The notes under the pieces are model-generated. The model saw only the letters and a list, made by a program, of their open reading frames with translations, did not search any database and was not told the DNA's origin. 64,000 bases of DNA, from the NCBI RefSeq assembly GCF_014205135.1, contig NZ_JACHMY010000001.1, positions 1,612,001-1,676,000 of the forward strand, given 5' to 3'. Shown in pieces: positions 1 to 64,000 of the stretch (positions are counted from its first letter, which is position 1; the number at the start of each line of letters is the position of its first letter). The position numbers and the translations under genes are program-made. Origin of the DNA: Kribbella italica. GTDB taxonomy: Bacteria; Actinomycetota; Actinomycetes; Propionibacteriales; Kribbellaceae.

Positions 1-404
1 TCGACCAGGACGGGCCAGGCGGTGGGGAGGCCGATCGGGGTGATGCCGCCGTACTCCATGGCGGTGGAGGTGACGGCGTCGTCCTGTGCGGCGAAGGAGA
101 TCTTGCGGACGCCGAGGTGCTTGCGGATCACGCCGTTCACGTCGGCACGGTCGGTGGCCAGGACCATCACCGCCGCGTACGTCGACTCGCCGGCTCGCTT
201 GCCGTGCACGATCACGCAGTTCGCCGACGCCGCCATCGGTACGTCGTACTCGGCGCAGAACGCGGCGGTGTCAGCCAGTGAAGGGTCGATCGCGACCGCC
301 CACGCGGGCAGGTCACCCAGTGCGGCACGCACCGGATCGGCCAGCAGTTCCGGTACGTCGGCCGCCGCCTGCCACTCGAGTTTGCCGAGCTCGGGAGCCG
401 CCAC
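1..404 (-). CDS. YbaK/EbsC-family aminoacyl-tRNA deacylase-like protein (C-terminus off window)
   Basis: The gene reads off the left edge, so only about 134 N-terminal residues are visible. The sequence has YbaK/EbsC (ProX-like) features: an early acidic/aromatic region, a DTAAFCAEYDVP segment followed by a conserved ANCVIV strand, then a KISFAAQDD stretch and the family's GG-I-PIGLP loop near the edge. Family members hydrolyse mischarged aminoacyl-tRNA, or act on related aminoacyl substrates, in the cytoplasm. The GTG start shares one base with the stop codon of the upstream acetyltransferase (TAGTG), so the two are probably translationally coupled. Family assignment is fairly secure; the substrate is not known. 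Confidence 0.8.
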   Translation of the reverse strand, partial: MAAPELGKLEWQAAADVPELLADPVRAALGDLPAWAVAIDPSLADTAAFCAEYDVPMAASANCVIVHGKRAGESTYAAVMVLATDRADVNGVIRKHLGVRKISFAAQDDAVTSTAMEYGGITPIGLPTAWPVLV

Positions 405-706
405 TACGACGCCACCCCTTCCAGCAGGTCGGCGTACTCGGGGTGCTTCTCGAAGTACTGGATGTAGTACGGGCACGCCGGCCGCACCTTGATCCCCGCC
501 GCGCGGGCGTCCTCCAGCGACTGCCGCGCGACCTTCCCGGCCACGCCGCGGCCCTGGAACTCCGGCATCGTCTCGGTGTGCAGGAAGGTGATGTGGTCGC
601 TGGTCCGGCGGTAGGTGGCGATTCCCATCAGCGCGCCGGAGGCGTCGCGTGCCTCGTACCGGTGGTGCTCGGGGGCATCTGCGACGGTCACGTCGTCGTT
701 GTCCAT
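404..706 (-). CDS. Small GNAT N-acetyltransferase (YidJ/COG2388 type)
   Basis: This 100-residue protein matches the short GCN5-related family that covers only the acetyl-CoA-binding core. It shows a beta strand HITFLHTETMPEF, followed by the acetyl-CoA loop QGRGVAGKVA at residues 51-60 and the C-terminal KVRPACPYYIQYFEKHPEY typical of the family. The ATG is the natural start, because the frame continues far upstream only as an antisense shadow. It lies head-to-tail with the YbaK-like gene, overlapping by one base. The acetylated substrate is unknown. Confidence 0.85.
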   Translation of the reverse strand: MDNDDVTVADAPEHHRYEARDASGALMGIATYRRTSDHITFLHTETMPEFQGRGVAGKVARQSLEDARAAGIKVRPACPYYIQYFEKHPEYADLLEGVAS

Positions 707-847
707 GACCGCCACTGTAGTCAGCCCGCCCGGCCCCGGCAGCGCGGTGCCCACGAGCCGAAACCCATTGGCGACGGATGAAAACGCGCCGCCGGGGTAC
801 CCGCTCCTACGGACCACTTCGGACCGGCCGGCGGAGAGAGGCGGCGT

Positions 848-2428
848 ATGAGTGAGCACGCGTTGGAGGGCAAGGCGATACCGAGCCTGGTGCCCGCCCG
901 GATGGACCGCCTGCCGTGGACCCGCTTCCACTGGATGATCGTCGTCGGCCTCGGCGTCTCCTGGATCCTGGACGGTCTGGAGATCCAGCTGGTCTCGCTG
1001 GTCGGCAACGTGCTGAAGGAAGGCGCGACCCTCGGGCTGACCACCGCCGAGGTCGGGCTGCTGGCCTCGATCTACCTCGCCGGTGAGGTCGTCGGCGCAC
1101 TCTTCTTCGGCCGGCTCACCGACCGCTGGGGCCGCCGGAACCTGTTCATCATCACGCTCGTGGTCTACCTGGTCGCCTCCGGCGCGGCCGGGCTGAGCTG
1201 GGACTTCTGGTCGATCGCGTTCTGCCGGTTCGTCGCCGGGATGGGCATCGGCGGCGAGTACGCCGCGATCAACTCCGCGATCGACGAGCTGATCCCCTCG
1301 AAGTATCGCGGCCGCGTCGACATCGGCGTCAACGGCACCTACTGGGGCGGCGCGCTGATCGGCTCCGCGGTCGGTCTGGTCTTCCTCAACGACGACATCG
1401 TGCCGATCGAGTGGGGCTGGCGGCTGTGCTTCCTGATCGGGCCGGTGATGGGCCTGATGATCATCTACCTGCGCCGCCACATCCCGGAGAGCCCGCGCTG
1501 GCTGATGACCCACGGCAAGGTCGAGGAGGCCGAGCGGACCGTCGACAGGATCGAGGAGACCGTACGGCGCCAGGGCGGCGAGCTGCGCGAGGTGACCGAC
1601 GACGAGGCGATCAACGTCGTCGACTACCCGCCGGTAAGGTACCGCGAGATCGCGCGGGTGATGCTGCGCGACTACCGCAGCCGGTCGTTCCTCGGCTTCT
1701 CGATGATGGTCACCCAGGCGTTCCTCTACAACGCGATCTTCTTCACCTACGCGCTGGTGCTGAAGGCGTACTTCGGCCTGAACGACTCCAGCATCGCGCT
1801 GTACTTCTTCCCGTTCGCGATCGGCAACCTGGCCGGCCCGCTGCTGCTCGGCCACCTGTTCGACACGATCGGCCGGCGCAAGATGATCCTGGCGACGTAC
1901 TCGATCTCGGCGGTGGTGCTGTTCGTCACCGCGCTGCTGTTCAACGCGGGATCGCTGAACGCGATGTCGCTGACCGCCCTGTGGTGCGTGGTGTTCTTCT
2001 TCGCCTCGGCGGGCGCGTCGTCGGCGTACCTGACGGTGAGCGAGATCTTCCCGATCGAGCTGCGCGGCCAGGCGATCTCGTTCTTCTTCGCGATCTCGCA
2101 GCTCACCGGTGGAGTAGTGGCGCCGTTCCTGTTCGCGTCGCTGATCGGTGAGGGCGACAACCCGGCACGCGGTCCGTTGACGGTCGGCTACATCATCGGC
2201 GCCGCGGTGATGCTGATCGGTGGCCTGATCGCCTGGTTCTTCGGCGTCGACGCCGAGGGTCAGTCGCTGGAGAACGTCGCGACGCCGCTGTCGGCCCGCG
2301 AACGCGCGTCGTCGACCCGTTTCCAGGGCACGACCCCGCGCCTGCCGAGCGCGGAGGCCCAGGGCCGGGGGATCACCCCGATCGTCCCGAACGGTGGCGA
2401 CGAGGAGGACCGCCCGAAGGACACCTAG
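848..2428 (+). CDS. MFS transporter (sugar/aromatic-acid porter type)
   Basis: The 526-residue protein has about twelve hydrophobic segments. The MFS signature loop GRLTDRWGRRN lies between TM2 and TM3 (about residues 91-101), and its counterpart GHLFDTIGRRK lies in the second half. The motif RFVAGMGIGGEYAAINSAI and the intracellular PESPRWL loop fit the metabolite:H+ symporter (sugar or aromatic-acid) group. The C-terminal 60 residues are hydrophilic and rich in charged residues. The ATG is preceded by GGAGAGAGG, a good ribosome site. It is convergent with an AraC gene and the two stop codons share a CTAG. The substrate cannot be told from sequence. Confidence 0.9.
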   Translation: MSEHALEGKAIPSLVPARMDRLPWTRFHWMIVVGLGVSWILDGLEIQLVSLVGNVLKEGATLGLTTAEVGLLASIYLAGEVVGALFFGRLTDRWGRRNLFIITLVVYLVASGAAGLSWDFWSIAFCRFVAGMGIGGEYAAINSAIDELIPSKYRGRVDIGVNGTYWGGALIGSAVGLVFLNDDIVPIEWGWRLCFLIGPVMGLMIIYLRRHIPESPRWLMTHGKVEEAERTVDRIEETVRRQGGELREVTDDEAINVVDYPPVRYREIARVMLRDYRSRSFLGFSMMVTQAFLYNAIFFTYALVLKAYFGLNDSSIALYFFPFAIGNLAGPLLLGHLFDTIGRRKMILATYSISAVVLFVTALLFNAGSLNAMSLTALWCVVFFFASAGASSAYLTVSEIFPIELRGQAISFFFAISQLTGGVVAPFLFASLIGEGDNPARGPLTVGYIIGAAVMLIGGLIAWFFGVDAEGQSLENVATPLSARERASSTRFQGTTPRLPSAEAQGRGITPIVPNGGDEEDRPKDT

Positions 2429-3348
2429 ACCCGCGCCTCGTCCCGGAACGTCCGGGGCGACGTACCGACGACGCGGCGGAACGCCGTACTGAACGCGCTC
2501 TCGGACCGGTAGCCGGTGGCCTTCGCGAGTTCGGAGATCGAGAGCGTGTCGCGCGCGAGGGCGTCCCGGGCAAGGCTCATACGCCAATGGATCAGGTACT
2601 CCAGGGGCGGGACCCCGACGTGGTTCTTGAAGGACTGGGCGAACGCCGAACGCGACATGTGACTGATCCCGGCGAGTTCCTGAAGCGTCCAGGGGTGGGC
2701 GACGTCCGCGTGGACGGCGCGCAGGGCGGCCCCGATGCCGTCCTCGTTCAGGGCGCCCAGCCAGCCGGTGGGCCGGTCCGTCCGGCCGGCGTGAGCCCGC
2801 AGCATGTGCACGAGCAGGATCTGGGCGAGGTGGTTCTCCACCAGCGGGCCGCCGGCGGCGGCGTTCCCGACCTCGGTGGCCAGGTGATCGATCAGCTGCC
2901 CGAGCCGGTAGCCGTGCGGATCGCCCGCGCGGACGATCACGAGCGGCGGCAGCAGATCGGTCAGGAGGGCCGCGTTCTGGTCGTCGAACGCGATGTGCCC
3001 GACGCAGAGGTAGAGGTCGTCCTCGGACTCCGGACCGATCCACACGAACCCGTTGGCGGCACCTGCGAGCACCGGGCCCGCGGGGCGCGGGCTCGCGTCG
3101 AGCGCGCTGGCCAGCACGTACGACGGCGGGTTGCCCAGCATGAACGTGTCGCCCGCGTGCAGGAGCACCGGCTCGTGCCCTTCGAGGACCAGCCAGCACG
3201 TGCCGCGCACGAGGCCGCCGATCCGCACGTGCAGGAACGGGTCGAAGCGCAGCGCCCACGTGCCCACGGCCCGGAGGCTGGGCCCGATCACCGTGCGGGG
3301 CCGCAGCAGGCCGATCGCGTCGGCCACCGGATCCTGAAAGCCGAGCAT
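2425..3348 (-). CDS. AraC-family transcriptional regulator with cupin sensor domain
   Basis: The first 190 or so residues form a cupin-type sensor domain (HAGDTFMLGNPPSYVL). Residues about 205-305 carry two helix-turn-helix motifs: LQELAGISHMSRSAFAQSF, then ISELAKATGYRSESAFSTAF followed by the AraC tail GTSPRTFR. Length is normal for the cupin_6/AraC family. The ribosome site GGAGGGG precedes the ATG. It is divergent from the SDR gene at 3472 across 123 bp, which makes that SDR the likeliest target (inference), and its 3' end overlaps the MFS gene by 4 bases. The effector is unknown. Confidence 0.9.
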   Translation of the reverse strand: MLGFQDPVADAIGLLRPRTVIGPSLRAVGTWALRFDPFLHVRIGGLVRGTCWLVLEGHEPVLLHAGDTFMLGNPPSYVLASALDASPRPAGPVLAGAANGFVWIGPESEDDLYLCVGHIAFDDQNAALLTDLLPPLVIVRAGDPHGYRLGQLIDHLATEVGNAAAGGPLVENHLAQILLVHMLRAHAGRTDRPTGWLGALNEDGIGAALRAVHADVAHPWTLQELAGISHMSRSAFAQSFKNHVGVPPLEYLIHWRMSLARDALARDTLSISELAKATGYRSESAFSTAFRRVVGTSPRTFRDEARV

Positions 3349-3471
3349 CTGGCACCCCTCCTGGACGATACGTAAAGAACTCCGGACTCCGCATCATGGA
3401 TCGTACTGGGTTGCTCCAGCAGTATCGAAGACGGAAGAGATCGGCATCGAGACACTGATGGAGACAGTCAG

Positions 3472-4224
3472 ATGGGACAGCTGGAAGGTAAGACGGCCGT
3501 GGTCACCGGGGGCAGCACCGGGATCGGTCTGGCCACCGCCGTACGGCTCGCGGACGAGGGCGCGCACGTGTTCGTGACCGGACGGCGCGAGGCCGAGCTG
3601 GAAGCCGCCGTCAAGACGATCGGACCGGAGCGGGCGACGGGAGTCGCCGGCGACATCGCCGAACCGGCCGACCTGGACCGGCTCTACGACGCCGTCCGGG
3701 CGCGCGGCAACGGGCTGGACGTGCTCGTGGCGAACGCGGCGGTCGGTTCGTTCGTGTCGCTCGAACAGACCACGGAGCAGCACTTCGACCAGATGTTCGG
3801 GGTCAACGTCCGCGGCACGCTGTTCACCGTGCAGAAGGCGCTGCCGCTGCTCAACGACGGCGCGTCGGTGATCCTCGTCGGGTCCACGGCGGCCGATCGT
3901 GGCGTGGCCGCGTTCGGTGCGTACGCGGCGTCGAAGGCGGCCGTCCGGTCCTTCGCGCGGACCTGGTCCACCGAGCTCAAGGACCGGGGCATCCGGGTCA
4001 ACGTGGTGTCACCGGCCTGGATCGAGACGCCTGGCGGCACTGCCGCTTTCGGCGACGAGGAAACCGCCCGGGCGGTCAAGGAGAACGTCGTCGCGACCGT
4101 GCCGAAGGGCCGGATGGGCCGACCCGACGAAGCGGCCGCGGTCGTGGCCTTCCTGGCGTCGGAGGAGAGCAGCTACGTCGTCGGCGCGAACCTCTACGTC
4201 GACGGCGGGGCGAATCAGATCTGA
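3472..4224 (+). CDS. SDR-family NAD(P)-dependent oxidoreductase
   Basis: This is a classical 250-residue short-chain dehydrogenase. The cofactor loop TGGSTGIG is at residues 12-19, NAA at 88-90, catalytic Ser138, and the YAASK motif supplies Tyr151 and Lys155. It ends with the family's C-terminal YVVGANLYVDGGANQI. Arginines at 38-39 after the second strand suggest NADPH preference (inference). The start follows a GGAGACAG ribosome site. It is divergent from the AraC regulator, as is common for small reductases controlled by such regulators. The substrate is not predictable. Confidence 0.92.
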   Translation: MGQLEGKTAVVTGGSTGIGLATAVRLADEGAHVFVTGRREAELEAAVKTIGPERATGVAGDIAEPADLDRLYDAVRARGNGLDVLVANAAVGSFVSLEQTTEQHFDQMFGVNVRGTLFTVQKALPLLNDGASVILVGSTAADRGVAAFGAYAASKAAVRSFARTWSTELKDRGIRVNVVSPAWIETPGGTAAFGDEETARAVKENVVATVPKGRMGRPDEAAAVVAFLASEESSYVVGANLYVDGGANQI

Positions 4225-4240
4225 GCCTAGGATCGGCCGG

Positions 4241-5698
4241 GTGAACTCGCTGCTGATCGCCGGGACGACCTCCGACGCGGGCAAGACGACCGTGGTGACG
4301 GGGTTGTGCCGGTGGTTGGCGCGCCGGGGCGTGCGGGTCGCGCCGTACAAGGCGCAGAACATGTCGAACAACTCGATGGTCTGCGCGGACGGCGCCGAGA
4401 TCGGCCGGGCGCAGTGGATCCAGGCCGTTGCGGCCGGCGCCGAGCCCGAGGCCGCGATGAACCCGGTGCTGCTCAAGCCGGGCAGCGACCGCCGCAGCCA
4501 CGTCGTACTGATGGGGGAGCCGTGGGGTGAGCTCACCGCGCGCGGTTTCCTGACCGAGCGCGCGGAGCTCGCGAAGGCGGCGTTCGCGGCGTACGACGAT
4601 CTGGCGAGCCGGTACGACGTGGTGATCAGCGAGGGCGCCGGGAGCCCGACCGAGATCAACCTGCGGCAGTCCGACTACGTGAACATGGGGCTGGCCCAGC
4701 ACACGAAGGCGCCCGTCGTGGTGGTCGGCGACATCGACCGTGGCGGGCTGTTCGCGTCGATGTTCGGCACCGTCGCGCTGCTGTCGGCCGAGGACCAGCG
4801 GCTGATCAGCGGGTTCGTGGTCAACAAGTTCCGCGGCGACGTCTCGCTGCTCCAGCCGGGCATCGACATGCTCACCAAGGTCACCGACCGCCCGACGTAC
4901 GGCGTACTGCCGTGGCTGCCCGAGCTCTGGCTCGACTCCGAGGACGCGCTCGACATCCCCGCGCGCCGGACCGATCACGATCCCGACGTGCTGACGATCG
5001 CCGTCGTGCGCTTCCCGCGGATCAGCAACTTCACCGATCTCGACGCGCTCGCGGTCGAGCCGACGACGAGTGTGTTCTTCACCGCGAGCCCGGCCGAGGT
5101 CCGCGACGCCGACCTCGTCGTCCTGCCCGGGTCGCGCGCGACGACCGCCGACCTCGCCTGGCTCCGCGAGACCGGTCTGGCCGACGCGGTCCAGGCGCGC
5201 GTCGCGGCCGGACGGCCGGTGCTCGGCATCTGCGGCGGCTACCAGCTTCTCGGCGGCGCGATCGACGACCCGTACGGCGTGGAGGGCGGCGGATCGCACA
5301 CCGGGCTCGGATTGTTGCCGGTGGCCACTGAATTCGCCAGGGCCAAGGTGCTCGCGCGGCCGGCGCCGACGGCGTACGAGATCCATCACGGGGTCGTCGA
5401 GGTGACCGGCGACGCCGATGAGTTCCCCGGCGGCTGCCGCAGCGGCGTCGTGTGGGGGACGATCTGGCACGGTCTGCTGGACGACGACGCGGCGCGGCAC
5501 GCGTTCCTCACCGAGATCGCTTCGCTCGCCGGGAAGCGGGCGCCGGACGGCACGGTGTCGTTTGCCGGGCTGCGCGAAGATCGGCTCGACCGCCTGGCCG
5601 ACGCGATCGACGAGCACCTCGACACCGACGCATTGCTCACGCTGATCGAGAAGGGCGCCCCGACCGAGCTGCGCTTCGTCCCTCCCGGAGCACCCTGA
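4241..5698 (+). CDS. cobQ: Cobyric acid synthase (glutamine-hydrolysing)
   Basis: CobQ amidates four side-chain carboxylates of adenosylcobyrinate a,c-diamide in cobalamin synthesis, using glutamine and ATP. The N-terminal ATP-binding domain opens with AGTTSDAGKTT and PYKAQNMSNNSMV, both diagnostic of CobQ. The class I glutaminase domain has the nucleophile in GICGGYQLLGG (Cys331) and the histidine in TIWHGLLDDD (His410). The length of 485 residues is typical. The GTG start is chosen because the fold begins there. TAGGAT lies seven bases upstream, suggesting a leaderless message. No other B12 gene is adjacent: cobT and a cobA/cysG-type gene lie 15 kb away. Confidence 0.96.
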   Translation: MNSLLIAGTTSDAGKTTVVTGLCRWLARRGVRVAPYKAQNMSNNSMVCADGAEIGRAQWIQAVAAGAEPEAAMNPVLLKPGSDRRSHVVLMGEPWGELTARGFLTERAELAKAAFAAYDDLASRYDVVISEGAGSPTEINLRQSDYVNMGLAQHTKAPVVVVGDIDRGGLFASMFGTVALLSAEDQRLISGFVVNKFRGDVSLLQPGIDMLTKVTDRPTYGVLPWLPELWLDSEDALDIPARRTDHDPDVLTIAVVRFPRISNFTDLDALAVEPTTSVFFTASPAEVRDADLVVLPGSRATTADLAWLRETGLADAVQARVAAGRPVLGICGGYQLLGGAIDDPYGVEGGGSHTGLGLLPVATEFARAKVLARPAPTAYEIHHGVVEVTGDADEFPGGCRSGVVWGTIWHGLLDDDAARHAFLTEIASLAGKRAPDGTVSFAGLREDRLDRLADAIDEHLDTDALLTLIEKGAPTELRFVPPGAP

Positions 5699-5728
5699 AC
5701 TGTCGGTGCCGTCGGCTAACGTCCCGCC

Positions 5729-6292
5729 ATGAACCTCAAGCCCGTGCTGCACGAGTACCTGAGAAACACCCGGGCGCTGATGCTCGCCAAGCTCGACGGG
5801 CTCAGCGAGTACGACAGGCGCCGCCCGCTCGTCCCGTCGGGGACGAACCTGCTCGGCCTGGTCAAGCACCTGATCGGTATCGAGTACGTCTACCTCGGCA
5901 CGAGCGTCGGCCGCCCGCCGGAGCGCCTGCTTCCGTGGGAAGAGGACGGCTCGGTCTGGGACGGCGCGGACATGTGGGCGCTGCCGACAGAGTCGAGCGA
6001 GTACCTGACCGATCTCTACCGCCGGGCCTGCGAGCACAGCGACGCGTCGCTGGCCGCGCTCGACCTGGACACCCCGGCCGAGGTCCCGCACTGGCCGGAG
6101 GGCGGACGCAGTACGACGTTCGGCGCGCTGCTGGTCCGGGTTGTCGACGAGACCGCCCATCACGCGGGCCATGCCGACATCGTTCGTGAACTGATCGACG
6201 GGCAGGGTGGCAAGGACGCCGGCGCACTGGACGACGCGGGCTGGTCGGCGTACTTCACCAAGCTCCAGCAAGCCGCCGAGACCTTCCGCTGA
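5729..6292 (+). CDS. DinB/DUF664-family protein
   Basis: A 187-residue four-helix-bundle protein of the DinB superfamily. The metal-ligand histidines are in LVKHLIGIEYVYLG (about residue 47) and ETAHHAGHADIVREL (about residues 141-148), the pattern of DUF664 proteins. Related proteins include thiol-dependent S-transferases such as mycothiol-dependent maleylpyruvate isomerase, but many have no known function. The hexamer TAACGT ends six bases before the ATG, so the message may be leaderless. It lies just before an ECF41 sigma factor gene. A second DUF664 gene lies at 30750. Confidence 0.85.
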   Translation: MNLKPVLHEYLRNTRALMLAKLDGLSEYDRRRPLVPSGTNLLGLVKHLIGIEYVYLGTSVGRPPERLLPWEEDGSVWDGADMWALPTESSEYLTDLYRRACEHSDASLAALDLDTPAEVPHWPEGGRSTTFGALLVRVVDETAHHAGHADIVRELIDGQGGKDAGALDDAGWSAYFTKLQQAAETFR

Positions 6293-6314
6293 GGTCGCTG
6301 CGAAACTGAGGCGC

Positions 6315-7199
6315 ATGGAGGACGTCTTCGAGCGGGAGCGCGGGCGGATGTTCGGCATCGCCTACCGGATGCTGGGCACGGTGACCGACGCCGAGGAAGT
6401 GCTGCAGGACGCGTGGCTGCGCTGGCAGGGCGTCGACCACGCGACGGTCGCGAACCCCACCGGCTTCCTGGTGAAGACGGTCACGAACCTCTGCCTCAAC
6501 CAGCTCACGTCGGCCCGCGCGAGGCGCGAGACCTACCTCGGCGAGTGGCTGCCCGAGCCCGTCCTGACCGGCCGTCCGGGTCCGCTGGACGTGGTCGCCG
6601 AGCGGGAAGAGGTCTCGTACGCGCTGCTCACCGTGCTCGAACGGCTCACCCCGCCCGAGCGTGCGGCGTACGTCCTGCGGGAAGCCTTCGGCTACTCCCA
6701 TCGCGAGGTCGCCGAGCTGATCGGCACCACCGAGGTCAACGCCCGTCAGCTCCATGCCCGGGCCCGCAAGCACGTCGCCGCCGAGGACACCCGCAACCAG
6801 CCGGTCGACCGCAAGCACTGGCAGACCCTGGTCAACCGTTTCCTCGCCGCCGCCCACCAGGGCGATCTCGCAGGCCTGACCGAGCTCCTCGCCGCCGACG
6901 TGGTCTCCCGCTCCGACGGCGGCGGCAAGGTCAACGCCGCCCGCAACCCGATCACCGGCGCGGAGCGCGTCGCCCGCTACCTGCTCGGCGCGCTGACGAA
7001 GTTCGGCGCCGACGTCGAGTTGACCTTCGCCGAGGCCAACGGCGAACCGGTCCTGCTCGCCACCGACCCGACCGGCGTTCGCGCCGTCTGCTTCATCACC
7101 TTCACCGACGACCGGATCACCGCCCTCGACCTCGCGATGAACCCCGACAAGCTCCGGTCCGTCGAGGCGCACCTCGCCCACGACCCCACGCACCCGTGA
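6315..7199 (+). CDS. ECF41-type RNA polymerase sigma factor with SnoaL-like C-terminal domain
   Basis: Region sigma2 spans about residues 5-70 (RMFGIAYRMLGTVTDAEEVLQ) and sigma4 about 105-160 (LLTVLERLTPPERAAYVLREAF). A SnoaL/NTF2-like domain then fills the rest of the 294 residues. The three landmarks of group ECF41 are visible: WLPEP in the linker, DGGGK, and a terminal NPDKL. In this group the C-terminal extension controls activity in place of a separate anti-sigma factor. ECF41 genes usually sit beside a carboxymuconolactone decarboxylase, oxidoreductase or epimerase gene. None is adjacent here; the DinB gene lies 22 bases upstream instead. Confidence 0.93.
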   Translation: MEDVFERERGRMFGIAYRMLGTVTDAEEVLQDAWLRWQGVDHATVANPTGFLVKTVTNLCLNQLTSARARRETYLGEWLPEPVLTGRPGPLDVVAEREEVSYALLTVLERLTPPERAAYVLREAFGYSHREVAELIGTTEVNARQLHARARKHVAAEDTRNQPVDRKHWQTLVNRFLAAAHQGDLAGLTELLAADVVSRSDGGGKVNAARNPITGAERVARYLLGALTKFGADVELTFAEANGEPVLLATDPTGVRAVCFITFTDDRITALDLAMNPDKLRSVEAHLAHDPTHP

Positions 7200-7227
7200 A
7201 CGGCTCGAGGCATCGGGCGACGATGAC

Positions 7228-7258
7228 TTGACGACTGTGACAGTAGGACTGTCACAAT
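7228..7258 (+). promoter_or_regulatory. MerR-type promoter/operator of the racemase operon
   Basis: TTGACG (7228-7233) and CACAAT (7253-7258) are separated by 19 bases, the long spacing typical of MerR-family-activated promoters. The spacer carries the dyad TGTGACAG-5-CTGTCACA (7236-7243 and 7249-7256). The predicted +1 falls on or next to the ATG at 7265, implying a leaderless mRNA. The same arrangement recurs at 11948-11978 beside the MerR gene. Confidence 0.8.
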
Positions 7259-7264
7259 AGGTCC

Positions 7265-8386
7265 ATGGGTCCACTGCGCGGGGTCAAGGTCGTCGAGCTG
7301 GCGGGGATCGGGCCGGCGCCGTTCGGGTGCATGCTGCTGGCCGAGCTCGGCGCCGACGTGCTGCGGGTCGAGCGGCCGGGCGGTGGGCTGGCGATGGGCC
7401 CACCGGAGTACGAGCTGGTCAATCGCGGACGGCGGAGCGTTGCGCTGGACCTCAAGAAGCCCGAGGCAGTCGACGCCGTGCTGCAGCTGGTCGCTGGAGC
7501 GGACGTGCTCGTCGAGGGCTTCAGGCCTGGCGTGGCTGAGCGGCTGGGGCTGGGCCCGGAGGACTGCTGGGCGGTCAACCAGCAGCTTGTGTACGGGCGG
7601 ATGACCGGCTGGGGACAGGACGGCCCGCTGGCGCAGTCGGCGGGGCACGACATCGACTACCTCGCGCTGTCAGGCGCGCTGCACGCGATCGGACGCGCGG
7701 GTGGGCCGCCGCAGGTGCCGGCCAATCTGCTCGGCGATTTCGCCGGCGGATCGCTCTACCTGGTGATCGGCGTACTGGCTGCGCTGACCGAAGCGAGGAC
7801 CAGCGGCCAGGGGCAAGTGGTCGATGCGGCGATCGTGGACGGCTCGGCGCACCTGACCACGATGCTGCTCGGCGCGCTGGCGAGTGGCACCTGGAAGCAG
7901 GAGCGCGGCACCAACATCCTCGACACCGGCGCGCCGTTCTACGACGTGTACGAGACCTCCGACGGCAAGCACCTGGGTGTCGGTGCGATCGAGCCCAAGT
8001 TCTACGACGAGCTGATCAAGCTCGTCGGCATCACCCCGCCCGACCGGTACGACGTGACGACCTGGCCCGAGCTGCGCGAGCAGCTGGCCGTGGCGTTCGC
8101 GCGGAAGACGCAAGCCGAGTGGACCGAGATCTTCGACGGCACCGACGCGTGCGTCGCACCCGTCCTCGAACTCGCCGGCGAGCACCCCCATCTCGAAGCG
8201 CGCAAGGTCTTCGTCGACCACCACGGCGTACGCCAGGCCGCTCCGGCGCCGAGATTCTCCCGTACGCCGACCAGCCTCGGCGAGCCGCCGGCCAGGCCCG
8301 GCCAACACACCCGAGACGCCCTGACCGAGTGGGGTGTCACCGCCGTGGACGACCTGCTGCGCTCAGGCGCCGCCGTACAGAACTGA
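7265..8386 (+). CDS. mcr: Alpha-methylacyl-CoA racemase (CaiB/BaiF family)
   Basis: This 373-residue class III CoA-transferase-fold protein keeps the residues known to matter in mycobacterial MCR: His128 (SAGHDIDYLALSG), Asp158 (NLLGDFAGGS) and Glu243 (VGAIEPKFYDEL). The racemase interconverts 2R- and 2S-methylacyl-CoA so that branched acyl chains can enter beta-oxidation. It heads a five-gene run (racemase, acyl-CoA dehydrogenase, molybdoenzyme, reductase, zinc-ribbon protein). Its promoter carries the MerR-type dyad, and the start codon sits at the predicted +1. A CoA transferase role is possible but less likely given the three conserved residues. Confidence 0.9.
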   Translation: MGPLRGVKVVELAGIGPAPFGCMLLAELGADVLRVERPGGGLAMGPPEYELVNRGRRSVALDLKKPEAVDAVLQLVAGADVLVEGFRPGVAERLGLGPEDCWAVNQQLVYGRMTGWGQDGPLAQSAGHDIDYLALSGALHAIGRAGGPPQVPANLLGDFAGGSLYLVIGVLAALTEARTSGQGQVVDAAIVDGSAHLTTMLLGALASGTWKQERGTNILDTGAPFYDVYETSDGKHLGVGAIEPKFYDELIKLVGITPPDRYDVTTWPELREQLAVAFARKTQAEWTEIFDGTDACVAPVLELAGEHPHLEARKVFVDHHGVRQAAPAPRFSRTPTSLGEPPARPGQHTRDALTEWGVTAVDDLLRSGAAVQN

Positions 8387-8402
8387 CCCGAGGAGACCGC
8401 CC

Positions 8403-9545
<1,143 letters not shown>

Positions 9546-9598
9546 CCGCGTCGTGCCAGACTGCTGCCGAGAGGGTCTGGAGCGAGGGAGGTCGGCTG

Positions 9599-10195
9599 AT
9601 GGGGATCGTGTCGCCGGGGTTCACCGGGCGGCGGCGGAGCGGGACGGAACTGCCTCCGGGCCAGTACCTGACGCGGGACTTCCCGGTGCTGTCGGCCGGG
9701 CCGACGCCGCACATCCAGCCCGAGCACTGGGAGTTCAGCATCGCCACCGAGTCCGGTGAGGTGCACAAGTGGGACTGGCCGGCGTTCCTGAAGCTGCCGG
9801 CCGAGGAGATCACGCGCGACATCCACTGCGTGACGCGCTGGTCGAAGCTGGAGTCGGAGTGGAAGGGCGTCTCGCTGGACACCCTGTTCGCCGACGTCGA
9901 GACCAGCGCGGACTTCGTGATGGCGCACAGCTACGGCGGCTACACCACGAACCTGCCGCTGGACGACCTGCTCGACGGGCAGGCCTGGATCGCGTACGAG
10001 TTCGAGGGTGATCCGCTCGGCGCCGAGCACGGGGGACCGGCCCGGTTGCTGGTGCCGCACCTGTACTTCTGGAAGAGCGCCAAGTGGGTCCGCGGCCTGG
10101 TGCTGTCCGACGCCGAGGACCTCGGGTTCTGGGAGACCGCGGGCTACCACGAGTACGGAGACCCATGGAAAGAACAGCGGTACGCCGGCGACTGA
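9599..10195 (+). CDS. Sulfite-oxidase-like molybdopterin-dependent oxidoreductase
   Basis: The 198-residue protein is little more than the molybdopterin-binding domain of the sulfite oxidase fold. The probable molybdenum-ligand cysteine is Cys77 (ITRDIHCVTRWSKLE). Other family features follow: AHSYGGYTTNLPL, YEFEGDPLGAEHGGPARLL and YFWKSAKWVRGL. No Tat signal, haem or dimerisation domain is seen, so it is probably cytoplasmic. GAGGGAGG precedes the ATG. Its 3' end overlaps the reductase gene by 31 bases, suggesting that the reductase feeds it electrons (inference). The substrate is unknown; the gene sits inside an acyl-CoA catabolic operon. Confidence 0.88.
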   Translation: MGIVSPGFTGRRRSGTELPPGQYLTRDFPVLSAGPTPHIQPEHWEFSIATESGEVHKWDWPAFLKLPAEEITRDIHCVTRWSKLESEWKGVSLDTLFADVETSADFVMAHSYGGYTTNLPLDDLLDGQAWIAYEFEGDPLGAEHGGPARLLVPHLYFWKSAKWVRGLVLSDAEDLGFWETAGYHEYGDPWKEQRYAGD

Positions 10196-10917
10196 CCTGG
10201 CAGGCCGGCACCGTCACGGAGATTCGCGAGGAGACCGCGACCGCCCGGACGATCGTGCTCGACCTGCCGGACTGGCCCGGGCACCTGGCCGGGCAGCACC
10301 TGGACGTCCGGCTCACCGCGCCGGACGGTTACCGCGCGTCGCGCTCGTACTCGATCGCCTCGGCGTGGACCGGTTCGACGATCGAGCTGACCGTCGAGCA
10401 GGTCCCCGACGGTGAGGTTTCGCCGTACCTGGTGGACGTTCTCAAGGTCGGCGACCCGCTGGAGGTGCGCGGGCCGGTCGGCGGCTGGTTCGTCTGGCGT
10501 CCGGACAGCGCCGGGCCGATCCAGCTGATCGGCGGTGGTTCCGGCGTCGTACCGCTGATGGCGATGCTGCGTGAGCACGCGCACGCGTCCAGTACGGCGC
10601 CCGCGCGCCTGCTCTACTCCGTACGGCGTCCGACGTCGGTGATCTACGCGGCGGACCTGAAGAAGCTGGCCATGTCCGACGACGTGGACCTGACCTTCGT
10701 CTACACCCGGGAGGCGCCGCCCGGCGAGCCCCGGGTCGGCCGCGTCGACGCCGAGCTGCTGGCGGCGAAGGCGTTCGCCCCGACCGACGACCTGACCACT
10801 TACGTCTGCGGCCCGACCCCGTTCGTGGAAGCGGTGGCCGACCTGCTGGTCGCCGCCGGCCACGACCCGGCCCGGGTCCGTACCGAACGTTTCGGACCGA
10901 CTGGAGGACCGCGATGA
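10165..10917 (+). CDS. FAD/NAD(P)H oxidoreductase, ferredoxin-reductase fold
   Basis: A 250-residue FNR-fold protein. The FAD-binding motif is RSYSIAS, the nucleotide-binding loop [16 protein letters not shown], and the C-terminal element [16 protein letters not shown]. No iron-sulfur cysteines are present, so it is a plain flavin reductase. The ATG at 10165, inside the end of the molybdoenzyme gene, is preferred because ACGGAG precedes it and the fold starts there. The close coupling suggests it reduces the neighbouring molybdoenzyme (inference). It is followed by an ATGA overlap with the zinc-ribbon gene. Confidence 0.88.
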
Positions 10918-11186
10918 CCGCGGATGTCCCGACCTACCTGGACGGCAACGCGGCGGCGGGCGCGCTCAGCGAGGTGTTCGCCGTCGACCTCACCGCCGCG
11001 ATCGGCCGGTGCGCCGGCTGCGGCCACACCGGCGTCTTCGCCGAGGTGCGCCTCTACACCGCAGCACCCGGCCTGGTCGCGCGCTGCCCGGGGTGCGACG
11101 ACGTCCTGCTGCGCGTCGTCACGACCCCGAGCGAGACCTACCTGGATCTCCGCGGTCTCACGTACCTCCGGGTGAGCAACAGCTAG
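10914..11186 (+). CDS. DUF6510-like zinc-ribbon protein
   Basis: A 90-residue protein with two CxxC pairs, CAGCG at about residue 34 and CPGCD at about 62, forming a probable zinc ribbon between short beta strands. It resembles the actinobacterial DUF6510 family. It overlaps the reductase gene by ATGA and ends in a CTAG shared with the convergent MerR gene. Position after the molybdoenzyme/reductase pair suggests an accessory or electron-transfer-assisting role, but no function is established. Confidence 0.75.
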
Positions 11187-11923
11187 GGCCGGCGCCGGCG
11201 GCGTACGGTGTCGCGCTGGGTCTCGCCCACCGCGCGCTCGTACGCGAGCACCAGGCCCTGGATGGTGACGGGCTTGAACCGCTCGACCAGCTGCTGGATG
11301 TACTCCGGCGGGCCGCCGGAGTCGCGGTAGTGCGGCCAGACCTTGGTCCGGAACACCTCGGTCAGTTCCTCGGCGACCGCCCGGCCGTGGTCGGTGAAGA
11401 TCCGCCCGGCCGCCAGCACCGCGTCCACCGGCAGGTCGAGGTCGAGCAGCTCGACGCCGAGGCTGAGGTGCGCGGTCGCGACCTGGAACACGTCCTCGTC
11501 GGGCGTCGGCTCGACCACGCCGAGCGCGATCAGCATCTCGATGTCGTCGTCGCTCAGCTCCCGGCCGGTACGCCGTACGAGCGCCGGCCGGTCGAGCGTC
11601 TCGGGCAGGTCGCGCATCCACGGTGTCAGCAGGGTCCGGTGCAGGGCGATGTCCTGCGGCGACGCGTTGTCCGGGATGCGCTCGAGGTAGCCCTCGATCG
11701 CGGACAGCGTGAAGCCGTGCGCCTGCAGTTCGCGGACCAGATCGAGGCGGGCGATGTGCTCGGGACCGTAGTACCCGACGCGGCCGCGGCGGACCGGCGG
11801 AGGGATCAGGCCGCGCCCGGCGTAGAACCGGAGCGTCCGCACCGTCATCCCGACCCGGGCCGACAGTTCGTCGACGGTCAGCGTCGCCTCGTCCGGGCCG
11901 GCCTCCGAGCTCGCTTCCGCCAT
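11183..11923 (-). CDS. MerR-family transcriptional regulator of the acyl-CoA regulon
   Basis: The N-terminal MerR helix-turn-helix is at about residues 15-80: [20 protein letters not shown], then [19 protein letters not shown] long C-terminal domain of about 150 residues has no cysteine-metal pattern, so it probably senses an organic ligand such as an acyl-CoA. An ATG lies 12 bases further upstream, but TATGAT (11931-11936 on this strand) covers it and ends seven bases before the chosen ATG, which argues for a leaderless start here. The operator-bearing thiolase promoter is divergent, so autoregulation is likely. Confidence 0.87.
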
Positions 11924-11947
11924 GGCGCAGATCATAATCGCCCCGAC

Positions 11948-11978
11948 TTGACGACTGTGACACCATCGCTGTCACAAT
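11948..11978 (+). promoter_or_regulatory. MerR-type promoter/operator of the thiolase operon
   Basis: TTGACG (11948-11953) and CACAAT (11973-11978) are 19 bases apart around the dyad TGTGACA-7-TGTCACA (11956-11962 and 11970-11976). It is the same as the site at 7228-7258 except for six central bases. It lies between the divergent MerR and thiolase genes and would cover the -35 area of the MerR promoter. Confidence 0.82.
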
Positions 11979-12010
11979 CAGTGGGTCCACTTCAGACGAC
12001 GGGATGCCCC

Positions 12011-13228
12011 ATGACCGAAGCCTTCCTGTACGACGCGATCCGGACCCCGCGTGGCAAGGGCAAGCCGACCGGCGCCCTGCACGAGGTGAAGCCGGTCCAG
12101 CTGATCACCGGCCTGCTCACCGAGCTGCGGGCCCGGCACCCCGACCTGGACCCGGTGGCGATCGACGACGTCGTGCTCGGCGTCGTCACGCCGATCGGCG
12201 ACCAGGGCATGGACATCGCCCGGACCGCCGTCCTGGCCGCGGGCTACCCGGAGACCACCGGCGGCGTGCAGCTCAACCGCTTCTGCGCCTCCGGGCTGGA
12301 GGCGGTCAACCAGGCCGCGCAGCGGGTCCGTTCCGGCTGGGAGGACTTCATCCTGGCCGGTGGCGTCGAGTCGATGTCCCGCGTCCCGATGGCGTCCGAT
12401 GGCGGCGCCTGGGCGATGGACCCGGAGACCGCGCTGGAGACCAACTTCATCCCGCAGGGCATCAGTGCCGACCTGATCGCGACGATCGACGGCTTCTCCC
12501 GCGCGGACGTCGACACGTACGCCGCCGAGTCGCACGCCCGCGCCGCGAAGGCCTGGGCCAACGGCTACTTCACCCGCTCGGTCGTCCCGGTCGACGACCG
12601 CAACGGTCTGCGGATCCTCGACCACGACCAGCTCGTCCGGCCCGGTACGACGGTCGAGACGCTGGCCGGCCTGCCGCCGTCGTTCGCGGCGATCGGTGAG
12701 CACGGTGGCTTCGACGCGGTCGCGCTGGAGAAGTACGTCAGGGTCGAGCGGATCGAGCACGTGCACCACGCCGGGAACTCCTCCGGCATCGTCGACGGCG
12801 CCGCACTCGTGGCCATCGGCAACGAGAAGGCAGGCGAGGCGCTCGGCCGGGCGCCGCGCGGACGGGTGGTCGCGGCCGCGGTGAGCGGCGCCGATCCGAC
12901 CATCATGCTGACCGGCCCGGCGCCGGCCGCCCGCAAGGCGCTGGCCAAGGCGGGACTCGAGGCGAGCGACATCGACCTGTTCGAGATGAACGAGGCCTTC
13001 GCCGCCGCAGTGCTGCACTTCATGGCCGACCTCGGCGTACCGCACGAGAAGGTGAACGTGAACGGCGGCGCGATCGCGCTCGGGCACCCGCTCGGCGCGA
13101 CCGGCGCGATGCTGGTCGGAACCCTGCTGGACGAGCTGGAGCGGCGCGAGCTCCGCTACGGTCTGGCCACCCTGTGCGTCGGCGGCGGGATGGGCGTCGC
13201 GACCATCATCGAGAGGCTGGCGGCATGA
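12011..13228 (+). CDS. Acetyl-CoA C-acyltransferase (thiolase)
   Basis: A 405-residue degradative thiolase that splits 3-ketoacyl-CoA into acetyl- or propionyl-CoA and a shortened acyl-CoA. The nucleophile is Cys92 ([13 protein letters not shown]). His359 lies in [15 protein letters not shown], and the second active-site cysteine is Cys389 in LCVGGGMG. The ATG is placed about 26 bases after the predicted +1 of the MerR-type promoter. Its stop overlaps the next start as ATGA, so it forms a unit with the FadB-like gene in the usual FadA/FadB manner. Confidence 0.95.
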
Positions 13229-15366
13229 TCTCCTGGGCAGAGGACGACGGGATCGTCACGCTGACGATGGACGACCCGGACGCGTCGGCGAACACGATGA
13301 ACGACGCGTACGTGAGCGCGATGGCCGCGACGGTCGAGCGGCTGCAGACCACTGACGGCCTCAAGGGTGTTGTGATCACCAGTGCGAAGAAGACCTTCTT
13401 CGCCGGCGGCAACCTGCAGGTGCTGTCGCAGATCCAGCCGGAGAACGCGGCCGAGGTGTTCGGCACGATCGAGGAGGTCAAGCGCCAGCTCCGGGTCCTG
13501 GAGACGCTCGGCGTCCCGGTCGTTGCCGCGATCAACGGATCGGCGCTCGGCGGCGGGCTGGAGATCGCGCTCGCCTGCCACCACCGGATCGTTGCCGACG
13601 ACAACCGCATCGAGCTCGGCGTACCGGAGGTGACGCTCGGGCTGCTGCCCGGCGGTGGCGGCGTGACCCGCACGGTCCGGATGCTGGGTCTGCAGGACGC
13701 GCTGATGAAGGTCCTGCTGCAGGGCCAGCGGATGAAGCCCGCGCACGCGCAGTCGGTCGGCATCGTCGACGAGGTCGTCCCCGCTGATGAGCTGCTCGCC
13801 CGCGCCCGTCAGTGGATCGAGAGCTACGACGGTGACGCCAAGCAGCCGTGGGACCGCGACGGCTACAAGCTCCCGGGCGGTACGCCGTCCTCGCCGAAGC
13901 TCGCCGCGTTCCTGCCGGCCTTCCCGGCGAACCTGCGCAAGCAGCTCAAGGGCGCGCCGTACCCGGCGCCGCGGGCGATCATGAGCGCGGCCGTCGAGGG
14001 CGCCCAGGTCGACTTCGCCACCGCATCCCGGATCGAGTCGCGCTACTTCGTCTCGCTGGCGACCGGGCAGATCGCGAAGAACATGATCAACGCGTTCTTC
14101 TTCGAGCTGCAGGCGATCAACGCGGGCGCGTCGCGGCCGGACGGCGTACCGGCGTACCGGGCCCGGAAGGTCGGCGTGCTCGGCGCCGGGATGATGGGCG
14201 CCGGGATCGCCTGCTCGTGCGCGAAGGTCGGCATCGAGGTCGTGCTCAAGGACGTCTCGCTCGAGGCGGCCGAGAAGGGCAAGCAGTACTCCGAGAAGCT
14301 GCTCGCCAAGCAGTTGAAGAAGGGCCGGACGACCGCCGAGAAGGCGGAGGCGTTCCTCAGCCTGATCACGCCGACCGCGGACCCGAACGACCTGGCCGGG
14401 TGCGACCTGGTGATCGAGGCGGTGTTCGAGAGCGAGGAGCTGAAGCAGAAGGTCTTCGCCGAGATCGCCGGCGTGGTCGAGCCGGACGCGCTGCTGTGCT
14501 CGAACACGTCAACCCTGCCGATCACCTCGCTCGCCGACGGGATCGACCGCCCGGACGACTTCATCGGGATGCACTTCTTCTCGCCGGTCGACCGGATGCC
14601 GCTGGTCGAGCTGATCGTGGGGGAGAAGACCTCCGACCGCGCCCTGGCCCAGGCGTACGACGTGGTCCGGCAGCTCAGGAAGACGCCGATCGTGGTCAAC
14701 GACAGCCGCGGCTTCTTCACCTCGCGGGTCTTCGGCACGCTGGTGATGGAAGGCGCCACGATGGTTGCCGAGGGCGTCGACCCGGTGACGGTCGAGCGGG
14801 CCGCGACCCAGATGGGCTTCCCGGCACCGCCGCTGGCGATGCTGGACGAGGTCACGCTGACCCTGCCGCAGAAGATCCGTGACGCGGCGCGTGCGGCCGG
14901 CGACAGCGCGGGTGCGTTCGACGAGCACCCGGGCATGGCGGTGGCGGATCGGCTCGTGACCGAGTTCGACCGCAAGGGCAAGGCGGCCGGGGCCGGCTTC
15001 TACGAGTACCCGGCGGACGGGCCGAAGCGCCTGTGGCCCGGGCTGTGGGAGCACTTCGGGGGCGGCAGCGCCGACGTACCGCTGATCGATCTGCAGGAGC
15101 GGCTGGCGTTCGCGATGTCGCTGGAGACCGTCAAGTGCCTGGACGAGGGCGTGCTGCGCTCGGTGGCCGACGCGAACATCGGTTCGATCTTCGGCATCGG
15201 CTTCCCACCCCTGTACGGCGGCGCGCTGCAGTACATCAACCAGTACGCCGGCGGCCTGCCCGGCTTCGTTGCCCGCGCGCGGGAGTTGGCGACGGCGTAC
15301 GGACCGCGTTTCGAGCCGTCGTCGCTCCTGGTAGACCTGGCCACGAAGGGTGAACGGTTCGTCTGA
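13225..15366 (+). CDS. fadB: Multifunctional 3-hydroxyacyl-CoA dehydrogenase/enoyl-CoA hydratase (FadB/FadJ type)
   Basis: The 713-residue protein joins an N-terminal crotonase domain to a C-terminal dehydrogenase. In the crotonase part the oxyanion and catalytic elements are [16 protein letters not shown] and [17 protein letters not shown]. The NAD loop is [14 protein letters not shown] (from about residue 312), followed by CSNTSTLPI and the catalytic-histidine motif [14 protein letters not shown]. It catalyses hydration and NAD-dependent oxidation in beta-oxidation and presumably complexes with the thiolase encoded just upstream. A strong hairpin follows the stop. Confidence 0.95.
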
Positions 15367-15370
15367 GAGC

Positions 15371-15393
15371 CTCTCCGGTCTTGCGCCGGAGAG
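15371..15393 (+). terminator. Rho-independent-type terminator after the fadAB-like operon
   Basis: CTCTCCGG and CCGGAGAG form a perfect 8-bp stem around a 7-base loop, followed by CGTTTT. It begins four bases after the FadB-like stop codon. Confidence 0.75.
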
Positions 15394-15483
15394 CGTTTTC
15401 GGCCATTGTCGGAACACTTCTCCAACGATTCACCTGGTGCTGTGGTCGTTGGGTTCCGGACTCTGCTCTCGGAGGTGGAGACG

Positions 15484-16761
15484 ATGGCCGTTGGTCGTCC
15501 GAACGCTGGTTTGTCCCGACGTGACCTGCTCAAGCGGACCGGCGGCCTGGCCGCCCTCGCCGCGTTCACAGCCGCCTGTGGTGGAAACACCGGGCGGCCG
15601 GCGGACAGCGGGGGAGGTGGCAAGACGGCACTCGCGCAGTGGTACCACCAGTACGGCGAGACCGGGGCGCGCGAGGCGGCGCTCAAGTACGCCAAGGCCT
15701 ACGGCGACGCCGCGGTCACCGTCCAGTGGACCCCCGGTGACTACGGCGCGAAGCTGTCGTCGGGTCTGCTGTCCAGCAAGGGCCCGGACGTCTTCGAGGG
15801 TCAACTGAACCTCGCGATGGTGAAGAGCAACCAGATCGTCGCGCTGGACGACCTGCTGGAAGGCGTCAAGGACGACTTCAGCGCCGAGGACCTGGCCACC
15901 AACACCGTGGACGGCAAGACCTACGGGATCCGGATGATCGTCGATCCGCAGGTGATCTACTACCGCAAGTCGCTGCTCGAGAAGGCCGGGATCCAGCCGC
16001 CGACGACCATCGACGACCTGATCTCGGCGTCCAAGGAGCTGACCACCAACAAGGTCAAGGGCATCTTCGTCGGCAACGACGGCGGCGTCGCCCTCGGCGG
16101 CCCGGCGCTGTGGTCGTCGGGCGGGGCCTACCTGACCAAGGACAACAAACCGGGCTTCACCGACGGGCGCGCGGCGCAGGCGTTCGGCAAACTGCACGAG
16201 CTGTACGCGAGCAAGTCGACGTTGCTCGGCGCACCGACCGACTGGACCGACCCGAGCGCGATCATCCAGGGCCTGGTCGCCATGCAGTGGATCGGCATGT
16301 GGGCGTTGCCGGCCATGCAGAAGGCGTTCGGTGACGACCTCGGCGTGTTCGCCTTCCCGGCGCTCGACGCGCAGGGAACACCGGCGGTCTACTCCGGCGG
16401 CTGGACCCAGTTCGTGTCGGCCAAGAGCGCGAACGTGGACGCGGCGAAGAAGTTCGTCAAGTGGCTGTGGATCGACCAGGCGGAGTACCAGGAGGACTGG
16501 TGCCTGAACTACGGCTTCCACATCCCGCCCCGCAAGAGCCTGGCCGCGAAGGCCGCCAAGCTGCAGGACGGCGCCGCCGCGGAGACGGTCAAGCTCAACG
16601 AGCAGTACGGCAAGACCGACAACCCGGCCTGGACCCCGAAGATGGCCACCGCGTTCGGTGACATGCTGACCAACGTCATCCGCAAGGGCGCCGATCCGGC
16701 GGCCGAGATCGGTAAGGCGGAGAAGACCGTCGGGACGGAACTGTCCCGGCTGTTCGGATGA
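15484..16761 (+). CDS. ABC transporter sugar-binding lipoprotein (CUT1 family)
   Basis: A 425-residue extracellular solute-binding protein. The N-terminus has a twin-arginine motif (SRRDLLKRTGG, residues 11-21) and a lipobox ending in Cys32 (FTAAC), so it is probably a Tat-exported lipoprotein. The mature part has family-1 binding-protein features such as ALAQWYHQYGETG and VAMQWIGMWALPAMQKAF. GGAGGTGGAG precedes the chosen ATG; an in-frame start further upstream lacks this. Its stop overlaps the first permease start (ATGA). The sugar is unknown. Confidence 0.93.
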   Translation: MAVGRPNAGLSRRDLLKRTGGLAALAAFTAACGGNTGRPADSGGGGKTALAQWYHQYGETGAREAALKYAKAYGDAAVTVQWTPGDYGAKLSSGLLSSKGPDVFEGQLNLAMVKSNQIVALDDLLEGVKDDFSAEDLATNTVDGKTYGIRMIVDPQVIYYRKSLLEKAGIQPPTTIDDLISASKELTTNKVKGIFVGNDGGVALGGPALWSSGGAYLTKDNKPGFTDGRAAQAFGKLHELYASKSTLLGAPTDWTDPSAIIQGLVAMQWIGMWALPAMQKAFGDDLGVFAFPALDAQGTPAVYSGGWTQFVSAKSANVDAAKKFVKWLWIDQAEYQEDWCLNYGFHIPPRKSLAAKAAKLQDGAAAETVKLNEQYGKTDNPAWTPKMATAFGDMLTNVIRKGADPAAEIGKAEKTVGTELSRLFG

Positions 16762-17666
16762 GTCCCCGCACCACCACGAAGGGGATCCGCGGCAACACCC
16801 TGTGGTTCTGGGTGTTCGTGGGCCCCTTCGTGATCGGCCTGCTGGTCTTCAGCTACCTGCCGATCGTGTGGAGCCTGGTGCTCAGCTTCTTCGAGGCGCG
16901 CAACACGGTCACGCCGACCGAGTTCGTCGGCCTGCGCAACTACGTGGACATGCTCACCGACCGCAACTTCCTGTCCAGCCTGGGCACGTTCTCGGTCTTC
17001 GCGCTGTTCATCGTGCCGCTCACGTTCGTGCTGTCGCTCGCGCTGGCGCTGCTGGTGAACCAGGTCAAGATCGCCCGTGCCTTCTTCCGCTCGGTGTTCT
17101 TCCTGCCCACGGCCTGCTCGTACGTCGTCGCGTCGTTGATCTGGAAGCTGTCGATCTTCAACGGCGTCCGCTTCGGCCTGGCCAACACCGTGCTCGACTG
17201 GTTCGGCATCGACCAGATCGCGTGGCTGTCGACCGTCGATCCACCATGGTTCTGGATCCCGATCATCACCGTGCGGCTGTGGTTGCAGCTCGGGTTCTAC
17301 ATGATCCTGTTCATCGCCGGCCTGCAGCGGATCTCGCCCGCGCTGTACGAGGCGGCGTACGTCGACGGCGCTCGCCCCGGCTGGCAGGTGTTCCGCTTCA
17401 TCACGCTGCCGCAGTTGCGGGCGACGGCGGTCGCCGTCCTGATCCTGAACCTGATCGCGGCGTACCAGGCCTTCGACGAGTTCTACAACCTGCTCGGCAA
17501 CGTGAACTTCGCCCGGCCACCGCTGGTCTACCTGTACGGGATCTCGCTCGGCACCATCCAGGACCTCGGCCACGGCAGCGCCGGCGCGCTGATCCTGGCG
17601 GCGATCATCATGATCGTCACGCTGCTGCAGAACAAGATCCTCGGCTTCGGCAAGGCGAACGACTGA
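16758..17666 (+). CDS. ABC transporter permease, sugar (MalF-like)
   Basis: A 302-residue membrane protein with six predicted transmembrane segments. The cytoplasmic EAA loop that docks the ATPase reads EAAYVDGARPGWQVFRFITLP near residue 198. It corresponds to the MalF-like partner of CUT1 importers. It overlaps the binding-protein gene by four bases and the next permease gene by one (TGATG). No ATPase gene follows; in actinobacteria one shared MsiK-type ATPase often serves several such systems. Confidence 0.93.
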   Translation: MSPRTTTKGIRGNTLWFWVFVGPFVIGLLVFSYLPIVWSLVLSFFEARNTVTPTEFVGLRNYVDMLTDRNFLSSLGTFSVFALFIVPLTFVLSLALALLVNQVKIARAFFRSVFFLPTACSYVVASLIWKLSIFNGVRFGLANTVLDWFGIDQIAWLSTVDPPWFWIPIITVRLWLQLGFYMILFIAGLQRISPALYEAAYVDGARPGWQVFRFITLPQLRATAVAVLILNLIAAYQAFDEFYNLLGNVNFARPPLVYLYGISLGTIQDLGHGSAGALILAAIIMIVTLLQNKILGFGKAND

Positions 17667-18550
17667 TGGCCGCCGCGGAGCGGACCGCCGGTACGCCGCA
17701 GCCGATCGGCTACTCGCGCAGCGGGATCGGCCGGATCACGCTGGTCCTGCGCTGGATCGCGCTGGCGATCGCGGTGATCCTGTTCCTGCTGCCGTTCTAC
17801 CTCGTCCTGCGCAACGCGCTGGCGACCGAGGCCGACATCACCGCGCCCGAGTGGACGCTGTTCCCCAAGGACCTGCAGTGGGGCAACATCAGCGAGCTGT
17901 TCAACGACGAGAGCGTGCCGATCGCGCGTGCCCTGTGGAACTCGGCGGTCGTCGGCGTCCTCGGGACGGCCGGGCAGTTGCTGCTGGCATCGATGGCGGG
18001 CTACGGCCTGGCCAGGATCCCGTACAAGCACGCCGACAAGGTCTTCTACGCCGTGGTGGCGACGCTGATGATCCCCGGCGCGGTGACCTTCATCCCGAGC
18101 TTCATCGTCGTCTCGTCACTGGGCTGGGTCAGCTCACTGCGCGGGCTGATCATCCCGACCCTGTTCAGTGGGTTCGCGGCGTTCCTGTTCCGGCAGTACT
18201 TCCTGAGCTTCCCGCGCGAGCTGGAGGAGGCCGCCCGCGTGGACGGCGCCGGGCACTTCGGGACGTTCTGGCGGATCGTCGTACCGAACTCGCTGCCGTT
18301 CTTCGCCGCTCTCGCCGCGATCACGTTCATCGGCAACTGGAACTCGTTCCTGTGGCCGCTGGTGATCGGCCAGGACTCGTCGTCGTGGACGATCCAGGTG
18401 GCGCTGTCGACGTACGTCACCGCCCAGACGATCAACATCCACCAGCTCTTCATGGCGGTCGCGGTGTCGATCCTGCCGCTGGTGCTGATCTTCGCGTTCC
18501 TGCAGCGCTACTTGATTCAGGGCGTCACGCAGTCGGGGATCAAGGACTGA
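17666..18550 (+). CDS. ABC transporter permease, sugar (MalG-like)
   Basis: A 294-residue MalG-type permease. The first membrane segment is at about residues 25-48 and the EAA loop reads EAARVDGAGHFGTFWRIVVP. The end, LIQGVTQSGIKD, is the usual terminus of CUT1 MalG-like proteins. The ATG overlaps the stop of the previous permease by one base. It is the last gene of the three-gene transporter operon and is followed by a nested hairpin region. Confidence 0.93.
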   Translation: MAAAERTAGTPQPIGYSRSGIGRITLVLRWIALAIAVILFLLPFYLVLRNALATEADITAPEWTLFPKDLQWGNISELFNDESVPIARALWNSAVVGVLGTAGQLLLASMAGYGLARIPYKHADKVFYAVVATLMIPGAVTFIPSFIVVSSLGWVSSLRGLIIPTLFSGFAAFLFRQYFLSFPRELEEAARVDGAGHFGTFWRIVVPNSLPFFAALAAITFIGNWNSFLWPLVIGQDSSSWTIQVALSTYVTAQTINIHQLFMAVAVSILPLVLIFAFLQRYLIQGVTQSGIKD

Positions 18551-18570
18551 CCCCCGGCGGCCAAGCTGAT

Positions 18571-18652
18571 GCGTCCGAAGAAGCGCGTTGCGTCCGAAGG
18601 AACCGAGGCTATAGCGCTCGGTCCTTCGGACGCAGGACGGTTCTTCGGACGC
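18571..18652. repeat. Nested inverted repeat between convergent genes, probable bidirectional terminator
   Basis: The 10-mer GCGTCCGAAG occurs twice on this strand (18571, 18590) and its complement twice further on. The outer arms, GCGTCCGAAGAA (18571-18582) and TTCTTCGGACGC (18641-18652), are perfect. The inner arms, 18590-18607 and 18618-18633 or so, pair over about 17 bp with one bulged A around a GCTATAGC loop. It lies between the ends of the permease and PEBP genes. Confidence 0.75.
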
Positions 18653-18668
18653 TCTACTCCGGGGCTGG

Positions 18669-19199
18669 TTACTCGGGGGCGGCGTAGACCGGAGTGGCGA
18701 TCGCGCGGGCCAGGGTGTGGAAGGCGAGGTTGAAGCTGACCACCGCGGCGCTCGCCTCGTCGTCGACGTCCAGCTTGTCCACGTCGAGCGCGTGCACGAC
18801 GAAGTAGTAGCGGTGCGCCGGGTCGCCGGCCGGCGGCGCCGCGCCGCCGAAGCTCTTCGTGCTGTAGTCGTTGCGGACGTGGAACGCGCCGTTGTCCAGC
18901 CGCGGCGTCGTCCCGGCGCCGGCCGGCAGCTCGGTCACGTCGGCGGGCAGGTTGACCAGAATCCAGTGCCAGAACCCCGACGGCGTCGGCGCGTCCGGGT
19001 CGTAGCACGTCACCACGAAGCCCTTGGTCTCCGCCGGGAACCCGCTCCAGCTGAGCTGCGGCGACGTGTTGCCACCGGCAAAGACCTGCGCGTCGTCGAG
19101 CGTCTCACCGGCGGCGAAGTCGGTGCTGGTGAGGGTGAACGAGCCCACCGTGGGCAGCTTCTCGTACGGGTCCTGCGCGACCGGCCGTTCGAGCGACAT
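18669..19199 (-). CDS. YbhB/YbcL family Raf-kinase-inhibitor-like (PEBP) protein
   Basis: A 176-residue phosphatidylethanolamine-binding-protein fold. Visible elements are the ligand-pocket motif [21 protein letters not shown] (D and H residues of the anion site), [14 protein letters not shown], and the C-terminal [17 protein letters not shown] and [15 protein letters not shown]. The biochemical role of bacterial members is not settled. No signal peptide is seen. GGGAGGATC precedes the ATG. It is convergent with the sugar transporter. Confidence 0.92.
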
Positions 19200-19346
19200 C
19201 TGATGATCCTCCCGGGATCTCGCGTGTGGTGATTCCGACAGTACTGGCCCCGTCCCGCGGACTCCCGCCGGGGCGCGGCGCGCGGGATGCGAAGATCAGG
19301 GTTGGCCGCGGTCCGGACGGCCGACGACGAACCTGGAGGAGCTGCG

Positions 19347-20591
19347 GTGGAGGAGTACCTGGCCCGGATCGGCCCGGCCGACGAGGCGGCAATGGCAGTC
19401 GCAACGCAGCGTCAACAACTGCTCACCAAGCCGGCCGGCTCCCTCGGCGTACTGGAGGACCTGTCGATCCGCGTGGCGGGGATGACCGGTGCTGTGGTGC
19501 CATCACCTGCAGTAGTCACCGTCTTCGCCGCTGATCACGGGGTGCATGCTCAGGGTGTCTCGCCCTGGCCGCAGGAGGTGACTGCTGCCATGCTCGCCAA
19601 TTTTGCCGGCGGTGGTGCCGCGGTGAACGCCTTCGCGACCAACAACCGGGTCGACGTACGGGTAGTCGATGTCGGCGTGGCGAGCGACGTCGACGAGCTT
19701 GACATCGTGCATGCGAAGGTCCGGCCCGGCACCCGCGACCTGTCCGTCGGTCCCGCACTGACCGCCGACGAGGTACACGCCGCGATCACAGTCGGCTTCG
19801 AGCTCGCCGACAAGCTCGTCCTCGACGGCTACCGCTGCCTGCTCACCGGCGACATGGGCATCGCGAACACAACCGCCTCCGCCGCCCTGATCGCCACCTT
19901 CACCGGCGCGACCGCCGACCAGGTCACCGGCCGCGGCACCGGCATCGACGACGCCACCCTCGCCCACAAGACCTCCGTCGTCGAAGCCGCCTTGGTCCTG
20001 CACGAGGTCCCCGCCACCGACCCGCTGAAGGCTCTCGCGGCGTACGGCGGCCTCGAGCACGCCGCCCTCACCGGCTACATCCTCGGCGCGGCAGCGAACA
20101 GGATCCCAGTAATCCTCGACGGCGTCATCGCCGGCGCCGCGGCGCTCGTCGCCCAAGCCCTGCACCCGTCCTCCATCGACTACTGCGTAGCCGGCCACCG
20201 CTCCGCCGAGCCCGGCCACGCCGTCGCCCTCAAGGCGCTAGGCCTCCAGCCCCTGGTCGACCTAGACCTCCGCCTCGGCGAAGGAACAGGCGCCGTACTG
20301 GCCTACCCCATCCTCACCTGCGCAGTCCGAGCCCTGGCGGAGATGGCCACCTTCGAATCAGCCGGCATCACCGCAGCCGACGAACCGCCCACCACAGCCC
20401 CGGCCGCCGACCCCGGCGCTCCGGCTGCCGACGCGGGCGCTCCGGCCGCGGATCCGGCTGCCGACCCCGGCGCTCCCGCGGCTCCGGCTGCCGGCTCCGG
20501 CACTCCCGCCGCGGTCCCGCCCACCCCCGGCGCTCCCGCCGACCACGCTGCGTCCGCTCCGGCCACGAATGACCTGGGAGGCGACGCGTGA
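19347..20591 (+). CDS. cobT: Nicotinate-nucleotide--dimethylbenzimidazole phosphoribosyltransferase
   Basis: CobT makes alpha-ribazole phosphate for the lower ligand of cobalamin. Family features are TKPAGSLGVLEDL, FAADHGVHAQGVSPWPQEVT, GDMGIANTTASAAL, GRGTGIDD and the catalytic-glutamate motif RLGEGTGAVLA. The GTG start is preferred to an upstream in-frame ATG because GGAGGAG lies just before it. The enzyme core ends near residue 340. A Pro/Ala/Asp-rich tail of about 70 residues follows, which the usual 350-residue CobT lacks. Its stop overlaps the next start (GTGA). Confidence 0.95.
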   Translation: MEEYLARIGPADEAAMAVATQRQQLLTKPAGSLGVLEDLSIRVAGMTGAVVPSPAVVTVFAADHGVHAQGVSPWPQEVTAAMLANFAGGGAAVNAFATNNRVDVRVVDVGVASDVDELDIVHAKVRPGTRDLSVGPALTADEVHAAITVGFELADKLVLDGYRCLLTGDMGIANTTASAALIATFTGATADQVTGRGTGIDDATLAHKTSVVEAALVLHEVPATDPLKALAAYGGLEHAALTGYILGAAANRIPVILDGVIAGAAALVAQALHPSSIDYCVAGHRSAEPGHAVALKALGLQPLVDLDLRLGEGTGAVLAYPILTCAVRALAEMATFESAGITAADEPPTTAPAADPGAPAADAGAPAADPAADPGAPAAPAAGSGTPAAVPPTPGAPADHAASAPATNDLGGDA

Positions 20592-21808
20592 CCGAGCCTT
20601 CGCCGTACCTGTCCGGCCTTGTTCTCACCGGCCGCCGTGTGGTTGTCGTCGGCGGCGGGGGAGTGGCCCAGCGCCGCCTGCCGCGGCTGCTCGAGACCGG
20701 TGCCCAGATCGACGTCATCTCGCCCGCGATCACCCCGACCATCGAGGGCCTGCTCACCAACCCCGATCTCCGCTGGGTCGAGCGGGGCTACGCCGCCGGC
20801 GACCTCGAAGGCGCCTGGTACGTCGTCGTGGCGACCGATGACCCCGAGGTCAACGACCAGGTCTCCGCCGAGGCGGAGGAACGGCGCGTCTTCTGCGTCC
20901 GCTCGGACGACCGCTCCCGCGCCACCGCGTGGACCCCGGCGTCGGGCCAGCACGATCACGTCACCATCGGCGTACTCGGCGCAGGCGATCACCGCCGCTC
21001 GGCCGCCGTACGCGACGCGATCCTCGAAGAGCTCCGCACCGGCGCCCTCGGTGCCCGCGACTCGCTCGACAAGCAGCCCGGCGTCTACCTCGTCGGCGGC
21101 GGCCCGGGCGACCCCGACCTGATCACCGTCCGCGGCCGCAGGCTGCTCGCCGAGGCCGACGTGGTCGTCGCCGACCGCCTCGCCCCGCAGCAACTCCTGG
21201 ACGAGCTGCACCCCGAGGTCGAACTGATCGACGCCGCCAAGCTCCCGCGCGGCCGCTCGGCCCAGCAGGAGGAGATCAACCGGATCCTCGTCGACCGCGC
21301 GCTGGCGGGCAAGCTCGTCGTACGGCTGAAGGGCGGGGACCCGTACGTCTTCGGCCGCGGTTTCGAAGAAGCCATCGCCTGTGCCGACGCCGGTGTCACC
21401 TGGACGGTCGTCCCCGGCATCACCAGCTCGATCTCGGTCCCCGCGGTCGCCGGCATCCCGGTGACGCACCGCGGCGTGACGCACGAATTCACCGTCGTCT
21501 CCGGCCACATCCCGCCGGACCACCCGGACTCGCTGATCAACTGGCAGGCCCTCGCGCAGCTCAGCGGCACGCTCGTTCTGCTGATGGCCGTGGAGAACCT
21601 CCCCAAGATCACCGCCACCCTGCTCGCCCACGGCCGCCCCGCCACCACCCCCGCAGCAGTCATTGCCGACGGCACCCTTCCCTCCCAGGAGATGGTCACC
21701 GCCGACCTGGCCGACATCGCCACGACGGCCCAGTCCGCCGGCATCGGCGCCCCCGCCATCGTTGTCATCGGCAACGTAGTCGAGGTGGCCACGCAGGTCC
21801 GCCGATGA
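20588..21808 (+). CDS. cobA: CysG-like precorrin-2 dehydrogenase / uroporphyrinogen-III C-methyltransferase
   Basis: The 406-residue protein fuses two domains. The N-terminal NAD-binding part (VVVVGGGGVAQRRLPRLLE, residues about 17-35) matches the Met8/CysG precorrin-2 oxidase. The C-terminal SAM methyltransferase has VYLVGGGPGDPDLITVRG, RLKGGDPYVFGRG and VPGITSSISVPAVAGIP. It converts uroporphyrinogen III to precorrin-2 and possibly sirohydrochlorin, feeding cobalamin and siroheme. GTGA overlap with cobT supports joint expression. Compared with CysG it is slightly short in the ferrochelatase part, so that activity is uncertain. The symbol cysG would be equally defensible. Confidence 0.93.
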   Translation: MTEPSPYLSGLVLTGRRVVVVGGGGVAQRRLPRLLETGAQIDVISPAITPTIEGLLTNPDLRWVERGYAAGDLEGAWYVVVATDDPEVNDQVSAEAEERRVFCVRSDDRSRATAWTPASGQHDHVTIGVLGAGDHRRSAAVRDAILEELRTGALGARDSLDKQPGVYLVGGGPGDPDLITVRGRRLLAEADVVVADRLAPQQLLDELHPEVELIDAAKLPRGRSAQQEEINRILVDRALAGKLVVRLKGGDPYVFGRGFEEAIACADAGVTWTVVPGITSSISVPAVAGIPVTHRGVTHEFTVVSGHIPPDHPDSLINWQALAQLSGTLVLLMAVENLPKITATLLAHGRPATTPAAVIADGTLPSQEMVTADLADIATTAQSAGIGAPAIVVIGNVVEVATQVRR

Positions 21809-21945
21809 ACCGGACGCCAGTACGCCGTCAAGCGCCCGCCGGCTCCGGCGCAGGTGGATCCGTCGGCCCGCACGACGCGGGACGTGGGCCGACTCTTCCA
21901 GCACGCGGCCACGGCGTAGCTCTCCAAGTAGTGGTGTCCGAGTGA
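21805..21945 (+). CDS. Possible 46-residue small ORF bridging the cobA-like and methyltransferase genes
   Basis: The ATG overlaps the stop of the cobA-like gene as ATGA. The ORF's own TGA overlaps the GTG of the methyltransferase as GTGA. The predicted peptide is basic and rich in Gly, Pro and Arg, with no recognised domain. Overlaps at both ends fit a coupling ORF that carries ribosomes across the gap, but it may be chance in GC-rich DNA. Confidence 0.35.
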   Translation: MNRTPVRRQAPAGSGAGGSVGPHDAGRGPTLPARGHGVALQVVVSE

Positions 21946-22748
21946 TCATCGACATCAATCAGGCCGACGACCCACGCCTTTCCGACTACGTGCAGCTGCG
22001 CGAGGTCAACCTTCGCCGCCTGCTCGAGGAGGAGCACGGGCTCTTCATTGCCGAAGGCGACAAAGTCATCCGCCGCGCGGCCGAGGCCGGGTACGAACCC
22101 CGCTCGTTCCTCCTCGCCCCACGCTGGCTGGAGACCTTGGCCGACGTACTGGAGAAGTGGCCCGAGGCACCGGTCTACCTCGTCACCGAAGACCTGGCCG
22201 AGCAAGTCACCGGCTTCCACGTCCACCGCGGCGCCCTGGCGTCGTACAAACGCCAACCTCCGGCAGACCTGGATGCCCTCCTGGACAGCGTTCAGACCGG
22301 CCGGATCGCGATCTTCGACGACATCGTCGACCACACCAACGTCGGCGCCGGCTTCCGCGCCGCCGCGGCGATGGGCGTCGACGCCGTACTCGTCACCCCC
22401 ACCTGCGCCGACCCGCTCTACCGCCGTTCGGTGAAGGTCTCCATGGGCACCGTCTTCCAGGTCCCCTGGACCCGCCTCACCTCTTGGCCCGGCGACCTGG
22501 CCAAGCTCAAGGCCCACGGCTTCACCACCGCGGCCTTCGCGCTCACCGACGACTCGATCACCCTCGACGCCCTGACCGCCCGCCACGACGAGAAGCTCGC
22601 TCTCATCTTCGGCACCGAAGGCCACGGCCTCAAACCCCACGTCCTCGCCGAGTCCGAACTGACCGTCCGCATCCCGATGGCCGGCGGCGTCGACTCCCTC
22701 AACGTCGCGTCATCAGCCGCGGTCGCCTTCTACGCCACCCGCCCCTGA
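21942..22748 (+). CDS. TrmH/SpoU-family RNA 2'-O-methyltransferase
   Basis: A 268-residue SPOUT-class enzyme. An N-terminal RNA-binding substrate domain (residues about 10-105, LLEEEHGLFIAEGDKVIRRA) precedes the knotted SAM domain. The three SPOUT motifs are NVGAGFRAAAAMG (asparagine and arginine of motif 1), FGTEGHGL (motif 2) and IPMAGGVDSLNVASSAAV (motif 3). It methylates ribose in rRNA or tRNA; the target nucleotide cannot be told. The GTG start overlaps the end of a possible small upstream ORF. Confidence 0.93.
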   Translation: MIIDINQADDPRLSDYVQLREVNLRRLLEEEHGLFIAEGDKVIRRAAEAGYEPRSFLLAPRWLETLADVLEKWPEAPVYLVTEDLAEQVTGFHVHRGALASYKRQPPADLDALLDSVQTGRIAIFDDIVDHTNVGAGFRAAAAMGVDAVLVTPTCADPLYRRSVKVSMGTVFQVPWTRLTSWPGDLAKLKAHGFTTAAFALTDDSITLDALTARHDEKLALIFGTEGHGLKPHVLAESELTVRIPMAGGVDSLNVASSAAVAFYATRP

Positions 22749-22790
22749 CGTCCGCCAGCTCGACTGATTCAGGCGACCTGTCCCGGCGCT

Positions 22791-22943
22791 TCAGGTGACG
22801 ACGGTGTGGCCGGCGGTCTCGAGGGTGGTGATGGCTTGGGCGAGCGAGCCGGCTGCGACCAGCACCAAGTCGGCCTGGTAGGTGGAGACGGCGTAGACCG
22901 ACAGCCCTGCGGCAGCGAGTGGTTGGACGATGGCGGCCAGCAT
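22791..22943 (-). pseudogene. Remnant of an ACT-domain protein
   Basis: The 50-residue frame contains only the second half of an ACT domain: AIVQPLAAAGLSVYAVSTYQADLVLV, then an AQAITTLETAGHTVVT ending. This is the pattern of the about 130-residue ACT-domain family whose members normally start with a further 70 residues. The missing front should lie where the erythromycin-esterase gene now ends, five bases away. It therefore looks like a 5'-truncated relic left by an insertion or deletion. Expression is doubtful. Confidence 0.55.
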
Positions 22944-22947
22944 GGGC

Positions 22948-24006
22948 TCATTCTCCCTTGACCACCGGCGGGATCGCGTTGGCGACAACGGGGAGGATCG
23001 CGTCGGCGGACTCGACGGTGGTTCGGTCGATGCCGGTGGGGTCGAGAGTGCTGATGACGACGGCGTACCGGTCGCCGTTGAGTGAGCTGAGGATAGCGCC
23101 GGCCGAGTGCCAGGTGAGGGTCATGCCGCCCATCTGCAAGGTGCTCCGATTGCGTTGCAGGTGGGCGTTCTGGGCGCAGACCAGTGTGCGGCCGCGGCGG
23201 TCTTCGAGGGTCCGGATGTCCAGCAGGTTCTGCGCCATGATGACATCCCGTACGGCGAGCAGCCCGGAGATCCGAGCGGTCTCGTCGGTCTGCTGAGCGG
23301 CTTGCTGGTGATAGCGGAGCAGGCCGAGCGCCGCGGTCGCGTGGACACGAGCGCGGTACCAATCGGCCCGTGAGGTCGCGGCGATCAGCTCAGGGGCTCG
23401 GGTGTAGAGCGTGGTGAGCAGGTCGTCGGCGATCGCCCGCAGGCGGACGGCTTCGGCGGTCGCGCCGATCGACATCGCCGAGTCGAGGATCGCCTCCTGC
23501 CGGCTCCAGCGATCATCCGGGCCGAGCAGGCCGGCGAGGTCGAGGTCCGGGACGGCGGGGCCGCGGCCGCGGTCCAGGCCGTCGAGATCGCCGAGGTAGT
23601 CAAGGACATGTTCCAGGTACGCGCGCGGGCTGGGCGCACTGGTGCTCTCGGTCGGCGCATCGAAGCCGTGGAACGACAAGCGCTCCTCGACCGGCCGGCC
23701 CTCGTTGTACTGCCGCATCCAGCCAACCAGCTGGCGGTTCGCCTCCACCGCGCCGAAGCCGTGGGAGAACCCCGTCGTCATCACCGCGTCGAGGCTGCCG
23801 ATCCCATCCCGGACGAAGCCGTCGACCGCGAGCGCGGCAACGCGATCCGTCTCCAGCGCGATCGACCGGAACCCCAGCTGCACCAGGGATTCGAAGAGCT
23901 CGTTGCGGATCGGTCCGAAGGAGGCGTCCTGGGTGGGATGGGCCGGCTCACCGATCGCCAGCAGCTCACACGGGCCGGTCGCGAGTTCTTGCAGGTCCTG
24001 TCTCAT
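22948..24006 (-). CDS. Erythromycin-esterase-family protein
   Basis: A 352-residue member of the EreA/EreB-like superfamily (PF05139). Typical features are LLAIGEPAHPTQDASFGPIRNELF at the N-terminus, with catalytic Glu and His, then FRSIALETD, QLVGWMRQYNEG, LSFHGFDAPTE and a late histidine in VCAQNAHLQRN. True members hydrolyse macrolide lactones, but most homologues have no tested substrate, so resistance should not be assumed. An in-frame TTG nine bases upstream is a less likely start, because TATGAT overlaps that region (24015-24020 on this strand). Confidence 0.88.
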   Translation of the reverse strand: MRQDLQELATGPCELLAIGEPAHPTQDASFGPIRNELFESLVQLGFRSIALETDRVAALAVDGFVRDGIGSLDAVMTTGFSHGFGAVEANRQLVGWMRQYNEGRPVEERLSFHGFDAPTESTSAPSPRAYLEHVLDYLGDLDGLDRGRGPAVPDLDLAGLLGPDDRWSRQEAILDSAMSIGATAEAVRLRAIADDLLTTLYTRAPELIAATSRADWYRARVHATAALGLLRYHQQAAQQTDETARISGLLAVRDVIMAQNLLDIRTLEDRRGRTLVCAQNAHLQRNRSTLQMGGMTLTWHSAGAILSSLNGDRYAVVISTLDPTGIDRTTVESADAILPVVANAIPPVVKGE

Positions 24007-24128
24007 GTGGCTCAATCATATTATTGAAGCGTCTATTGAAAGCTTTGATGGACGTCTCAGCAGCAACCCCCTCCGAAAGTCTCAAACTACCGATCAGCCT
24101 GGGCCGACGGTTCGATAGCCTCCGCGGC

Positions 24129-24911
24129 ATGGGTGAGCTCGAGCTGGCGACGGTAGCGGCCGCGAACGACGCGTGGGGCGGGACGGCTCCGCTGGATGCG
24201 GAGGTGGTCGAGACCGCGGAGTACCGGATGGTGCGGATGCCGGAGCGGTTCGGCAGGCACGTGATGGTGCAGTGGGTGCGCTCCGCGCGCCAGGCGGACG
24301 CCGTACTGGCGGATCTCGCCGCGCGAGCGGCGGAGTTCGGCCGGCCCGACGCGTGGGTGACTGTGAGGCTGTCCGCGCCGGCGGGGCTCGACGAGGCGTT
24401 GCTGGCGCGTGGCGCCGAGCTCGGCGACACGTACGACGTACTGGCGATGCCCCTGCCGGCCGAGCTGAAGGCGCCCGATCTTCCGGAGCTCCGGTGGGCG
24501 ACCACCGTCGACATCGTGCGCGACGTGAACACCGTCGCGACCGCGATGTTCGGCGGGACCAAGGCGTCCGAGGACATCCTCGCCCAGCGGACGGTGGAGG
24601 AGCAGGAGAAGTTCGCGGCGGGAGCTGGAAGCGCGCTCGCCGCTTACGTCGACGGCATGCCGGTCGGTGTCGGATCCCTCGAGCTTGTCGACGGCGTGGC
24701 CCGGCTGGCGGGTTCCGGCGTACTGGAATCGCACCGCGGCCGCGGGATCTATCGCGCGATGGTCGCCGCCCGCCTGACGTACGCCGAGAAACGCGGCGCC
24801 ACGATGGCGCTCTCGCAGGGCAACATCACCACCAGCTCGCCGATCCTGCGGCGCCTCGGATTCGTTGCCTACGGCCAAGAACGCTCCTATCGGCTGCCGC
24901 TCACGGCGTGA
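24129..24911 (+). CDS. GNAT-family N-acetyltransferase
   Basis: About 260 residues. The C-terminal half is a GNAT domain: AAYVDGMPVGVGSLELVDGVARLAGSGVL, then the acetyl-CoA loop SHRGRGIYRAMVAARLTYA, and a final RLGFVAYGQERSYRLPL. The N-terminal half resembles a degenerate second GNAT lobe, as in two-domain family members. The ATG at 24129 starts the recognisable fold; earlier in-frame starts would add 26-35 residues without similarity. The 3' end overlaps the convergent LacI gene by 11 bases. The substrate is unknown. Confidence 0.85.
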   Translation: MGELELATVAAANDAWGGTAPLDAEVVETAEYRMVRMPERFGRHVMVQWVRSARQADAVLADLAARAAEFGRPDAWVTVRLSAPAGLDEALLARGAELGDTYDVLAMPLPAELKAPDLPELRWATTVDIVRDVNTVATAMFGGTKASEDILAQRTVEEQEKFAAGAGSALAAYVDGMPVGVGSLELVDGVARLAGSGVLESHRGRGIYRAMVAARLTYAEKRGATMALSQGNITTSSPILRRLGFVAYGQERSYRLPLTA

Positions 24912-25938
24912 GCGGCGGAGTGCTCGCGCGGACCACCGGGTACGCCGGGGCAGTCCGGCGCGTGAGCTCGGTGTCCGCGGTCGTCGCACGGTAGATCGCC
25001 TCTTCGGCGACGGCGTTCAGCGCGACGTGCACGGTGGTCAGCTTCGGTACGACGTCGCGCAGCGTGCTGATGTCGTCGAAGCCGGCGACGCCGATGTCCT
25101 CGGGGATCCGTAGCCCGCGCGTGCGCAGTCCGTCGAGAGCACCGAGCGCCATGTCGTCCGTGATCGCGAACACCAGTTGAAGATCGCGCAGCTCGTCGTC
25201 GGTGAGCGAGAGCACGAAGTCGCGCGCGCCGACCCAGCTGAAGCTCAGCTGCTCGACCCGCGGATCGCCGGCGCCGGAGTCGCGCAGGCCCTGGACGAAT
25301 CCTTCGACCCGTTGCTGCATCGACAGCAGGGGAGTGGCGATGCCGAGGACCAGGCAGCGGTGGTACCCGAGGCCGGCCAGCTCTCGCGCCAGCGACCGCG
25401 CGCCTTCGTGGTTGTCGAAGTCGACGGTCTCGAACGGGAGGTCGCTCCGGCTGATCAGTACGACGCGCCCGCCGGTCTCCTCGTACCGGCGCAGCTCGTC
25501 GACGAGGTCCTGCTCCGACGGCGGATCGACGTACCCGGTACCGGCGAGAATGATCGCGCGCGGCTGCTGGCCGCGCAGCTCGCGGACGAGGTCGAGCTCG
25601 CGCTCGGCGTGCCGCTCGGTGACCGCGATCGACACGTGCAGGCCGATCGCCTCGGCCTGCTTCATGATCTCGGCGGCCATCGCGGAGAAGTACGGGTCGG
25701 AGATCAGGCTGATCACCAGCGCGACCGTGCGCGACGTCCCGCGGGCCATCGCCTGGGCCGGGAGGTTCGGGGTGTAGCCGAGCTGACGGGCCGCGGCGAG
25801 GACGCGTTCGCGGTAGCTCTCGGCGACCTTGCGGGCGCTGCCGTTCAGCACCCGCGACGCCGTGGGCTGCGACACCCCGGCGTACCGCGCCACGTCGTCG
25901 AGCGTGACCGGGCGCTTCGACCCTGGCCCGCTCTGCAT
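24901..25938 (-). CDS. LacI-family transcriptional regulator
   Basis: A 345-residue regulator. The N-terminal LacI helix-turn-helix and hinge read VTLDDVARYAGVSQPTASRVLNG. The rest is a periplasmic-binding-protein fold: VALVISLISDPYFSAMAAEI, FAITDDMALGALDGL, GVAGFDDISTLRDVVPKLTTV. Such proteins usually sense sugars. No sugar gene is adjacent, so it may act at a distance. One possible target type is the LacI-like palindromes near 41.6 kb, but this is only a guess. A GTG three codons upstream is an alternative start. Confidence 0.93.
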   Translation of the reverse strand: MQSGPGSKRPVTLDDVARYAGVSQPTASRVLNGSARKVAESYRERVLAAARQLGYTPNLPAQAMARGTSRTVALVISLISDPYFSAMAAEIMKQAEAIGLHVSIAVTERHAERELDLVRELRGQQPRAIILAGTGYVDPPSEQDLVDELRRYEETGGRVVLISRSDLPFETVDFDNHEGARSLARELAGLGYHRCLVLGIATPLLSMQQRVEGFVQGLRDSGAGDPRVEQLSFSWVGARDFVLSLTDDELRDLQLVFAITDDMALGALDGLRTRGLRIPEDIGVAGFDDISTLRDVVPKLTTVHVALNAVAEEAIYRATTADTELTRRTAPAYPVVRASTPPLTP

Positions 25939-25998
25939 CGATGGCACAGGCGCAGCTTATCGACGAAAAAGGCTGGACGGGCGTGATGGGATCGGCCC

Positions 25999-26553
25999 AT
26001 GCGGAAAGTCGTCCTGATCACCGGCCTGCAGGCCGCGGGCAAGTCCACGATCGCGCCGTTGCTCGCGTCCCGCCTCGGCCCACCGGCCGCGACCCTCGAC
26101 GGCGACGTCTTCCACCGCGGCGTCGTCGCCGGGGCTGTGCACATGACGCCTGATCCTTCACCGGAAGCCGTCCGCCAGCTGGATCTCCGGTACGCCGCCA
26201 CCGCCAAGATCGCCCAGCACTACGCCGACGCCGGCTTCGACTTCACCTGCTCCGACATCATCCTCGGCCCGGATGTCACGCGCTGGTTCGCGACGTTGCG
26301 CGACGTCGAGCCGCACTTGGTCGTGCTGGTCCCGTCCGTCGACTCCATCGTCGACCGCGAACTGGGCCGAGGCGCGTCGGCGTACGCCGGCTGGCAACCA
26401 CCCGGCGGCACCCTCGCCGACGCTGTCCGGGCTCTCGAGGAAAGCCTCGCCGACACTCCGAACCGAGGCCTCTGGCTCGACACCACGAACCAGACGCCGG
26501 AGGAAACCGTCGAGGCCATCCTCGAGGACGACCTCATGTCTTCCCGCTGGTAG
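25999..26553 (+). CDS. P-loop kinase/phosphotransferase-like protein
   Basis: A 184-residue P-loop NTPase of the small-molecule kinase type. Walker A is GLQAAGKST (residues 9-17). LDGDVFHRG follows at about residue 34, in the position of the substrate-binding aspartate of shikimate- or chloramphenicol-phosphotransferase-like kinases. The end, RGLWLDTTNQTPEETVEAIL, is typical of this family, in which Thr/Asn residues precede the last helix. The substrate is unknown. It is divergent from the LacI gene, which could control it. Confidence 0.8.
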   Translation: MRKVVLITGLQAAGKSTIAPLLASRLGPPAATLDGDVFHRGVVAGAVHMTPDPSPEAVRQLDLRYAATAKIAQHYADAGFDFTCSDIILGPDVTRWFATLRDVEPHLVVLVPSVDSIVDRELGRGASAYAGWQPPGGTLADAVRALEESLADTPNRGLWLDTTNQTPEETVEAILEDDLMSSRW

Positions 26554-26556
26554 CTC

Positions 26557-27060
26557 TCAACCCAACGGGTCGTCTGCGACTCGGGCGTCGTGCCGGTTGC
26601 CGACGAACGGCTCCGGTGAGACCCGCACCCAGCCCGGTCGAATTCCCTCCAGCTCGGCCGCGAACACCGGGTCCCAACGGTCCAGACTCACCTCGACCAC
26701 TGGGCTCGACTCGCTGGTCACGCTGAAGGTCACCCGCGCGATCACCGGTCCTTCGGCGTTGCGCAGCTGCATCACCGTGTGCTGCACTCGGCGCTTCTCG
26801 TCCGCGTCCCCGGTCCACTCCCACACCCGGAGCCGTTCCGGCGAACGCATCACCGCGGCCAGTTCGTCCTTCGTACGCCGTACGGCATCGCGGTCCCGCA
26901 GGTAGACCACGATGCGCGACACCCCGTTCCCCGACAGAAACCCCAAACAGTCCAGCACCACCTCGGCCCCCAACTCCGGCCGCGCCGCCACCCAGGCAGC
27001 AACCACCGGCAGATCGGCGTCGATCGCACGGGCCTCGTACGGCGGCAACTGCCGCATCAC
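26557..27060 (-). CDS. Uncharacterised protein, paralogue of its upstream neighbour
   Basis: A 167-residue protein without a recognised domain. It starts MMRQLPPYEARAIDADLPVV and continues with an AWVAARPELG motif. The neighbouring gene opens MRPLPPYEQATLDLDLPVLQAW, then AEDHPDLV, so the two are tandem paralogues. Both also share a middle RTKDELAAVMRSPERLRV / RVQAELVPLLRRPEHLRV element and a later LDRxDPxFxAxIE-like stretch. The fold appears alpha/beta, with no signal peptide or membrane segment. Start and stop overlap its neighbour as ATGA. The function is unknown. Confidence 0.75.
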   Translation of the reverse strand: MMRQLPPYEARAIDADLPVVAAWVAARPELGAEVVLDCLGFLSGNGVSRIVVYLRDRDAVRRTKDELAAVMRSPERLRVWEWTGDADEKRRVQHTVMQLRNAEGPVIARVTFSVTSESSPVVEVSLDRWDPVFAAELEGIRPGWVRVSPEPFVGNRHDARVADDPLG

Positions 27061-27587
27061 AACGGCCGCCCCGGCGCCGGCAACGGGACCGGCATCTCCT
27101 GTTCGTACGGCGGGAGCTCTCTGGACGCGAGGGGAGCCGCCGGTCCCTGCGGATCTGGCAGGACGTGGATGCGGTCGGGGGCGAGGGCCTCGATGCGGGC
27201 GGTGAACGCCGGGTCGATGCGGTCGAGGGTGACGTGGAGCATTCCGGTCGTGGGGTCCGGCCAGGTGGTGGTGATGTGGGTCCCGTTCCCGTCGAGCGCC
27301 CAGACCCCATCGGACAGGGGTTCGAGATCGACCGGTTCCGGGATCGGGGTGCGGACGCGGAGGTGCTCGGGGCGGCGGAGCAGCGGAACGAGCTCGGCCT
27401 GCACCCGCCGTACGGCGGTGTGGTCGTGGATCTCGACGACCAGGAGGACGTGGCCGACGTTGGAGTCGAAGGCGGCGTGGTCGGCGGCGATCTTGGCGAC
27501 CAGGTCGGGGTGGTCCTCGGCCCAGGCTTGGAGGACCGGCAGGTCGAGGTCGAGGGTCGCCTGTTCGTACGGCGGGAGAGGGCGCAT
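27057..27587 (-). CDS. Uncharacterised protein, first gene of a tandem paralogous pair
   Basis: A 176-residue protein of unknown function, related to its downstream neighbour through the LPPYE opening, an acidic DLDLPV motif, a QAELVPLLRRPEHLRV core and LDRIDPAFTARIE. Near its C-terminus the opening motif recurs (ASRELPPYEQEMPVPLP), as if the end carries a copy of the paralogue's start. GAGGTGACACG precedes the ATG. The two genes overlap by four bases and are surely co-translated. No transmembrane or export signal is seen. Confidence 0.75.
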   Translation of the reverse strand: MRPLPPYEQATLDLDLPVLQAWAEDHPDLVAKIAADHAAFDSNVGHVLLVVEIHDHTAVRRVQAELVPLLRRPEHLRVRTPIPEPVDLEPLSDGVWALDGNGTHITTTWPDPTTGMLHVTLDRIDPAFTARIEALAPDRIHVLPDPQGPAAPLASRELPPYEQEMPVPLPAPGRPL

Positions 27588-27780
27588 CGTGTCACCTCGC
27601 AGGGAACCTGGGCCTGCGTCGATGGTCTCACCGGTGGGCGGCGGAGTCTTGGGGGTTTCTGGGCTCCGGTCTGGTGTGGGCCGGCGACGCGAAGAAGCCG
27701 CCGGGCCCGGATCGCCAGCTGCCTGAACAGGGGCGGGGCGCCGGCGGACGAGCGCCCACGCCGATGCGACCTACACAGAT

Positions 27781-28386
27781 CTACTCGCTGACCGGCTGGC
27801 CCTCGTGGGCTTCGGCGTTCAGCATGGGGGAGATCGGCCAGTCGGTCGGGTAGTCGGGGGCGAGTTCCTCGGCCTCGGCGAACAGGCGGCGCTTGTACTT
27901 GCGGGAGAGGCGGTCGCCGAAGACCATGCCCTGGGTGTGGTCGGTCTCGTGCTGCAGGCAGCGGGCGAGCAGGCCGTCGCCTTCATACGTGACGGGCTGG
28001 CCGTGTTCGTCGACGCCGGTGACCCGGGCGAAGTCCGGGCGCGCGCACTTGGTGAACGCGCCGGGCAGGGACAGGCAGCCCTCCTCGCCCTCGTCGAGGC
28101 GGCGGTCCTTGCCCTCGGGCAGGTCGAGCGCGGGGTTGCAGACGACGCCCTGGTGGCGGTTGCCGTCCTTGTCGGGGCAGTCGAACACGAACAGCTGCAG
28201 GTCGACGCCGACCTGGTTCGCGGCCAGCCCGACACCCTCGGCCGCGTTCATCGTCGCGACCATGTCGGCGACCAGCTTCTGCAGGTCGTCGCCGAAGTCG
28301 GTGACGGGCTGGTTCAGCCGGTGCATGACGTCCTCGCCCCACCGCGTGATGGGCAGCACCGAACCGTTCGTAGGCAGCGTAGACAT
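27781..28386 (-). CDS. def: Peptide deformylase
   Basis: Removes the formyl group from nascent proteins in the cytoplasm. All three family motifs are intact in the 201 residues: GVGLAANQ (51-58), EGCLSLPG (102-109, metal-ligand Cys104) and HETDH (146-150). A C-terminal extension of about 50 residues (after KYKRRLFAEAEEL) is usual in actinobacterial type I enzymes. The ATG at 28386 is chosen because the upstream frame is not protein-like. It stands alone on this strand, without the usual fmt neighbour. Confidence 0.96.
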   Translation of the reverse strand: MSTLPTNGSVLPITRWGEDVMHRLNQPVTDFGDDLQKLVADMVATMNAAEGVGLAANQVGVDLQLFVFDCPDKDGNRHQGVVCNPALDLPEGKDRRLDEGEEGCLSLPGAFTKCARPDFARVTGVDEHGQPVTYEGDGLLARCLQHETDHTQGMVFGDRLSRKYKRRLFAEAEELAPDYPTDWPISPMLNAEAHEGQPVSE

Positions 28387-28438
28387 GCGGGAAATCCTAG
28401 CGAAGCTCCGGCCGACGCAGGACCGCCACCCAGGACCT

Positions 28439-28467
28439 GTGCCCGTGCTCACGAAGAGCACGGGCAC
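28439..28467 (-). terminator. Hairpin terminator after the LLM oxidoreductase gene
   Basis: GTGCCCGTGCTC (28439-28450) and its exact complement (28456-28467) form a 12-bp stem with a five-base loop. It starts 11 bases beyond the stop of the gene ending at 28478. No long U-tract follows on this strand. Confidence 0.75.
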
Positions 28468-28477
28468 CCAACACGGA

Positions 28478-29296
28478 TCAGCCCTTGGCGTTGACCTCGT
28501 CACGCCACGCGAGCCACTCGCGGACCAGGCCGAGGTCGTAGTCCGGGCCGGAGGTGTGGATCGTGAACAGCCGGCTGCCGACGTCGTACAGCCCCTTGGC
28601 CGCCTCTTCCGGCTTCTTGTCACCGACGGCCACCGAGCGCTCGATCTCGCCGGGGTCGCGGCCGATCGTCGCGCAGTGCGCGTCCAGTACGGCGTGCTTG
28701 TGCGCGATCGTCTCGGCGTCGCCGAAGCCGTGCCAGATGGTCGCGTGCTGGGCGACGAGCTTCAGCGTCTTCTTCTCACCACCGCCGCCGATCAGCACCG
28801 GGATTTCCCGGGTCGGGCGAGGGTTGAGCTTGGCCCAGCGCTGCTCGATCCGCGGCAGGGCCTCGCCGAGCGCGTCGAGCCGTCCGCCCGCCGTACCGAA
28901 CGGGTAGCCGTACTCGTCGTAGTCCTTCTCGAACCAGCCCGAGCCGATGCCGAAGATCAGCCGGCCGTTGCTGATGTGGTCGACGGTGCGTGCCATGTCG
29001 GCGAGCAGGTCGGGGTTGCGGTAGGAGTTGCAGGTCACCAGCGCGCCGAACTCGATCCGCTCGGTCGCCTCGGCCCAGGCCGCGAGCATCGTCCAGGCCT
29101 CGAAGTGCAGGCCCTCGGGCTCACCGGACAGCGGGTAGAAGTGGTCCCAGTTGAACACCACGTCGACGCCGAGTTCCTCGACCTCGGCGACGGTCCGCCG
29201 GATGGCGTCGTACTGCGCGTGCTGGGGCTGGATCTGAACACCGATGCGAACCGGGAAGCTCGCATAGGGGCGATCGGTGGACTCAGTCGATGTCAT
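28478..29296 (-). CDS. LLM-class F420-dependent oxidoreductase
   Basis: A 272-residue luciferase-like TIM-barrel protein. It shows VRIGVQIQPQHAQYDAIRRT at the N-terminus, then VVFNWDHFYPLSGE, TERIEFGALVTCNSYRNPDLLADM, SNGRLIFGIGSGWFEKDYDEYGYPFG and IPVLIGGGGEKKTLKLVA, the standard F420-type LLM pattern. It probably uses F420H2; the substrate is unknown. TAGGAT ends seven bases before the ATG, suggesting a leaderless message. A hairpin follows the stop. Confidence 0.93.
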   Translation of the reverse strand: MTSTESTDRPYASFPVRIGVQIQPQHAQYDAIRRTVAEVEELGVDVVFNWDHFYPLSGEPEGLHFEAWTMLAAWAEATERIEFGALVTCNSYRNPDLLADMARTVDHISNGRLIFGIGSGWFEKDYDEYGYPFGTAGGRLDALGEALPRIEQRWAKLNPRPTREIPVLIGGGGEKKTLKLVAQHATIWHGFGDAETIAHKHAVLDAHCATIGRDPGEIERSVAVGDKKPEEAAKGLYDVGSRLFTIHTSGPDYDLGLVREWLAWRDEVNAKG

Positions 29297-29363
29297 GCTG
29301 GCAATCCTATCGGGCGTATCGGAGGACCCCTCCGGTACACCCGCGAGCTGAGCGGGGGCGCGG

Positions 29364-30740
29364 ATGCCGGAGCACGACGAGGTCGCGGAGTTCTCGAGGC
29401 TGTTCCTGGCGTTTCTCGAGCGGATGCACGAGACGCCGCAGGGGATCGCCCGGGAGAACGTGCGGGACCGGTTGAGGGAGCACCTGCAGGTCGAGCCCGA
29501 GGACCTGCCGGTCGTCGCGGCGAGCTTCCCGTCGTTCGACCTGCCGAACGTGCAGCTCGCGCTGGAGAGCTGGTTCGACAGCTCCGAGGTGATCGGCCTG
29601 GTCGGCTCGGATCGCGGGCACCACTCACTGGCGGACCTGCTCGAGCTGGGCGCGGGGCGTGGCCGGTTCGGGATCGGCGCGGTGGACTACCAGCGGATCG
29701 CGGTCGACGTCGGCGTCGAGATGGACTGTGTCGCGTTCGGGTTCTTCCTCGGGCGGCAGGGCGAGGACCGGTACGTCGCGTTGCTGCGGGCCGCGAACCC
29801 GCAGTTCGGGCGGCAAGAGGTCGAGCTCGAGGTGCTGGCCACGTCGCGGGACGCCGGAGATCGGCTGATGAAGGCGTTGCCGGACCTGATCCGCGAGCAC
29901 AACGTGTTCCGCGGCAAGGTGATCTCGTTCGAGCGGCACGAGTTCGGTCATGGGGTCGGGCCGTTCCGGCTGCACCCGCGGCCGGGGGTCTCCCGCGACG
30001 ACGTCGTGCTGCCGGCCGGCGTACTGGAACGCGTCGAGCGCGAGGTGATCGGGGTCGCGGAGCACCGCGAGGCGCTGTTGCGCGGCGGACAGCACCTGCG
30101 GCGCGGCGTGCTGCTGTACGGCCCGCCGGGGACGGGCAAGACCCACACGGTGCGCTACCTGCTGTCGCGCCTGCCGGAGTTCACGGTCGTACTGCTCGCG
30201 GGCACGAGCATCCGGTACGTCGGGGAGGCGTGCTCGCTGGCCCGCAAGCTGCAGCCGGCGCTCGTCGTACTGGAGGACTGCGACCTGATCGCCGAGGCGC
30301 GGGACCACCTGCACGGCGGCGAGAACCCGTTGCTGTTCCAGGTGCTCAACGAGATGGACGGCCTCGCCGAGGACGCCGACGTCGCGTTCCTGCTGACCAC
30401 CAACCGCGCCGACATCCTCGAGCCCGCCCTGGCCGAACGCCCGGGGCGCGTCGATCTCGCCGTCGAGGTCCCGCTCCCGGACGCGGCCGGCCGGGCCCGC
30501 CTCCTCAGCTTGTACGGGCCGACGCTCGATCTCAGTCCCGCGGTGATCGACGAGGTCGTCAGCGCGACCGAAGGCACCACCGCGTCGTTCACCAAGGAGC
30601 TGGTACGACGGGCGGTCCTGCTCGCCGCCGAAGCCGGTACGTCGCCCGGCGACACGCATCTCCAGGCTGCGACCGCCGAGCTGCTCTCCGCCCGCGACAC
30701 CCTGACCCGCCGTCTCCTCGGCGCGGCCGACCCGCGATAG
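29364..30740 (+). CDS. AAA+ ATPase (FtsH/Cdc48-like core) of unknown role
   Basis: A 458-residue protein. The first 220 residues or so have no recognised motif. The AAA domain has Walker A GPPGTGKT (253-260), Walker B VVLEDCDLI (about 301-309), sensor 1 TTN (345-347) and the arginine-finger motif ERPGRVD (358-364). The Walker B ends in ED-CD rather than the common IDEID. No transmembrane helix or protease domain is present, so it is neither FtsH nor Lon. It may remodel an unknown protein partner. A DinB-family gene follows after nine bases. Confidence 0.88.
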   Translation: MPEHDEVAEFSRLFLAFLERMHETPQGIARENVRDRLREHLQVEPEDLPVVAASFPSFDLPNVQLALESWFDSSEVIGLVGSDRGHHSLADLLELGAGRGRFGIGAVDYQRIAVDVGVEMDCVAFGFFLGRQGEDRYVALLRAANPQFGRQEVELEVLATSRDAGDRLMKALPDLIREHNVFRGKVISFERHEFGHGVGPFRLHPRPGVSRDDVVLPAGVLERVEREVIGVAEHREALLRGGQHLRRGVLLYGPPGTGKTHTVRYLLSRLPEFTVVLLAGTSIRYVGEACSLARKLQPALVVLEDCDLIAEARDHLHGGENPLLFQVLNEMDGLAEDADVAFLLTTNRADILEPALAERPGRVDLAVEVPLPDAAGRARLLSLYGPTLDLSPAVIDEVVSATEGTTASFTKELVRRAVLLAAEAGTSPGDTHLQAATAELLSARDTLTRRLLGAADPR

Positions 30741-30749
30741 TTGCCGTCC

Positions 30750-31253
30750 ATGGACCTCAACGGACGCGTCGACCCACCGAACCTCGCGGGCGAGATGGAG
30801 ACCCTGCTGGGGTTTCTCGAGTTCCAGCGGGGGACGTTCCTGTGGAAGTGCGAGGGGCTGACGCCGGAGCAGCTGGGGACCGCGGTCCTGAGCCCGTCGA
30901 AGCTGACCCTGCACGGGATGGTCCGGCACCTCACCGAGGACGAGCTCGGCTGGCTTGTCGCGCCGTTCGTCGACACGCCGACGCCCTACCCGTACGGGAC
31001 CGAGGCGGCGCCCGGCGCCGCCTGGTCCGAGCTCGACCCGGCCAAGTACGCCGAAGACCTTCAGCGCTACAAGGACTCGGTGGCCCAGGCCCGTACGGCG
31101 ATCGCAGGGCTGCCCGGCGACCACGTGGGCGTCGACGAAGGCACGTCGTACAGCCTGCGGTGGATCGTCACGCACATGATCGAGGAGTACGCCCGGCACA
31201 ACGGCCACGCCGACCTCCTCCGCGAACACCTGGACGGCGCGACAGGCGAGTAG
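30750..31253 (+). CDS. DinB/DUF664-family protein
   Basis: A 167-residue protein. The metal-binding histidines are in MVRHLTEDELGWLV and EEYARHNGHADLLREHLDG, the DUF664 signature, with a LLGFLEFQRGTFLWKCEGL opening. Members of this group are often thiol-dependent enzymes, but this one's substrate is unknown. It lies nine bases after the AAA+ gene and is probably co-transcribed. The ATG is preferred to an in-frame TTG three codons earlier. Confidence 0.87.
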   Translation: MDLNGRVDPPNLAGEMETLLGFLEFQRGTFLWKCEGLTPEQLGTAVLSPSKLTLHGMVRHLTEDELGWLVAPFVDTPTPYPYGTEAAPGAAWSELDPAKYAEDLQRYKDSVAQARTAIAGLPGDHVGVDEGTSYSLRWIVTHMIEEYARHNGHADLLREHLDGATGE

Positions 31254-31292
31254 GTCATCGCACCGAAGCGCCGGGCCTTCTAGGCTCAGGTC

Positions 31293-32273
31293 ATGAAATC
31301 GCGTATCGAGCCGGTTCGCTGGACGCCCCCGCCCGTGCCGCCGGCCCGGCAGGCCAGGCACCTCACCGTCGAGGTCGTGGCCGTGCCGGGTGACGGACCC
31401 GAGGACACGTTGATCGACGAGGACGGCAGCGTGCTGACCGGCCTGCTCGACGGCCGCGTCCTGCGGGTCAGCGCGGACGGCCTCACGATCACGACCCTGG
31501 CCGACACCGGCGGGCGCCCGCTCGGCCTGGAGTGGCTGGCCGACGGCAAGGTCCTGATCTGCGACGCGAACCGCGGCCTGCTGACGATGGACCGCGACGG
31601 CCGCGTGACCACGCTGCTCGGCGAGATCGCCGGGCAGCCGATGCGCTTCTGCAACAACGCCGACGTCACCGACGACGGCACGATCTACTTCACCAACTCC
31701 TCGACCCGGTTCGGCGTCCACGAGTGGATGGCCGACCTGCTCGAGCACTCGTCGACCGGCAGCGTCTACCGGCTGCGCCCGGACGGCGAGCTGACGCAGC
31801 TCGCGACCGGACGCCCGTTCCCGAACGGCGTCGCGCTGAGCGGCGACCAGCGGACGCTGTTCTTCGCCGAGACCGCCGGCTACGGGCTCTTCAAGCTCGA
31901 CCTCACCACCGACGACGCCGTACCGGAGCTCGTCGCGCCGATCCCGGGCCTGCCGGACAACATCTCCCGCGGGTCCGACGGCCTGATCTGGGTCGCGATC
32001 GGTTCACCGCGCAACGCCGTGCTCGACACGCTGCTGCCCAAGGCCCCGGTCCTCCGCAAGGTCGTCTGGAACCTGCCCGAAGCGCTCAAGCCGAAGGCCG
32101 CCGACATCATCGAGATCCAGGCGTACGACGACGCCGGCGCGCTCGTGCACGACCTGCGTGGCACGCACCCGCGGTTCCACATGCCCACCGGCGTCCGCGA
32201 ACGCGACGGCAAGGTCTGGCTCAGCAGCCTCGGGACGAGCACCATCGCGCACTTCCCGACCCCGACCAAGTGA
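31293..32273 (+). CDS. SMP-30/gluconolactonase/strictosidine-synthase-like beta-propeller protein
   Basis: A 326-residue six-bladed beta-propeller. Repeated blade motifs include DEDGSVLTGLLDGRVLRVSADG, NNADVTDDGTIYFTNSST and PNGVALSGDQRTLFFAETAGYGLFKLDL, plus PDNISRGSDGLIWVAIGSPRN. This is the strictosidine-synthase-like branch seen in lactonases and paraoxonase-like hydrolases. The calcium-site asparagines (NNAD, PNGV, PDN) are present. TAGGCT ends six bases before the ATG, suggesting a leaderless mRNA. Hydrolysis of a lactone is likely; the substrate is unknown. Confidence 0.87.
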   Translation: MKSRIEPVRWTPPPVPPARQARHLTVEVVAVPGDGPEDTLIDEDGSVLTGLLDGRVLRVSADGLTITTLADTGGRPLGLEWLADGKVLICDANRGLLTMDRDGRVTTLLGEIAGQPMRFCNNADVTDDGTIYFTNSSTRFGVHEWMADLLEHSSTGSVYRLRPDGELTQLATGRPFPNGVALSGDQRTLFFAETAGYGLFKLDLTTDDAVPELVAPIPGLPDNISRGSDGLIWVAIGSPRNAVLDTLLPKAPVLRKVVWNLPEALKPKAADIIEIQAYDDAGALVHDLRGTHPRFHMPTGVRERDGKVWLSSLGTSTIAHFPTPTK

Positions 32274-32278
32274 TCCCA

Positions 32279-32309
32279 CCCCTGGGTGCATTCGATATGC
32301 ACCCAGGGG
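32279..32309. terminator. Bidirectional hairpin terminator
   Basis: Perfect 13-bp arms CCCCTGGGTGCAT (32279-32291) and ATGCACCCAGGGG (32297-32309) with a five-base loop, between the convergent lactonase-like and BCCT genes. Confidence 0.85.
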
Positions 32310-32318
32310 GCCGGTCGC

Positions 32319-34085
32319 CTACTGCTTCTTGCGGTCCTCCCGTACGACGTCGCGCGGCCGCGCCGAGCTGCCCTCGTCGTCGTCGCCGTTGCCCGTGACG
32401 ACCAGGGAGAAGTCGTCGCCGTGTGCCGAGACTCCCTCGATCACCGCGTTCTCGACCGCCTCGGTCCCGATCTCGCGGCGCAGCATCAACGGGTCGGTGC
32501 GCAGGTCCTTGGCCAGCGCGACCGCCAGCCCGACCATCACCAGCGCGAACGGCAGCGCGGCGACGATCGTCAGGTTCTGCAACCCCTGCAACGCCTCGGA
32601 GCCACCGCCGCCGGCCAGCAGCATCACCGCCGCGACCGCGCCGGTGAGCACGCCCCAGAAGACCACCAGCGGCTTCTTCGGCGTGATCGCCCCGCGCTGG
32701 GACAGCGTGCCCATCACGATCGACGCGGCGTCGGCACCGGAGACGAAGAAGATCGCCACCAGCAGGACGACGACGATCGTGGCGACCGACGCGAGCGGGA
32801 ACGTGTCCAGCAACCCGAACAGCTGGCCCTCCGGCGTCGACTGCCCGGCGATGTCCGTCCCGTTGCGCTGGGTGTTGATCGCGGCCCCGCCGAACACGCA
32901 GAACCAGACCAGGCTGACCATCGACGGCACCAGCAGGACGCCGGTGACGAACTGCCGGATCGTCCGGCCGCGGCTGATCCGCGCGATGAACATGCCGACG
33001 AACGGCGTCCACGAGATCCACCAGGCCCAGTAGAAGACGGTCCAGCCGGACAGCCACTTGGCCATCGCGTCGCCGCCGCTGGCCTCGGTCCGCGCGGCCA
33101 TGTCGGCCAGGTCGCGGAAGTAGTCGCCGATGGCCGTCGGGACCAGGTTCAGGATCAGCACGGTCGGCCCGACCACGAACACGAACACGGCCAGGACGAC
33201 GGCCAGCACCATGTTGATGTTGGACAGCCACTGGATGCCCTTGGCAACACCGGAGACCGCCGACGCGACGAACGCCGCGGTCAGGATCGCGATCACCGCG
33301 ACCAGGACACCGTTGCCGGCCTTGTCCATCCAGCCGAGGATCTGGACGCCGGACCCGATCTGCAGGGCGCCGAGGCCCAAGGACGCGGCCGATCCGAACA
33401 GCGTCGCGAAGATCGCCAGGCTGTCGATCACCTTGCCGATCGGTCCTTCGGTCCGCCGGCCGAGCAGCGGCGCGAACGCCGAGCTGATCAGCTGCGAGCG
33501 GCCGCGCCGGAAGGTGCCGTAGGCAATCGCGATGCCGACCACGGCGTAGATCGCCCACGGGTGCAGGGTCCAGTGGAACAACGTGGTCGCCATCGCGGTC
33601 TCCAGCGCCTCCGACGACCCGGCCTCGACCGTTCCCGGCGGGGGAGCGGTGAAGTGCGACAGCGGTTCGCTGACGCCGTAGAACATCAGGCCGATGCCCA
33701 TCCCGGCGCTGAACATCATCGCGACCCAGGACACCGTCTTGAACTCGGGCTGCTCGTCGTCGGCGCCGAGCGGGATCCGCCCGTACCGGCCGGCGGCCAG
33801 CCAGATCACGAAGACCACGAAGCCCGAGGCCAGCAGGACGAACAGCCAGCCGGTGTTGTGCTCGACCCAGGTCAGGGCGCTGTCGGACGCCGTACCGAGT
33901 CCGCCGGAGTCGGCGAAGCCCCAGACCACGAAGGCCAGGGCGATGGCCGCGGTGACGCCGAAGACGATCCTGTCCACCCCTGAGCCGTGACTTCGGCTGC
34001 CGGGTGGTGGCGGGGTCGCGAGTGCGGGGTGCTCGGTCTCGTGGTGGTCGGGGGACACGTGCTGATCGTCGATGTCGATCGCCAC
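32319..34085 (-). CDS. BCCT-family transporter (betaine/choline/carnitine)
   Basis: A protein of about 588 residues with twelve membrane segments. The BCCT hallmarks are SWVAMMFSAGMGIGLMFYGVSEPLSHF, the LFHWTLHPWAIYAVVGIAIAY stretch, and the aromatic segment TVFYWAWWISWTPFVGMFIARIS. It imports quaternary-amine solutes with Na+ or H+ and is often osmoregulated. Hydrophilic tails extend at both ends: a histidine-rich N-terminus and a charged, possibly sensor-like C-terminus. The start is uncertain; GTG at 34085 is chosen because the longer frame is not protein-like. Confidence 0.9.
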   Translation of the reverse strand: MAIDIDDQHVSPDHHETEHPALATPPPPGSRSHGSGVDRIVFGVTAAIALAFVVWGFADSGGLGTASDSALTWVEHNTGWLFVLLASGFVVFVIWLAAGRYGRIPLGADDEQPEFKTVSWVAMMFSAGMGIGLMFYGVSEPLSHFTAPPPGTVEAGSSEALETAMATTLFHWTLHPWAIYAVVGIAIAYGTFRRGRSQLISSAFAPLLGRRTEGPIGKVIDSLAIFATLFGSAASLGLGALQIGSGVQILGWMDKAGNGVLVAVIAILTAAFVASAVSGVAKGIQWLSNINMVLAVVLAVFVFVVGPTVLILNLVPTAIGDYFRDLADMAARTEASGGDAMAKWLSGWTVFYWAWWISWTPFVGMFIARISRGRTIRQFVTGVLLVPSMVSLVWFCVFGGAAINTQRNGTDIAGQSTPEGQLFGLLDTFPLASVATIVVVLLVAIFFVSGADAASIVMGTLSQRGAITPKKPLVVFWGVLTGAVAAVMLLAGGGGSEALQGLQNLTIVAALPFALVMVGLAVALAKDLRTDPLMLRREIGTEAVENAVIEGVSAHGDDFSLVVTGNGDDDEGSSARPRDVVREDRKKQ

Positions 34086-34227
34086 AGGTGATACACGCCT
34101 CGCTTCGGCGCGCCTCCTTTTCAGGGGTTTCGGGGGACTGCCTGACGACCGTGTCGAAAATCGTGGAGAAATGCAACTATCGTGTGGGCCCGGCCACACC
34201 CCGGCGCCGCGGACTAGGGTGCGAGAC

Positions 34228-35082
34228 ATGCGATTCGGAATCACGATCCTGCCCGAGTACCGCTGGAGCGACGCCGCGCCGAAGTGGCGTGCGGCCGAGC
34301 AGCTCGGCTTCGACCACGCCTGGACCTACGACCACCTGACCTGGGGCGGCCTGCAGGACTCACCCTGGTACGGAACGACGCCGACCCTGACCGCGGCGGC
34401 GCTCGTCACCTCGACGGTCAAGCTCGGTACCTTCGTCACCTCGCCGAACTTCCGCCACCCGCTCGCGCTGACCCGCGAGATCCTTGCCCTGGACGACATC
34501 TCCGGCGGCCGCTTCCTGTGCGGCATCGGGGCCGGCGGCGGGATCGACACGACCATTCTCGGCGGCCCGGACCTCACGCCGCGGCAGAAGGTCAACCGGC
34601 TGACCGAGTTCACCGAGCTGCTCGACAAGCTGCTGACCAGCGACGGTGTCGACCATCGCGGCGAGTACTACGAGACCCGCAACGGCCGCACCCTGCCTGG
34701 TTGCGTCCAGCAACCACGCGTCCCGTTCGTCATGGCCGCGAACGGTCCGCGCTCGCTGCGGCTCGCGGTCAAGTACGGCGCCGGCTGGGTGACCACCGGC
34801 GGCAAGGGCGACGACCTGGACAGCTGGTGGGGCTCGGTCGCCGACCTCAGCCACCGGATGGACGACGTACTGGAGGGCCGTCCCTTCGACCGGTACCTCT
34901 CGCTGGACTCGACCGTCTACTCGCTCAGCAGCGCCGACGCCTTCGAGGACGCCGTCACCCGCGCCGCGAAGCTCGGCTTCACCGACGTGATCGCCCACTG
35001 GCCCCGCGCCGAGGGCATCTACGCCGGCACCGAGTCGGTCCTGGAGCAGGTGGCCACCGAGGTCATCCCGCGCCTGCGCTAG
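34228..35082 (+). CDS. LLM-class F420-dependent oxidoreductase
   Basis: A 284-residue luciferase-like TIM-barrel protein. It shows MRFGITILPEYRWSD, WTYDHLTWGG, KLGTFVTSPNFRHPLALTREI, SGGRFLCGIGAGGG and FVMAANGPRSLRLAVKYGAGW. These are diagnostic of F420- or FMN-dependent LLM enzymes. TAGGGT ends seven bases before the ATG, so the mRNA is probably leaderless. Its end overlaps the convergent DUF6328 gene by four bases. It is not closely similar to the LLM protein at 28478. Confidence 0.93.
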   Translation: MRFGITILPEYRWSDAAPKWRAAEQLGFDHAWTYDHLTWGGLQDSPWYGTTPTLTAAALVTSTVKLGTFVTSPNFRHPLALTREILALDDISGGRFLCGIGAGGGIDTTILGGPDLTPRQKVNRLTEFTELLDKLLTSDGVDHRGEYYETRNGRTLPGCVQQPRVPFVMAANGPRSLRLAVKYGAGWVTTGGKGDDLDSWWGSVADLSHRMDDVLEGRPFDRYLSLDSTVYSLSSADAFEDAVTRAAKLGFTDVIAHWPRAEGIYAGTESVLEQVATEVIPRLR

Positions 35083-35594
35083 ACCGTGCCGTTCGTGCCC
35101 GTGCCGTTCTTGCTCGTACGCCGGACGTAGGCGGGCAGGACGTACCAGAAGGCGAGGAACCAGGCCAGCACGAGCGCGACGATGACGATCGCGACCGTGC
35201 GGCTGAGGACGACGTCGAGGGCGAGCAGGACGCCGCCGCACATGGCGGCGATCAGGAAGACCAGGCCGCCGCCGGCCAGGTGGTGCGCGATCGGGACGAG
35301 CCGGTCGCGCAGCTTCTGCTGGAAGACGATCCGGTGGAACGAGACCGGGGCGAGGAACAGCGCGACGGCCAGCGCGGCGGCGACCAGGGTGCCGGCGTAC
35401 ACGTCGTGGGTGAAGGTGTCCGCGGTCTGGAACCGCTCCTGGAAGGCGATGCTGAGCAAGAAGGCGAACAGGATCTGCGTGCCGGTCTGGGCGAGCCGGA
35501 GTTCCTGGAGCAGTTCGTTCCAGTGCCGGTCGAGCTGCTCGCCCTTGTCCTCGTCGTCACGGCTGTAGTTCGCGGCGCGGTCCTGCTCGGTCAT
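35079..35594 (-). CDS. DUF6328-family membrane protein
   Basis: A 171-residue protein with four predicted transmembrane segments. It has a charged N-terminus (DDEDKGEQLDRHWNELLQELRLAQTGTQILFAFLLSIAF) and the family-typical pairs FLAPVSFHRIVFQQKLRDRLVPIAHHLAGGG and a final AFWYVLPAYVRR. The ATG at 35594 has the ribosome site GAGGAG; longer frames upstream lack similarity. The function is unknown. Confidence 0.85.
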   Translation of the reverse strand: MTEQDRAANYSRDDEDKGEQLDRHWNELLQELRLAQTGTQILFAFLLSIAFQERFQTADTFTHDVYAGTLVAAALAVALFLAPVSFHRIVFQQKLRDRLVPIAHHLAGGGLVFLIAAMCGGVLLALDVVLSRTVAIVIVALVLAWFLAFWYVLPAYVRRTSKNGTGTNGTV

Positions 35595-35669
35595 CGGTCT
35601 CCTCGGGGCTGTTGTGGCCGAACTGGTACCCCGATTCAATCCCATCGCAACCGCGCTGGGAACGGCGAA

Positions 35670-35697
35670 CGGGCCGCCCACCGGAGTGGACGGCCCG
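35670..35697 (-). terminator. Hairpin terminator after the cold-shock gene
   Basis: Arms 35670-35681 and 35686-35697 form a 12-bp stem with one G-T wobble and a four-base loop, about 40 bases past the cspA stop on this strand. Confidence 0.65.
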
Positions 35698-35737
35698 CTC
35701 GATTGTGCCGTGCTGAAGAGCTGATCTGATCCGGGGA

Positions 35738-35941
35738 TCAGATCGGACGGATGTTCTCCGCCTGCAGGCCCTTCTGGCCCTGGGTGATCTCGAACTCGAC
35801 GCGCTGGTTCTCGTCCAGCGAGCGGAAGCCCGAGGTCTGGATGGCCGAGTAGTGCGCGAACACGTCCGCGCCACCGTCATCCGGGGTGATGAAGCCGAAG
35901 CCCTTGTCAGCGTTGAACCACTTGACAGTACCGACAGCCAT
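35738..35941 (-). CDS. Cold-shock protein (CspA family)
   Basis: A 67-residue OB-fold nucleic-acid chaperone. The RNP1 motif [10 protein letters not shown] is at about residues 13-22, and RNP2 has the form VFAHYSAI at about residues 27-34. The ending [10 protein letters not shown] is standard for actinobacterial CspA. AAGGAGATAG precedes the ATG. The stop codon lies inside a 10-bp stem (35723-35744). The upstream region on this strand is long and may hold a structured leader, as known for other csp genes. Confidence 0.96.
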
Positions 35942-36425
35942 TTGTGTCTATCTCCTTGATGGCTTGTAACAAACCGCGACCCACACCTCATGAGCCACGT
36001 GTCGCCGAAAGGCCCCAGATAGACAGAACCGGCCATGCAGCACAGCGAAAGTCAATGGGAGTCCAAAACTGCAACGCGACAACTGTAGCCGATCTGGGCC
36101 TCCGTGGAAGGGGTGACCACGAACACGTGTCGCGTAAAGTTGCCGCCCGCCACGTTCCGTGACCGGGCCCTGACGGGCACGGCAGGCGGTCGCCGCGCCG
36201 CGCCGGAACCGCCCGAAGACAACGAAACCCCCGGCGACCTGCTGAAACGTCGCGGCGCCTGCCGCTGTGAGCGATTCCAGGCCGGGACAAGGGAGGACAC
36301 CAACTCCTGTACGCCGGGTGATGGCGTTGGCGGCGGTGCTGAATTCGTCGGCGTGTCGCGCGAACCTGGACAGAACCGGCCGGGTCCGCAAAGGTTTGGG
36401 CAGACCACGACCCGGGGAGAGTTCG
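35942..36425. other. 484-bp intergenic region between divergent cold-shock and emfourin genes
   Basis: No coding frame on either strand looks real. On the minus strand it should hold the cspA promoter and leader. TTGACT is visible at about 36055 on that strand, but no well-spaced -10 was found. On the plus strand it ends with the emfourin ribosome site GGGGAG. No tRNA, riboswitch or clear repeat was recognised. Confidence 0.6.
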
Positions 36426-36698
36426 GTGTTTCTCAAAGTCAGCCGCAGCGGCGGATTCGCCGGCCTGACGGCCAGTGGCGAGCTGGACACCTCGGGCCAG
36501 CCCGACGCCGAGCTGCTCGAGGCGGTCGCCGTACGGCTCACCGAGCAGCCGCCGGGGACCGGGCGGCCGCAGCCCGACCGGTACGTCTACCGGCTGGAGC
36601 TCAGCGCCGGCGAGCGGGTGGCCGCGGTGGTGGTGGCCGAGCAGGACCTGGACCAGGACGCCGCCTGGCTGCTCGACCGGGTCCTGACACACGAGTAA
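36426..36698 (+). CDS. Emfourin-like metalloprotease inhibitor
   Basis: A 90-residue protein resembling protealysin inhibitor emfourin. The N-terminal strand is VSRSGGFAGLTASGELDT. A central RPQPDRYVYRLELSAGE follows, and the end is AWLLDRVLTHE. Emfourins bind and inhibit thermolysin-like proteases of the protealysin type in the same cell. The GTG start has GGGGAG upstream. The usual partner, a protealysin-like M4 protease gene, is not adjacent. It is followed at once by a hairpin terminator. Confidence 0.8.
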   Translation: MFLKVSRSGGFAGLTASGELDTSGQPDAELLEAVAVRLTEQPPGTGRPQPDRYVYRLELSAGERVAAVVVAEQDLDQDAAWLLDRVLTHE

Positions 36699-36718
36699 GG
36701 CCCCGGGTCTTCGGGGCC
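36699..36718. terminator. Hairpin terminator between emfourin and hexosaminidase genes
   Basis: GGCCCCG (36699-36705) pairs with CGGGGCC (36712-36718) around a six-base loop. It lies between convergent genes, so it can serve both. Confidence 0.75.
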
Positions 36719-36732
36719 CTACTCGCGAGCAG

Positions 36733-38358
36733 CTACCGCCAGGCGATCTCAGGTGCGCGGTAGAAATTCACGCTGAGCGCGTCCCAGCGCGAGCCCTGAC
36801 CGGCCAGCCGGTCGGAGTACGTCTTCCAGTCGAGCGCGGACGCCGGCGACCAGCCCAGCTCGGCGATGCCCGGAAGCCGCGGGAACGCCATGTACTCGAG
36901 CTTGTCCACGTCGTCCAGCGTCTCGGTCCACAGCGGCGCCTCGACGCCGGCGATCGCGCTCTCCGGCAGGTTCGGGATCAGCGTCGACGGGTTCCACTCG
37001 TACGACTTCTGGACGCTGACCAGTCCGGCCCAGTCCTGCCCGATCGGCGTACTCGCGTCGTACTTCATGTCCAGGTACGCCCGGTTCGCCGGTGACATGA
37101 CGACCTTGGCGCCCTGCGCCGCGGCCTTGCGGGCCAGCTCGCGGGAGCGGTTGTCGTCGGTGCCCCAGTACTGCGCGATGCTGCCCGGCGGGAGCGGCGT
37201 CTCGGCGATCTCCTGCCAGCCCATCACCTTCTTGCCCTGCTTGGTGACCAGGGCCGACGCCTTCGGGACGAACGTCAGGTAGTCCGAGTGCGGCGTCGAG
37301 TGCGCCTCGTCGCCGCCCAGGTGCAGCACGCTGCCCGGGTTCTGCTCGGCGACCTCGCGGAACACGTCGTCCAGGAAGTCGTACGTGATGTCCTTGCCGA
37401 CGCACAGCGAGCTGAAGCCGACCTCGGTGCCGGTGTAGAGCGGGGGAGCCACGCCGTCGCAGTTCAGTTCGGCGTACGACGCCAGGGCCGCGTTGGTGTG
37501 ACCAGGAGTGTCGATCTCGGGGATGACCTCCATGAAGTGGTCAGTGGCGTACTGGACCAGGGCGGCGTACTCCGCCTTGCTGTAGGAGCCGCCGGGCGTC
37601 CCGGTGGTCTCCAGGCTGCCGCCGTACGTCGTGAGGCGCGGCCAGCTGTCCACCTGGATCCGCCAGCCCTGGTCGTCGGACAGGTGCAGGTGCAGCTTGT
37701 TGAGCTTGTAGAGCGAGGCCAGATCGATGTAGCGCTTCACCTCCGCGACGGAGAAGAAGTGGCGGGACACGTCGAGCATGGCGCCGCGGTAGCCGTACCG
37801 GGGCGAGTCGGAGATCGCGGTACCGCTGATGCGCCACGGGCCGGCCTGACGAGTCTTCGACTCGGCCTTGGCTGGCAGTAGCTGCCGCAGCGTGGTCACA
37901 CCGCGGAACAGGCCCTCCGGGGTGGCCGCGACGACGCTCAGGGTCGAGCGGTCTGCCCGCAGCTGGTAGCCCTCCGCCCCGAGCGAGGCCGGGCCGTTGG
38001 TGGAGAGCTTCAGGTCGACCAGGCCGGGGACGGCCGGGATGATCGGGAGCGGGTAGCCGGTGGATCGGCGGAGCTGGCTGGTGAGGCCGTCGGCGACCTT
38101 CCGGGCCGCGCGGCTCTCCTTGGCGCTCGTCTCGAGGCCGACGAGGGACCAGGGCTGCAGGGCGAAGCTCTGGCCGGGCAGTGCCTGCTGGTTGGACGGC
38201 TTGGGGATCAGCGAAGGCGCAGTGCTCGCAGCGGGCTGCGGCTGGGCCGTCGGCTCGGCTGAAGCAGGGGAGGTGGCTAGGAGTGGGGACGCCAGCAGGG
38301 CGGCTGCGGCGAGACCGGCCAGGGTGACCTGACGTCTGGGGCGGACGAGTCGTGTCAT
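36733..38358 (-). CDS. Secreted beta-N-acetylhexosaminidase (GH20)
   Basis: A 541-residue protein. A Sec signal peptide is visible (about residues 1-34, ending SPASA). A GH20b N-terminal domain follows (LIPKPSNQQALPGQSFAL) and then the TIM-barrel catalytic domain from about residue 180. The catalytic Asp-Glu pair is D350-E351 in VLHLGGDEAHST, and RHFFSVAEVKRYIDLASLYKLN is the usual opening. It removes terminal GlcNAc, for example from chitin fragments, outside the cell. It lies 59 bp downstream of the fructosamine-kinase-like gene, on the same strand. Confidence 0.95.
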   Translation of the reverse strand: MTRLVRPRRQVTLAGLAAAALLASPLLATSPASAEPTAQPQPAASTAPSLIPKPSNQQALPGQSFALQPWSLVGLETSAKESRAARKVADGLTSQLRRSTGYPLPIIPAVPGLVDLKLSTNGPASLGAEGYQLRADRSTLSVVAATPEGLFRGVTTLRQLLPAKAESKTRQAGPWRISGTAISDSPRYGYRGAMLDVSRHFFSVAEVKRYIDLASLYKLNKLHLHLSDDQGWRIQVDSWPRLTTYGGSLETTGTPGGSYSKAEYAALVQYATDHFMEVIPEIDTPGHTNAALASYAELNCDGVAPPLYTGTEVGFSSLCVGKDITYDFLDDVFREVAEQNPGSVLHLGGDEAHSTPHSDYLTFVPKASALVTKQGKKVMGWQEIAETPLPPGSIAQYWGTDDNRSRELARKAAAQGAKVVMSPANRAYLDMKYDASTPIGQDWAGLVSVQKSYEWNPSTLIPNLPESAIAGVEAPLWTETLDDVDKLEYMAFPRLPGIAELGWSPASALDWKTYSDRLAGQGSRWDALSVNFYRAPEIAWR

Positions 38359-38417
38359 GACCGGAAGTGTTCGTCCGCTCACAGCATGAGTCAAGACCTT
38401 TCGGACAGCTCCCTGCG

Positions 38418-39188
38418 TTAGTAGTGGTGAGCCACCGCCAGCGCGCGCGGCACATAGGCGGCGCCGAACATCACCACGTGGGTCAGGAGCGGATGCAGCC
38501 GGTGCAGGTCGACCCGCTCGCGCCAGCCGTCCGCCAGCGGGTGCGCCTCGTCGTACGCGCGCAGGACTCGCTCCACCTGCGGCATGCCGAACAGCGCGAG
38601 CATGGCCAGGTCCGTCTCCCGGTGACCACCGTGAGCGGCCGGGTCGATCAGGTGGACGCCGTCGGCGCACCAGACGACGTTGCCGGACCATAGGTCGCCG
38701 TGCAGGCGGCTGGGGCGCTCCGCCGGGTCGTCGTACGCGCCGGCCTCCAGCTTGTGGCACAGCCGCTCGAACACCTTCAGGTGAGCGCCGTCGATCGTGC
38801 CGACGTCGTACGCCGTCCGCAGGTACGGGCGGAGCCGCAGGTTGGCGTAGAACGCGCCCCACGTGTCCAGCGGCCGCAGGCTGTGCGGCAGCTCGATCGT
38901 GCCGATGAAGCCGTCGGTGTCCCAGCCGTCCGGCGGTACGCCGTACCAGCGGGCACCCGCGGCGTGCGTGACGGCCAGGAGCCGGCCGAACTCGTCGGCG
39001 GCGGCACCGGTCGGCGGGACGGTGTCCAGGTGCGGCGTGGTCATGCTGGTCGCGGTGAACTCGAGCGGCGGCGCGACCGGGACTCCGCCGGGCACGGCCA
39101 GCCAGCGCAGCCCGGCGGCCTCGACCTCGAAGAATCCCGGCGGAGCGTCGAGCCGGCGCTTCACGAACGCGGCGGGCGGGGCGGTCAT
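38418..39188 (-). CDS. Fructosamine kinase-like / aminoglycoside phosphotransferase-fold protein
   Basis: A 256-residue kinase-like protein. The catalytic loop is RLHGDLWSGNVVW (about residues 180-192), and the metal site reads HLIDPAAHGGHRETDLAMLAL. The C-terminal LYHLLHPLL-like stretch (DLHRLHPLLTHVVMFG) is typical of the fructosamine-kinase family, which phosphorylates glycated amines so that they break down. The ATG at 39188 begins the fold. The substrate is unproven. Confidence 0.9.
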   Translation of the reverse strand: MTAPPAAFVKRRLDAPPGFFEVEAAGLRWLAVPGGVPVAPPLEFTATSMTTPHLDTVPPTGAAADEFGRLLAVTHAAGARWYGVPPDGWDTDGFIGTIELPHSLRPLDTWGAFYANLRLRPYLRTAYDVGTIDGAHLKVFERLCHKLEAGAYDDPAERPSRLHGDLWSGNVVWCADGVHLIDPAAHGGHRETDLAMLALFGMPQVERVLRAYDEAHPLADGWRERVDLHRLHPLLTHVVMFGAAYVPRALAVAHHY

Positions 39189-39340
39189 GGGCGCACTCTG
39201 CCAGGTCTGTGGGGACCGGATCACCCTGACGTGGAAACCATGCGTGTCGGAAGGTGCGCGATGGGCCGGTCACCTGTCATGGTGTTCCGGGCCTTCTGAC
39301 CAGGACGGGCCCAACTCCTGACAAGGAAGCTGGAGGACAG

Positions 39341-39757
39341 ATGACGCAGGTGGCAGAGCAGCCGGGCAGTACCGCCGGGCGGCTCGGCTCGGTGGTGCTG
39401 GACTGCCCGGACCCACTCGAGCTCGCCCGGTTCTACTCGACGCTGTTCGGTCTGGAGATCGACGAGCACGGTGACGACGACTGGCGCAGCCTCAGCGGCC
39501 CCGGTTCGACGCTCGGCTTCTCGTCGCTCGCCTTCCGGCGCTCGGAAGACTACGTACCGGCCACCTGGCCGGGCACCGACGCCCTCGAGCTTCACCTCGA
39601 CCTGATCGTCGAGGACCTGTCCAGCGGTCACGCGGCCGTCGTCGCCCTCGGCGCCGAGCCGCTCGACCCGGTCGACGCCCCGCCGGCCGAGAACGCCCGC
39701 GGCTGGCGCGTGTACGCCGACCCGGCCGGTCACCCGTTCCGGATCTGCCTGGAGTGA
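39341..39757 (+). CDS. VOC (glyoxalase/bleomycin-resistance-like) family protein
   Basis: A 138-residue protein with two beta-alpha-beta-beta-beta modules. GSVVLDCPDPLELARFYSTLFGLEI opens the first. The second ends in WRVYADPAGHPFRICLE, the standard VOC ending. It resembles the short actinobacterial VOC proteins of no known substrate. A good ribosome site, GGAGGACAG, precedes the ATG. It is single and is followed by a terminator. Confidence 0.9.
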   Translation: MTQVAEQPGSTAGRLGSVVLDCPDPLELARFYSTLFGLEIDEHGDDDWRSLSGPGSTLGFSSLAFRRSEDYVPATWPGTDALELHLDLIVEDLSSGHAAVVALGAEPLDPVDAPPAENARGWRVYADPAGHPFRICLE

Positions 39758-39776
39758 CCTCGTACCGACCATCGAT

Positions 39777-39808
39777 CGGCCGGCGTCCCAGTTCGCGGAC
39801 GCCGGCCG
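39777..39808. terminator. Bidirectional hairpin terminator
   Basis: Perfect 12-bp arms CGGCCGGCGTCC (39777-39788) and GGACGCCGGCCG (39797-39808) with an eight-base loop, between the convergent VOC and PhyH genes. Confidence 0.85.
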
Positions 39809-39818
39809 TTCGGCGTTT

Positions 39819-40592
39819 CTAGGCCCAGTCCGCGCTGCCGGCGAACGGGTAGTCGCGGCCTTCGACGTACGGCGGGCGGGGCTGGTAGGTGTTGACGCCG
39901 GGGGAGCCCTGCAGGTGGAACGCGCTCGGGTACGGGACCTCGGGGTCGGTGATCCGGGTCGAGGTCGGGATGTAGCGGATCGTCAGTCCGCACCGCCGGT
40001 CCGGCGACGTGTTCGCGTTGCTGCCGTGCACGATGTTCGGGTGGTGCACCTCGACGTCCCCCGGCGCGAGCACCATGTCGACGGCCCGCGACTCGTCGAC
40101 CTCGACCGCGATCTCCTTCCCGAGAACGCTCTCCACGCTGGTGTTGTCGCGCATCGCCAGCACCGGCTCGAGATGGCTGCCGGGGATCACGCGGACGCAA
40201 CCGTTGCGCGGAGTCGAGTGGTCGACGGCGAGCCACAGCGTCACCACGCGCATCGGGTCGAGCGGCCAGAACGCCGCGTCCTGGTGCCAGAGCACCGGCT
40301 GCCCGGAGTACGGCGGCTTGGAGATGTAGTGCGACGCGAACAACGCGAGGTCCAGCCCGACGAAGAGCGTGGCGATCTCCAGCAGCCGCGGGTCGCTCAC
40401 GAGCCACACCCAGAACGGGTCGTCGCGGAGGAACACGTGCCCGAGCTGCTCGGGCCGTACGTCGGGATGCCGGGCCTGCAGCCAGGCGACATGGCCGTTC
40501 ACTTCCTTGATCAGCTCCGGATCGAGCACGTCGCGGAACACGACGTACCCGTCCCGCTCGTACGCCGCGATCTCGCTGGCTGTGGAGGTCAT
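39819..40592 (-). CDS. Phytanoyl-CoA dioxygenase (PhyH) family protein
   Basis: A 257-residue Fe(II)/2-oxoglutarate-dependent oxygenase. The iron site is in LWHQDAAFWPLD (His and Asp) and HGSNANTSPDRRCGLTIRY, which supplies the distal His and the 2-oxoglutarate-binding Arg. A VIPGSHLEP strand is also present. Substrates of such bacterial PhyH proteins are diverse and cannot be predicted. It is divergent from the AraC regulator at 40687, which probably controls it. Confidence 0.92.
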   Translation of the reverse strand: MTSTASEIAAYERDGYVVFRDVLDPELIKEVNGHVAWLQARHPDVRPEQLGHVFLRDDPFWVWLVSDPRLLEIATLFVGLDLALFASHYISKPPYSGQPVLWHQDAAFWPLDPMRVVTLWLAVDHSTPRNGCVRVIPGSHLEPVLAMRDNTSVESVLGKEIAVEVDESRAVDMVLAPGDVEVHHPNIVHGSNANTSPDRRCGLTIRYIPTSTRITDPEVPYPSAFHLQGSPGVNTYQPRPPYVEGRDYPFAGSADWA

Positions 40593-40686
40593 CTCGGGCT
40601 CCTTCGGATCGGTCCTGCCTCGATCGTCGAGGCCCGGGCCGGCTCGGCGCTAGCAGCGGGCTGACGCGAACTTGTACTCTCGTGAC

Positions 40687-41538
40687 GTGCTGCGTCAGGC
40701 TCTGCGGTTCGAGCGGTGGGCCCTCGGCCGGCCGTACCACGCGGCGCGCGTCCACTTCGCCGCGCGGGCCCGGGACTCCGAGCTGCACACGCACGCGGAC
40801 TTCCACGAGCTGATGGGCGTCGTGTCGGGCCGCGGCGAGCACCTGCTGCCGACCGGGACGCTGCCGTTGAGCGCGGGTGACGTCGTACTGGTTCGGCCGC
40901 ACGACCGGCACGCGATCCGGGGCGGTGCGCCGTACGGGCTGGAGTTCGTCAACATCGCGTTCCCGAGCTCGGCCTGGCAGGGCTTTCTCAACCTGACCAG
41001 GACCAATCCCGGCAGCACCTGGGACGCCGCGCGCCGGCCGATCACCTTCCGTCCCGCCGATCCCACGGCGGCGATCGAGACGTTCGAGACCGCGCTCTCC
41101 CGCTACCAGGCCGAGCCCACGCAGTACGACCTGCTGCGGTTCTGGATCGACCTGCTCCCGCTCGTCTCACCCGACGACCTCGCCACCCCAGCCGGCCGCC
41201 CGACTCCCACCTGGCTCGCCGAAGCCTGTACGGCGATGCGCGCCGAGGACAACCTGCGCGGCGGCGTCCCACGCCTGCAACAGCTGGCCGGCGTCAGCCC
41301 TGCCCACCTCTCCCGCTCGCTGCGCGCCGCCTACGGCACGACCCCTACCGACTACGTCACCGACCTCCGCCTCGAACACGCCGCATCGTTGCTAGCAGCA
41401 ACCAATCTCCCGGTCGCCACGATCGCCACCCGCTGCGGCTTCAGCAGCCAGTCCTACTTCACCCGCCGCTTCACCACCGCCCACCACGTCTCCCCCCGAA
41501 CCTTCCGCCACCGGGCCCAGCGCGCCTTCGTCCCGTAA
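40687..41538 (+). CDS. AraC-family transcriptional regulator with cupin domain
   Basis: A protein of about 283 residues. The N-terminal cupin has HTHADFHELMGVVSGRGEH and LSAGDVVLVRPHDRHAIRGG, the sugar-sensing AraC type. The C-terminal helix-turn-helix pair reads LQQLAGVSPAHLSRSLRAAYG and VATIATRCGFSSQSYFTRRF, followed by HVSPRTFRHR. The GTG at 40687 is preferred; TACTCT ends six bases before it, so a leaderless message is possible. An in-frame TTG 15 bases earlier would cover that hexamer. PhyH is the likely target. Confidence 0.9.
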   Translation: MLRQALRFERWALGRPYHAARVHFAARARDSELHTHADFHELMGVVSGRGEHLLPTGTLPLSAGDVVLVRPHDRHAIRGGAPYGLEFVNIAFPSSAWQGFLNLTRTNPGSTWDAARRPITFRPADPTAAIETFETALSRYQAEPTQYDLLRFWIDLLPLVSPDDLATPAGRPTPTWLAEACTAMRAEDNLRGGVPRLQQLAGVSPAHLSRSLRAAYGTTPTDYVTDLRLEHAASLLAATNLPVATIATRCGFSSQSYFTRRFTTAHHVSPRTFRHRAQRAFVP

Positions 41539-41567
41539 CGCCGGCCGCGCGCCGACGGGCGCAGGAA

Positions 41568-41643
41568 GTTCCGGAACCGCGCTCGGGGAACGTTCCCTTG
41601 ACACCGCGGCGGAGCGGGGCCACTCTCTCAGAGAGCGCTCTCT
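41568..41643 (+). promoter_or_regulatory. Promoter with flanking palindromic operators
   Basis: A strong -35 TTGACA (41598-41603) is followed after 17 bases by a weak -10, CACTCT (41621-41626). Perfect palindromes flank it: GTTCCGGAAC (41568-41577), GGGAACGTTCCC (41586-41597) directly before the -35, and AGAGAGCGCTCTCT (41630-41643) just after the -10. The last resembles LacI-family operators with a central CG. It serves the secreted protein at 41679. Confidence 0.7.
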
Positions 41644-41678
41644 CACCCGCCCTGTTCACCGTCTGATTGGTCTCGCCC

Positions 41679-43943
<2,265 letters not shown>

Positions 43944-43950
43944 CCCCTTG

Positions 43951-43987
43951 CGGTGGGCCCCCGGTACCCGATACTGGGGGCCCACCG
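43951..43987 (+). terminator. Hairpin terminator after the secreted protein gene
   Basis: Perfect 12-bp arms CGGTGGGCCCCC (43951-43962) and GGGGGCCCACCG (43976-43987) with a 13-base loop, seven bases past the stop. Confidence 0.8.
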
Positions 43988-44005
43988 ACCGCAGGGGAGA
44001 GTGCA

Positions 44006-44815
44006 GTGAAGACCGGATACGCGCCCGTCAACGGCCTGGAGATGTACTACGAGATCCACGGCGAGGGCGGCACGCCGCTGCTCCTGCTGCACGGTGGGCT
44101 GTTCAACATCGACCTGCAGTTCGGCGAGCTGATCCCGAAGCTGGCCGAGACCCGGCAGGTGATCGCCACCGACTTCCAGGCCCACGGCCGGACCAACGAC
44201 ATCGACCGGCTGCTGACCTGCCCCGGTCTGGCCTCCGACGTGATGGGTCTGCTGGAGCACCTGGGCCTCGAGCAGGTCGACGTGTTCGGGTTCAGCGTCG
44301 GCGCCGGAGTCGCCCAGCACCTGGCGATCGTCCACCCGGAGCTGATCCGCAAGGCGATCATCTCGTCGGCGTCGTTCCAGAAGGAGGGCGACCGCCCGGA
44401 GAACGCGGCGGTCGGCGAGATGAAGGTCGAGATGATCGCCGGTACGCCGATGGAGGCCGACTACCTGGCCAAGTCGCCGCACCCGGACGTCGAGCATCTG
44501 CAGGCCCTGCTCGACAAGCTCGGCACCTTCAACCAGGGCGTGCCGGAGTGGACCGACGAGCAGATCAAGTCGATCAGCGTGCCGACCCTGCTCACCGTCG
44601 GCGACAACGACGGCTTCAAGCTCGAGCACGCGGTCAAGGTCTACCAGCTGCTCGGCGGCGACGTGAACGCCGACTTCGTCGGGCTGCCCGTCAACCAGCT
44701 CGCGGTGATCCCGGGCAGCACGCACTTCTTCGGCCTGGCCCGGACCGAGCTGTTCCGCGAGCTCGTGACCGGCTTCCTGGACGCCCCGGAGCCGGAGCCC
44801 CCGGTCGCCGGTTAG
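44006..44815 (+). CDS. Alpha/beta-hydrolase fold protein
   Basis: A 269-residue hydrolase. The oxyanion region is LLLLHGGLFNIDLQF and the nucleophile elbow is GFSVGAG (Ser at about residue 97). A late acid in LTVGDNDGFKLEH and histidine in VIPGSTHFFGL complete the triad. GGGGAGAG precedes the GTG start. It is not obviously an esterase of known substrate. The 3' end overlaps the hrpA gene by four bases, convergent. Confidence 0.9.
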   Translation: MKTGYAPVNGLEMYYEIHGEGGTPLLLLHGGLFNIDLQFGELIPKLAETRQVIATDFQAHGRTNDIDRLLTCPGLASDVMGLLEHLGLEQVDVFGFSVGAGVAQHLAIVHPELIRKAIISSASFQKEGDRPENAAVGEMKVEMIAGTPMEADYLAKSPHPDVEHLQALLDKLGTFNQGVPEWTDEQIKSISVPTLLTVGDNDGFKLEHAVKVYQLLGGDVNADFVGLPVNQLAVIPGSTHFFGLARTELFRELVTGFLDAPEPEPPVAG

Positions 44816-47800
44816 GCCGAAGCCAGCGCCTTCCGGATCCGCTTGTCCGACACCGGGTACGGCGTACCGATCGTCTGCGCGAACAGACTGATCCGGAGCT
44901 CCTCCAGCATCCAGCGCACGTCGAGGAGCTCCGGACTCGGGTACTTCCCGGCCGGTACGGCGCGCAACCGCGCCTGGTACTCCTCGGTCAGCAGCTGCAC
45001 GATCGCCATCCCGGACCGGTCCCGCATCGCGTTCGCCGCGACCTTGTCGAGGCGCTGCTCGATCCCCCGCAGGTAGCGGATCAGGTCGGGCAGCCGCTGC
45101 GCGCCGGTCTCGGTGATGAACCCGCGGTGCACCAGGCCTTCCAGCTGACCCCGTACGTCGGACAGCGCGGCCAGCAGCGCCGGGCTCGACGACCGCGAGA
45201 TCTGCTTGTCGACCGTCCGGGCGTGCGCGAGTACCTGCTCGACCTGCTGCAGGATCGTCAGCACGGTGTCGGCGAGCTCGGACCGGACGGCGTCGCGCAG
45301 GATCGAGAACGCCGTCAGGTTCCACGCCGGGCCGCCGGCCGCCGTCATCAGCTGGTCGATCGCCGCGGAGATCGCGTCGTCGAGCAGATCGCCGACGCTG
45401 CGGTGCGGACCGGCCAGCAGCGTCATCTTCTGCTGGTTGGTCAGGTTCTTCTGCACGACGTCGACCACCGACGGCATCGTCAGCAGGAGCAGCTTGCGCG
45501 TCCCGGCCCACATCGCGGCGGCCTGGTCGCGCTCGGTCTCCTGCAGCCGGACGGCGACCGTCTTGCCCTCGTCGACGAGCGCCGGGTACCCGGCGACGGT
45601 CAGTCCGGCGCGGTGCTCGGAGAAGCTGCGCGGCAGGTCGCCGATCGTCCAGTCGGTGAGGCCGCCCCGCTCCAGCCCGCTGACGGCCTTCGACGCTACC
45701 TTCGAGATCGCGGCCGTCGTCTTCGGCTTCAGCCGTTCCTTCAACCGGGCCAAATCCTTGCTCTCGGCCACGGTCTTGCGCTGGTCGTCGACCACCCGGA
45801 ACGTCATCCGCAGATGCTCCGGTACCCGCGTCCAGTCCCAGTCGGACTCGTCGATGACGACCTCGCGCAGGTTGCGCAGCTCGCGGGCGAGCGCGTCGGT
45901 GAGCGGCCCGGACGACTGGTCGAGGTGGGGGAGCACCTGCCGGGCATGGTCCGGTGCCGGCACGATGTTGCGTCTGATGGCCTTGGGCAACGACTTGATC
46001 AGCGTGGTGACGAGTTCCTCACGGAAGCCGGGAACGCTCCACTCGAACCCGTCGGCCGTCACCTGGTTGAGCACCAGCAGCGGCAGGTGCACGGTGACGC
46101 CGTCCGCGTCGGTGCCGGGCTCGAAGGCGTACGTCAGGTCGAAGGTCATCCCGTTCTGCGACCAGGTGAGCGGGAACTCCTCCTCCCGCACCTCGGCGCC
46201 CTCACGAACCACCAGCGACCGCTCGAAGTCGAGCAGGTCGGCGTCGCGCTGCCGGGCCTTCTTCCACCAGGTGTCGAAGTGCCGCCCGGTGACGACCTCG
46301 GGGCCGAGGCGCTCGTCATAGAAGGCGAACAGCGTCTCGTCGTCGACGCGCAGGTCGCGCCGCCGGGTGCGCTCCTCGAGCTCTTCGACCTCGGCCAGCA
46401 GCTCGCGATTGGCGTGGAAGAACTTGTGGTGGGTGTCCCAGTCGCCCTCGACCAGCGCGTTGCGGATGAACAGCTCGCGCGACACCTCGGGATCGACCGA
46501 GCCGTAGTTGATCTTGCGCCGGGCAACGATCGGTACGCCGTACAGGGTGACCTTCTCGTAGGCCATCACGGCGCCGGCCTTGCGTTCCCAGTGCGGCTCG
46601 GAGTAGCTGCGCTTGATCAGGTGCTGGGCGATGTCCTCGGCCCATTCGGGCTCGATCTTCGCGTTGACGCGCGCCCACAGCCGCGAGGTCTCGACCAGCT
46701 CGGCGGCCATCACGAACTGCGGCGGCTTCTTGAACAGGCCGGACCCGGGGAAGATCGCGAACTTGGTGCCGCGGGCCCCGAGGTACTGGTGCTGGTTGGC
46801 CGGGTCCTTCATACCGAGGTGCGACAGCAGACCGGACATCATCGAGACGTGCACGCTCTGCGGGTCGGCGGGCTCGCCGGAGTTGAGCGTGACGCCGATC
46901 TGCGAGGCGACCTGGCGCAGCTGGGCGAAGATGTCCTGCCACTCGCGGACGCGCAGGTAGTTGAGGTACTCGCTGCGGCACATCCGGCGGAACTGGTTGC
47001 CGGACAGCTCCTTCTGCTGCTTCTTGAGGTAGCCCCAGAGGTTGAGGTACCCGAGGAAGTCGCTGTTCGGGTCGCGGAAGCGCGCGTGCGACTGGGTGGC
47101 CTGCGCCTCGGCGTCGGTCGGCCGCTCGCGCGGGTCCTGGATCGACAGCGCGGCCGCGATCACCATCACCTCGCGGACGCAGGCGTGCTTGTCCGCCTCG
47201 ACGATCATCCGGGCCAGCCGCGGGTCGAGCGGGATCTGCGCGAGCTGCTTGCCGACCGGAGTGAGCCGGCGGTGCCGCTCGCTGGCCTTCGCGGACTCGA
47301 TCGCGCCGAGCTCGGTGAGCAGTTGCAGGCCGTCGGTGATGCTGCGCTTGTCCGGTTCGTCGATGAACGGGAACGCGGCGATGTCGCCGAGGCCGATCGA
47401 GGTCATCTGCAGGATGACCGAGGCGAGGTTGGTGCGCAGGATCTCGGGATCGGTGAACTCCGGCCGGCCCTCGAAGTGCTCCTCGGAGTACAGCCGGATC
47501 GCGATACCGTCGCTGGTCCGGCCCGAGCGGCCCTTGCGCTGGTTCGCACTGGCCTGCGAGATCGCCTCGATCGGCAGGTGCTGGACCTTGGTGCGGTGGC
47601 TGTAGCGCGAGATGCGCGCCGTACCGGGGTCGATGACGTACTTGATGCCCGGCACGGTCAGCGAGGTCTCGGCGACGTTGGTCGCGAGCACGATCCGGCG
47701 GCTGCTGCTGTGCGGCTGGAAGACGCGGTGCTGCTCGGCGTTCGAGAGCCGGGCGTACAGCGGGAGCACCTCGACCGACTGGCCTGGGCGGCCACGGGTT

Positions 47801-48900
47801 TGAGCGAACTTGTCGTTGAGGGCGTCGGCGGTGTCGCGGATCTCGCGCTCGCCGCTGAGGAAGACCAGGATGTCGCCGGGTGCCTCGACCGACAGTTCGT
47901 CGACGGCGTCCAGGATCGCCTGGGTCTGGTCGCGGTCGAGCGTGCTCGGGTCCTCGGGGTCGTTGACCGGGCGGTACCGGACCTCGACCGGGTACGTGCG
48001 GCCGGAGACCTCGACGATCGGCGCGGGCTTGCCTCCTGCGTCGGCGAAGTGCTCGGCGAACCGCTCGGGGTCGATGGTCGCCGAGGTGATGATCACCTTG
48101 AGGTCGGGGCGGCGGGGGAGCAGCTGGCGCAGGTAGCCGAGGATGAAGTCGATGTTCAGGCTGCGCTCGTGCGCCTCGTCGATGATGAGCGTGTCGTAGC
48201 GGCTCAGGTCGCGGTCACGCTGCAGCTCGTTGAGCAGGATGCCGTCGGTCATCAGCTTGACCAGGGAGCGCTCGCTGACCTTGTCGGTGAAGCGCACGGC
48301 GTACCCGATGGTGTCGCCCAGCTCGGTCCCGAGCTCCTCGGCGATCCGCTCGGCGACCGTCCTGGCCGCGAGCCGCCGGGGCTGGGTGTGGCCGATCAGG
48401 CCTTGGACGCCGCGGCCGAGTTCGAGGCAGATCTTCGGGATCTGCGTGGTCTTGCCGGAGCCGGTCTCACCCGCGATCACGACGACCTGGTGGTCGCGGA
48501 TCGCCTCCGCGATCTCGTCCTTGAGCTGGCTGACCGGCAGCTCTTCGGGATACGTGATCTCCGGTACGGCGGCCCGCCGCTGCTCCACCCGCCGCTCGGC
48601 CTGCTCGAACGCCCCGAGCATCCCCTGCAGCGCCTGAGCCCGCTTGGCCGGCTCGCGAGTCGTCCGCACCCGCTCCAACCGCCGCCCGAGCTGCTCGCGG
48701 TCGTGAACCGTCAACTGCTCCAACCGAGGCAGCAAGTCACCCACAGAAACCTCTGAAGCATCTACGGCAGGTCGGTCGGCTGCCGGCTTTCCCCCGCGGC
48801 GGCGGGGCGGCCGCCGCCGGTTGTTCGCCGTACGGGCGGGGTCCTGGGCGGGACCGGTAGCGGGAGAGGGACTGGAGGACTCGGTCCGGGCATCAGGCAT
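44812..48900 (-). CDS. hrpA: ATP-dependent RNA helicase HrpA
   Basis: A DEAH-box helicase of about 1362 residues. Motif I is GETGSGKTT, motif II IIDEAHERS, motif III TSATIDPERF, and motif VI (QRKGRSGRTSDG) is present. The HA2 and OB-fold regions follow, then the DUF3418 C-terminal domain (YHAIVDE-like stretch GSWDTHHKFFHANRELL and LTWSQNGMTFDLTYAFEPG), which is specific to HrpA. The N-terminus is basic and proline-rich. A GTG 13 codons upstream is an alternative start, but a -10-like TAAACT lies between them. HrpA is known to act on RNA and ribosome quality control. Confidence 0.96.
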   Translation of the reverse strand: MPDARTESSSPSPATGPAQDPARTANNRRRPPRRRGGKPAADRPAVDASEVSVGDLLPRLEQLTVHDREQLGRRLERVRTTREPAKRAQALQGMLGAFEQAERRVEQRRAAVPEITYPEELPVSQLKDEIAEAIRDHQVVVIAGETGSGKTTQIPKICLELGRGVQGLIGHTQPRRLAARTVAERIAEELGTELGDTIGYAVRFTDKVSERSLVKLMTDGILLNELQRDRDLSRYDTLIIDEAHERSLNIDFILGYLRQLLPRRPDLKVIITSATIDPERFAEHFADAGGKPAPIVEVSGRTYPVEVRYRPVNDPEDPSTLDRDQTQAILDAVDELSVEAPGDILVFLSGEREIRDTADALNDKFAQTRGRPGQSVEVLPLYARLSNAEQHRVFQPHSSSRRIVLATNVAETSLTVPGIKYVIDPGTARISRYSHRTKVQHLPIEAISQASANQRKGRSGRTSDGIAIRLYSEEHFEGRPEFTDPEILRTNLASVILQMTSIGLGDIAAFPFIDEPDKRSITDGLQLLTELGAIESAKASERHRRLTPVGKQLAQIPLDPRLARMIVEADKHACVREVMVIAAALSIQDPRERPTDAEAQATQSHARFRDPNSDFLGYLNLWGYLKKQQKELSGNQFRRMCRSEYLNYLRVREWQDIFAQLRQVASQIGVTLNSGEPADPQSVHVSMMSGLLSHLGMKDPANQHQYLGARGTKFAIFPGSGLFKKPPQFVMAAELVETSRLWARVNAKIEPEWAEDIAQHLIKRSYSEPHWERKAGAVMAYEKVTLYGVPIVARRKINYGSVDPEVSRELFIRNALVEGDWDTHHKFFHANRELLAEVEELEERTRRRDLRVDDETLFAFYDERLGPEVVTGRHFDTWWKKARQRDADLLDFERSLVVREGAEVREEEFPLTWSQNGMTFDLTYAFEPGTDADGVTVHLPLLVLNQVTADGFEWSVPGFREELVTTLIKSLPKAIRRNIVPAPDHARQVLPHLDQSSGPLTDALARELRNLREVVIDESDWDWTRVPEHLRMTFRVVDDQRKTVAESKDLARLKERLKPKTTAAISKVASKAVSGLERGGLTDWTIGDLPRSFSEHRAGLTVAGYPALVDEGKTVAVRLQETERDQAAAMWAGTRKLLLLTMPSVVDVVQKNLTNQQKMTLLAGPHRSVGDLLDDAISAAIDQLMTAAGGPAWNLTAFSILRDAVRSELADTVLTILQQVEQVLAHARTVDKQISRSSSPALLAALSDVRGQLEGLVHRGFITETGAQRLPDLIRYLRGIEQRLDKVAANAMRDRSGMAIVQLLTEEYQARLRAVPAGKYPSPELLDVRWMLEELRISLFAQTIGTPYPVSDKRIRKALASA

Positions 48901-48944
48901 GGCACTGACCAGTTTAGAGGCTCCACTCCAACCGCTCACCCGGA

Positions 48945-49349
48945 TTAGTCGCGGGGGCTGGTCACCTTCACCGCGAGGACCGGCACCGGCGACTCGAGCA
49001 GGACGCGCTGGGCGGTGCTACCGAGGATGAGTTTGCCGACCGGGCTGCGGCGGCGCAGGCCGAGGACGATCAGGGCGACGTCGTCCGCGGCGGCGGCCTT
49101 GAGGAGCTCGGCGGCGACGTCACCGGTGCCGACGGCCTGCTGGATGGTGACCTCGACGCCGGCGTCGCGGAGTTTGGCCTCGGCGGCGGCGAGTTCCTCG
49201 GCGTTGGCGTAGCGGTTGTCGATGTAGGCGTCGCCACGGCTGGTGTTCAGCAGCAGGACGCCGGCCCCGCGCAGCTCGGCTTCGGCGGCGGCCGCGGTCA
49301 GCGCGGCCTCTCCTTCGGGGGTGGGCACGTAGCCGACGAGGATCTTCAC
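48945..49349 (-). CDS. Universal stress protein (UspA family)
   Basis: A 134-residue UspA-fold protein. The N-terminal strand is ILVGYVPTPEGEAAL. The ATP-loop motif GLRRRSPVGKLILGSTAQRVL matches G-2x-G-9x-G(S/T), so ATP binding is likely. The end, SPVPVLAVK, is typical. GTG start with GGGAGA upstream. Its gene lies 28 bases after a nested inverted repeat that ends the tct transcript; its own promoter is not obvious. Confidence 0.94.
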   Translation of the reverse strand: MKILVGYVPTPEGEAALTAAAAEAELRGAGVLLLNTSRGDAYIDNRYANAEELAAAEAKLRDAGVEVTIQQAVGTGDVAAELLKAAAADDVALIVLGLRRRSPVGKLILGSTAQRVLLESPVPVLAVKVTSPRD

Positions 49350-49377
49350 AACTCACACTCTCCCATCACGATGGACC

Positions 49378-49467
49378 TGCACCACCCACCAAGTCCCCAC
49401 CGAACCCGCCCGGCACGCTCACCCGAGCGTGCCGGGCCGGGAACCGCGGTGCTTGGTGGGTGGTGCA
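49378..49467. repeat. Nested inverted repeat between tctA and the stress-protein gene
   Basis: Outer perfect 16-bp arms run 49378-49393 and 49452-49467. Inside them is a second perfect 12-bp hairpin, CCCGGCACGCTC/GAGCGTGCCGGG (49409-49420 and 49425-49436), with a four-base loop. It begins 10 bases after the tctA stop and probably terminates the tct transcript. Confidence 0.8.
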
Positions 49468-49476
49468 CGTCCGCGA

Positions 49477-51048
49477 TCAGTCGTCCTCGCCGAAGGTCAG
49501 GCGGTCGCGGGTCGGCTGCGTGCCGCGGATGCGAGCCACCAGCCGCGGCAGGTACGGGACGAACAGCGCGAGCACGGTCAGCACGATGATGATCAGGCTG
49601 AGCGGCCGGGTGAAGAACACGCTGCCGTCGCCGTTGGAGATCACCAGCGCCCGCCGGAACTGCTCCTCCATCGTCGGCCCGAGGATCACGCCGAGGATCA
49701 CCGGCGCGATCGGGAAGTCGAGCTTGCGCATGAAGAACCCGGCCACACCGATCAGCAGCGCCATCAGCACCTCGTAGCCCGAGCCGGACAGCGAGTAGAC
49801 GCCGAGGCAGGCGAAGACCAGGATCCCGGCGTACAGCAGCGGCCGGGGGACCTTCAGCACCTGGACCCAGATCTGGATCAGCGGCAGGTTCATGATCAGC
49901 AGGATCAGGTTGCCGACGTACAGCGACGCGATCAGCGTCCAGACCAGCGTGCCCTGGTCCTCGAACAGCTGCGGCCCGGGCTGCACGTTGAAGATCTGGA
50001 ACGCCGCGAGCATCACCGCGGCGGTCGCCGACGTCGGCAGGCCGAGCGTCAGCAGCGGCACCAGGACGCCGGAGAACGACGCGTTGTTGGCCGCCTCGGG
50101 CCCGGCCACGCCCTCGATCGCGCCGTCGCCGAACTCGTCGGGGTGCTTGCGCCCCGCCTTCTTCGCCCGCCGCTTCTCGATCGTGTACGACAGGAAGGTC
50201 GGCACCTCGGCGCCGCCGGACGGGATCGCGCCGAACGGGAAGCCCAGTGCCGTACCGCGCAACCACGGCGCCCACGAGCGCTTCCAGTCGGACTTGTTCA
50301 GGTACCCGGTCCGCAGCCGGCCCTTCTCGAGCACCGCCGGGCGGTCCGGCGTACTGCGCAACTTCGACGCGACGTGGAGGGTCTCGCCGATCGCGAACAA
50401 CCCGACAATCACGATCACCACGTCGACGCCGTCGAGCAGCCGGAGCGTGCCGAACGTGTACCGCTGGGCGCCGGACAGACTGTCCAGGCCGATCAACCCG
50501 ATGAACAACCCGACCGTGAGCGACAGCAGCCCGCGGACCAGCGAGTGGCCGACCAGCGCGGTGACCGCGACCATCGCCAGCAGCGTGATCGCGAAGTAGT
50601 CGGTGGCCTGGAACTGGCTGGCCAGGTTGCCGATCGGTTTGGCCACGAAGGTCAGCAGCACCGTCGAGATCGTTCCGGCGATGAACGAACCGATCGCGGC
50701 CGTCGCCAGCGCGGCTCGCGCGCGCCCCTTGAGCGCCATCTTGTGGCCCTCGATCGCGGTCGCGACCGAGGCGGACTCGCCGGGCGTGTTGATCAGGATC
50801 GACGTGGTCGAGCCGCCGTACATCGCGCCGTAGTAGATCCCGGCGAACATGATGAACGCGCCGATCGGGTCGGAGAAGTTGAAGGTGATCGGCAGCAGCA
50901 GTGCGATGGTCAGCGCCGGGCCGATGCCGGGCAGGATGCCGACGAGCATGCCGAGCGTCACGCCGAGCACGGCCCAGAGCAGGTTCATCGGGTCGAGCAC
51001 GGTGCCGAAGCCGTGCATCAGGTCGCCGAAGACGGCAAGTGAGATCAC
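49477..51048 (-). CDS. tctA: Tripartite tricarboxylate transporter, large permease (TctA)
   Basis: A 523-residue membrane protein with about twelve hydrophobic segments. The family motifs are [20 protein letters not shown] near the start, [22 protein letters not shown], and a second inverted copy, [35 protein letters not shown]. It is the transport subunit for citrate-like substrates, driven by an ion gradient. The GTG start overlaps the tctB stop. The three genes tctC, tctB and tctA run in this order on the minus strand. Confidence 0.95.
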
Positions 51049-51572
51049 AGGCCGAGCACCCCTTCTGGCAGCGAGATGTCGAGGAACTGCGTGAACGCGA
51101 TGTAGACGACGACGGCCGTGACTACGGCTACGACGATGTCGCGGACGAGCTGGCGACTGCCGAGGACCCGGGCCGCGGCCCAGAACAGCCCGGCGGTCGC
51201 GATCATGTAGCCGAGCGGTACGACGAGGAAGGCGTACAGCACGAGCAGCGCCGACAGCGCGACCGGCTCGAACCAGCTCCGGCCGGTGATGCCGCCGCCG
51301 GACTCGGCCGGCGCCTTCGCCGTACGGGGTGAGCGCAGGCCTTCGATCAGATAGCCGATCGACAGCAGCAACCAGGCGGCAGTGACCAGGAGCGGGAAGA
51401 ACCGCGGACCTTGGGGATCGAGCCCTTTCGGGCTGCGGATGTCGAAGACGCCCACCAGGAACGTCGCGCTCAGCACCACCAGGACCACGGCCGCGACGAT
51501 CCGCACCAGCCGCGACGCCTCGACCTCTACGTCGGCGGTGCGGACCGGCTCTGTCTCCTCCGTGGCGCTCAT
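51045..51572 (-). CDS. tctB: Tripartite tricarboxylate transporter, small permease (TctB)
   Basis: A 175-residue protein with four predicted transmembrane segments (for example [21 protein letters not shown] and [15 protein letters not shown]). It has the family's short loop [17 protein letters not shown]. Low conservation is normal for TctB. It overlaps tctC and tctA by about four bases each, and its identity rests on size, topology and position. Confidence 0.9.
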
Positions 51573-52579
51573 ACGATCCCCAGTTCTCTCAAGAGGCCTT
51601 CCACCCGGGTGGTCTCGTCGGCGATGAACTTCTTCGCCTCGTCGCCGGTCTGGAAGAAGTCGGTCCAGCCCTGCTTCTTGCGGATCTCGTCCCACTCCGG
51701 CGAACTGTTGACCTTGGTGACGAACTCGATCAGCCGTTGCCGGTCGGCCTCCGGGATGTCCGGCGGGGCGACGATCGCGCGCCAGTTCAGCACCTCGGTG
51801 TCGTAGCCCTCGGACTTCAGCGTCGGTAGCTGCCGGCCGTCGACCGTCATCGGCTCGGTGCCGGTGGTCGCCAGGACGCGCATCTTGCCGGCGGTGATCT
51901 GCTCCTCGAACTCGCTCAGCCCGGAGATGCCGACCGTGACGTCGCCGGACAGGATCGCGGCGGTCGCCTCGCCACCGCCGGAGTAACTGATGTACTTCAC
52001 CTTCGACGGGTCCGCGCCGGCGGTCTTCACCAGGACTCCCGCGGCGATGTGGTCGGTGCCGCCGATCGTGCCGCCGCCCCAGCTGACCGACGCCGGGTCG
52101 GCCTGGTACTTGGCGACCAGGTCCTTCAGCGACTTCAGCGGCGAGTCGGCCTTCACCACGAACACCTCCTGCTCGGCGGTGATGGTGGCGATCGGCGTCG
52201 TGTCGGAGATGGTGATCTTCGACTGGTTCAGGGTCAGCGCGCCGACCATCACCAGGCCGGTGATCATCAGCGTGTGCGGGTCCTTGCGGTTCTTGGTGAC
52301 CAGCTTGGAGATGCCGACGGCGCCGCCGGCGCCGGTCACGTTCACCACCGAGGTGGACCGGCCGGGCAGGAAGTCGTCCTCCTGGACGACGTGCTGGAAC
52401 TGGCGGGCCGTCAGGTCCCAGCCGCCGCCCGGGGCGGCCGGCACCATGATCTCGACGTTGCGGGACGGAAAATCGCCCGCGACGCTGCCGCCTTCCAGGG
52501 CGGCGCAGCCGGTCGTCGCGAGAAAGCTCAGCGACAACCCGCCGGTGACGAAGGCCCTGCGGGTTACGGGGCGCGACAT
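51569..52579 (-). CDS. tctC: Tripartite tricarboxylate transporter substrate-binding lipoprotein (TctC/Bug)
   Basis: A 336-residue extracellular binding protein of the Bug family. The N-terminus has twin arginine (TRRAFVTGG) and a lipobox with Cys25 (ATTGC). The mature protein starts with [18 protein letters not shown], the conserved carboxylate-binding loop of Bug proteins. [16 protein letters not shown]-type and [22 protein letters not shown] segments also fit. GAGGAGGT precedes the ATG. It is divergent from the IclR gene, 143 bp away. Confidence 0.94.
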
Positions 52580-52722
52580 GGGGTACCTCCTCAGGCACGC
52601 GGGGGGACAGTGGCCTGGATCACTGGCGACCGTAGCAGCATTCCACCAGGAGGTACAGAGATTCCGTTCTGCGGACCGGCGGGTTATCTTCGACCGAGGA
52701 AGTCACCGGCGGAAGGGGCGGC

Positions 52723-53580
52723 ATGACGGCGTACGGCGAACCGAACGCGCAGGCAGCGGCCGCGGAGCGTGGTGGGAGCGGGCGAGTGGGCGATGCCGGC
52801 GTAGGCGGCGAGCGGGAGCTGGCCGGCGTCCGCAGTGTGCACCGGGCGCTGGACCTGCTGGAGCGGTTCGACGACGAGCACCCGACCTGGACGCTGGCCG
52901 AGCTGACCACGGCGAGCAAGTTGCCCAAGACAACGGTCTTGCGGCTGGTGACGACGCTGGAGCAGCGGGGTCTGGTGGCCGCGATCGGCCCGGGGCGGTA
53001 CGCGATCGGGCCGGGCTTCCTGCGCTGGTCGCGGTTGAGCAGCGCGTCGATGGAGATCCCGCCGGCCGTCCGGTCCGCGATGGGCAAGCTGGCCGCCGAC
53101 ACCGGGGAGACGGCCAACCTGTACATCCGGGTCGGGCGGACCCGCGTCTGCCTCGCGCAGGCCCAGGGCACGCTGAGCGTCCGGCACTCGATCGCCGTCG
53201 GTTCGGCGCTGCCGCTCTGGGGCGGTGCCGCGTCGAAGGTGCTGCTGAGCGATCCGCCGGTGCTGGAGACCGATCCGTCGGTGATCGACGACGTCGCCGG
53301 CGAGTCGCCGTACGGCAGTGACTTCCCGAAGAAGCTCCGCGCGATCGCCGCGGCGACCGGCGAACGCGGGTTCGCGATCACCCACGGAGAGCGCGAACTC
53401 GGCGCCTCCGGGGTTTCGGCCCCTGTCCTCCGCTCCGACGGCCGGGTCGTCGCCGCGGTCGGTGTCGGCGGCCCGACCACCCGCTTCAACGAGGAGCGCC
53501 TCCCGGCGTACGTCCAAGCCGTACGCCGGTGCGCGAGAACCATCAGCTCCACCGGCTGGAGCGGTTTCAGTGCCTCCTGA
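52723..53580 (+). CDS. IclR-family transcriptional regulator
   Basis: A 285-residue regulator. The winged helix reads SVHRALDLLERFDDEHPTWTLAELTTASKLPKTTVLRLVTTLEQRG within about residues 35-85. The ligand-binding IclR domain ends with RGFAITHGERELGASGVSAPVLRSDGRVVAAVGVGGP. It probably senses a carboxylic acid and controls the divergent tctCBA and the downstream CoA-transferase/lyase genes. Its 3' end overlaps the CoA-transferase start by 11 bases. Confidence 0.93.
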   Translation: MTAYGEPNAQAAAAERGGSGRVGDAGVGGERELAGVRSVHRALDLLERFDDEHPTWTLAELTTASKLPKTTVLRLVTTLEQRGLVAAIGPGRYAIGPGFLRWSRLSSASMEIPPAVRSAMGKLAADTGETANLYIRVGRTRVCLAQAQGTLSVRHSIAVGSALPLWGGAASKVLLSDPPVLETDPSVIDDVAGESPYGSDFPKKLRAIAAATGERGFAITHGERELGASGVSAPVLRSDGRVVAAVGVGGPTTRFNEERLPAYVQAVRRCARTISSTGWSGFSAS

Positions 53581-54790
53581 GGGCCCGGCCGCCGATCTGT
53601 TGGCCGGCGTACGGGTGCTGGACCTGACGAACGTGCTCGCCGGTCCGTTCGCCGGGTACCAGCTGGGGCTGATGGGCGCCGACGTGGTGAAGATCGAGGT
53701 GCCGGGCAGCGGCGACCTCGCGCGCAACCTCGGTGGTGATCCGGAGCTGAGCGCGCGCGGGCTCGGGATCTCGTTCCTCGCGCAGAACAGCGGGAAGCGC
53801 TCTCTCACGCTCGACCTCAAGGCGCCGGCGGGGCGTGAGGTGTTCGAGCGCCTGGTCCGCGACGCCGACGTGCTGCTGGAGAACTTCCGCCCCGGCGTGC
53901 TCGAACGGCTCGGCTTCGGCTGGGACGTGCTGCACGCGCTGAACGACGGGCTCGTCTACTGCGCGGTCTCCGGCTTCGGCCAGACCGGGCCGATGCGCGG
54001 GCGTCCGGCGTACGACCAGATCATTCAAGGGCTGTCCGGGATGATGAGCGTGACCGGTACGGCGGAGAGCGCGCCCACGCGGACCGGGTTCCCGATCGCG
54101 GACACCCTCGGCGGGTACGCCGCCGCGTTCGCGATCTCGGCCGCGCTCGTGAAGCGCGCCCGCACCGGGACCGGCAGCTTCCTCGACGTCTCGATGCTGG
54201 AGACCGCCGTCGCCGCGATGGGCTGGGTCGTCTCCGACTACCTCATCGCCGGCCGCGACCCACGGGCCATGGGCAACGAAAACGCGACCTCCGCGCCGTC
54301 CGGCACCTTCGCGACCGCCGACGGCGCGCTCAACATCGCCGCCAACAAGCAGGAGCAGTACGTCGAACTCTGCACGGTCCTCGGTCGCCCCGAGCTGATC
54401 ACCGACGAACGGTTCGCCACCCGCGAGTCCCGCAAACACCATCGCGCCGAGCTGACGGACGAACTCGAGCTCACCCTGAGAGAGCGCTCCGCCGCCGAGT
54501 GGGACTCGCTGCTGGAAACGACCGGCGTACCGGTTGCTCCCGTGCTGACTGTTCCCCAGGCCCTCGCCCTCGACCAGGTCGCCCAACGCAACCTGCTCCA
54601 CGAGGTCCGCATGCCGACCGGCGGAGAGCGCTCCCTGCGCGTTCTCGGCAGCAGTGTGCACGTCGACGGGCAGCCGGTCGGCCCGAGCGGGCGTCCGCCG
54701 GTGCTCGGGGAACACGTCGACGACGTACTGGCGGAGTCCGGGTACACCGCTGATGAGATCGCGGACCTGCGAGCCCAAGGAGTCGTATGA
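53570..54790 (+). CDS. CaiB/BaiF-family CoA transferase (probable citrate/dicarboxylate CoA transferase)
   Basis: A 406-residue class III CoA transferase. LAGVRVLDLTNVLAGPFAGYQLGLMGADVVKIE and LLENFRPGVLERLG are family signatures, and Asp178 in FPIADTLGGYAA is the expected catalytic aspartate. The GTG inside the end of the IclR gene has GGAGCGG upstream. It is linked by ATGA to a citryl-CoA-lyase-like gene. This suggests that it activates citrate, citramalate or a similar acid as its CoA thioester, with a donor such as succinyl-CoA (inference). Confidence 0.85.
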   Translation: MPPEGPAADLLAGVRVLDLTNVLAGPFAGYQLGLMGADVVKIEVPGSGDLARNLGGDPELSARGLGISFLAQNSGKRSLTLDLKAPAGREVFERLVRDADVLLENFRPGVLERLGFGWDVLHALNDGLVYCAVSGFGQTGPMRGRPAYDQIIQGLSGMMSVTGTAESAPTRTGFPIADTLGGYAAAFAISAALVKRARTGTGSFLDVSMLETAVAAMGWVVSDYLIAGRDPRAMGNENATSAPSGTFATADGALNIAANKQEQYVELCTVLGRPELITDERFATRESRKHHRAELTDELELTLRERSAAEWDSLLETTGVPVAPVLTVPQALALDQVAQRNLLHEVRMPTGGERSLRVLGSSVHVDGQPVGPSGRPPVLGEHVDDVLAESGYTADEIADLRAQGVV

Positions 54791-55587
54791 GCGAGTCGGT
54801 AGGGGACTGGTGGTCGACCGCGATCACCGACATCCAGCCGGGTGTCATCCGCTTGCGCGGGTACGCCGTCGAGGAGCTGATCGGCGCGGTCAGCTACCCG
54901 CAGATGGTCTGGCTGATGACCCGCGGCGAACTCCCCTCGGAGGCTGAGGCCAAGCTGCTCGAACTGACGCTGGTCGCCGCCGTCGACCACGGCCCGCAGG
55001 CGCCGTCGATCGCCGCGGCGCGGATGGCGTCGTCCTGCGGCCTCGAACTCAACAACGCGATGGCCACGGGCGTGAACCTGCTCGGCGACATCCACGGCGG
55101 CGCCGGCCAGCAGTGCCTCGAAGTCCTGCTCCAACTCCGCGACTCCGGCGGGTCACCAGAGGACGCCGCCCGCGCGTTGGTTGCCGACTACAAGCACCGC
55201 AAAGCCTTCGTCCCCGGCTTCGGCCACCGCTGGCATCCCCGCGATCCCCGCCGGGACCCGCTGATCACCGCCCTCCAGCACGCCGTCGAGGCCGGCACGG
55301 TCAGCGGCACCTACCTGGACCTCGTCCTCGCCCTGGAACAGGTCCTTGCCGAAGGCACCAAACCCGTCCCGATGAACGTCGACGGTGCTACCGCCGCGAT
55401 CTATGCGTCGCTCGGCTTCGCTCCGGAGCTGGCTCGCGGTCTGTTCGTCCTGTCGCGATCCGTCGGCCTGCTCGCCCACGCCTGGGAACAGCAGCAAGAA
55501 CCCACCCGCATCAAGGGGCCGCTGCCGAAGGGCATCAATCCGACGTACACCGGCCCTAGCCCTCGGTCGCTCCCAGATCCCGCTTGA
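54787..55587 (+). CDS. Citryl-CoA lyase / citrate-synthase-like C-C lyase
   Basis: A 266-residue protein with only the citrate-synthase large-domain core, much shorter than citrate synthase (about 430). The three catalytic residues align: His103 (GDIHGGAGQQC), His147 (PGFGHRWHP) and Asp199 (MNVDGATAAIY). Short members of this type split citryl-CoA, or a homologous hydroxyacyl-CoA, into acetyl-CoA and an oxo acid. Its coupling to the CoA transferase and closeness to tctCBA fit a tricarboxylate pathway. The 3' end overlaps the convergent acyl-CoA synthetase by 32 bases. Confidence 0.8.
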   Translation: MSESVGDWWSTAITDIQPGVIRLRGYAVEELIGAVSYPQMVWLMTRGELPSEAEAKLLELTLVAAVDHGPQAPSIAAARMASSCGLELNNAMATGVNLLGDIHGGAGQQCLEVLLQLRDSGGSPEDAARALVADYKHRKAFVPGFGHRWHPRDPRRDPLITALQHAVEAGTVSGTYLDLVLALEQVLAEGTKPVPMNVDGATAAIYASLGFAPELARGLFVLSRSVGLLAHAWEQQQEPTRIKGPLPKGINPTYTGPSPRSLPDPA

Positions 55588-57187
55588 GGACCTTGCCGGT
55601 TGCCGTGCGGGGCAACTCGTCCATCACGACGATCTCCCGAGGCGCCTTGTAGCGCGCCAGATTGGCTCGTACGTGGTCGATCAGCGCGTCGGTCGTCACC
55701 TCGGCCGTCAGTACGACGTACGCGACCAGGCGCTGGCCGAAATCCTCGTCCGGTACGCCGATCGCCGCCGCGTCCCGCACCGAGGGATGGGTGAGCAAGC
55801 AGTCCTCGACCTCGCCCGGGTACACGTTCTCTCCGCCGGAGACGATCATGTCGTCCTCGCGGCCGTCGACGTACAGGCGGCCGCGGGCGTCCAGGTGTCC
55901 CAGGTCGCCGGTGCTCATCCGGCCGTCGACGACGGTCTTGCTGCTTCCGTCGGAGTAGCCGCCGAAGACCAGTCCGCCGCCGGCGAAGATGCGGCCGGTC
56001 TCGCCGGTGCGGACCGGACGGTCGTCGGGGCCGAGGATCCGGACCGAGCTGCCCAGGCACGGACGGCCCACCGTGCCGGGCGCGGCGAGCAGGTCGGCCG
56101 ACGACGCGATCGTCGCGATGCCGATCTCGCTGGATCCGTACGCGTCGCACAGGACCGGACCGAACTGGACGATGAAGCGTTCGGCCAGGGAGGGCGGGAG
56201 CGCGGAGGCTCCGGAGATCACCGCGCGCAGCGACGTCACGTCGTACCGGGCGAGCTCGCTGGGGTCGAGTTCGAGCAGGCGCTGGAGCATCACCGGGACG
56301 GCGACGATCGAGCCGGCGCGGGTCGCCTCGATCGAGGCGAGAACGGCGGCGGCGTAGTACCGGCGGGCGAGGACGAGTGGCGAGCCGAGGAACAGGGCGA
56401 GCATCGAGTTGAGCAGGCCGAGTCCGTGGAAGAGCGGTGGGCAGATCAGCATCGGTTCGCCCGCGCGGAGTCCGAAGCGCTGCAGGGAAGACGCCGTCAA
56501 GCCCGCGAGGCCGAGCGCTGTCGGAGCGCGGGGTGCGGCTTTCGGCGTACCGCTGGTTCCCGAGGTGAGGATCGTGATGTGCCCCGGGCGATCCGGTGCC
56601 GGCGGCTCAGGCGCACCGGCCGAGGCCAGGTCGTCGAGCCCGCTGCCTTCCGCGCGCCAACCCAGCACAGTCGGTACGTCGGTGTCGACGACGAACTCCT
56701 CGTCGTGCACGAGCAGGTCCGGCCGATGCTTCTCCAGTACGCCGGTCACCTGCGGCGCGGCGAACTCGGTGTTCACGAACAGCACGTCAGCACCCAGCCG
56801 CGACGCCGCGAGGGTCGCTGCCAGGAAATACCGATGGTTCCGGCACAGCACCGCAACCTTGCTCCCGGCAACAATCCCGTGCTCGGCGTGCAGCCCGGCC
56901 GCGATCGCCGCGACCCAGCCGTCCAGCTCGCGATAGGTCAACCGCCCCCGCTCGTCGATCACCCCCGCCCGCTCCGGGAAGCGAATCGCGGCAACAGCCC
57001 CCAGCGCGGCCATCGATTGGCCCCACCGGCGCAACGACCGTTCGATTCCCGGCAGGTGCAACGGCCCTGCCGACCGCCAGACTCCCGAGCGAGCCAGCGC
57101 CAACGACACCCCACCCAGCTCACTCGCACCACGCACGAGCCAGTCAGGCGCCCGCAACGGCCCGATAGGTCGTACCGGCGGCCTCAC
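55556..57187 (-). CDS. Acyl-CoA synthetase (AMP-forming)
   Basis: A 543-residue ANL-superfamily enzyme. The AMP-binding P-loop is ILTSGTSGTPKAAPR. Further motifs are DAYGSSEIG, STGDLGHLDARGRLYVDGREDDMI and SGGENVYPGEVE, and the catalytic lysine is in PRTATGKVLKRDL. It likely activates a fatty or carboxylic acid in lipid metabolism. The GTG start overlaps the stop of the SDR gene (GTGA), so it is co-translated with that gene. Substrate preference cannot be read. Confidence 0.92.
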   Translation of the reverse strand: MRPPVRPIGPLRAPDWLVRGASELGGVSLALARSGVWRSAGPLHLPGIERSLRRWGQSMAALGAVAAIRFPERAGVIDERGRLTYRELDGWVAAIAAGLHAEHGIVAGSKVAVLCRNHRYFLAATLAASRLGADVLFVNTEFAAPQVTGVLEKHRPDLLVHDEEFVVDTDVPTVLGWRAEGSGLDDLASAGAPEPPAPDRPGHITILTSGTSGTPKAAPRAPTALGLAGLTASSLQRFGLRAGEPMLICPPLFHGLGLLNSMLALFLGSPLVLARRYYAAAVLASIEATRAGSIVAVPVMLQRLLELDPSELARYDVTSLRAVISGASALPPSLAERFIVQFGPVLCDAYGSSEIGIATIASSADLLAAPGTVGRPCLGSSVRILGPDDRPVRTGETGRIFAGGGLVFGGYSDGSSKTVVDGRMSTGDLGHLDARGRLYVDGREDDMIVSGGENVYPGEVEDCLLTHPSVRDAAAIGVPDEDFGQRLVAYVVLTAEVTTDALIDHVRANLARYKAPREIVVMDELPRTATGKVLKRDLGATEG

Positions 57188-58059
57188 TGGGTCCGCTTTC
57201 TGGTGTTGCCCCTCCGGAAGTACTGCTCGAACAATCGATCGGTGGGCACGCGCAGGAGGTTGCCCAGGGCATCGGCCGGGCGGACCAACGGAGGCGTGAT
57301 GTTGTGCGGACGTTCAGCCACCGCCCGGCACACCTGGTCGGCTGCCTGCTCAGGGGTCAGTCCGGGGAGGCTGTTGAGCAGGGGAGTGGGCTCGCTCATC
57401 CGGGTGTGGACCAGACCCATATAGACCGTGGACGTGGTGACGCCGTCGTGGCGCAGCTCCTGGGAGATGCAGCGGAGCCACACGTCGAAGGCGCTCTTCG
57501 AGGCCAGGTACGCCGACCAGCGGGCCATCGGGGGAGTTCGTACGCCGGCCGTCGACACGTTGACGATGTGCCCGGCACCTCGCTCGCGCATCGACGGGAG
57601 GAGCTCGAGGACCAGCTTGGCCGGGCCGAGGTAGTTGACCGCGTTGGTTCGCTCGATGTCGTGGAAGCGCTGGTAGGAGTCCGCGATCGAGCGCCGGATC
57701 GACTTGCCCGCGTTGCTCACCAGGACGTCGACGCGCCCGTGGTCGCGCAGGATGTCGGCGACCAGGCGCTCGATCGCCGCCGGCTCGGCCAGGTTCGTCG
57801 GGTAGGAGAAAGCCCGGCCGCCCGACGCCTTGATGCCTGAGGCCACCACGTCGAGCTGCTCGGCGGTTCGTGCCACCAGCAAAACGATCGCACCGGCCGC
57901 CGCGAGCCGCCGGGCCGTCGCCTCACCGATCCCGTACGACGAACCGGTGACCAGCACGACCTTGTCCCGAACGGCCTCCACCAGCCGGGCGTCCGGGATC
58001 CCGCTCCGGCCGTTGATCAACGCGACGAGCAACGGCCATCCCGGCGGGCGTTTGTCCAT
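57184..58059 (-). CDS. SDR-family oxidoreductase
   Basis: A 291-residue short-chain dehydrogenase. It has the cofactor loop TGSSYGIGEATA (about residues 43-54), NAG, and the YLASK catalytic pair (YAYLASKSAFDVW-like, in SAYLASKSAFDVWL). The serine precedes it in IVNVSTAGVRTPP. A 30-residue N-terminal extension and the C-terminal PADALGNLLRVPTDRLF resemble SDRs found beside fatty-acid-activating enzymes. TAATAT ends seven bases before the ATG, so it may be leaderless. It is co-translated with the acyl-CoA synthetase. Confidence 0.9.
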   Translation of the reverse strand: MDKRPPGWPLLVALINGRSGIPDARLVEAVRDKVVLVTGSSYGIGEATARRLAAAGAIVLLVARTAEQLDVVASGIKASGGRAFSYPTNLAEPAAIERLVADILRDHGRVDVLVSNAGKSIRRSIADSYQRFHDIERTNAVNYLGPAKLVLELLPSMRERGAGHIVNVSTAGVRTPPMARWSAYLASKSAFDVWLRCISQELRHDGVTTSTVYMGLVHTRMSEPTPLLNSLPGLTPEQAADQVCRAVAERPHNITPPLVRPADALGNLLRVPTDRLFEQYFRRGNTRKRTQ

Positions 58060-58147
58060 GCGATCGATATTACTGTCAGGTAGCTTCCAGCGACACCCTT
58101 GGCATTTCGGTAGTTCTCGCAGCCCGGTCCGGCATAGGGTCGACGGC

Positions 58148-59275
58148 ATGAGTCGTCGATCGTTGCACCAGTCAGCTCCGGACGCCGGAGTGCTCAGGAA
58201 GCGGTTGGAGCGGGCGCAGCAGGTCGCTGCGGGGACCGGGCTGGTGATCGCGCCGGGCTCCGACCTGCGGTACCTGATCGGCCAGGGCGGCGGCTCGTTC
58301 GAGCGGCTCACCGCACTGGTCGTGCCGGCCGAGGGAGCGCCGGCGCTCGTCGTACCGAAGCTGGAAGCACCTGGGTACGCCGACGTCCCGCTGGCCGAGC
58401 TAGGCGTGGACGTGCTGACCTGGGTGGACGGCGACGACCCGTACGCGCTGGTCGGCGACCGGCTGGGCAAGCCGGACCAGGTGGCGGTCAGCGATTTCGC
58501 GATCGCCCTGCACGTGCTCGCACTGCGGCAGGCGATCCCCGCGGCCGAGCAGGTGCTCGCCGGGCCGATCGTGCGGGAGCTGCGGATGCGCAAGGACGCG
58601 GCGGAGATCGCCGAGCTGCGGGCGGCCGGTGCCGCGATCGACCGGGTGCACGCGCGGGTCCCCGAGTTCCTCCGTGCCGGGCGGACCGAGGCCGAGGTCG
58701 GCGCGGACATCACCCGGGCGATCGTGGAGGAAGGCCACGAGGCCGCCGACTTCGTCATCGTCGGCAGCGGCCCGAACGGCGCGAGCCCGCACCACGACGT
58801 GTCGGACCGGGTGATCGAGGCCGGCGACGTGGTGGTCGTCGACATCGGCGGACCGCTGCCGTCGGGCTTCAACTCCGACTCCACCCGCACCTACGCGGTC
58901 GGCGAGCCGCGGGACGCCGACGTGCGCGCGACGTACGCCGTACTGCAGGAAGCGCAGCAGGCCGCCGTGGATGCAGTCCGGCCCGGTGTCACGGCGGAGT
59001 CGATCGATGCTGCCGCCCGTTCGGTGATCGCGGCGGCCGGGTTCGGCGATTACTTCATCCACCGGACCGGGCACGGGATCGGGCTGGACGTGCACGAGGA
59101 GCCGTACATCGTCGCGGGCAACCAGCTGCTGCTGGAGCCGGGCATGGCGTTCAGTGTCGAGCCCGGCATCTACCAGGCCGGTCGCTGGGGCGCGCGGATC
59201 GAGGACATCGTCATCGTCACCGACGACGGCGTGGAGTCGGTCAACCAGCGCCCGCACGAACTCCTGGTCGTCTAA
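58148..59275 (+). CDS. M24-family Xaa-Pro aminopeptidase-like metallopeptidase
   Basis: A 375-residue protein with a creatinase N-terminal domain and an M24 pita-bread domain. The metal ligands are visible: two Asp (VVVDIGGPLPSGFNSDSTRT), His (HRTGHGIGLDVHEEP) and two Glu (FSVEPGIY and RIEDIVIV). It probably cleaves the first residue before proline, or a related dipeptide. TAGGGT ends seven bases before the ATG, so a leaderless mRNA is likely. It is convergent with the GlxA-like gene, overlapping by four bases. Confidence 0.93.
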   Translation: MSRRSLHQSAPDAGVLRKRLERAQQVAAGTGLVIAPGSDLRYLIGQGGGSFERLTALVVPAEGAPALVVPKLEAPGYADVPLAELGVDVLTWVDGDDPYALVGDRLGKPDQVAVSDFAIALHVLALRQAIPAAEQVLAGPIVRELRMRKDAAEIAELRAAGAAIDRVHARVPEFLRAGRTEAEVGADITRAIVEEGHEAADFVIVGSGPNGASPHHDVSDRVIEAGDVVVVDIGGPLPSGFNSDSTRTYAVGEPRDADVRATYAVLQEAQQAAVDAVRPGVTAESIDAAARSVIAAAGFGDYFIHRTGHGIGLDVHEEPYIVAGNQLLLEPGMAFSVEPGIYQAGRWGARIEDIVIVTDDGVESVNQRPHELLVV

Positions 59276-60243
59276 GCGGCCCGGAACGTCTTCCGGTAAG
59301 CCAACGGCGAGACGCCGAGCGAACTGCGCAGGTGGTGGCGCAGCGAAGCCGACGTACCGAGTCCTGCCGCTTCGGCGATCCGGTCCACCGGAAGATCCGT
59401 CGTCTCCAGCAGGTGGCAGGCGTGCCGGATGCGCTGCTGCAGCAGCCAGGTGCCGGGGGACTGGCCGGTCTCGGCCTTGAAGCGCCGGCTGAAGGTACGG
59501 ACACTCATTCGCGCGTACGACGCCATGGCGGCCAGGCTGATCTCCTGGTCGAGCCGCTCCAGGGCCCACACCCTGGTCGGCCCGGTGCCGTCGCTGCCCT
59601 CGTCCGGGACCGCGCGCTCGATGTACTGCGACTGGCCGCCATCACGCCACGGCGGTACGACGCAGTGCCGGGCCGCGCGGTTGGCGACCTCGCTGCCGAA
59701 GTCGCTGCGGACCAGGTGCAGGCACAGGTCGACGCCGGCGCCCAGCCCGGCCGAGGTCAGGACGTCGCCGTCGTCGATGAACAGCAGGTCCTCGTCGAGC
59801 TTCACCTGGGGGTAGAGCGCGCGGAACATCTCGGCGCGGATCCAGTGCGTCGTCGCGGGACGGCTGTCGAGCAGCCCGGCCGCGGCGAGCACGAACGCAC
59901 CGGTGCAGATCGAGGCGATCCGCGTCCCAGGACGGATCAGCGCGAGCGCCTCGGCGACGTCCTCCGGCAGCGTGCCCAGGTGCCGCGGCTCGGGCAGGTA
60001 GGTGCCCGGGATGATCACGGTGTCGGCCTCGGCCAGCGCCTCGGCGCCGTGGTCGGGCACGATCGTGAAGCCGGCCGACGCGCGGACGGGCTCGGCGCGG
60101 ACGCCGCAGATCTTCACGTCGTACAGGGGAGTGCCGTCGGCGCGCGTGGCGGCGCCGAAGATGGTCGGCGGGATGGTCAGGTCGAAGCCGACCACCGGGT
60201 CCAGCGCGAGGACGGCGATCCGATGCGGTGTGGCCATGGCCAT
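59272..60243 (-). CDS. GlxA-family transcriptional regulator (DJ-1/PfpI plus AraC helix-turn-helix)
   Basis: About 323 residues. The N-terminal DJ-1/PfpI-like domain includes AVLALDPVVGFDLTIPPTIFGAA and the nucleophile-elbow-like ICTGAFVLAAAGLL (Cys at about residue 107). The C-terminal AraC domain has LAAMASYARMSVRTFSRRF and IAEAAGLGTSASLRHHLRSSLGVSP. Such regulators often control nearby catabolic or efflux genes. It is divergent from the MFS gene at 60310 (66 bp), the probable target. The precise start among close ATGs is uncertain. Confidence 0.9.
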   Translation of the reverse strand: MAMATPHRIAVLALDPVVGFDLTIPPTIFGAATRADGTPLYDVKICGVRAEPVRASAGFTIVPDHGAEALAEADTVIIPGTYLPEPRHLGTLPEDVAEALALIRPGTRIASICTGAFVLAAAGLLDSRPATTHWIRAEMFRALYPQVKLDEDLLFIDDGDVLTSAGLGAGVDLCLHLVRSDFGSEVANRAARHCVVPPWRDGGQSQYIERAVPDEGSDGTGPTRVWALERLDQEISLAAMASYARMSVRTFSRRFKAETGQSPGTWLLQQRIRHACHLLETTDLPVDRIAEAAGLGTSASLRHHLRSSLGVSPLAYRKTFRAA

Positions 60244-60309
60244 ATCTTGACACATGGTGGCGGTCAGGCCACTGGGTTTGGCGGTCGGGCGGTACTCATA
60301 CTCGGCTGA

Positions 60310-61584
60310 GTGACCGAGATCCTGGAGAAGAAGACGTTCCGGCTGCACCGCGCCTGGCCGGTCGCCGCCGTCGGTTTTGTCACCCTGATCGGCGCCGCCG
60401 GCTTCCGGTCGGTGCCGAGCGTGCTGATCGACCCGCTGCACGAGGAGTTCGGCTGGTCGCACGCGACGATCTCGGCCGCGGTCTCGGTCAACCTGCTGCT
60501 GTACGGCCTGATCTCGCCGTTCGCCGCCGCGCTGATGGACCGGCTCGGGCTGCGCAAGGTGGTCAGCGGCGCGCTGGTGCTGATCGCGCTCGGCAGCGGG
60601 CTGACGATCTTCATGGACTCGGCCTGGCAGCTGCTGCTGTGCTGGGGACTGCTCGTCGGTGTGGGGACCGGGTCGATGTCGATGACGTTCGTTGCGACGA
60701 TCACCGGGCGGTGGTTCGTGGAGCGGCGCGGGCTGGTGACCGGGATCCTGACTGCTGCCGGTGCGACCGGGCAGCTCGTGTTCCTGCCGTTGATCGCGGC
60801 GCTGGCGACGTCGTACGGGTGGCGCATTCCAGCGCTGGTCGCGGCCGGTGCGGCGCTTGCCGTCGTACCGCTGGTGCTGTTGTTCCTGCGGGACTACCCG
60901 AGTGATGTCGGGCTGCGTGCGTACGGCGCTCCGGAGGGGAGTCTGGCCGGGCAGCGGGTGACGGCGACCGGCAGCAGCGCGCTGCGGGCGCTGACCGCGC
61001 TGCGGGACGCGTCGAAGCGTCCGGCGTTCTGGATGCTGGCGGGTGGGTTCGCGATCTGTGGTGCGTCGACGAACGGGCTGGTCGGTACGCACTTCGTCAC
61101 CGCCGCGCACGACCACGGAATGCCGGTGACGACGGCCGCGTCGCTGCTGGCGCTGGTCGGGGTGTTCGACGTCGGCGGGACGATCATCTCGGGCTGGCTG
61201 ACGGACCGGTGGGACCCGCGGTACTTGTTGATCGCGTACTACTCGCTGCGCGGGCTGTCGCTGCTGGTGCTGCCGTCGCTGCTCGGGCCGACCGCGCAGC
61301 CGAGCGTGTGGGTTTTCATCATCTTCTACGGGCTGGACTGGGTGGCGACCGTGCCGCCGACGGTCGCGCTGTGCCGGGAGTGGTTCGGCGTGGACGGGCC
61401 GATCGTGTTCGGCTGGGTGTTCGCGTCGCACCAGGTGGGCGCCGCGCTGGCGGCGACCGGTGCGGGGGCGATCCGGGACGTGCAGGGGAGCTACAACCTG
61501 GCGTGGTACCTGGCCGGTGGGTTGTGTGCTGCGGCGGCGCTGATGTCGGCGAGTATCGGGCGGCGGCTCGTCGTCCCGACCTGA
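60310..61584 (+). CDS. MFS transporter (OxlT/monocarboxylate-like)
   Basis: A 424-residue MFS protein with twelve predicted membrane segments. Features are PSVLIDPLHEEFGWSHATISAAVSVNLLLYGLISPF, then MDRLGLRKV (the first-half loop), and GGTIISGWLTDRWDPRYLLIAYYSLRGLSLL in the second half, a pattern of the oxalate/formate and monocarboxylate subfamily. CATACT ends seven bases before the GTG, so the mRNA may start at the codon. It is divergent from the GlxA-like regulator. The substrate is unknown. Confidence 0.9.
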   Translation: MTEILEKKTFRLHRAWPVAAVGFVTLIGAAGFRSVPSVLIDPLHEEFGWSHATISAAVSVNLLLYGLISPFAAALMDRLGLRKVVSGALVLIALGSGLTIFMDSAWQLLLCWGLLVGVGTGSMSMTFVATITGRWFVERRGLVTGILTAAGATGQLVFLPLIAALATSYGWRIPALVAAGAALAVVPLVLLFLRDYPSDVGLRAYGAPEGSLAGQRVTATGSSALRALTALRDASKRPAFWMLAGGFAICGASTNGLVGTHFVTAAHDHGMPVTTAASLLALVGVFDVGGTIISGWLTDRWDPRYLLIAYYSLRGLSLLVLPSLLGPTAQPSVWVFIIFYGLDWVATVPPTVALCREWFGVDGPIVFGWVFASHQVGAALAATGAGAIRDVQGSYNLAWYLAGGLCAAAALMSASIGRRLVVPT

Positions 61585-61591
61585 TCCTTTA

Positions 61592-61621
61592 CCCTCGACA
61601 ATGGTTCAGGTCTGTCGAGGG
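61592..61621 (+). promoter_or_regulatory. Inverted repeat before the SoxR-like gene
   Basis: CCCTCGACA (61592-61600) and TGTCGAGGG (61613-61621) are perfect 9-base arms around a 12-base centre, 11 bases before the GTG. It could be an autoregulatory operator. It does not match the classical SoxR box, whose arms read CCTCAAG and CTTGAGG. Confidence 0.6.
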
Positions 61622-61632
61622 AAGGACCGGTT

Positions 61633-62139
61633 GTGGACATCGAGCCAGGCGAGTTGACCGTGGGACAGCTGTCCGAGCGCAGCGGCGTCGCGATCTCGGC
61701 GCTGCACTTCTACGAGCGCCAGAACCTCATCCTCAGCCGCCGGACGTCGGGCAACCAGCGGCGCTACAAGCGCGACACCCTGCGGCGGGTCGCGCTGATC
61801 CGGATCGCCCAGCGGGTCGGCATCCCGCTCGCCGAGGTCGCGGCGATCCTCGCGCTGCTGCCCGACAACCGCACGCCCACCCGCCAGGACTGGGAACACA
61901 TCTCCGAGTGCTGGCAGGCCGAGCTTGACCGCCGCATCCTGCAGCTCGAACAGCTGCGCGACGACTTCAAGGACTGCGTGGGGTGCGGTTGCCTGTCGTT
62001 GGATCGCTGCGGATTGGCGAACCCGTACGACGTACTGGCATCCAACGGGCCTGGGCCCCAACGCCTGGTGGACCGAGAAGGCAACCCGCGCCACCCCGAG
62101 GCGAGCTGCGCGAACAACACGTGCGAGGCAACTGCCTGA
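61633..62139 (+). CDS. soxR: SoxR-family redox-sensing MerR regulator
   Basis: A 168-residue MerR-family protein. The helix-turn-helix is LTVGQLSERSGVAISALHFYERQNLI. The dimerisation helix leads to the SoxR iron-sulfur motif CVGCGCLSLDRC: Cys115, Cys118, Cys120 and Cys126 keep the exact C-2x-C-x-C-5x-C spacing of the [2Fe-2S] cluster. It therefore senses redox-active compounds. An unusual perfect inverted repeat precedes it. Two further cysteines lie near the end (SCANNTC). Confidence 0.95.
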   Translation: MDIEPGELTVGQLSERSGVAISALHFYERQNLILSRRTSGNQRRYKRDTLRRVALIRIAQRVGIPLAEVAAILALLPDNRTPTRQDWEHISECWQAELDRRILQLEQLRDDFKDCVGCGCLSLDRCGLANPYDVLASNGPGPQRLVDREGNPRHPEASCANNTCEATA

Positions 62140-62144
62140 CTCGA

Positions 62145-62243
62145 CCCCACCAAGTACCAACCACCTGTCGGGGGTTGGTATTGAAGGGTTGGTGGGGACA
62201 CCAACCAAGTACCGGCCACCTGTCGGGGGTCGGTACTTGGTTG
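62145..62243. repeat. Twin imperfect 31-bp repeat units forming two stem-loops
   Basis: A 31-bp unit occurs at 62150-62180 and again at 62205-62235, differing at three positions. Each folds into a hairpin around ACCTGTCGG. Extra outer arms CCCCACCAA/TTGGTGGGG (62145-62153, 62189-62197) enclose the first. The second has a 13-bp perfect stem (62202-62214, 62231-62243) that ends just before the deaminase stop. It separates convergent genes and probably terminates both. Confidence 0.75.
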
Positions 62244-62244
62244 A

Positions 62245-63627
62245 TCAGCCTGCCTTCGCGAGTAGAGCTTGTTGAGTTCGAGCGACCTCGGTGGCAACAA
62301 CCGACTGGTCGATCGTCACCACGGTGTTGCGTTCTACTACCGAGCGGCCGTTGACCAGCAGCAACTCCAGCGGTGGTGGTGCTCCCAGCACCAGCGCAGC
62401 CACCGGATCAGCGATGCCGGCGTGGGGAAGCGTGTCGAGCCGCCACAGCGCCAGATCCGCCAGCTTCCCGGTCTCGATCGACCCGATCTCGTCCTCCCGG
62501 CCCAGCAGACGCGCACCTCCCAGCGTCGCAAGCTCCAGCGCCGCCCGGACACCGACTGCTTCCGGTCCACCGCGGGCTCGGGCGAAGAGCACCGCATGCC
62601 GGACCTCCTCGAGCAGGCTCCCGGCTTCGTTGCTGGCGGCACCATCTACGCCCAGACCCACCGGCGCCCCGGCCGCCCGAAGATCGGCGACCCGCGCGAT
62701 GCCGGCGCCCAGGCGAGCGTTCGAGCTGGGGCAGTGTGCGACCCCGGTCCCGGTCCGGCCGAGCTGCTTGATCTCCGGGTCGGTGAAGTGAATCCCATGC
62801 GCGAACCAGACATCCGGCCCGATCCAGCCGACCTCCTCGGCGTACTCCGCCGGAGTGCAGTTGAAGTGTTCGGCGCACCAGTCGGATTCGTCAGTGGTTT
62901 CGGCGAGGTGGGTGTGCAGCCGCACCCCGCGCCGGCGAGCCAGCTCGGCCGCCTCCCGCAGCAGGTCGGTCGTGACACTGAACGGCGAGCACGGCGCCAC
63001 GGCGATCCGCAGCATCGACCCCGGCGACGGATCGTGCCACCGATCGATCGCCGCCTCCGTCGCGGCCAGGATCTCGTCGCGATCCTGGACGACGGAGTCG
63101 GGCGGCAGCCCGCCGTCCTTCTCGCTGAGGTCCATCGACCCCCGCGCCGGGTGGAACCGCAGTCCCACCTCGGCAGCGGCCCGGATCTCAGCACCCAGCA
63201 GATCACCACCGTCCCGCGGGAACACGTAGTGGTGATCAGCCGCCGTCGTGCACCCGGTCAACGCGAGCTGCGCCAACGCACCTTGCGCGGCGACGTGCAC
63301 CGACTGTTCGTCGATCCCCGCCCACGCCGGGTACAGCGTCGTCAGCCAGCGGAACAGCCCGGCGTCCGGCACGAGCCCGCGCGTGACCCACTGGTACAGG
63401 TGCTGATGCGTGTTGACGAACCCGGGTGTCAGCAGGCACCCCCGCCCGTCCACCACCCGGGCATCCTCGGACGCCGGGGCCGGACCAGGACCGACAGCAA
63501 TCACTTGATTGCCATGGACAACAACATGGCCGACGAACTCCCGCCGGGCGGGATCGAGGGTGATCACGGTCGCGCCCTCGATCACGACCGCCCGGGCGGT
63601 GCCGCCGGGCCGGCGCTGCTCGCTCAT
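62245..63627 (-). CDS. 8-oxoguanine/guanine-deaminase-like amidohydrolase
   Basis: A 460-residue metal-dependent amidohydrolase. The zinc-site histidines are in NTHQHLYQW (His74, His76), HTHLAET and WFAHGIHFTDPE, and the aspartate is in GLGVDGAASNEAGSL. Guanine deaminase, 8-oxoguanine deaminase and hydroxydechloroatrazine hydrolases share this fold. A uricase gene lies nine bases upstream on the same strand, which favours a purine substrate and suits the 8-oxoguanine deaminase that yields urate (inference). The ring substrate is not proven. Confidence 0.85.
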   Translation of the reverse strand: MSEQRRPGGTARAVVIEGATVITLDPARREFVGHVVVHGNQVIAVGPGPAPASEDARVVDGRGCLLTPGFVNTHQHLYQWVTRGLVPDAGLFRWLTTLYPAWAGIDEQSVHVAAQGALAQLALTGCTTAADHHYVFPRDGGDLLGAEIRAAAEVGLRFHPARGSMDLSEKDGGLPPDSVVQDRDEILAATEAAIDRWHDPSPGSMLRIAVAPCSPFSVTTDLLREAAELARRRGVRLHTHLAETTDESDWCAEHFNCTPAEYAEEVGWIGPDVWFAHGIHFTDPEIKQLGRTGTGVAHCPSSNARLGAGIARVADLRAAGAPVGLGVDGAASNEAGSLLEEVRHAVLFARARGGPEAVGVRAALELATLGGARLLGREDEIGSIETGKLADLALWRLDTLPHAGIADPVAALVLGAPPPLELLLVNGRSVVERNTVVTIDQSVVATEVARTQQALLAKAG

Positions 63628-63636
63628 CCGGGCGAC

Positions 63637-64000
63637 TCAGCAGAAACCCGGGACGGCGTGCCACGCACTGCCCGCGTCCGTGGCGTCGTCCCGAACGACC
63701 GTTGCCTCGATCAACCCGTACGGGCGGTCCGCCGCGATGAAGACCTCACCTGGGTTCTCCACCGCGAACGGCGACAGGTCGACCAGGAAGTGATGCTTGT
63801 TCGGCGCCGAGAACTTGATCTCCGCGACCTCCGGGTGCCGCTCCAGCACGGCCGATCCCATCCCGTACAGCGTCTGCTGCAACGCGTAGCTGTGAATGCG
63901 CGCGAACTGCTCGAGCAGCAGCCCCTTGATCTCGTCGTACGACTTGTCCCAGTCGACCTCGGTGTGGTCGTAGCGCCACCGGGCGACCAGCGACGTGGCG
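63637..64000 (-). CDS. Urate oxidase (uricase), N-terminus off window
   Basis: The visible 121 residues are the C-terminal part of uricase. They carry the conserved RWRYDHTEVDWDKSYD, LEQFARIHSYALQQTLYGMG and KFSAPNKHHFLVDLSPFAVENPGEVFIAADRPYGLIEATV blocks. Uricase oxidises urate to 5-hydroxyisourate without a cofactor. The gene is nine bases upstream of the deaminase gene, so they form one purine-catabolism unit. The start lies beyond the right edge. Confidence 0.95.
   Translation of the reverse strand, partial: ATSLVARWRYDHTEVDWDKSYDEIKGLLLEQFARIHSYALQQTLYGMGSAVLERHPEVAEIKFSAPNKHHFLVDLSPFAVENPGEVFIAADRPYGLIEATVVRDDATDAGSAWHAVPGFC

Follow-up and report, generated by a model that had tools for sequence, protein, structure and literature searches.

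A conserved Moco protein and FNR-type reductase gene pair in Kribbella italica, with DUF6510 as its usual actinobacterial companion

Our analyses have identified in Kribbella italica a compact cassette of three overlapping genes, which encode a small Moco protein of the sulfite oxidase fold, an FNR-type FAD/NAD(P) reductase and a protein of the family DUF6510. The first two genes form a core pair that defines a single clade of Moco proteins, and on plasmids and in several chromosomes this pair recurs near genes for methionine sulfoxide reductases. The reading that we favour, with roughly even confidence, is that the cassette is a soluble, cytoplasmic, NAD(P)H-driven Mo sulfoxide reductase of the oxidant-damage response, for which methionine sulfoxide is the most likely substrate. 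All three protein families are already catalogued, DUF6510 as a named unknown. The one-clade Moco-reductase core, the recurrent msr neighbourhood and the place of DUF6510 as the usual actinobacterial companion were not found described in the literature searched (mostly open-access), nor was any description or biochemistry of this cassette.

Gene order, conservation and flanking genes

The window (the whole stretch of 64,000 nucleotides that was analysed) comes from a genome of about 8.9 Mb, and the features of interest within it are summarized in Table 1. The reading frames, sizes (198 residues and Cys77 for the Moco protein) and overlaps of 31 and 4 bases that an earlier note on this DNA had given proved exact throughout 9599-11186. 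The start codon of the reductase falls within the stretch of the Moco gene that encodes a conserved Gly-Asp-Pro-Trp motif, and the same 31-nt overlap is found for the nearest reductase start in 24 of the 80 relatives' loci described below; the reductase and DUF6510 genes overlap by 4 nt.

Table 1. Features of the cassette and of its immediate surroundings in the window
Feature	Position	Strand	Characteristics
Class III CoA-transferase family protein	7265-8386		PF02515 (CoA_transf_3)
Acyl-CoA dehydrogenase	8403..9545	+	Identified by Pfam; directly upstream; start codon picked by hand; judged outside the system
Moco gene	9599..10195	+	ATG 9599, TGA 10195; 198 aa; PF00174, E 2.7e-34; Cys77 is the predicted Mo ligand
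Moco/reductase gene overlap	10165..10195	+	31 nt
Reductase gene	10165..10917	+	ATG 10165, TGA 10917; 250 aa; FNR-type FAD/NAD(P); PF00970 and PF00175
DUF6510 gene	10914..11186	+	ATG 10914, TAG 11186; 90 aa; PF20120, E 7.3e-36
MerR-type regulator	11183..11935	-	Convergent; shares last 4 nt with the DUF6510 gene; judged outside the system

Conservation was assessed in the best 80 of at least 596 matching stretches (Moco identity 62-91%), of which, among the named relatives, Kribbella sp. ALI-6-A is the closest (91% Moco identity). The reductase gene adjoins the Moco gene in all 80 loci and DUF6510 follows in 65 of them, the 15 loci that lack it including one contig end (L092). Because the same order is retained in 80/80 and 65/80 relatives over this range of identity, it reflects more than chance, and the co-location on which the earlier proposal had been made to depend is thus present. 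The part of that proposal which concerns two coupled genes for a putative electron chain from NAD(P)H to Moco, joined by a small accessory protein, is supported by a neighbourhood kept far beyond the genus. The further suggestion of a fixed ratio is not supported as 1:1:1, since DUF6510 is missing at 15 of 80 loci and none of the plasmid records that match it is proteobacterial. An all-versus-all comparison of ORFs from the 80 loci yielded six widest groups consisting mostly of shadow ORFs over the cassette genes, while the next groups, which span 5 genera, comprise genes of Moco biosynthesis, present at a few loci of Microbacteriaceae, and, as judged by eye, a flavoprotein oxidoreductase-like gene.

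Among 296 genomes drawn evenly from the phylum, DUF6510 scored over its cut-off in 22, and the best loci of these carry Moco, reductase and DUF6510 in order in 20 cases; one of the other two has reductase and DUF6510 at a contig start, and the second has Moco and DUF6510 without a reductase between them. Relatives of the Moco protein (E <= 1e-20) are more widespread and occur in 147 of the 296 genomes, from which 40 further regions were taken (viz. 13 close relatives chosen for lacking DUF6510, 26 distant relatives, and the fragment L185). The reductase is present beside all 13 close relatives; neither such a reductase nor DUF6510 was found within about 4 kb of the 26 more distant ones. In a Moco tree of 129 rows (the 80 loci, L146-L184 and 10 of 20 plasmid loci, the fragment L185 being left out), the 101 reductase-linked rows form one side of a single branch with support of 97/99, and reductase linkage requires only one change on the tree, a value as low as which was reached in none of 500 shuffles. 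The rows without DUF6510 (L146-L158) and the proteobacterial rows lie inside this clade; hence the Moco-reductase pair is the core, to which DUF6510 was added or from which it was repeatedly lost. As judged from these distributions, DUF6510 is a mainly actinobacterial accessory that is not needed in every lineage.

The genes flanking the cassette had earlier been read as an acyl-CoA operon with a racemase and a MerR regulon, and it had been suggested that the enzyme might act on an acyl-related sulfoxide or an oxidised CoA species within that operon. The Moco gene begins after an interval of 53 nt from the stop codon of the acyl-CoA dehydrogenase gene, and CoA-transferase-like genes occur near 4 of the 80 loci (3 on the opposite strand). 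However, a tblastn search over the 80 loci found the dehydrogenase at 1 and MerR at 1, and the dehydrogenase is at 0 of the 79 fetched loci outside Kribbella. Within this genus, the Moco gene and DUF6510 are each present in 36 of 38 genomes; no dehydrogenase was detected at the threshold used in one of the Moco-bearing genomes (G298), and in the other 35 the same-strand gap is below 250 bp in 10, whereas the dehydrogenase is on the opposite strand in 2 and 0.7-5.1 kb away in 23. Membership of the cassette in an acyl-CoA operon was rejected on these distances and on the absence of the dehydrogenase at the loci fetched elsewhere; the acyl-CoA setting is incidental, the operon of the window is a local arrangement, and a CoA-related substrate is very improbable. 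The supposed racemase is a class III CoA-transferase family protein, and the MerR gene converges on DUF6510, sharing its last 4 nt, so that a MerR regulon is not borne out. No RNA element matched Rfam at gathering scores between positions 7000 and 12100 of the window.

Characteristics of the three proteins

The Moco protein matches the Moco-binding domain PF00174 (Oxidored_molyb) with 118.6 bits (cut-off 24) over residues 34-178 of 198, with the Mo cysteine present; no second Pfam match was obtained, nor any to a C-terminal dimerisation domain after the Moco domain. Mean column identity over 35 aligned rows is 74%. Cys77, which is predicted to hold the Mo, is invariant in 35/35, as are Val78, Thr79, Trp81, Trp88, Tyr115-Asn118, His144-Pro147, Arg149 and Trp158-Trp163; Ser82 is nearly invariant. 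A structural model (mean pLDDT 83.6, with low confidence at residues 1-14 and 188-198) resembles sulfite dehydrogenase 2blf (Z 19.6, 169 aligned, rmsd 3.4), yeast nitrate reductase 2bii (Z 17.6, 163 aligned, rmsd 2.7) and YedY 1xdy (Z 17.0, 174 aligned, rmsd 3.0).

Aligned with E. coli MsrP, Cys77 pairs with the MsrP cysteine, and the following Val, Trp and Ser as well as a later Trp are common to both proteins; the residue two positions after the Mo cysteine is Thr79 in all 35 rows and Glu in MsrP. The protein scores 44.7 bits against the MsrP model NF003767 (cut-off 207), and no MsrQ gene was detected (E. coli query, tblastn E <= 1e-8) in 93 clade loci, in 16 plasmid loci or at positions 1-25000 of the window. 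An oxidase of sulfite or another sulfur compound, which would feed NAD(P)+ through the reductase for sulfur scavenging, is suggested by the annotation of these proteins as sulfite oxidase-like. Against it, the scores with the SorA, SorT and SoxC models (22.9, 24 and 39.8 bits) lie far under the cut-offs of 600, 570 and 420, the dimerisation domain is unmatched, and Trp81 occupies the site, four after the cysteine, where plant sulfite oxidase has an Arg; in the plant enzyme another Arg follows, which we take to line the anion site. In addition, the available part of a 2020 review (PMC7759655) places FAD, within the sulfite oxidase family, only in plant nitrate reductases. We regard this oxidase as decidedly unlikely, although more probable than a CoA-related function.

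The Moco protein starts straight with a GF-x-GR arm (residues 7-11, of low confidence in the model) ahead of its domain and shows no export signal by eye; its location would probably be the cytoplasm. Phe8 of this arm is present in all 93 reductase-linked Moco rows; the contrast with rows outside the clade, among which the fragment L185 was counted, is partly built in, because these rows were cut at the profile start. Starts of the GFF or SFF type are seen by eye in about 6 of 26 relatives outside the clade, and one genome (G008, L131) has the reductase without a readable N-terminal arm. The arm was accordingly rejected as an exclusive mark of reductase linkage; its distribution is nonetheless suggestive of a link with the reductase partnership.

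The reductase, earlier described as cofactor-poor, has Pfam matches to FAD_binding_6 and NAD_binding_1 (45.8 and 54.8 bits, both above cut-off), as for an FNR-type protein, and none to a ferredoxin or [2Fe-2S] iron-sulfur domain. Its motifs are RSYS, GGGSG and a T/S-R ... R pattern near residues 181-193, in which Arg182 is nearly invariant and Arg193 invariant. This pattern, to our mind, recalls NADPH-using FNRs, and the reductase may therefore prefer NADPH over NADH. The BenC, PaaE and MmoC reductases likewise combine FAD_binding_6 with NAD_binding_1, and the best solved relative by sequence is 1krh; unlike them, the cassette reductase has no match to a ferredoxin domain and its partner is a Moco protein rather than an oxygenase. 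The presence of a dedicated FAD/NAD(P)H reductase suggests that the Mo centre receives electrons.

Eukaryotic assimilatory nitrate reductase also joins a Moco domain of the same fold to an FNR-type FAD/NAD(P)H module. The cassette differs from it in that the Moco protein and the reductase are separate, in having no cytochrome b5 gene, and in its MsrP-like Mo loop; the one-chain arrangement of Moco, cytochrome b5 and FAD is absent, and no heme domain was matched by Pfam in any of the three proteins. mARC works with cytochrome b5 reductase, a comparable partner set. An enzyme of the same oxidant-defence setting could thus act, in the manner of mARC or nitrate reductase, on a different substrate (an N-oxide, N-hydroxyl or N-chloro compound, chlorate or another electrophile), and the pairing of a Moco domain with an FNR domain and the match of the model to 2bii favour this. 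We consider it a possible but distinctly less probable explanation than sulfoxide reduction, in that the Mo loop is nearer to that of MsrP than to that of sulfite oxidase.

DUF6510 matches PF20120 nearly over its full length (122.4 bits, cut-off 26.4). It has the two CxxC motifs noticed earlier (at 33-36 and 58-61), forming a CxxC...RCxxC pattern, and a DxN motif; Asp10, Asn12, Cys33, Cys36, Arg57, Cys58 and Cys61 are invariant in 37 rows. Its model (pLDDT 89) has no Foldseek match at E <= 0.001; the best fold match has Z 4.3 and chains of the small ribosomal subunit, presumably zinc-ribbon proteins, reach 3.6-4.2, all of them weak. The weak matches also include chains of LGP2, cereblon, Mis18 and MsrB1, and the non-appearance of rubredoxins among them excludes nothing. 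For DUF6510, a role as zinc-binding adaptor or assembly factor is the most probable. As a required electron carrier it is unlikely, being missing at 15 of 80 loci, and no ORF with CxxC...CxxC was found as a substitute within 1.2 kb after the reductase in 27 loci that lack it. No paper on DUF6510 was found in the literature searched; to a family of unknown function, the cassette adds a fixed neighbourhood and a mechanistic setting.

Neighbouring genes on plasmids and chromosomes

The Moco protein is encoded in 241 of 72,556 plasmid records (tblastn E <= 1e-30), 93 of the 241 carrying a copy at least 99% identical to that of Citrobacter. The records name the first two families 'sulfite oxidase-like oxidoreductase' and 'ferredoxin reductase', the latter name standing under the match in 18 of 40 listed plasmid rows. 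DUF6510 occurs in 10 plasmid records (nine actinobacterial, one from Gemmatirosa and none proteobacterial). Twenty plasmid regions were fetched, of which 18 are clade loci; the two with relatives outside the clade contain no msr gene. The copies of Citrobacter, Klebsiella and Acinetobacter (L187, L188, L189) belong to one island, with the order msrB-msrA-GST-CorA-ADH-heme-binding-DUF1330 ... Moco-reductase-grxC-DUF427 ... DUF417 in L187 and L188; the gene table of L189 is without several of these genes, its msrA being found by tblastn. Clearly related operons in Aquincola and Comamonas read msrA-redoxin-SelO-msrB-OsmC-DUF427-mercuric-reductase-like-Moco-reductase-egtB-egtD. Both msrA and msrB lie near the S. 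fredii and Mesorhizobium copies (the latter also with OsmC and peroxiredoxins), a Paracoccus copy has msrA, msrB and redoxin (tblastn), and a Streptomyces plasmid has msrA ahead of the cassette. No oxidant gene was matched near copies from Phyllobacterium, Gemmatirosa, Arthrobacter and one Streptomyces plasmid (L196, L203, L204, L205), and L200, also from a Streptomyces plasmid, has no reductase match.

Altogether, msrA lies within about 8 kb of 9 of the 18 plasmid clade loci, or, if the near-identical L187-L189 and L206 are counted as one, in 7 of 15 lineages. The expectation is 0.33% per 16.6 kb (1433 msrA places in 7.3 Gb), and the corresponding chance of 2e-14, or 2e-5 if msrA were 20 times denser, ignores shared ancestry and serves as a guide only. 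The genes that accompany the pair on mobile DNA, glutaredoxin and ergothioneine genes among them, repair or counter oxidation of the thiol, methionine and chlorine type, and together with the reductase and the MsrP-like loop they make an S-oxide reductase the likeliest function. Some of these genes also fit the other explanations: mercuric-reductase-like, nitroreductase and quinone-reductase-like genes in the islands, and a Sinorhizobium mexicanum copy that has no msrA match but lies close to genes for a chloride channel and DUF417, speak for one of the non-sulfoxide substrates, against which no oxidant-related neighbour searched for recurs as often as MsrA and MsrB. Similarly, the YeeE/YedE thiosulfate-transporter genes adjoining the S. 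fredii copy and a TauE/SafE gene near that of Aquincola would suit a sulfite-oxidizing enzyme.

A second Moco gene (about 60% identity) is present elsewhere in 16 of the 38 Kribbella genomes. Fifteen of these loci were fetched (places in G311:C2, G330 and G331:C113 were left out), and 12 of them have Moco, reductase and DUF6510 together (the reductase of L215 being split in two), while the other loci are partial. Near the 15 loci, msrA occurs at 5 (L210, L215, L217, L218, L219), against 0.04 expected, and msrB at 4; judging from coordinates, an msrA is also less than 3 kb away from G330:C21 and from a stop-bearing DUF6510 in G313:C5. In L215, L217, L218 and L219, the genes Moco, reductase, DUF6510, msrB and msrA are ordered on one strand, with 0.9-2.3 kb between DUF6510 and msrB (including an opposite-strand gene in L215 and L219) and msrB-msrA about 1-2.5 kb downstream of the cassette; Pfam confirmed MsrA and MsrB in L217. 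Other Pfam-identified neighbours are a carboxymuconolactone decarboxylase-type protein, a nitroreductase, a zinc-type dehydrogenase and a ferritin-like protein. Because the genomes are related, this association counts as about one event.

Elsewhere on chromosomes, Moco, reductase, DUF6510, msrB and msrA are directly consecutive on one strand in Microbacterium sp. MAH-37 (L111; MsrA by Pfam), and in Agromyces (L091) both msrA and msrB are on the opposite strand, 3-4 kb downstream. When the 93 chromosomal clade loci are taken together, 2 have MsrA and 3 have MsrB nearby, and neither is found at positions 1-25000 of the window around the present copy; at the 26 loci outside the clade MsrA is near none and MsrB near 1 (L160, about 20 bp after the Moco match).

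Proposed function and relationship to known systems

In the sulfoxide reductase that we propose, NADPH would give electrons to the FAD of the reductase, from which they would pass to the Mo centre held by Cys77 and thence to a sulfoxide, most likely methionine sulfoxide, free or in proteins. The GF-x-GR arm may serve as docking element for the reductase, and DUF6510, mainly in actinobacteria, as the putative adaptor or assembly factor. The analysis shows the order and families of the genes, their conservation, the clade and the neighbours; binding of Mo, cytoplasmic location, direction of electron flow, substrate, preference for NADPH, function of the arm, and metal and role of DUF6510 are inferred. 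The earlier guess of an S- or N-oxide substrate agrees with the recurrent msrA and msrB neighbours; its link to acyl-CoA metabolism is unsupported. Several observations count against sulfoxide reduction: most chromosomal copies, including this one, have no msr gene nearby, and some plasmid copies no oxidant gene; the independence of the plasmid lineages from those of Kribbella is incomplete; the MsrP score is low and the Glu of MsrP is replaced by Thr; and the fold of the model resembles sulfite dehydrogenases and yeast nitrate reductase no less than YedY. A more elaborate version is rather unlikely, if a little less so than the oxidase: a cytoplasmic Mo methionine sulfoxide reductase working beside MsrA and MsrB with its own NADPH-flavin reductase, in which an actinobacterial, single-iron, rubredoxin-like DUF6510 carries electrons from the reductase to Mo or controls their passage, and whose two-gene core has been spread by plasmids through Proteobacteria, including hospital isolates, in islands for reactive-chlorine tolerance.

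The cassette would be a cytosolic counterpart of the periplasmic MsrPQ (YedYZ) of E. coli, with which it shares the sulfite oxidase fold, the Cys-Val-x-x-Trp-Ser Mo-cysteine loop and a setting of reactive-chlorine and methionine-sulfoxide repair, the last proposed for the cassette from its neighbours. The systems differ in that MsrP has 334 aa and a Glu two after the cysteine, whereas the cassette protein has 198 aa, a Thr at that site and no export signal by eye, and in that the membrane heme protein MsrQ is replaced by a soluble FNR-type reductase, with DUF6510 in addition. According to the available part of the review cited above, hypochlorite induces msrPQ, and no Mo sulfoxide reductase other than MsrP is known outside the DMSO reductase family (PMC7759655). 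The same source describes group 3 of the sulfite oxidase family as uncharacterised, single-subunit cytoplasmic enzymes, to which the cassette clade probably belongs as a similarly small, probably cytoplasmic Moco protein of the same fold; the clade is marked by a dedicated reductase and by recurring msr neighbours, whereas the available text names no partner or function for group 3 (PMC7759655). Through the cassette, what is probably a part of this uncharacterised cytoplasmic branch acquires a defined redox partner, an origin in one clade and a substrate class open to testing, and DUF6510 gains a setting.

A Gordonia gene with the product name 'sulfite oxidase-like oxidoreductase', which may belong to the clade, is reported in the accessible part of PMC7661421 to be higher on organosulfur sources than on sulfate; this fits sulfur metabolism, and with it a sulfur-compound oxidase, as well as oxidant repair. 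Since the two-gene core is carried on broad-host plasmids (93 of 241 records with copies at least 99% identical to that of Citrobacter), a role in tolerance of chlorine-type oxidants, if true, would bear on plasmid persistence in sewage and hospitals. The literature found for YuiH concerns tellurite.

Variation in the composition of the cassette

The cassette comprises the Moco protein gene, the FAD/NAD(P) reductase gene and the DUF6510 gene (PF20120). At one locus (L185, on contig G028:C289) a Moco gene is followed by a DUF6510 gene without a reductase gene, with less than 100 nt between the matched parts; of the 22 best DUF6510 loci, no other shows this order. In a cassette on a Streptomyces plasmid (L192), the gene for DUF6510 is interrupted by an in-frame stop, which is consistent with DUF6510 being dispensable in that cassette. 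Within Kribbella, five islands (L209, L210, L211, L215 and L216) carry an additional Moco gene lacking its own reductase about 2-8 kb from the cassette, and in two others (L212 and L213) the DUF6510-adjacent Moco copy is only a fragment.

Distribution on plasmids and in Microbacteriaceae

Plasmids from several hosts, among them Citrobacter, Klebsiella and Acinetobacter (L187, L188 and L189), share a near-identical oxidant-repair island containing the Moco-reductase pair. In 93 of the 241 plasmid records, the Moco copy matches that of Citrobacter with an identity of 99% or higher. Some copies have a two-piece appearance.

The Moco protein of L105, whose record is titled Planococcus sp. APC 4015, groups inside Microbacterium in the tree, and this placement suggests that the record is mislabelled or contaminated.

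Neighbouring genes

Five Microbacteriaceae loci (L060, L081, L082, L085 and L091) have an upstream gene, oriented in the opposite direction, for a Radical SAM/Mob_synth_C protein (MoaA type; checked against Pfam at L081 and L091); MoaE at L091 and the C-terminal part of MoeA at L060 were also checked.

At L160, a methionine sulfoxide reductase gene (msrB) begins about 20 bp or less after a Moco gene whose product falls outside the reductase-linked clade; hence, the methionine sulfoxide link of Moco proteins may predate their partnership with the reductase.

Positions of individual features
Location	Feature	Context
Window 5729-7199	Mycothiol-S-transferase family gene (PF04978) and SigJ-type sigma factor gene	Upstream of CoA-transferase gene
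L192:9300-9700	DUF6510 gene with an in-frame stop	
L160:4001-4940	Moco gene and msrB
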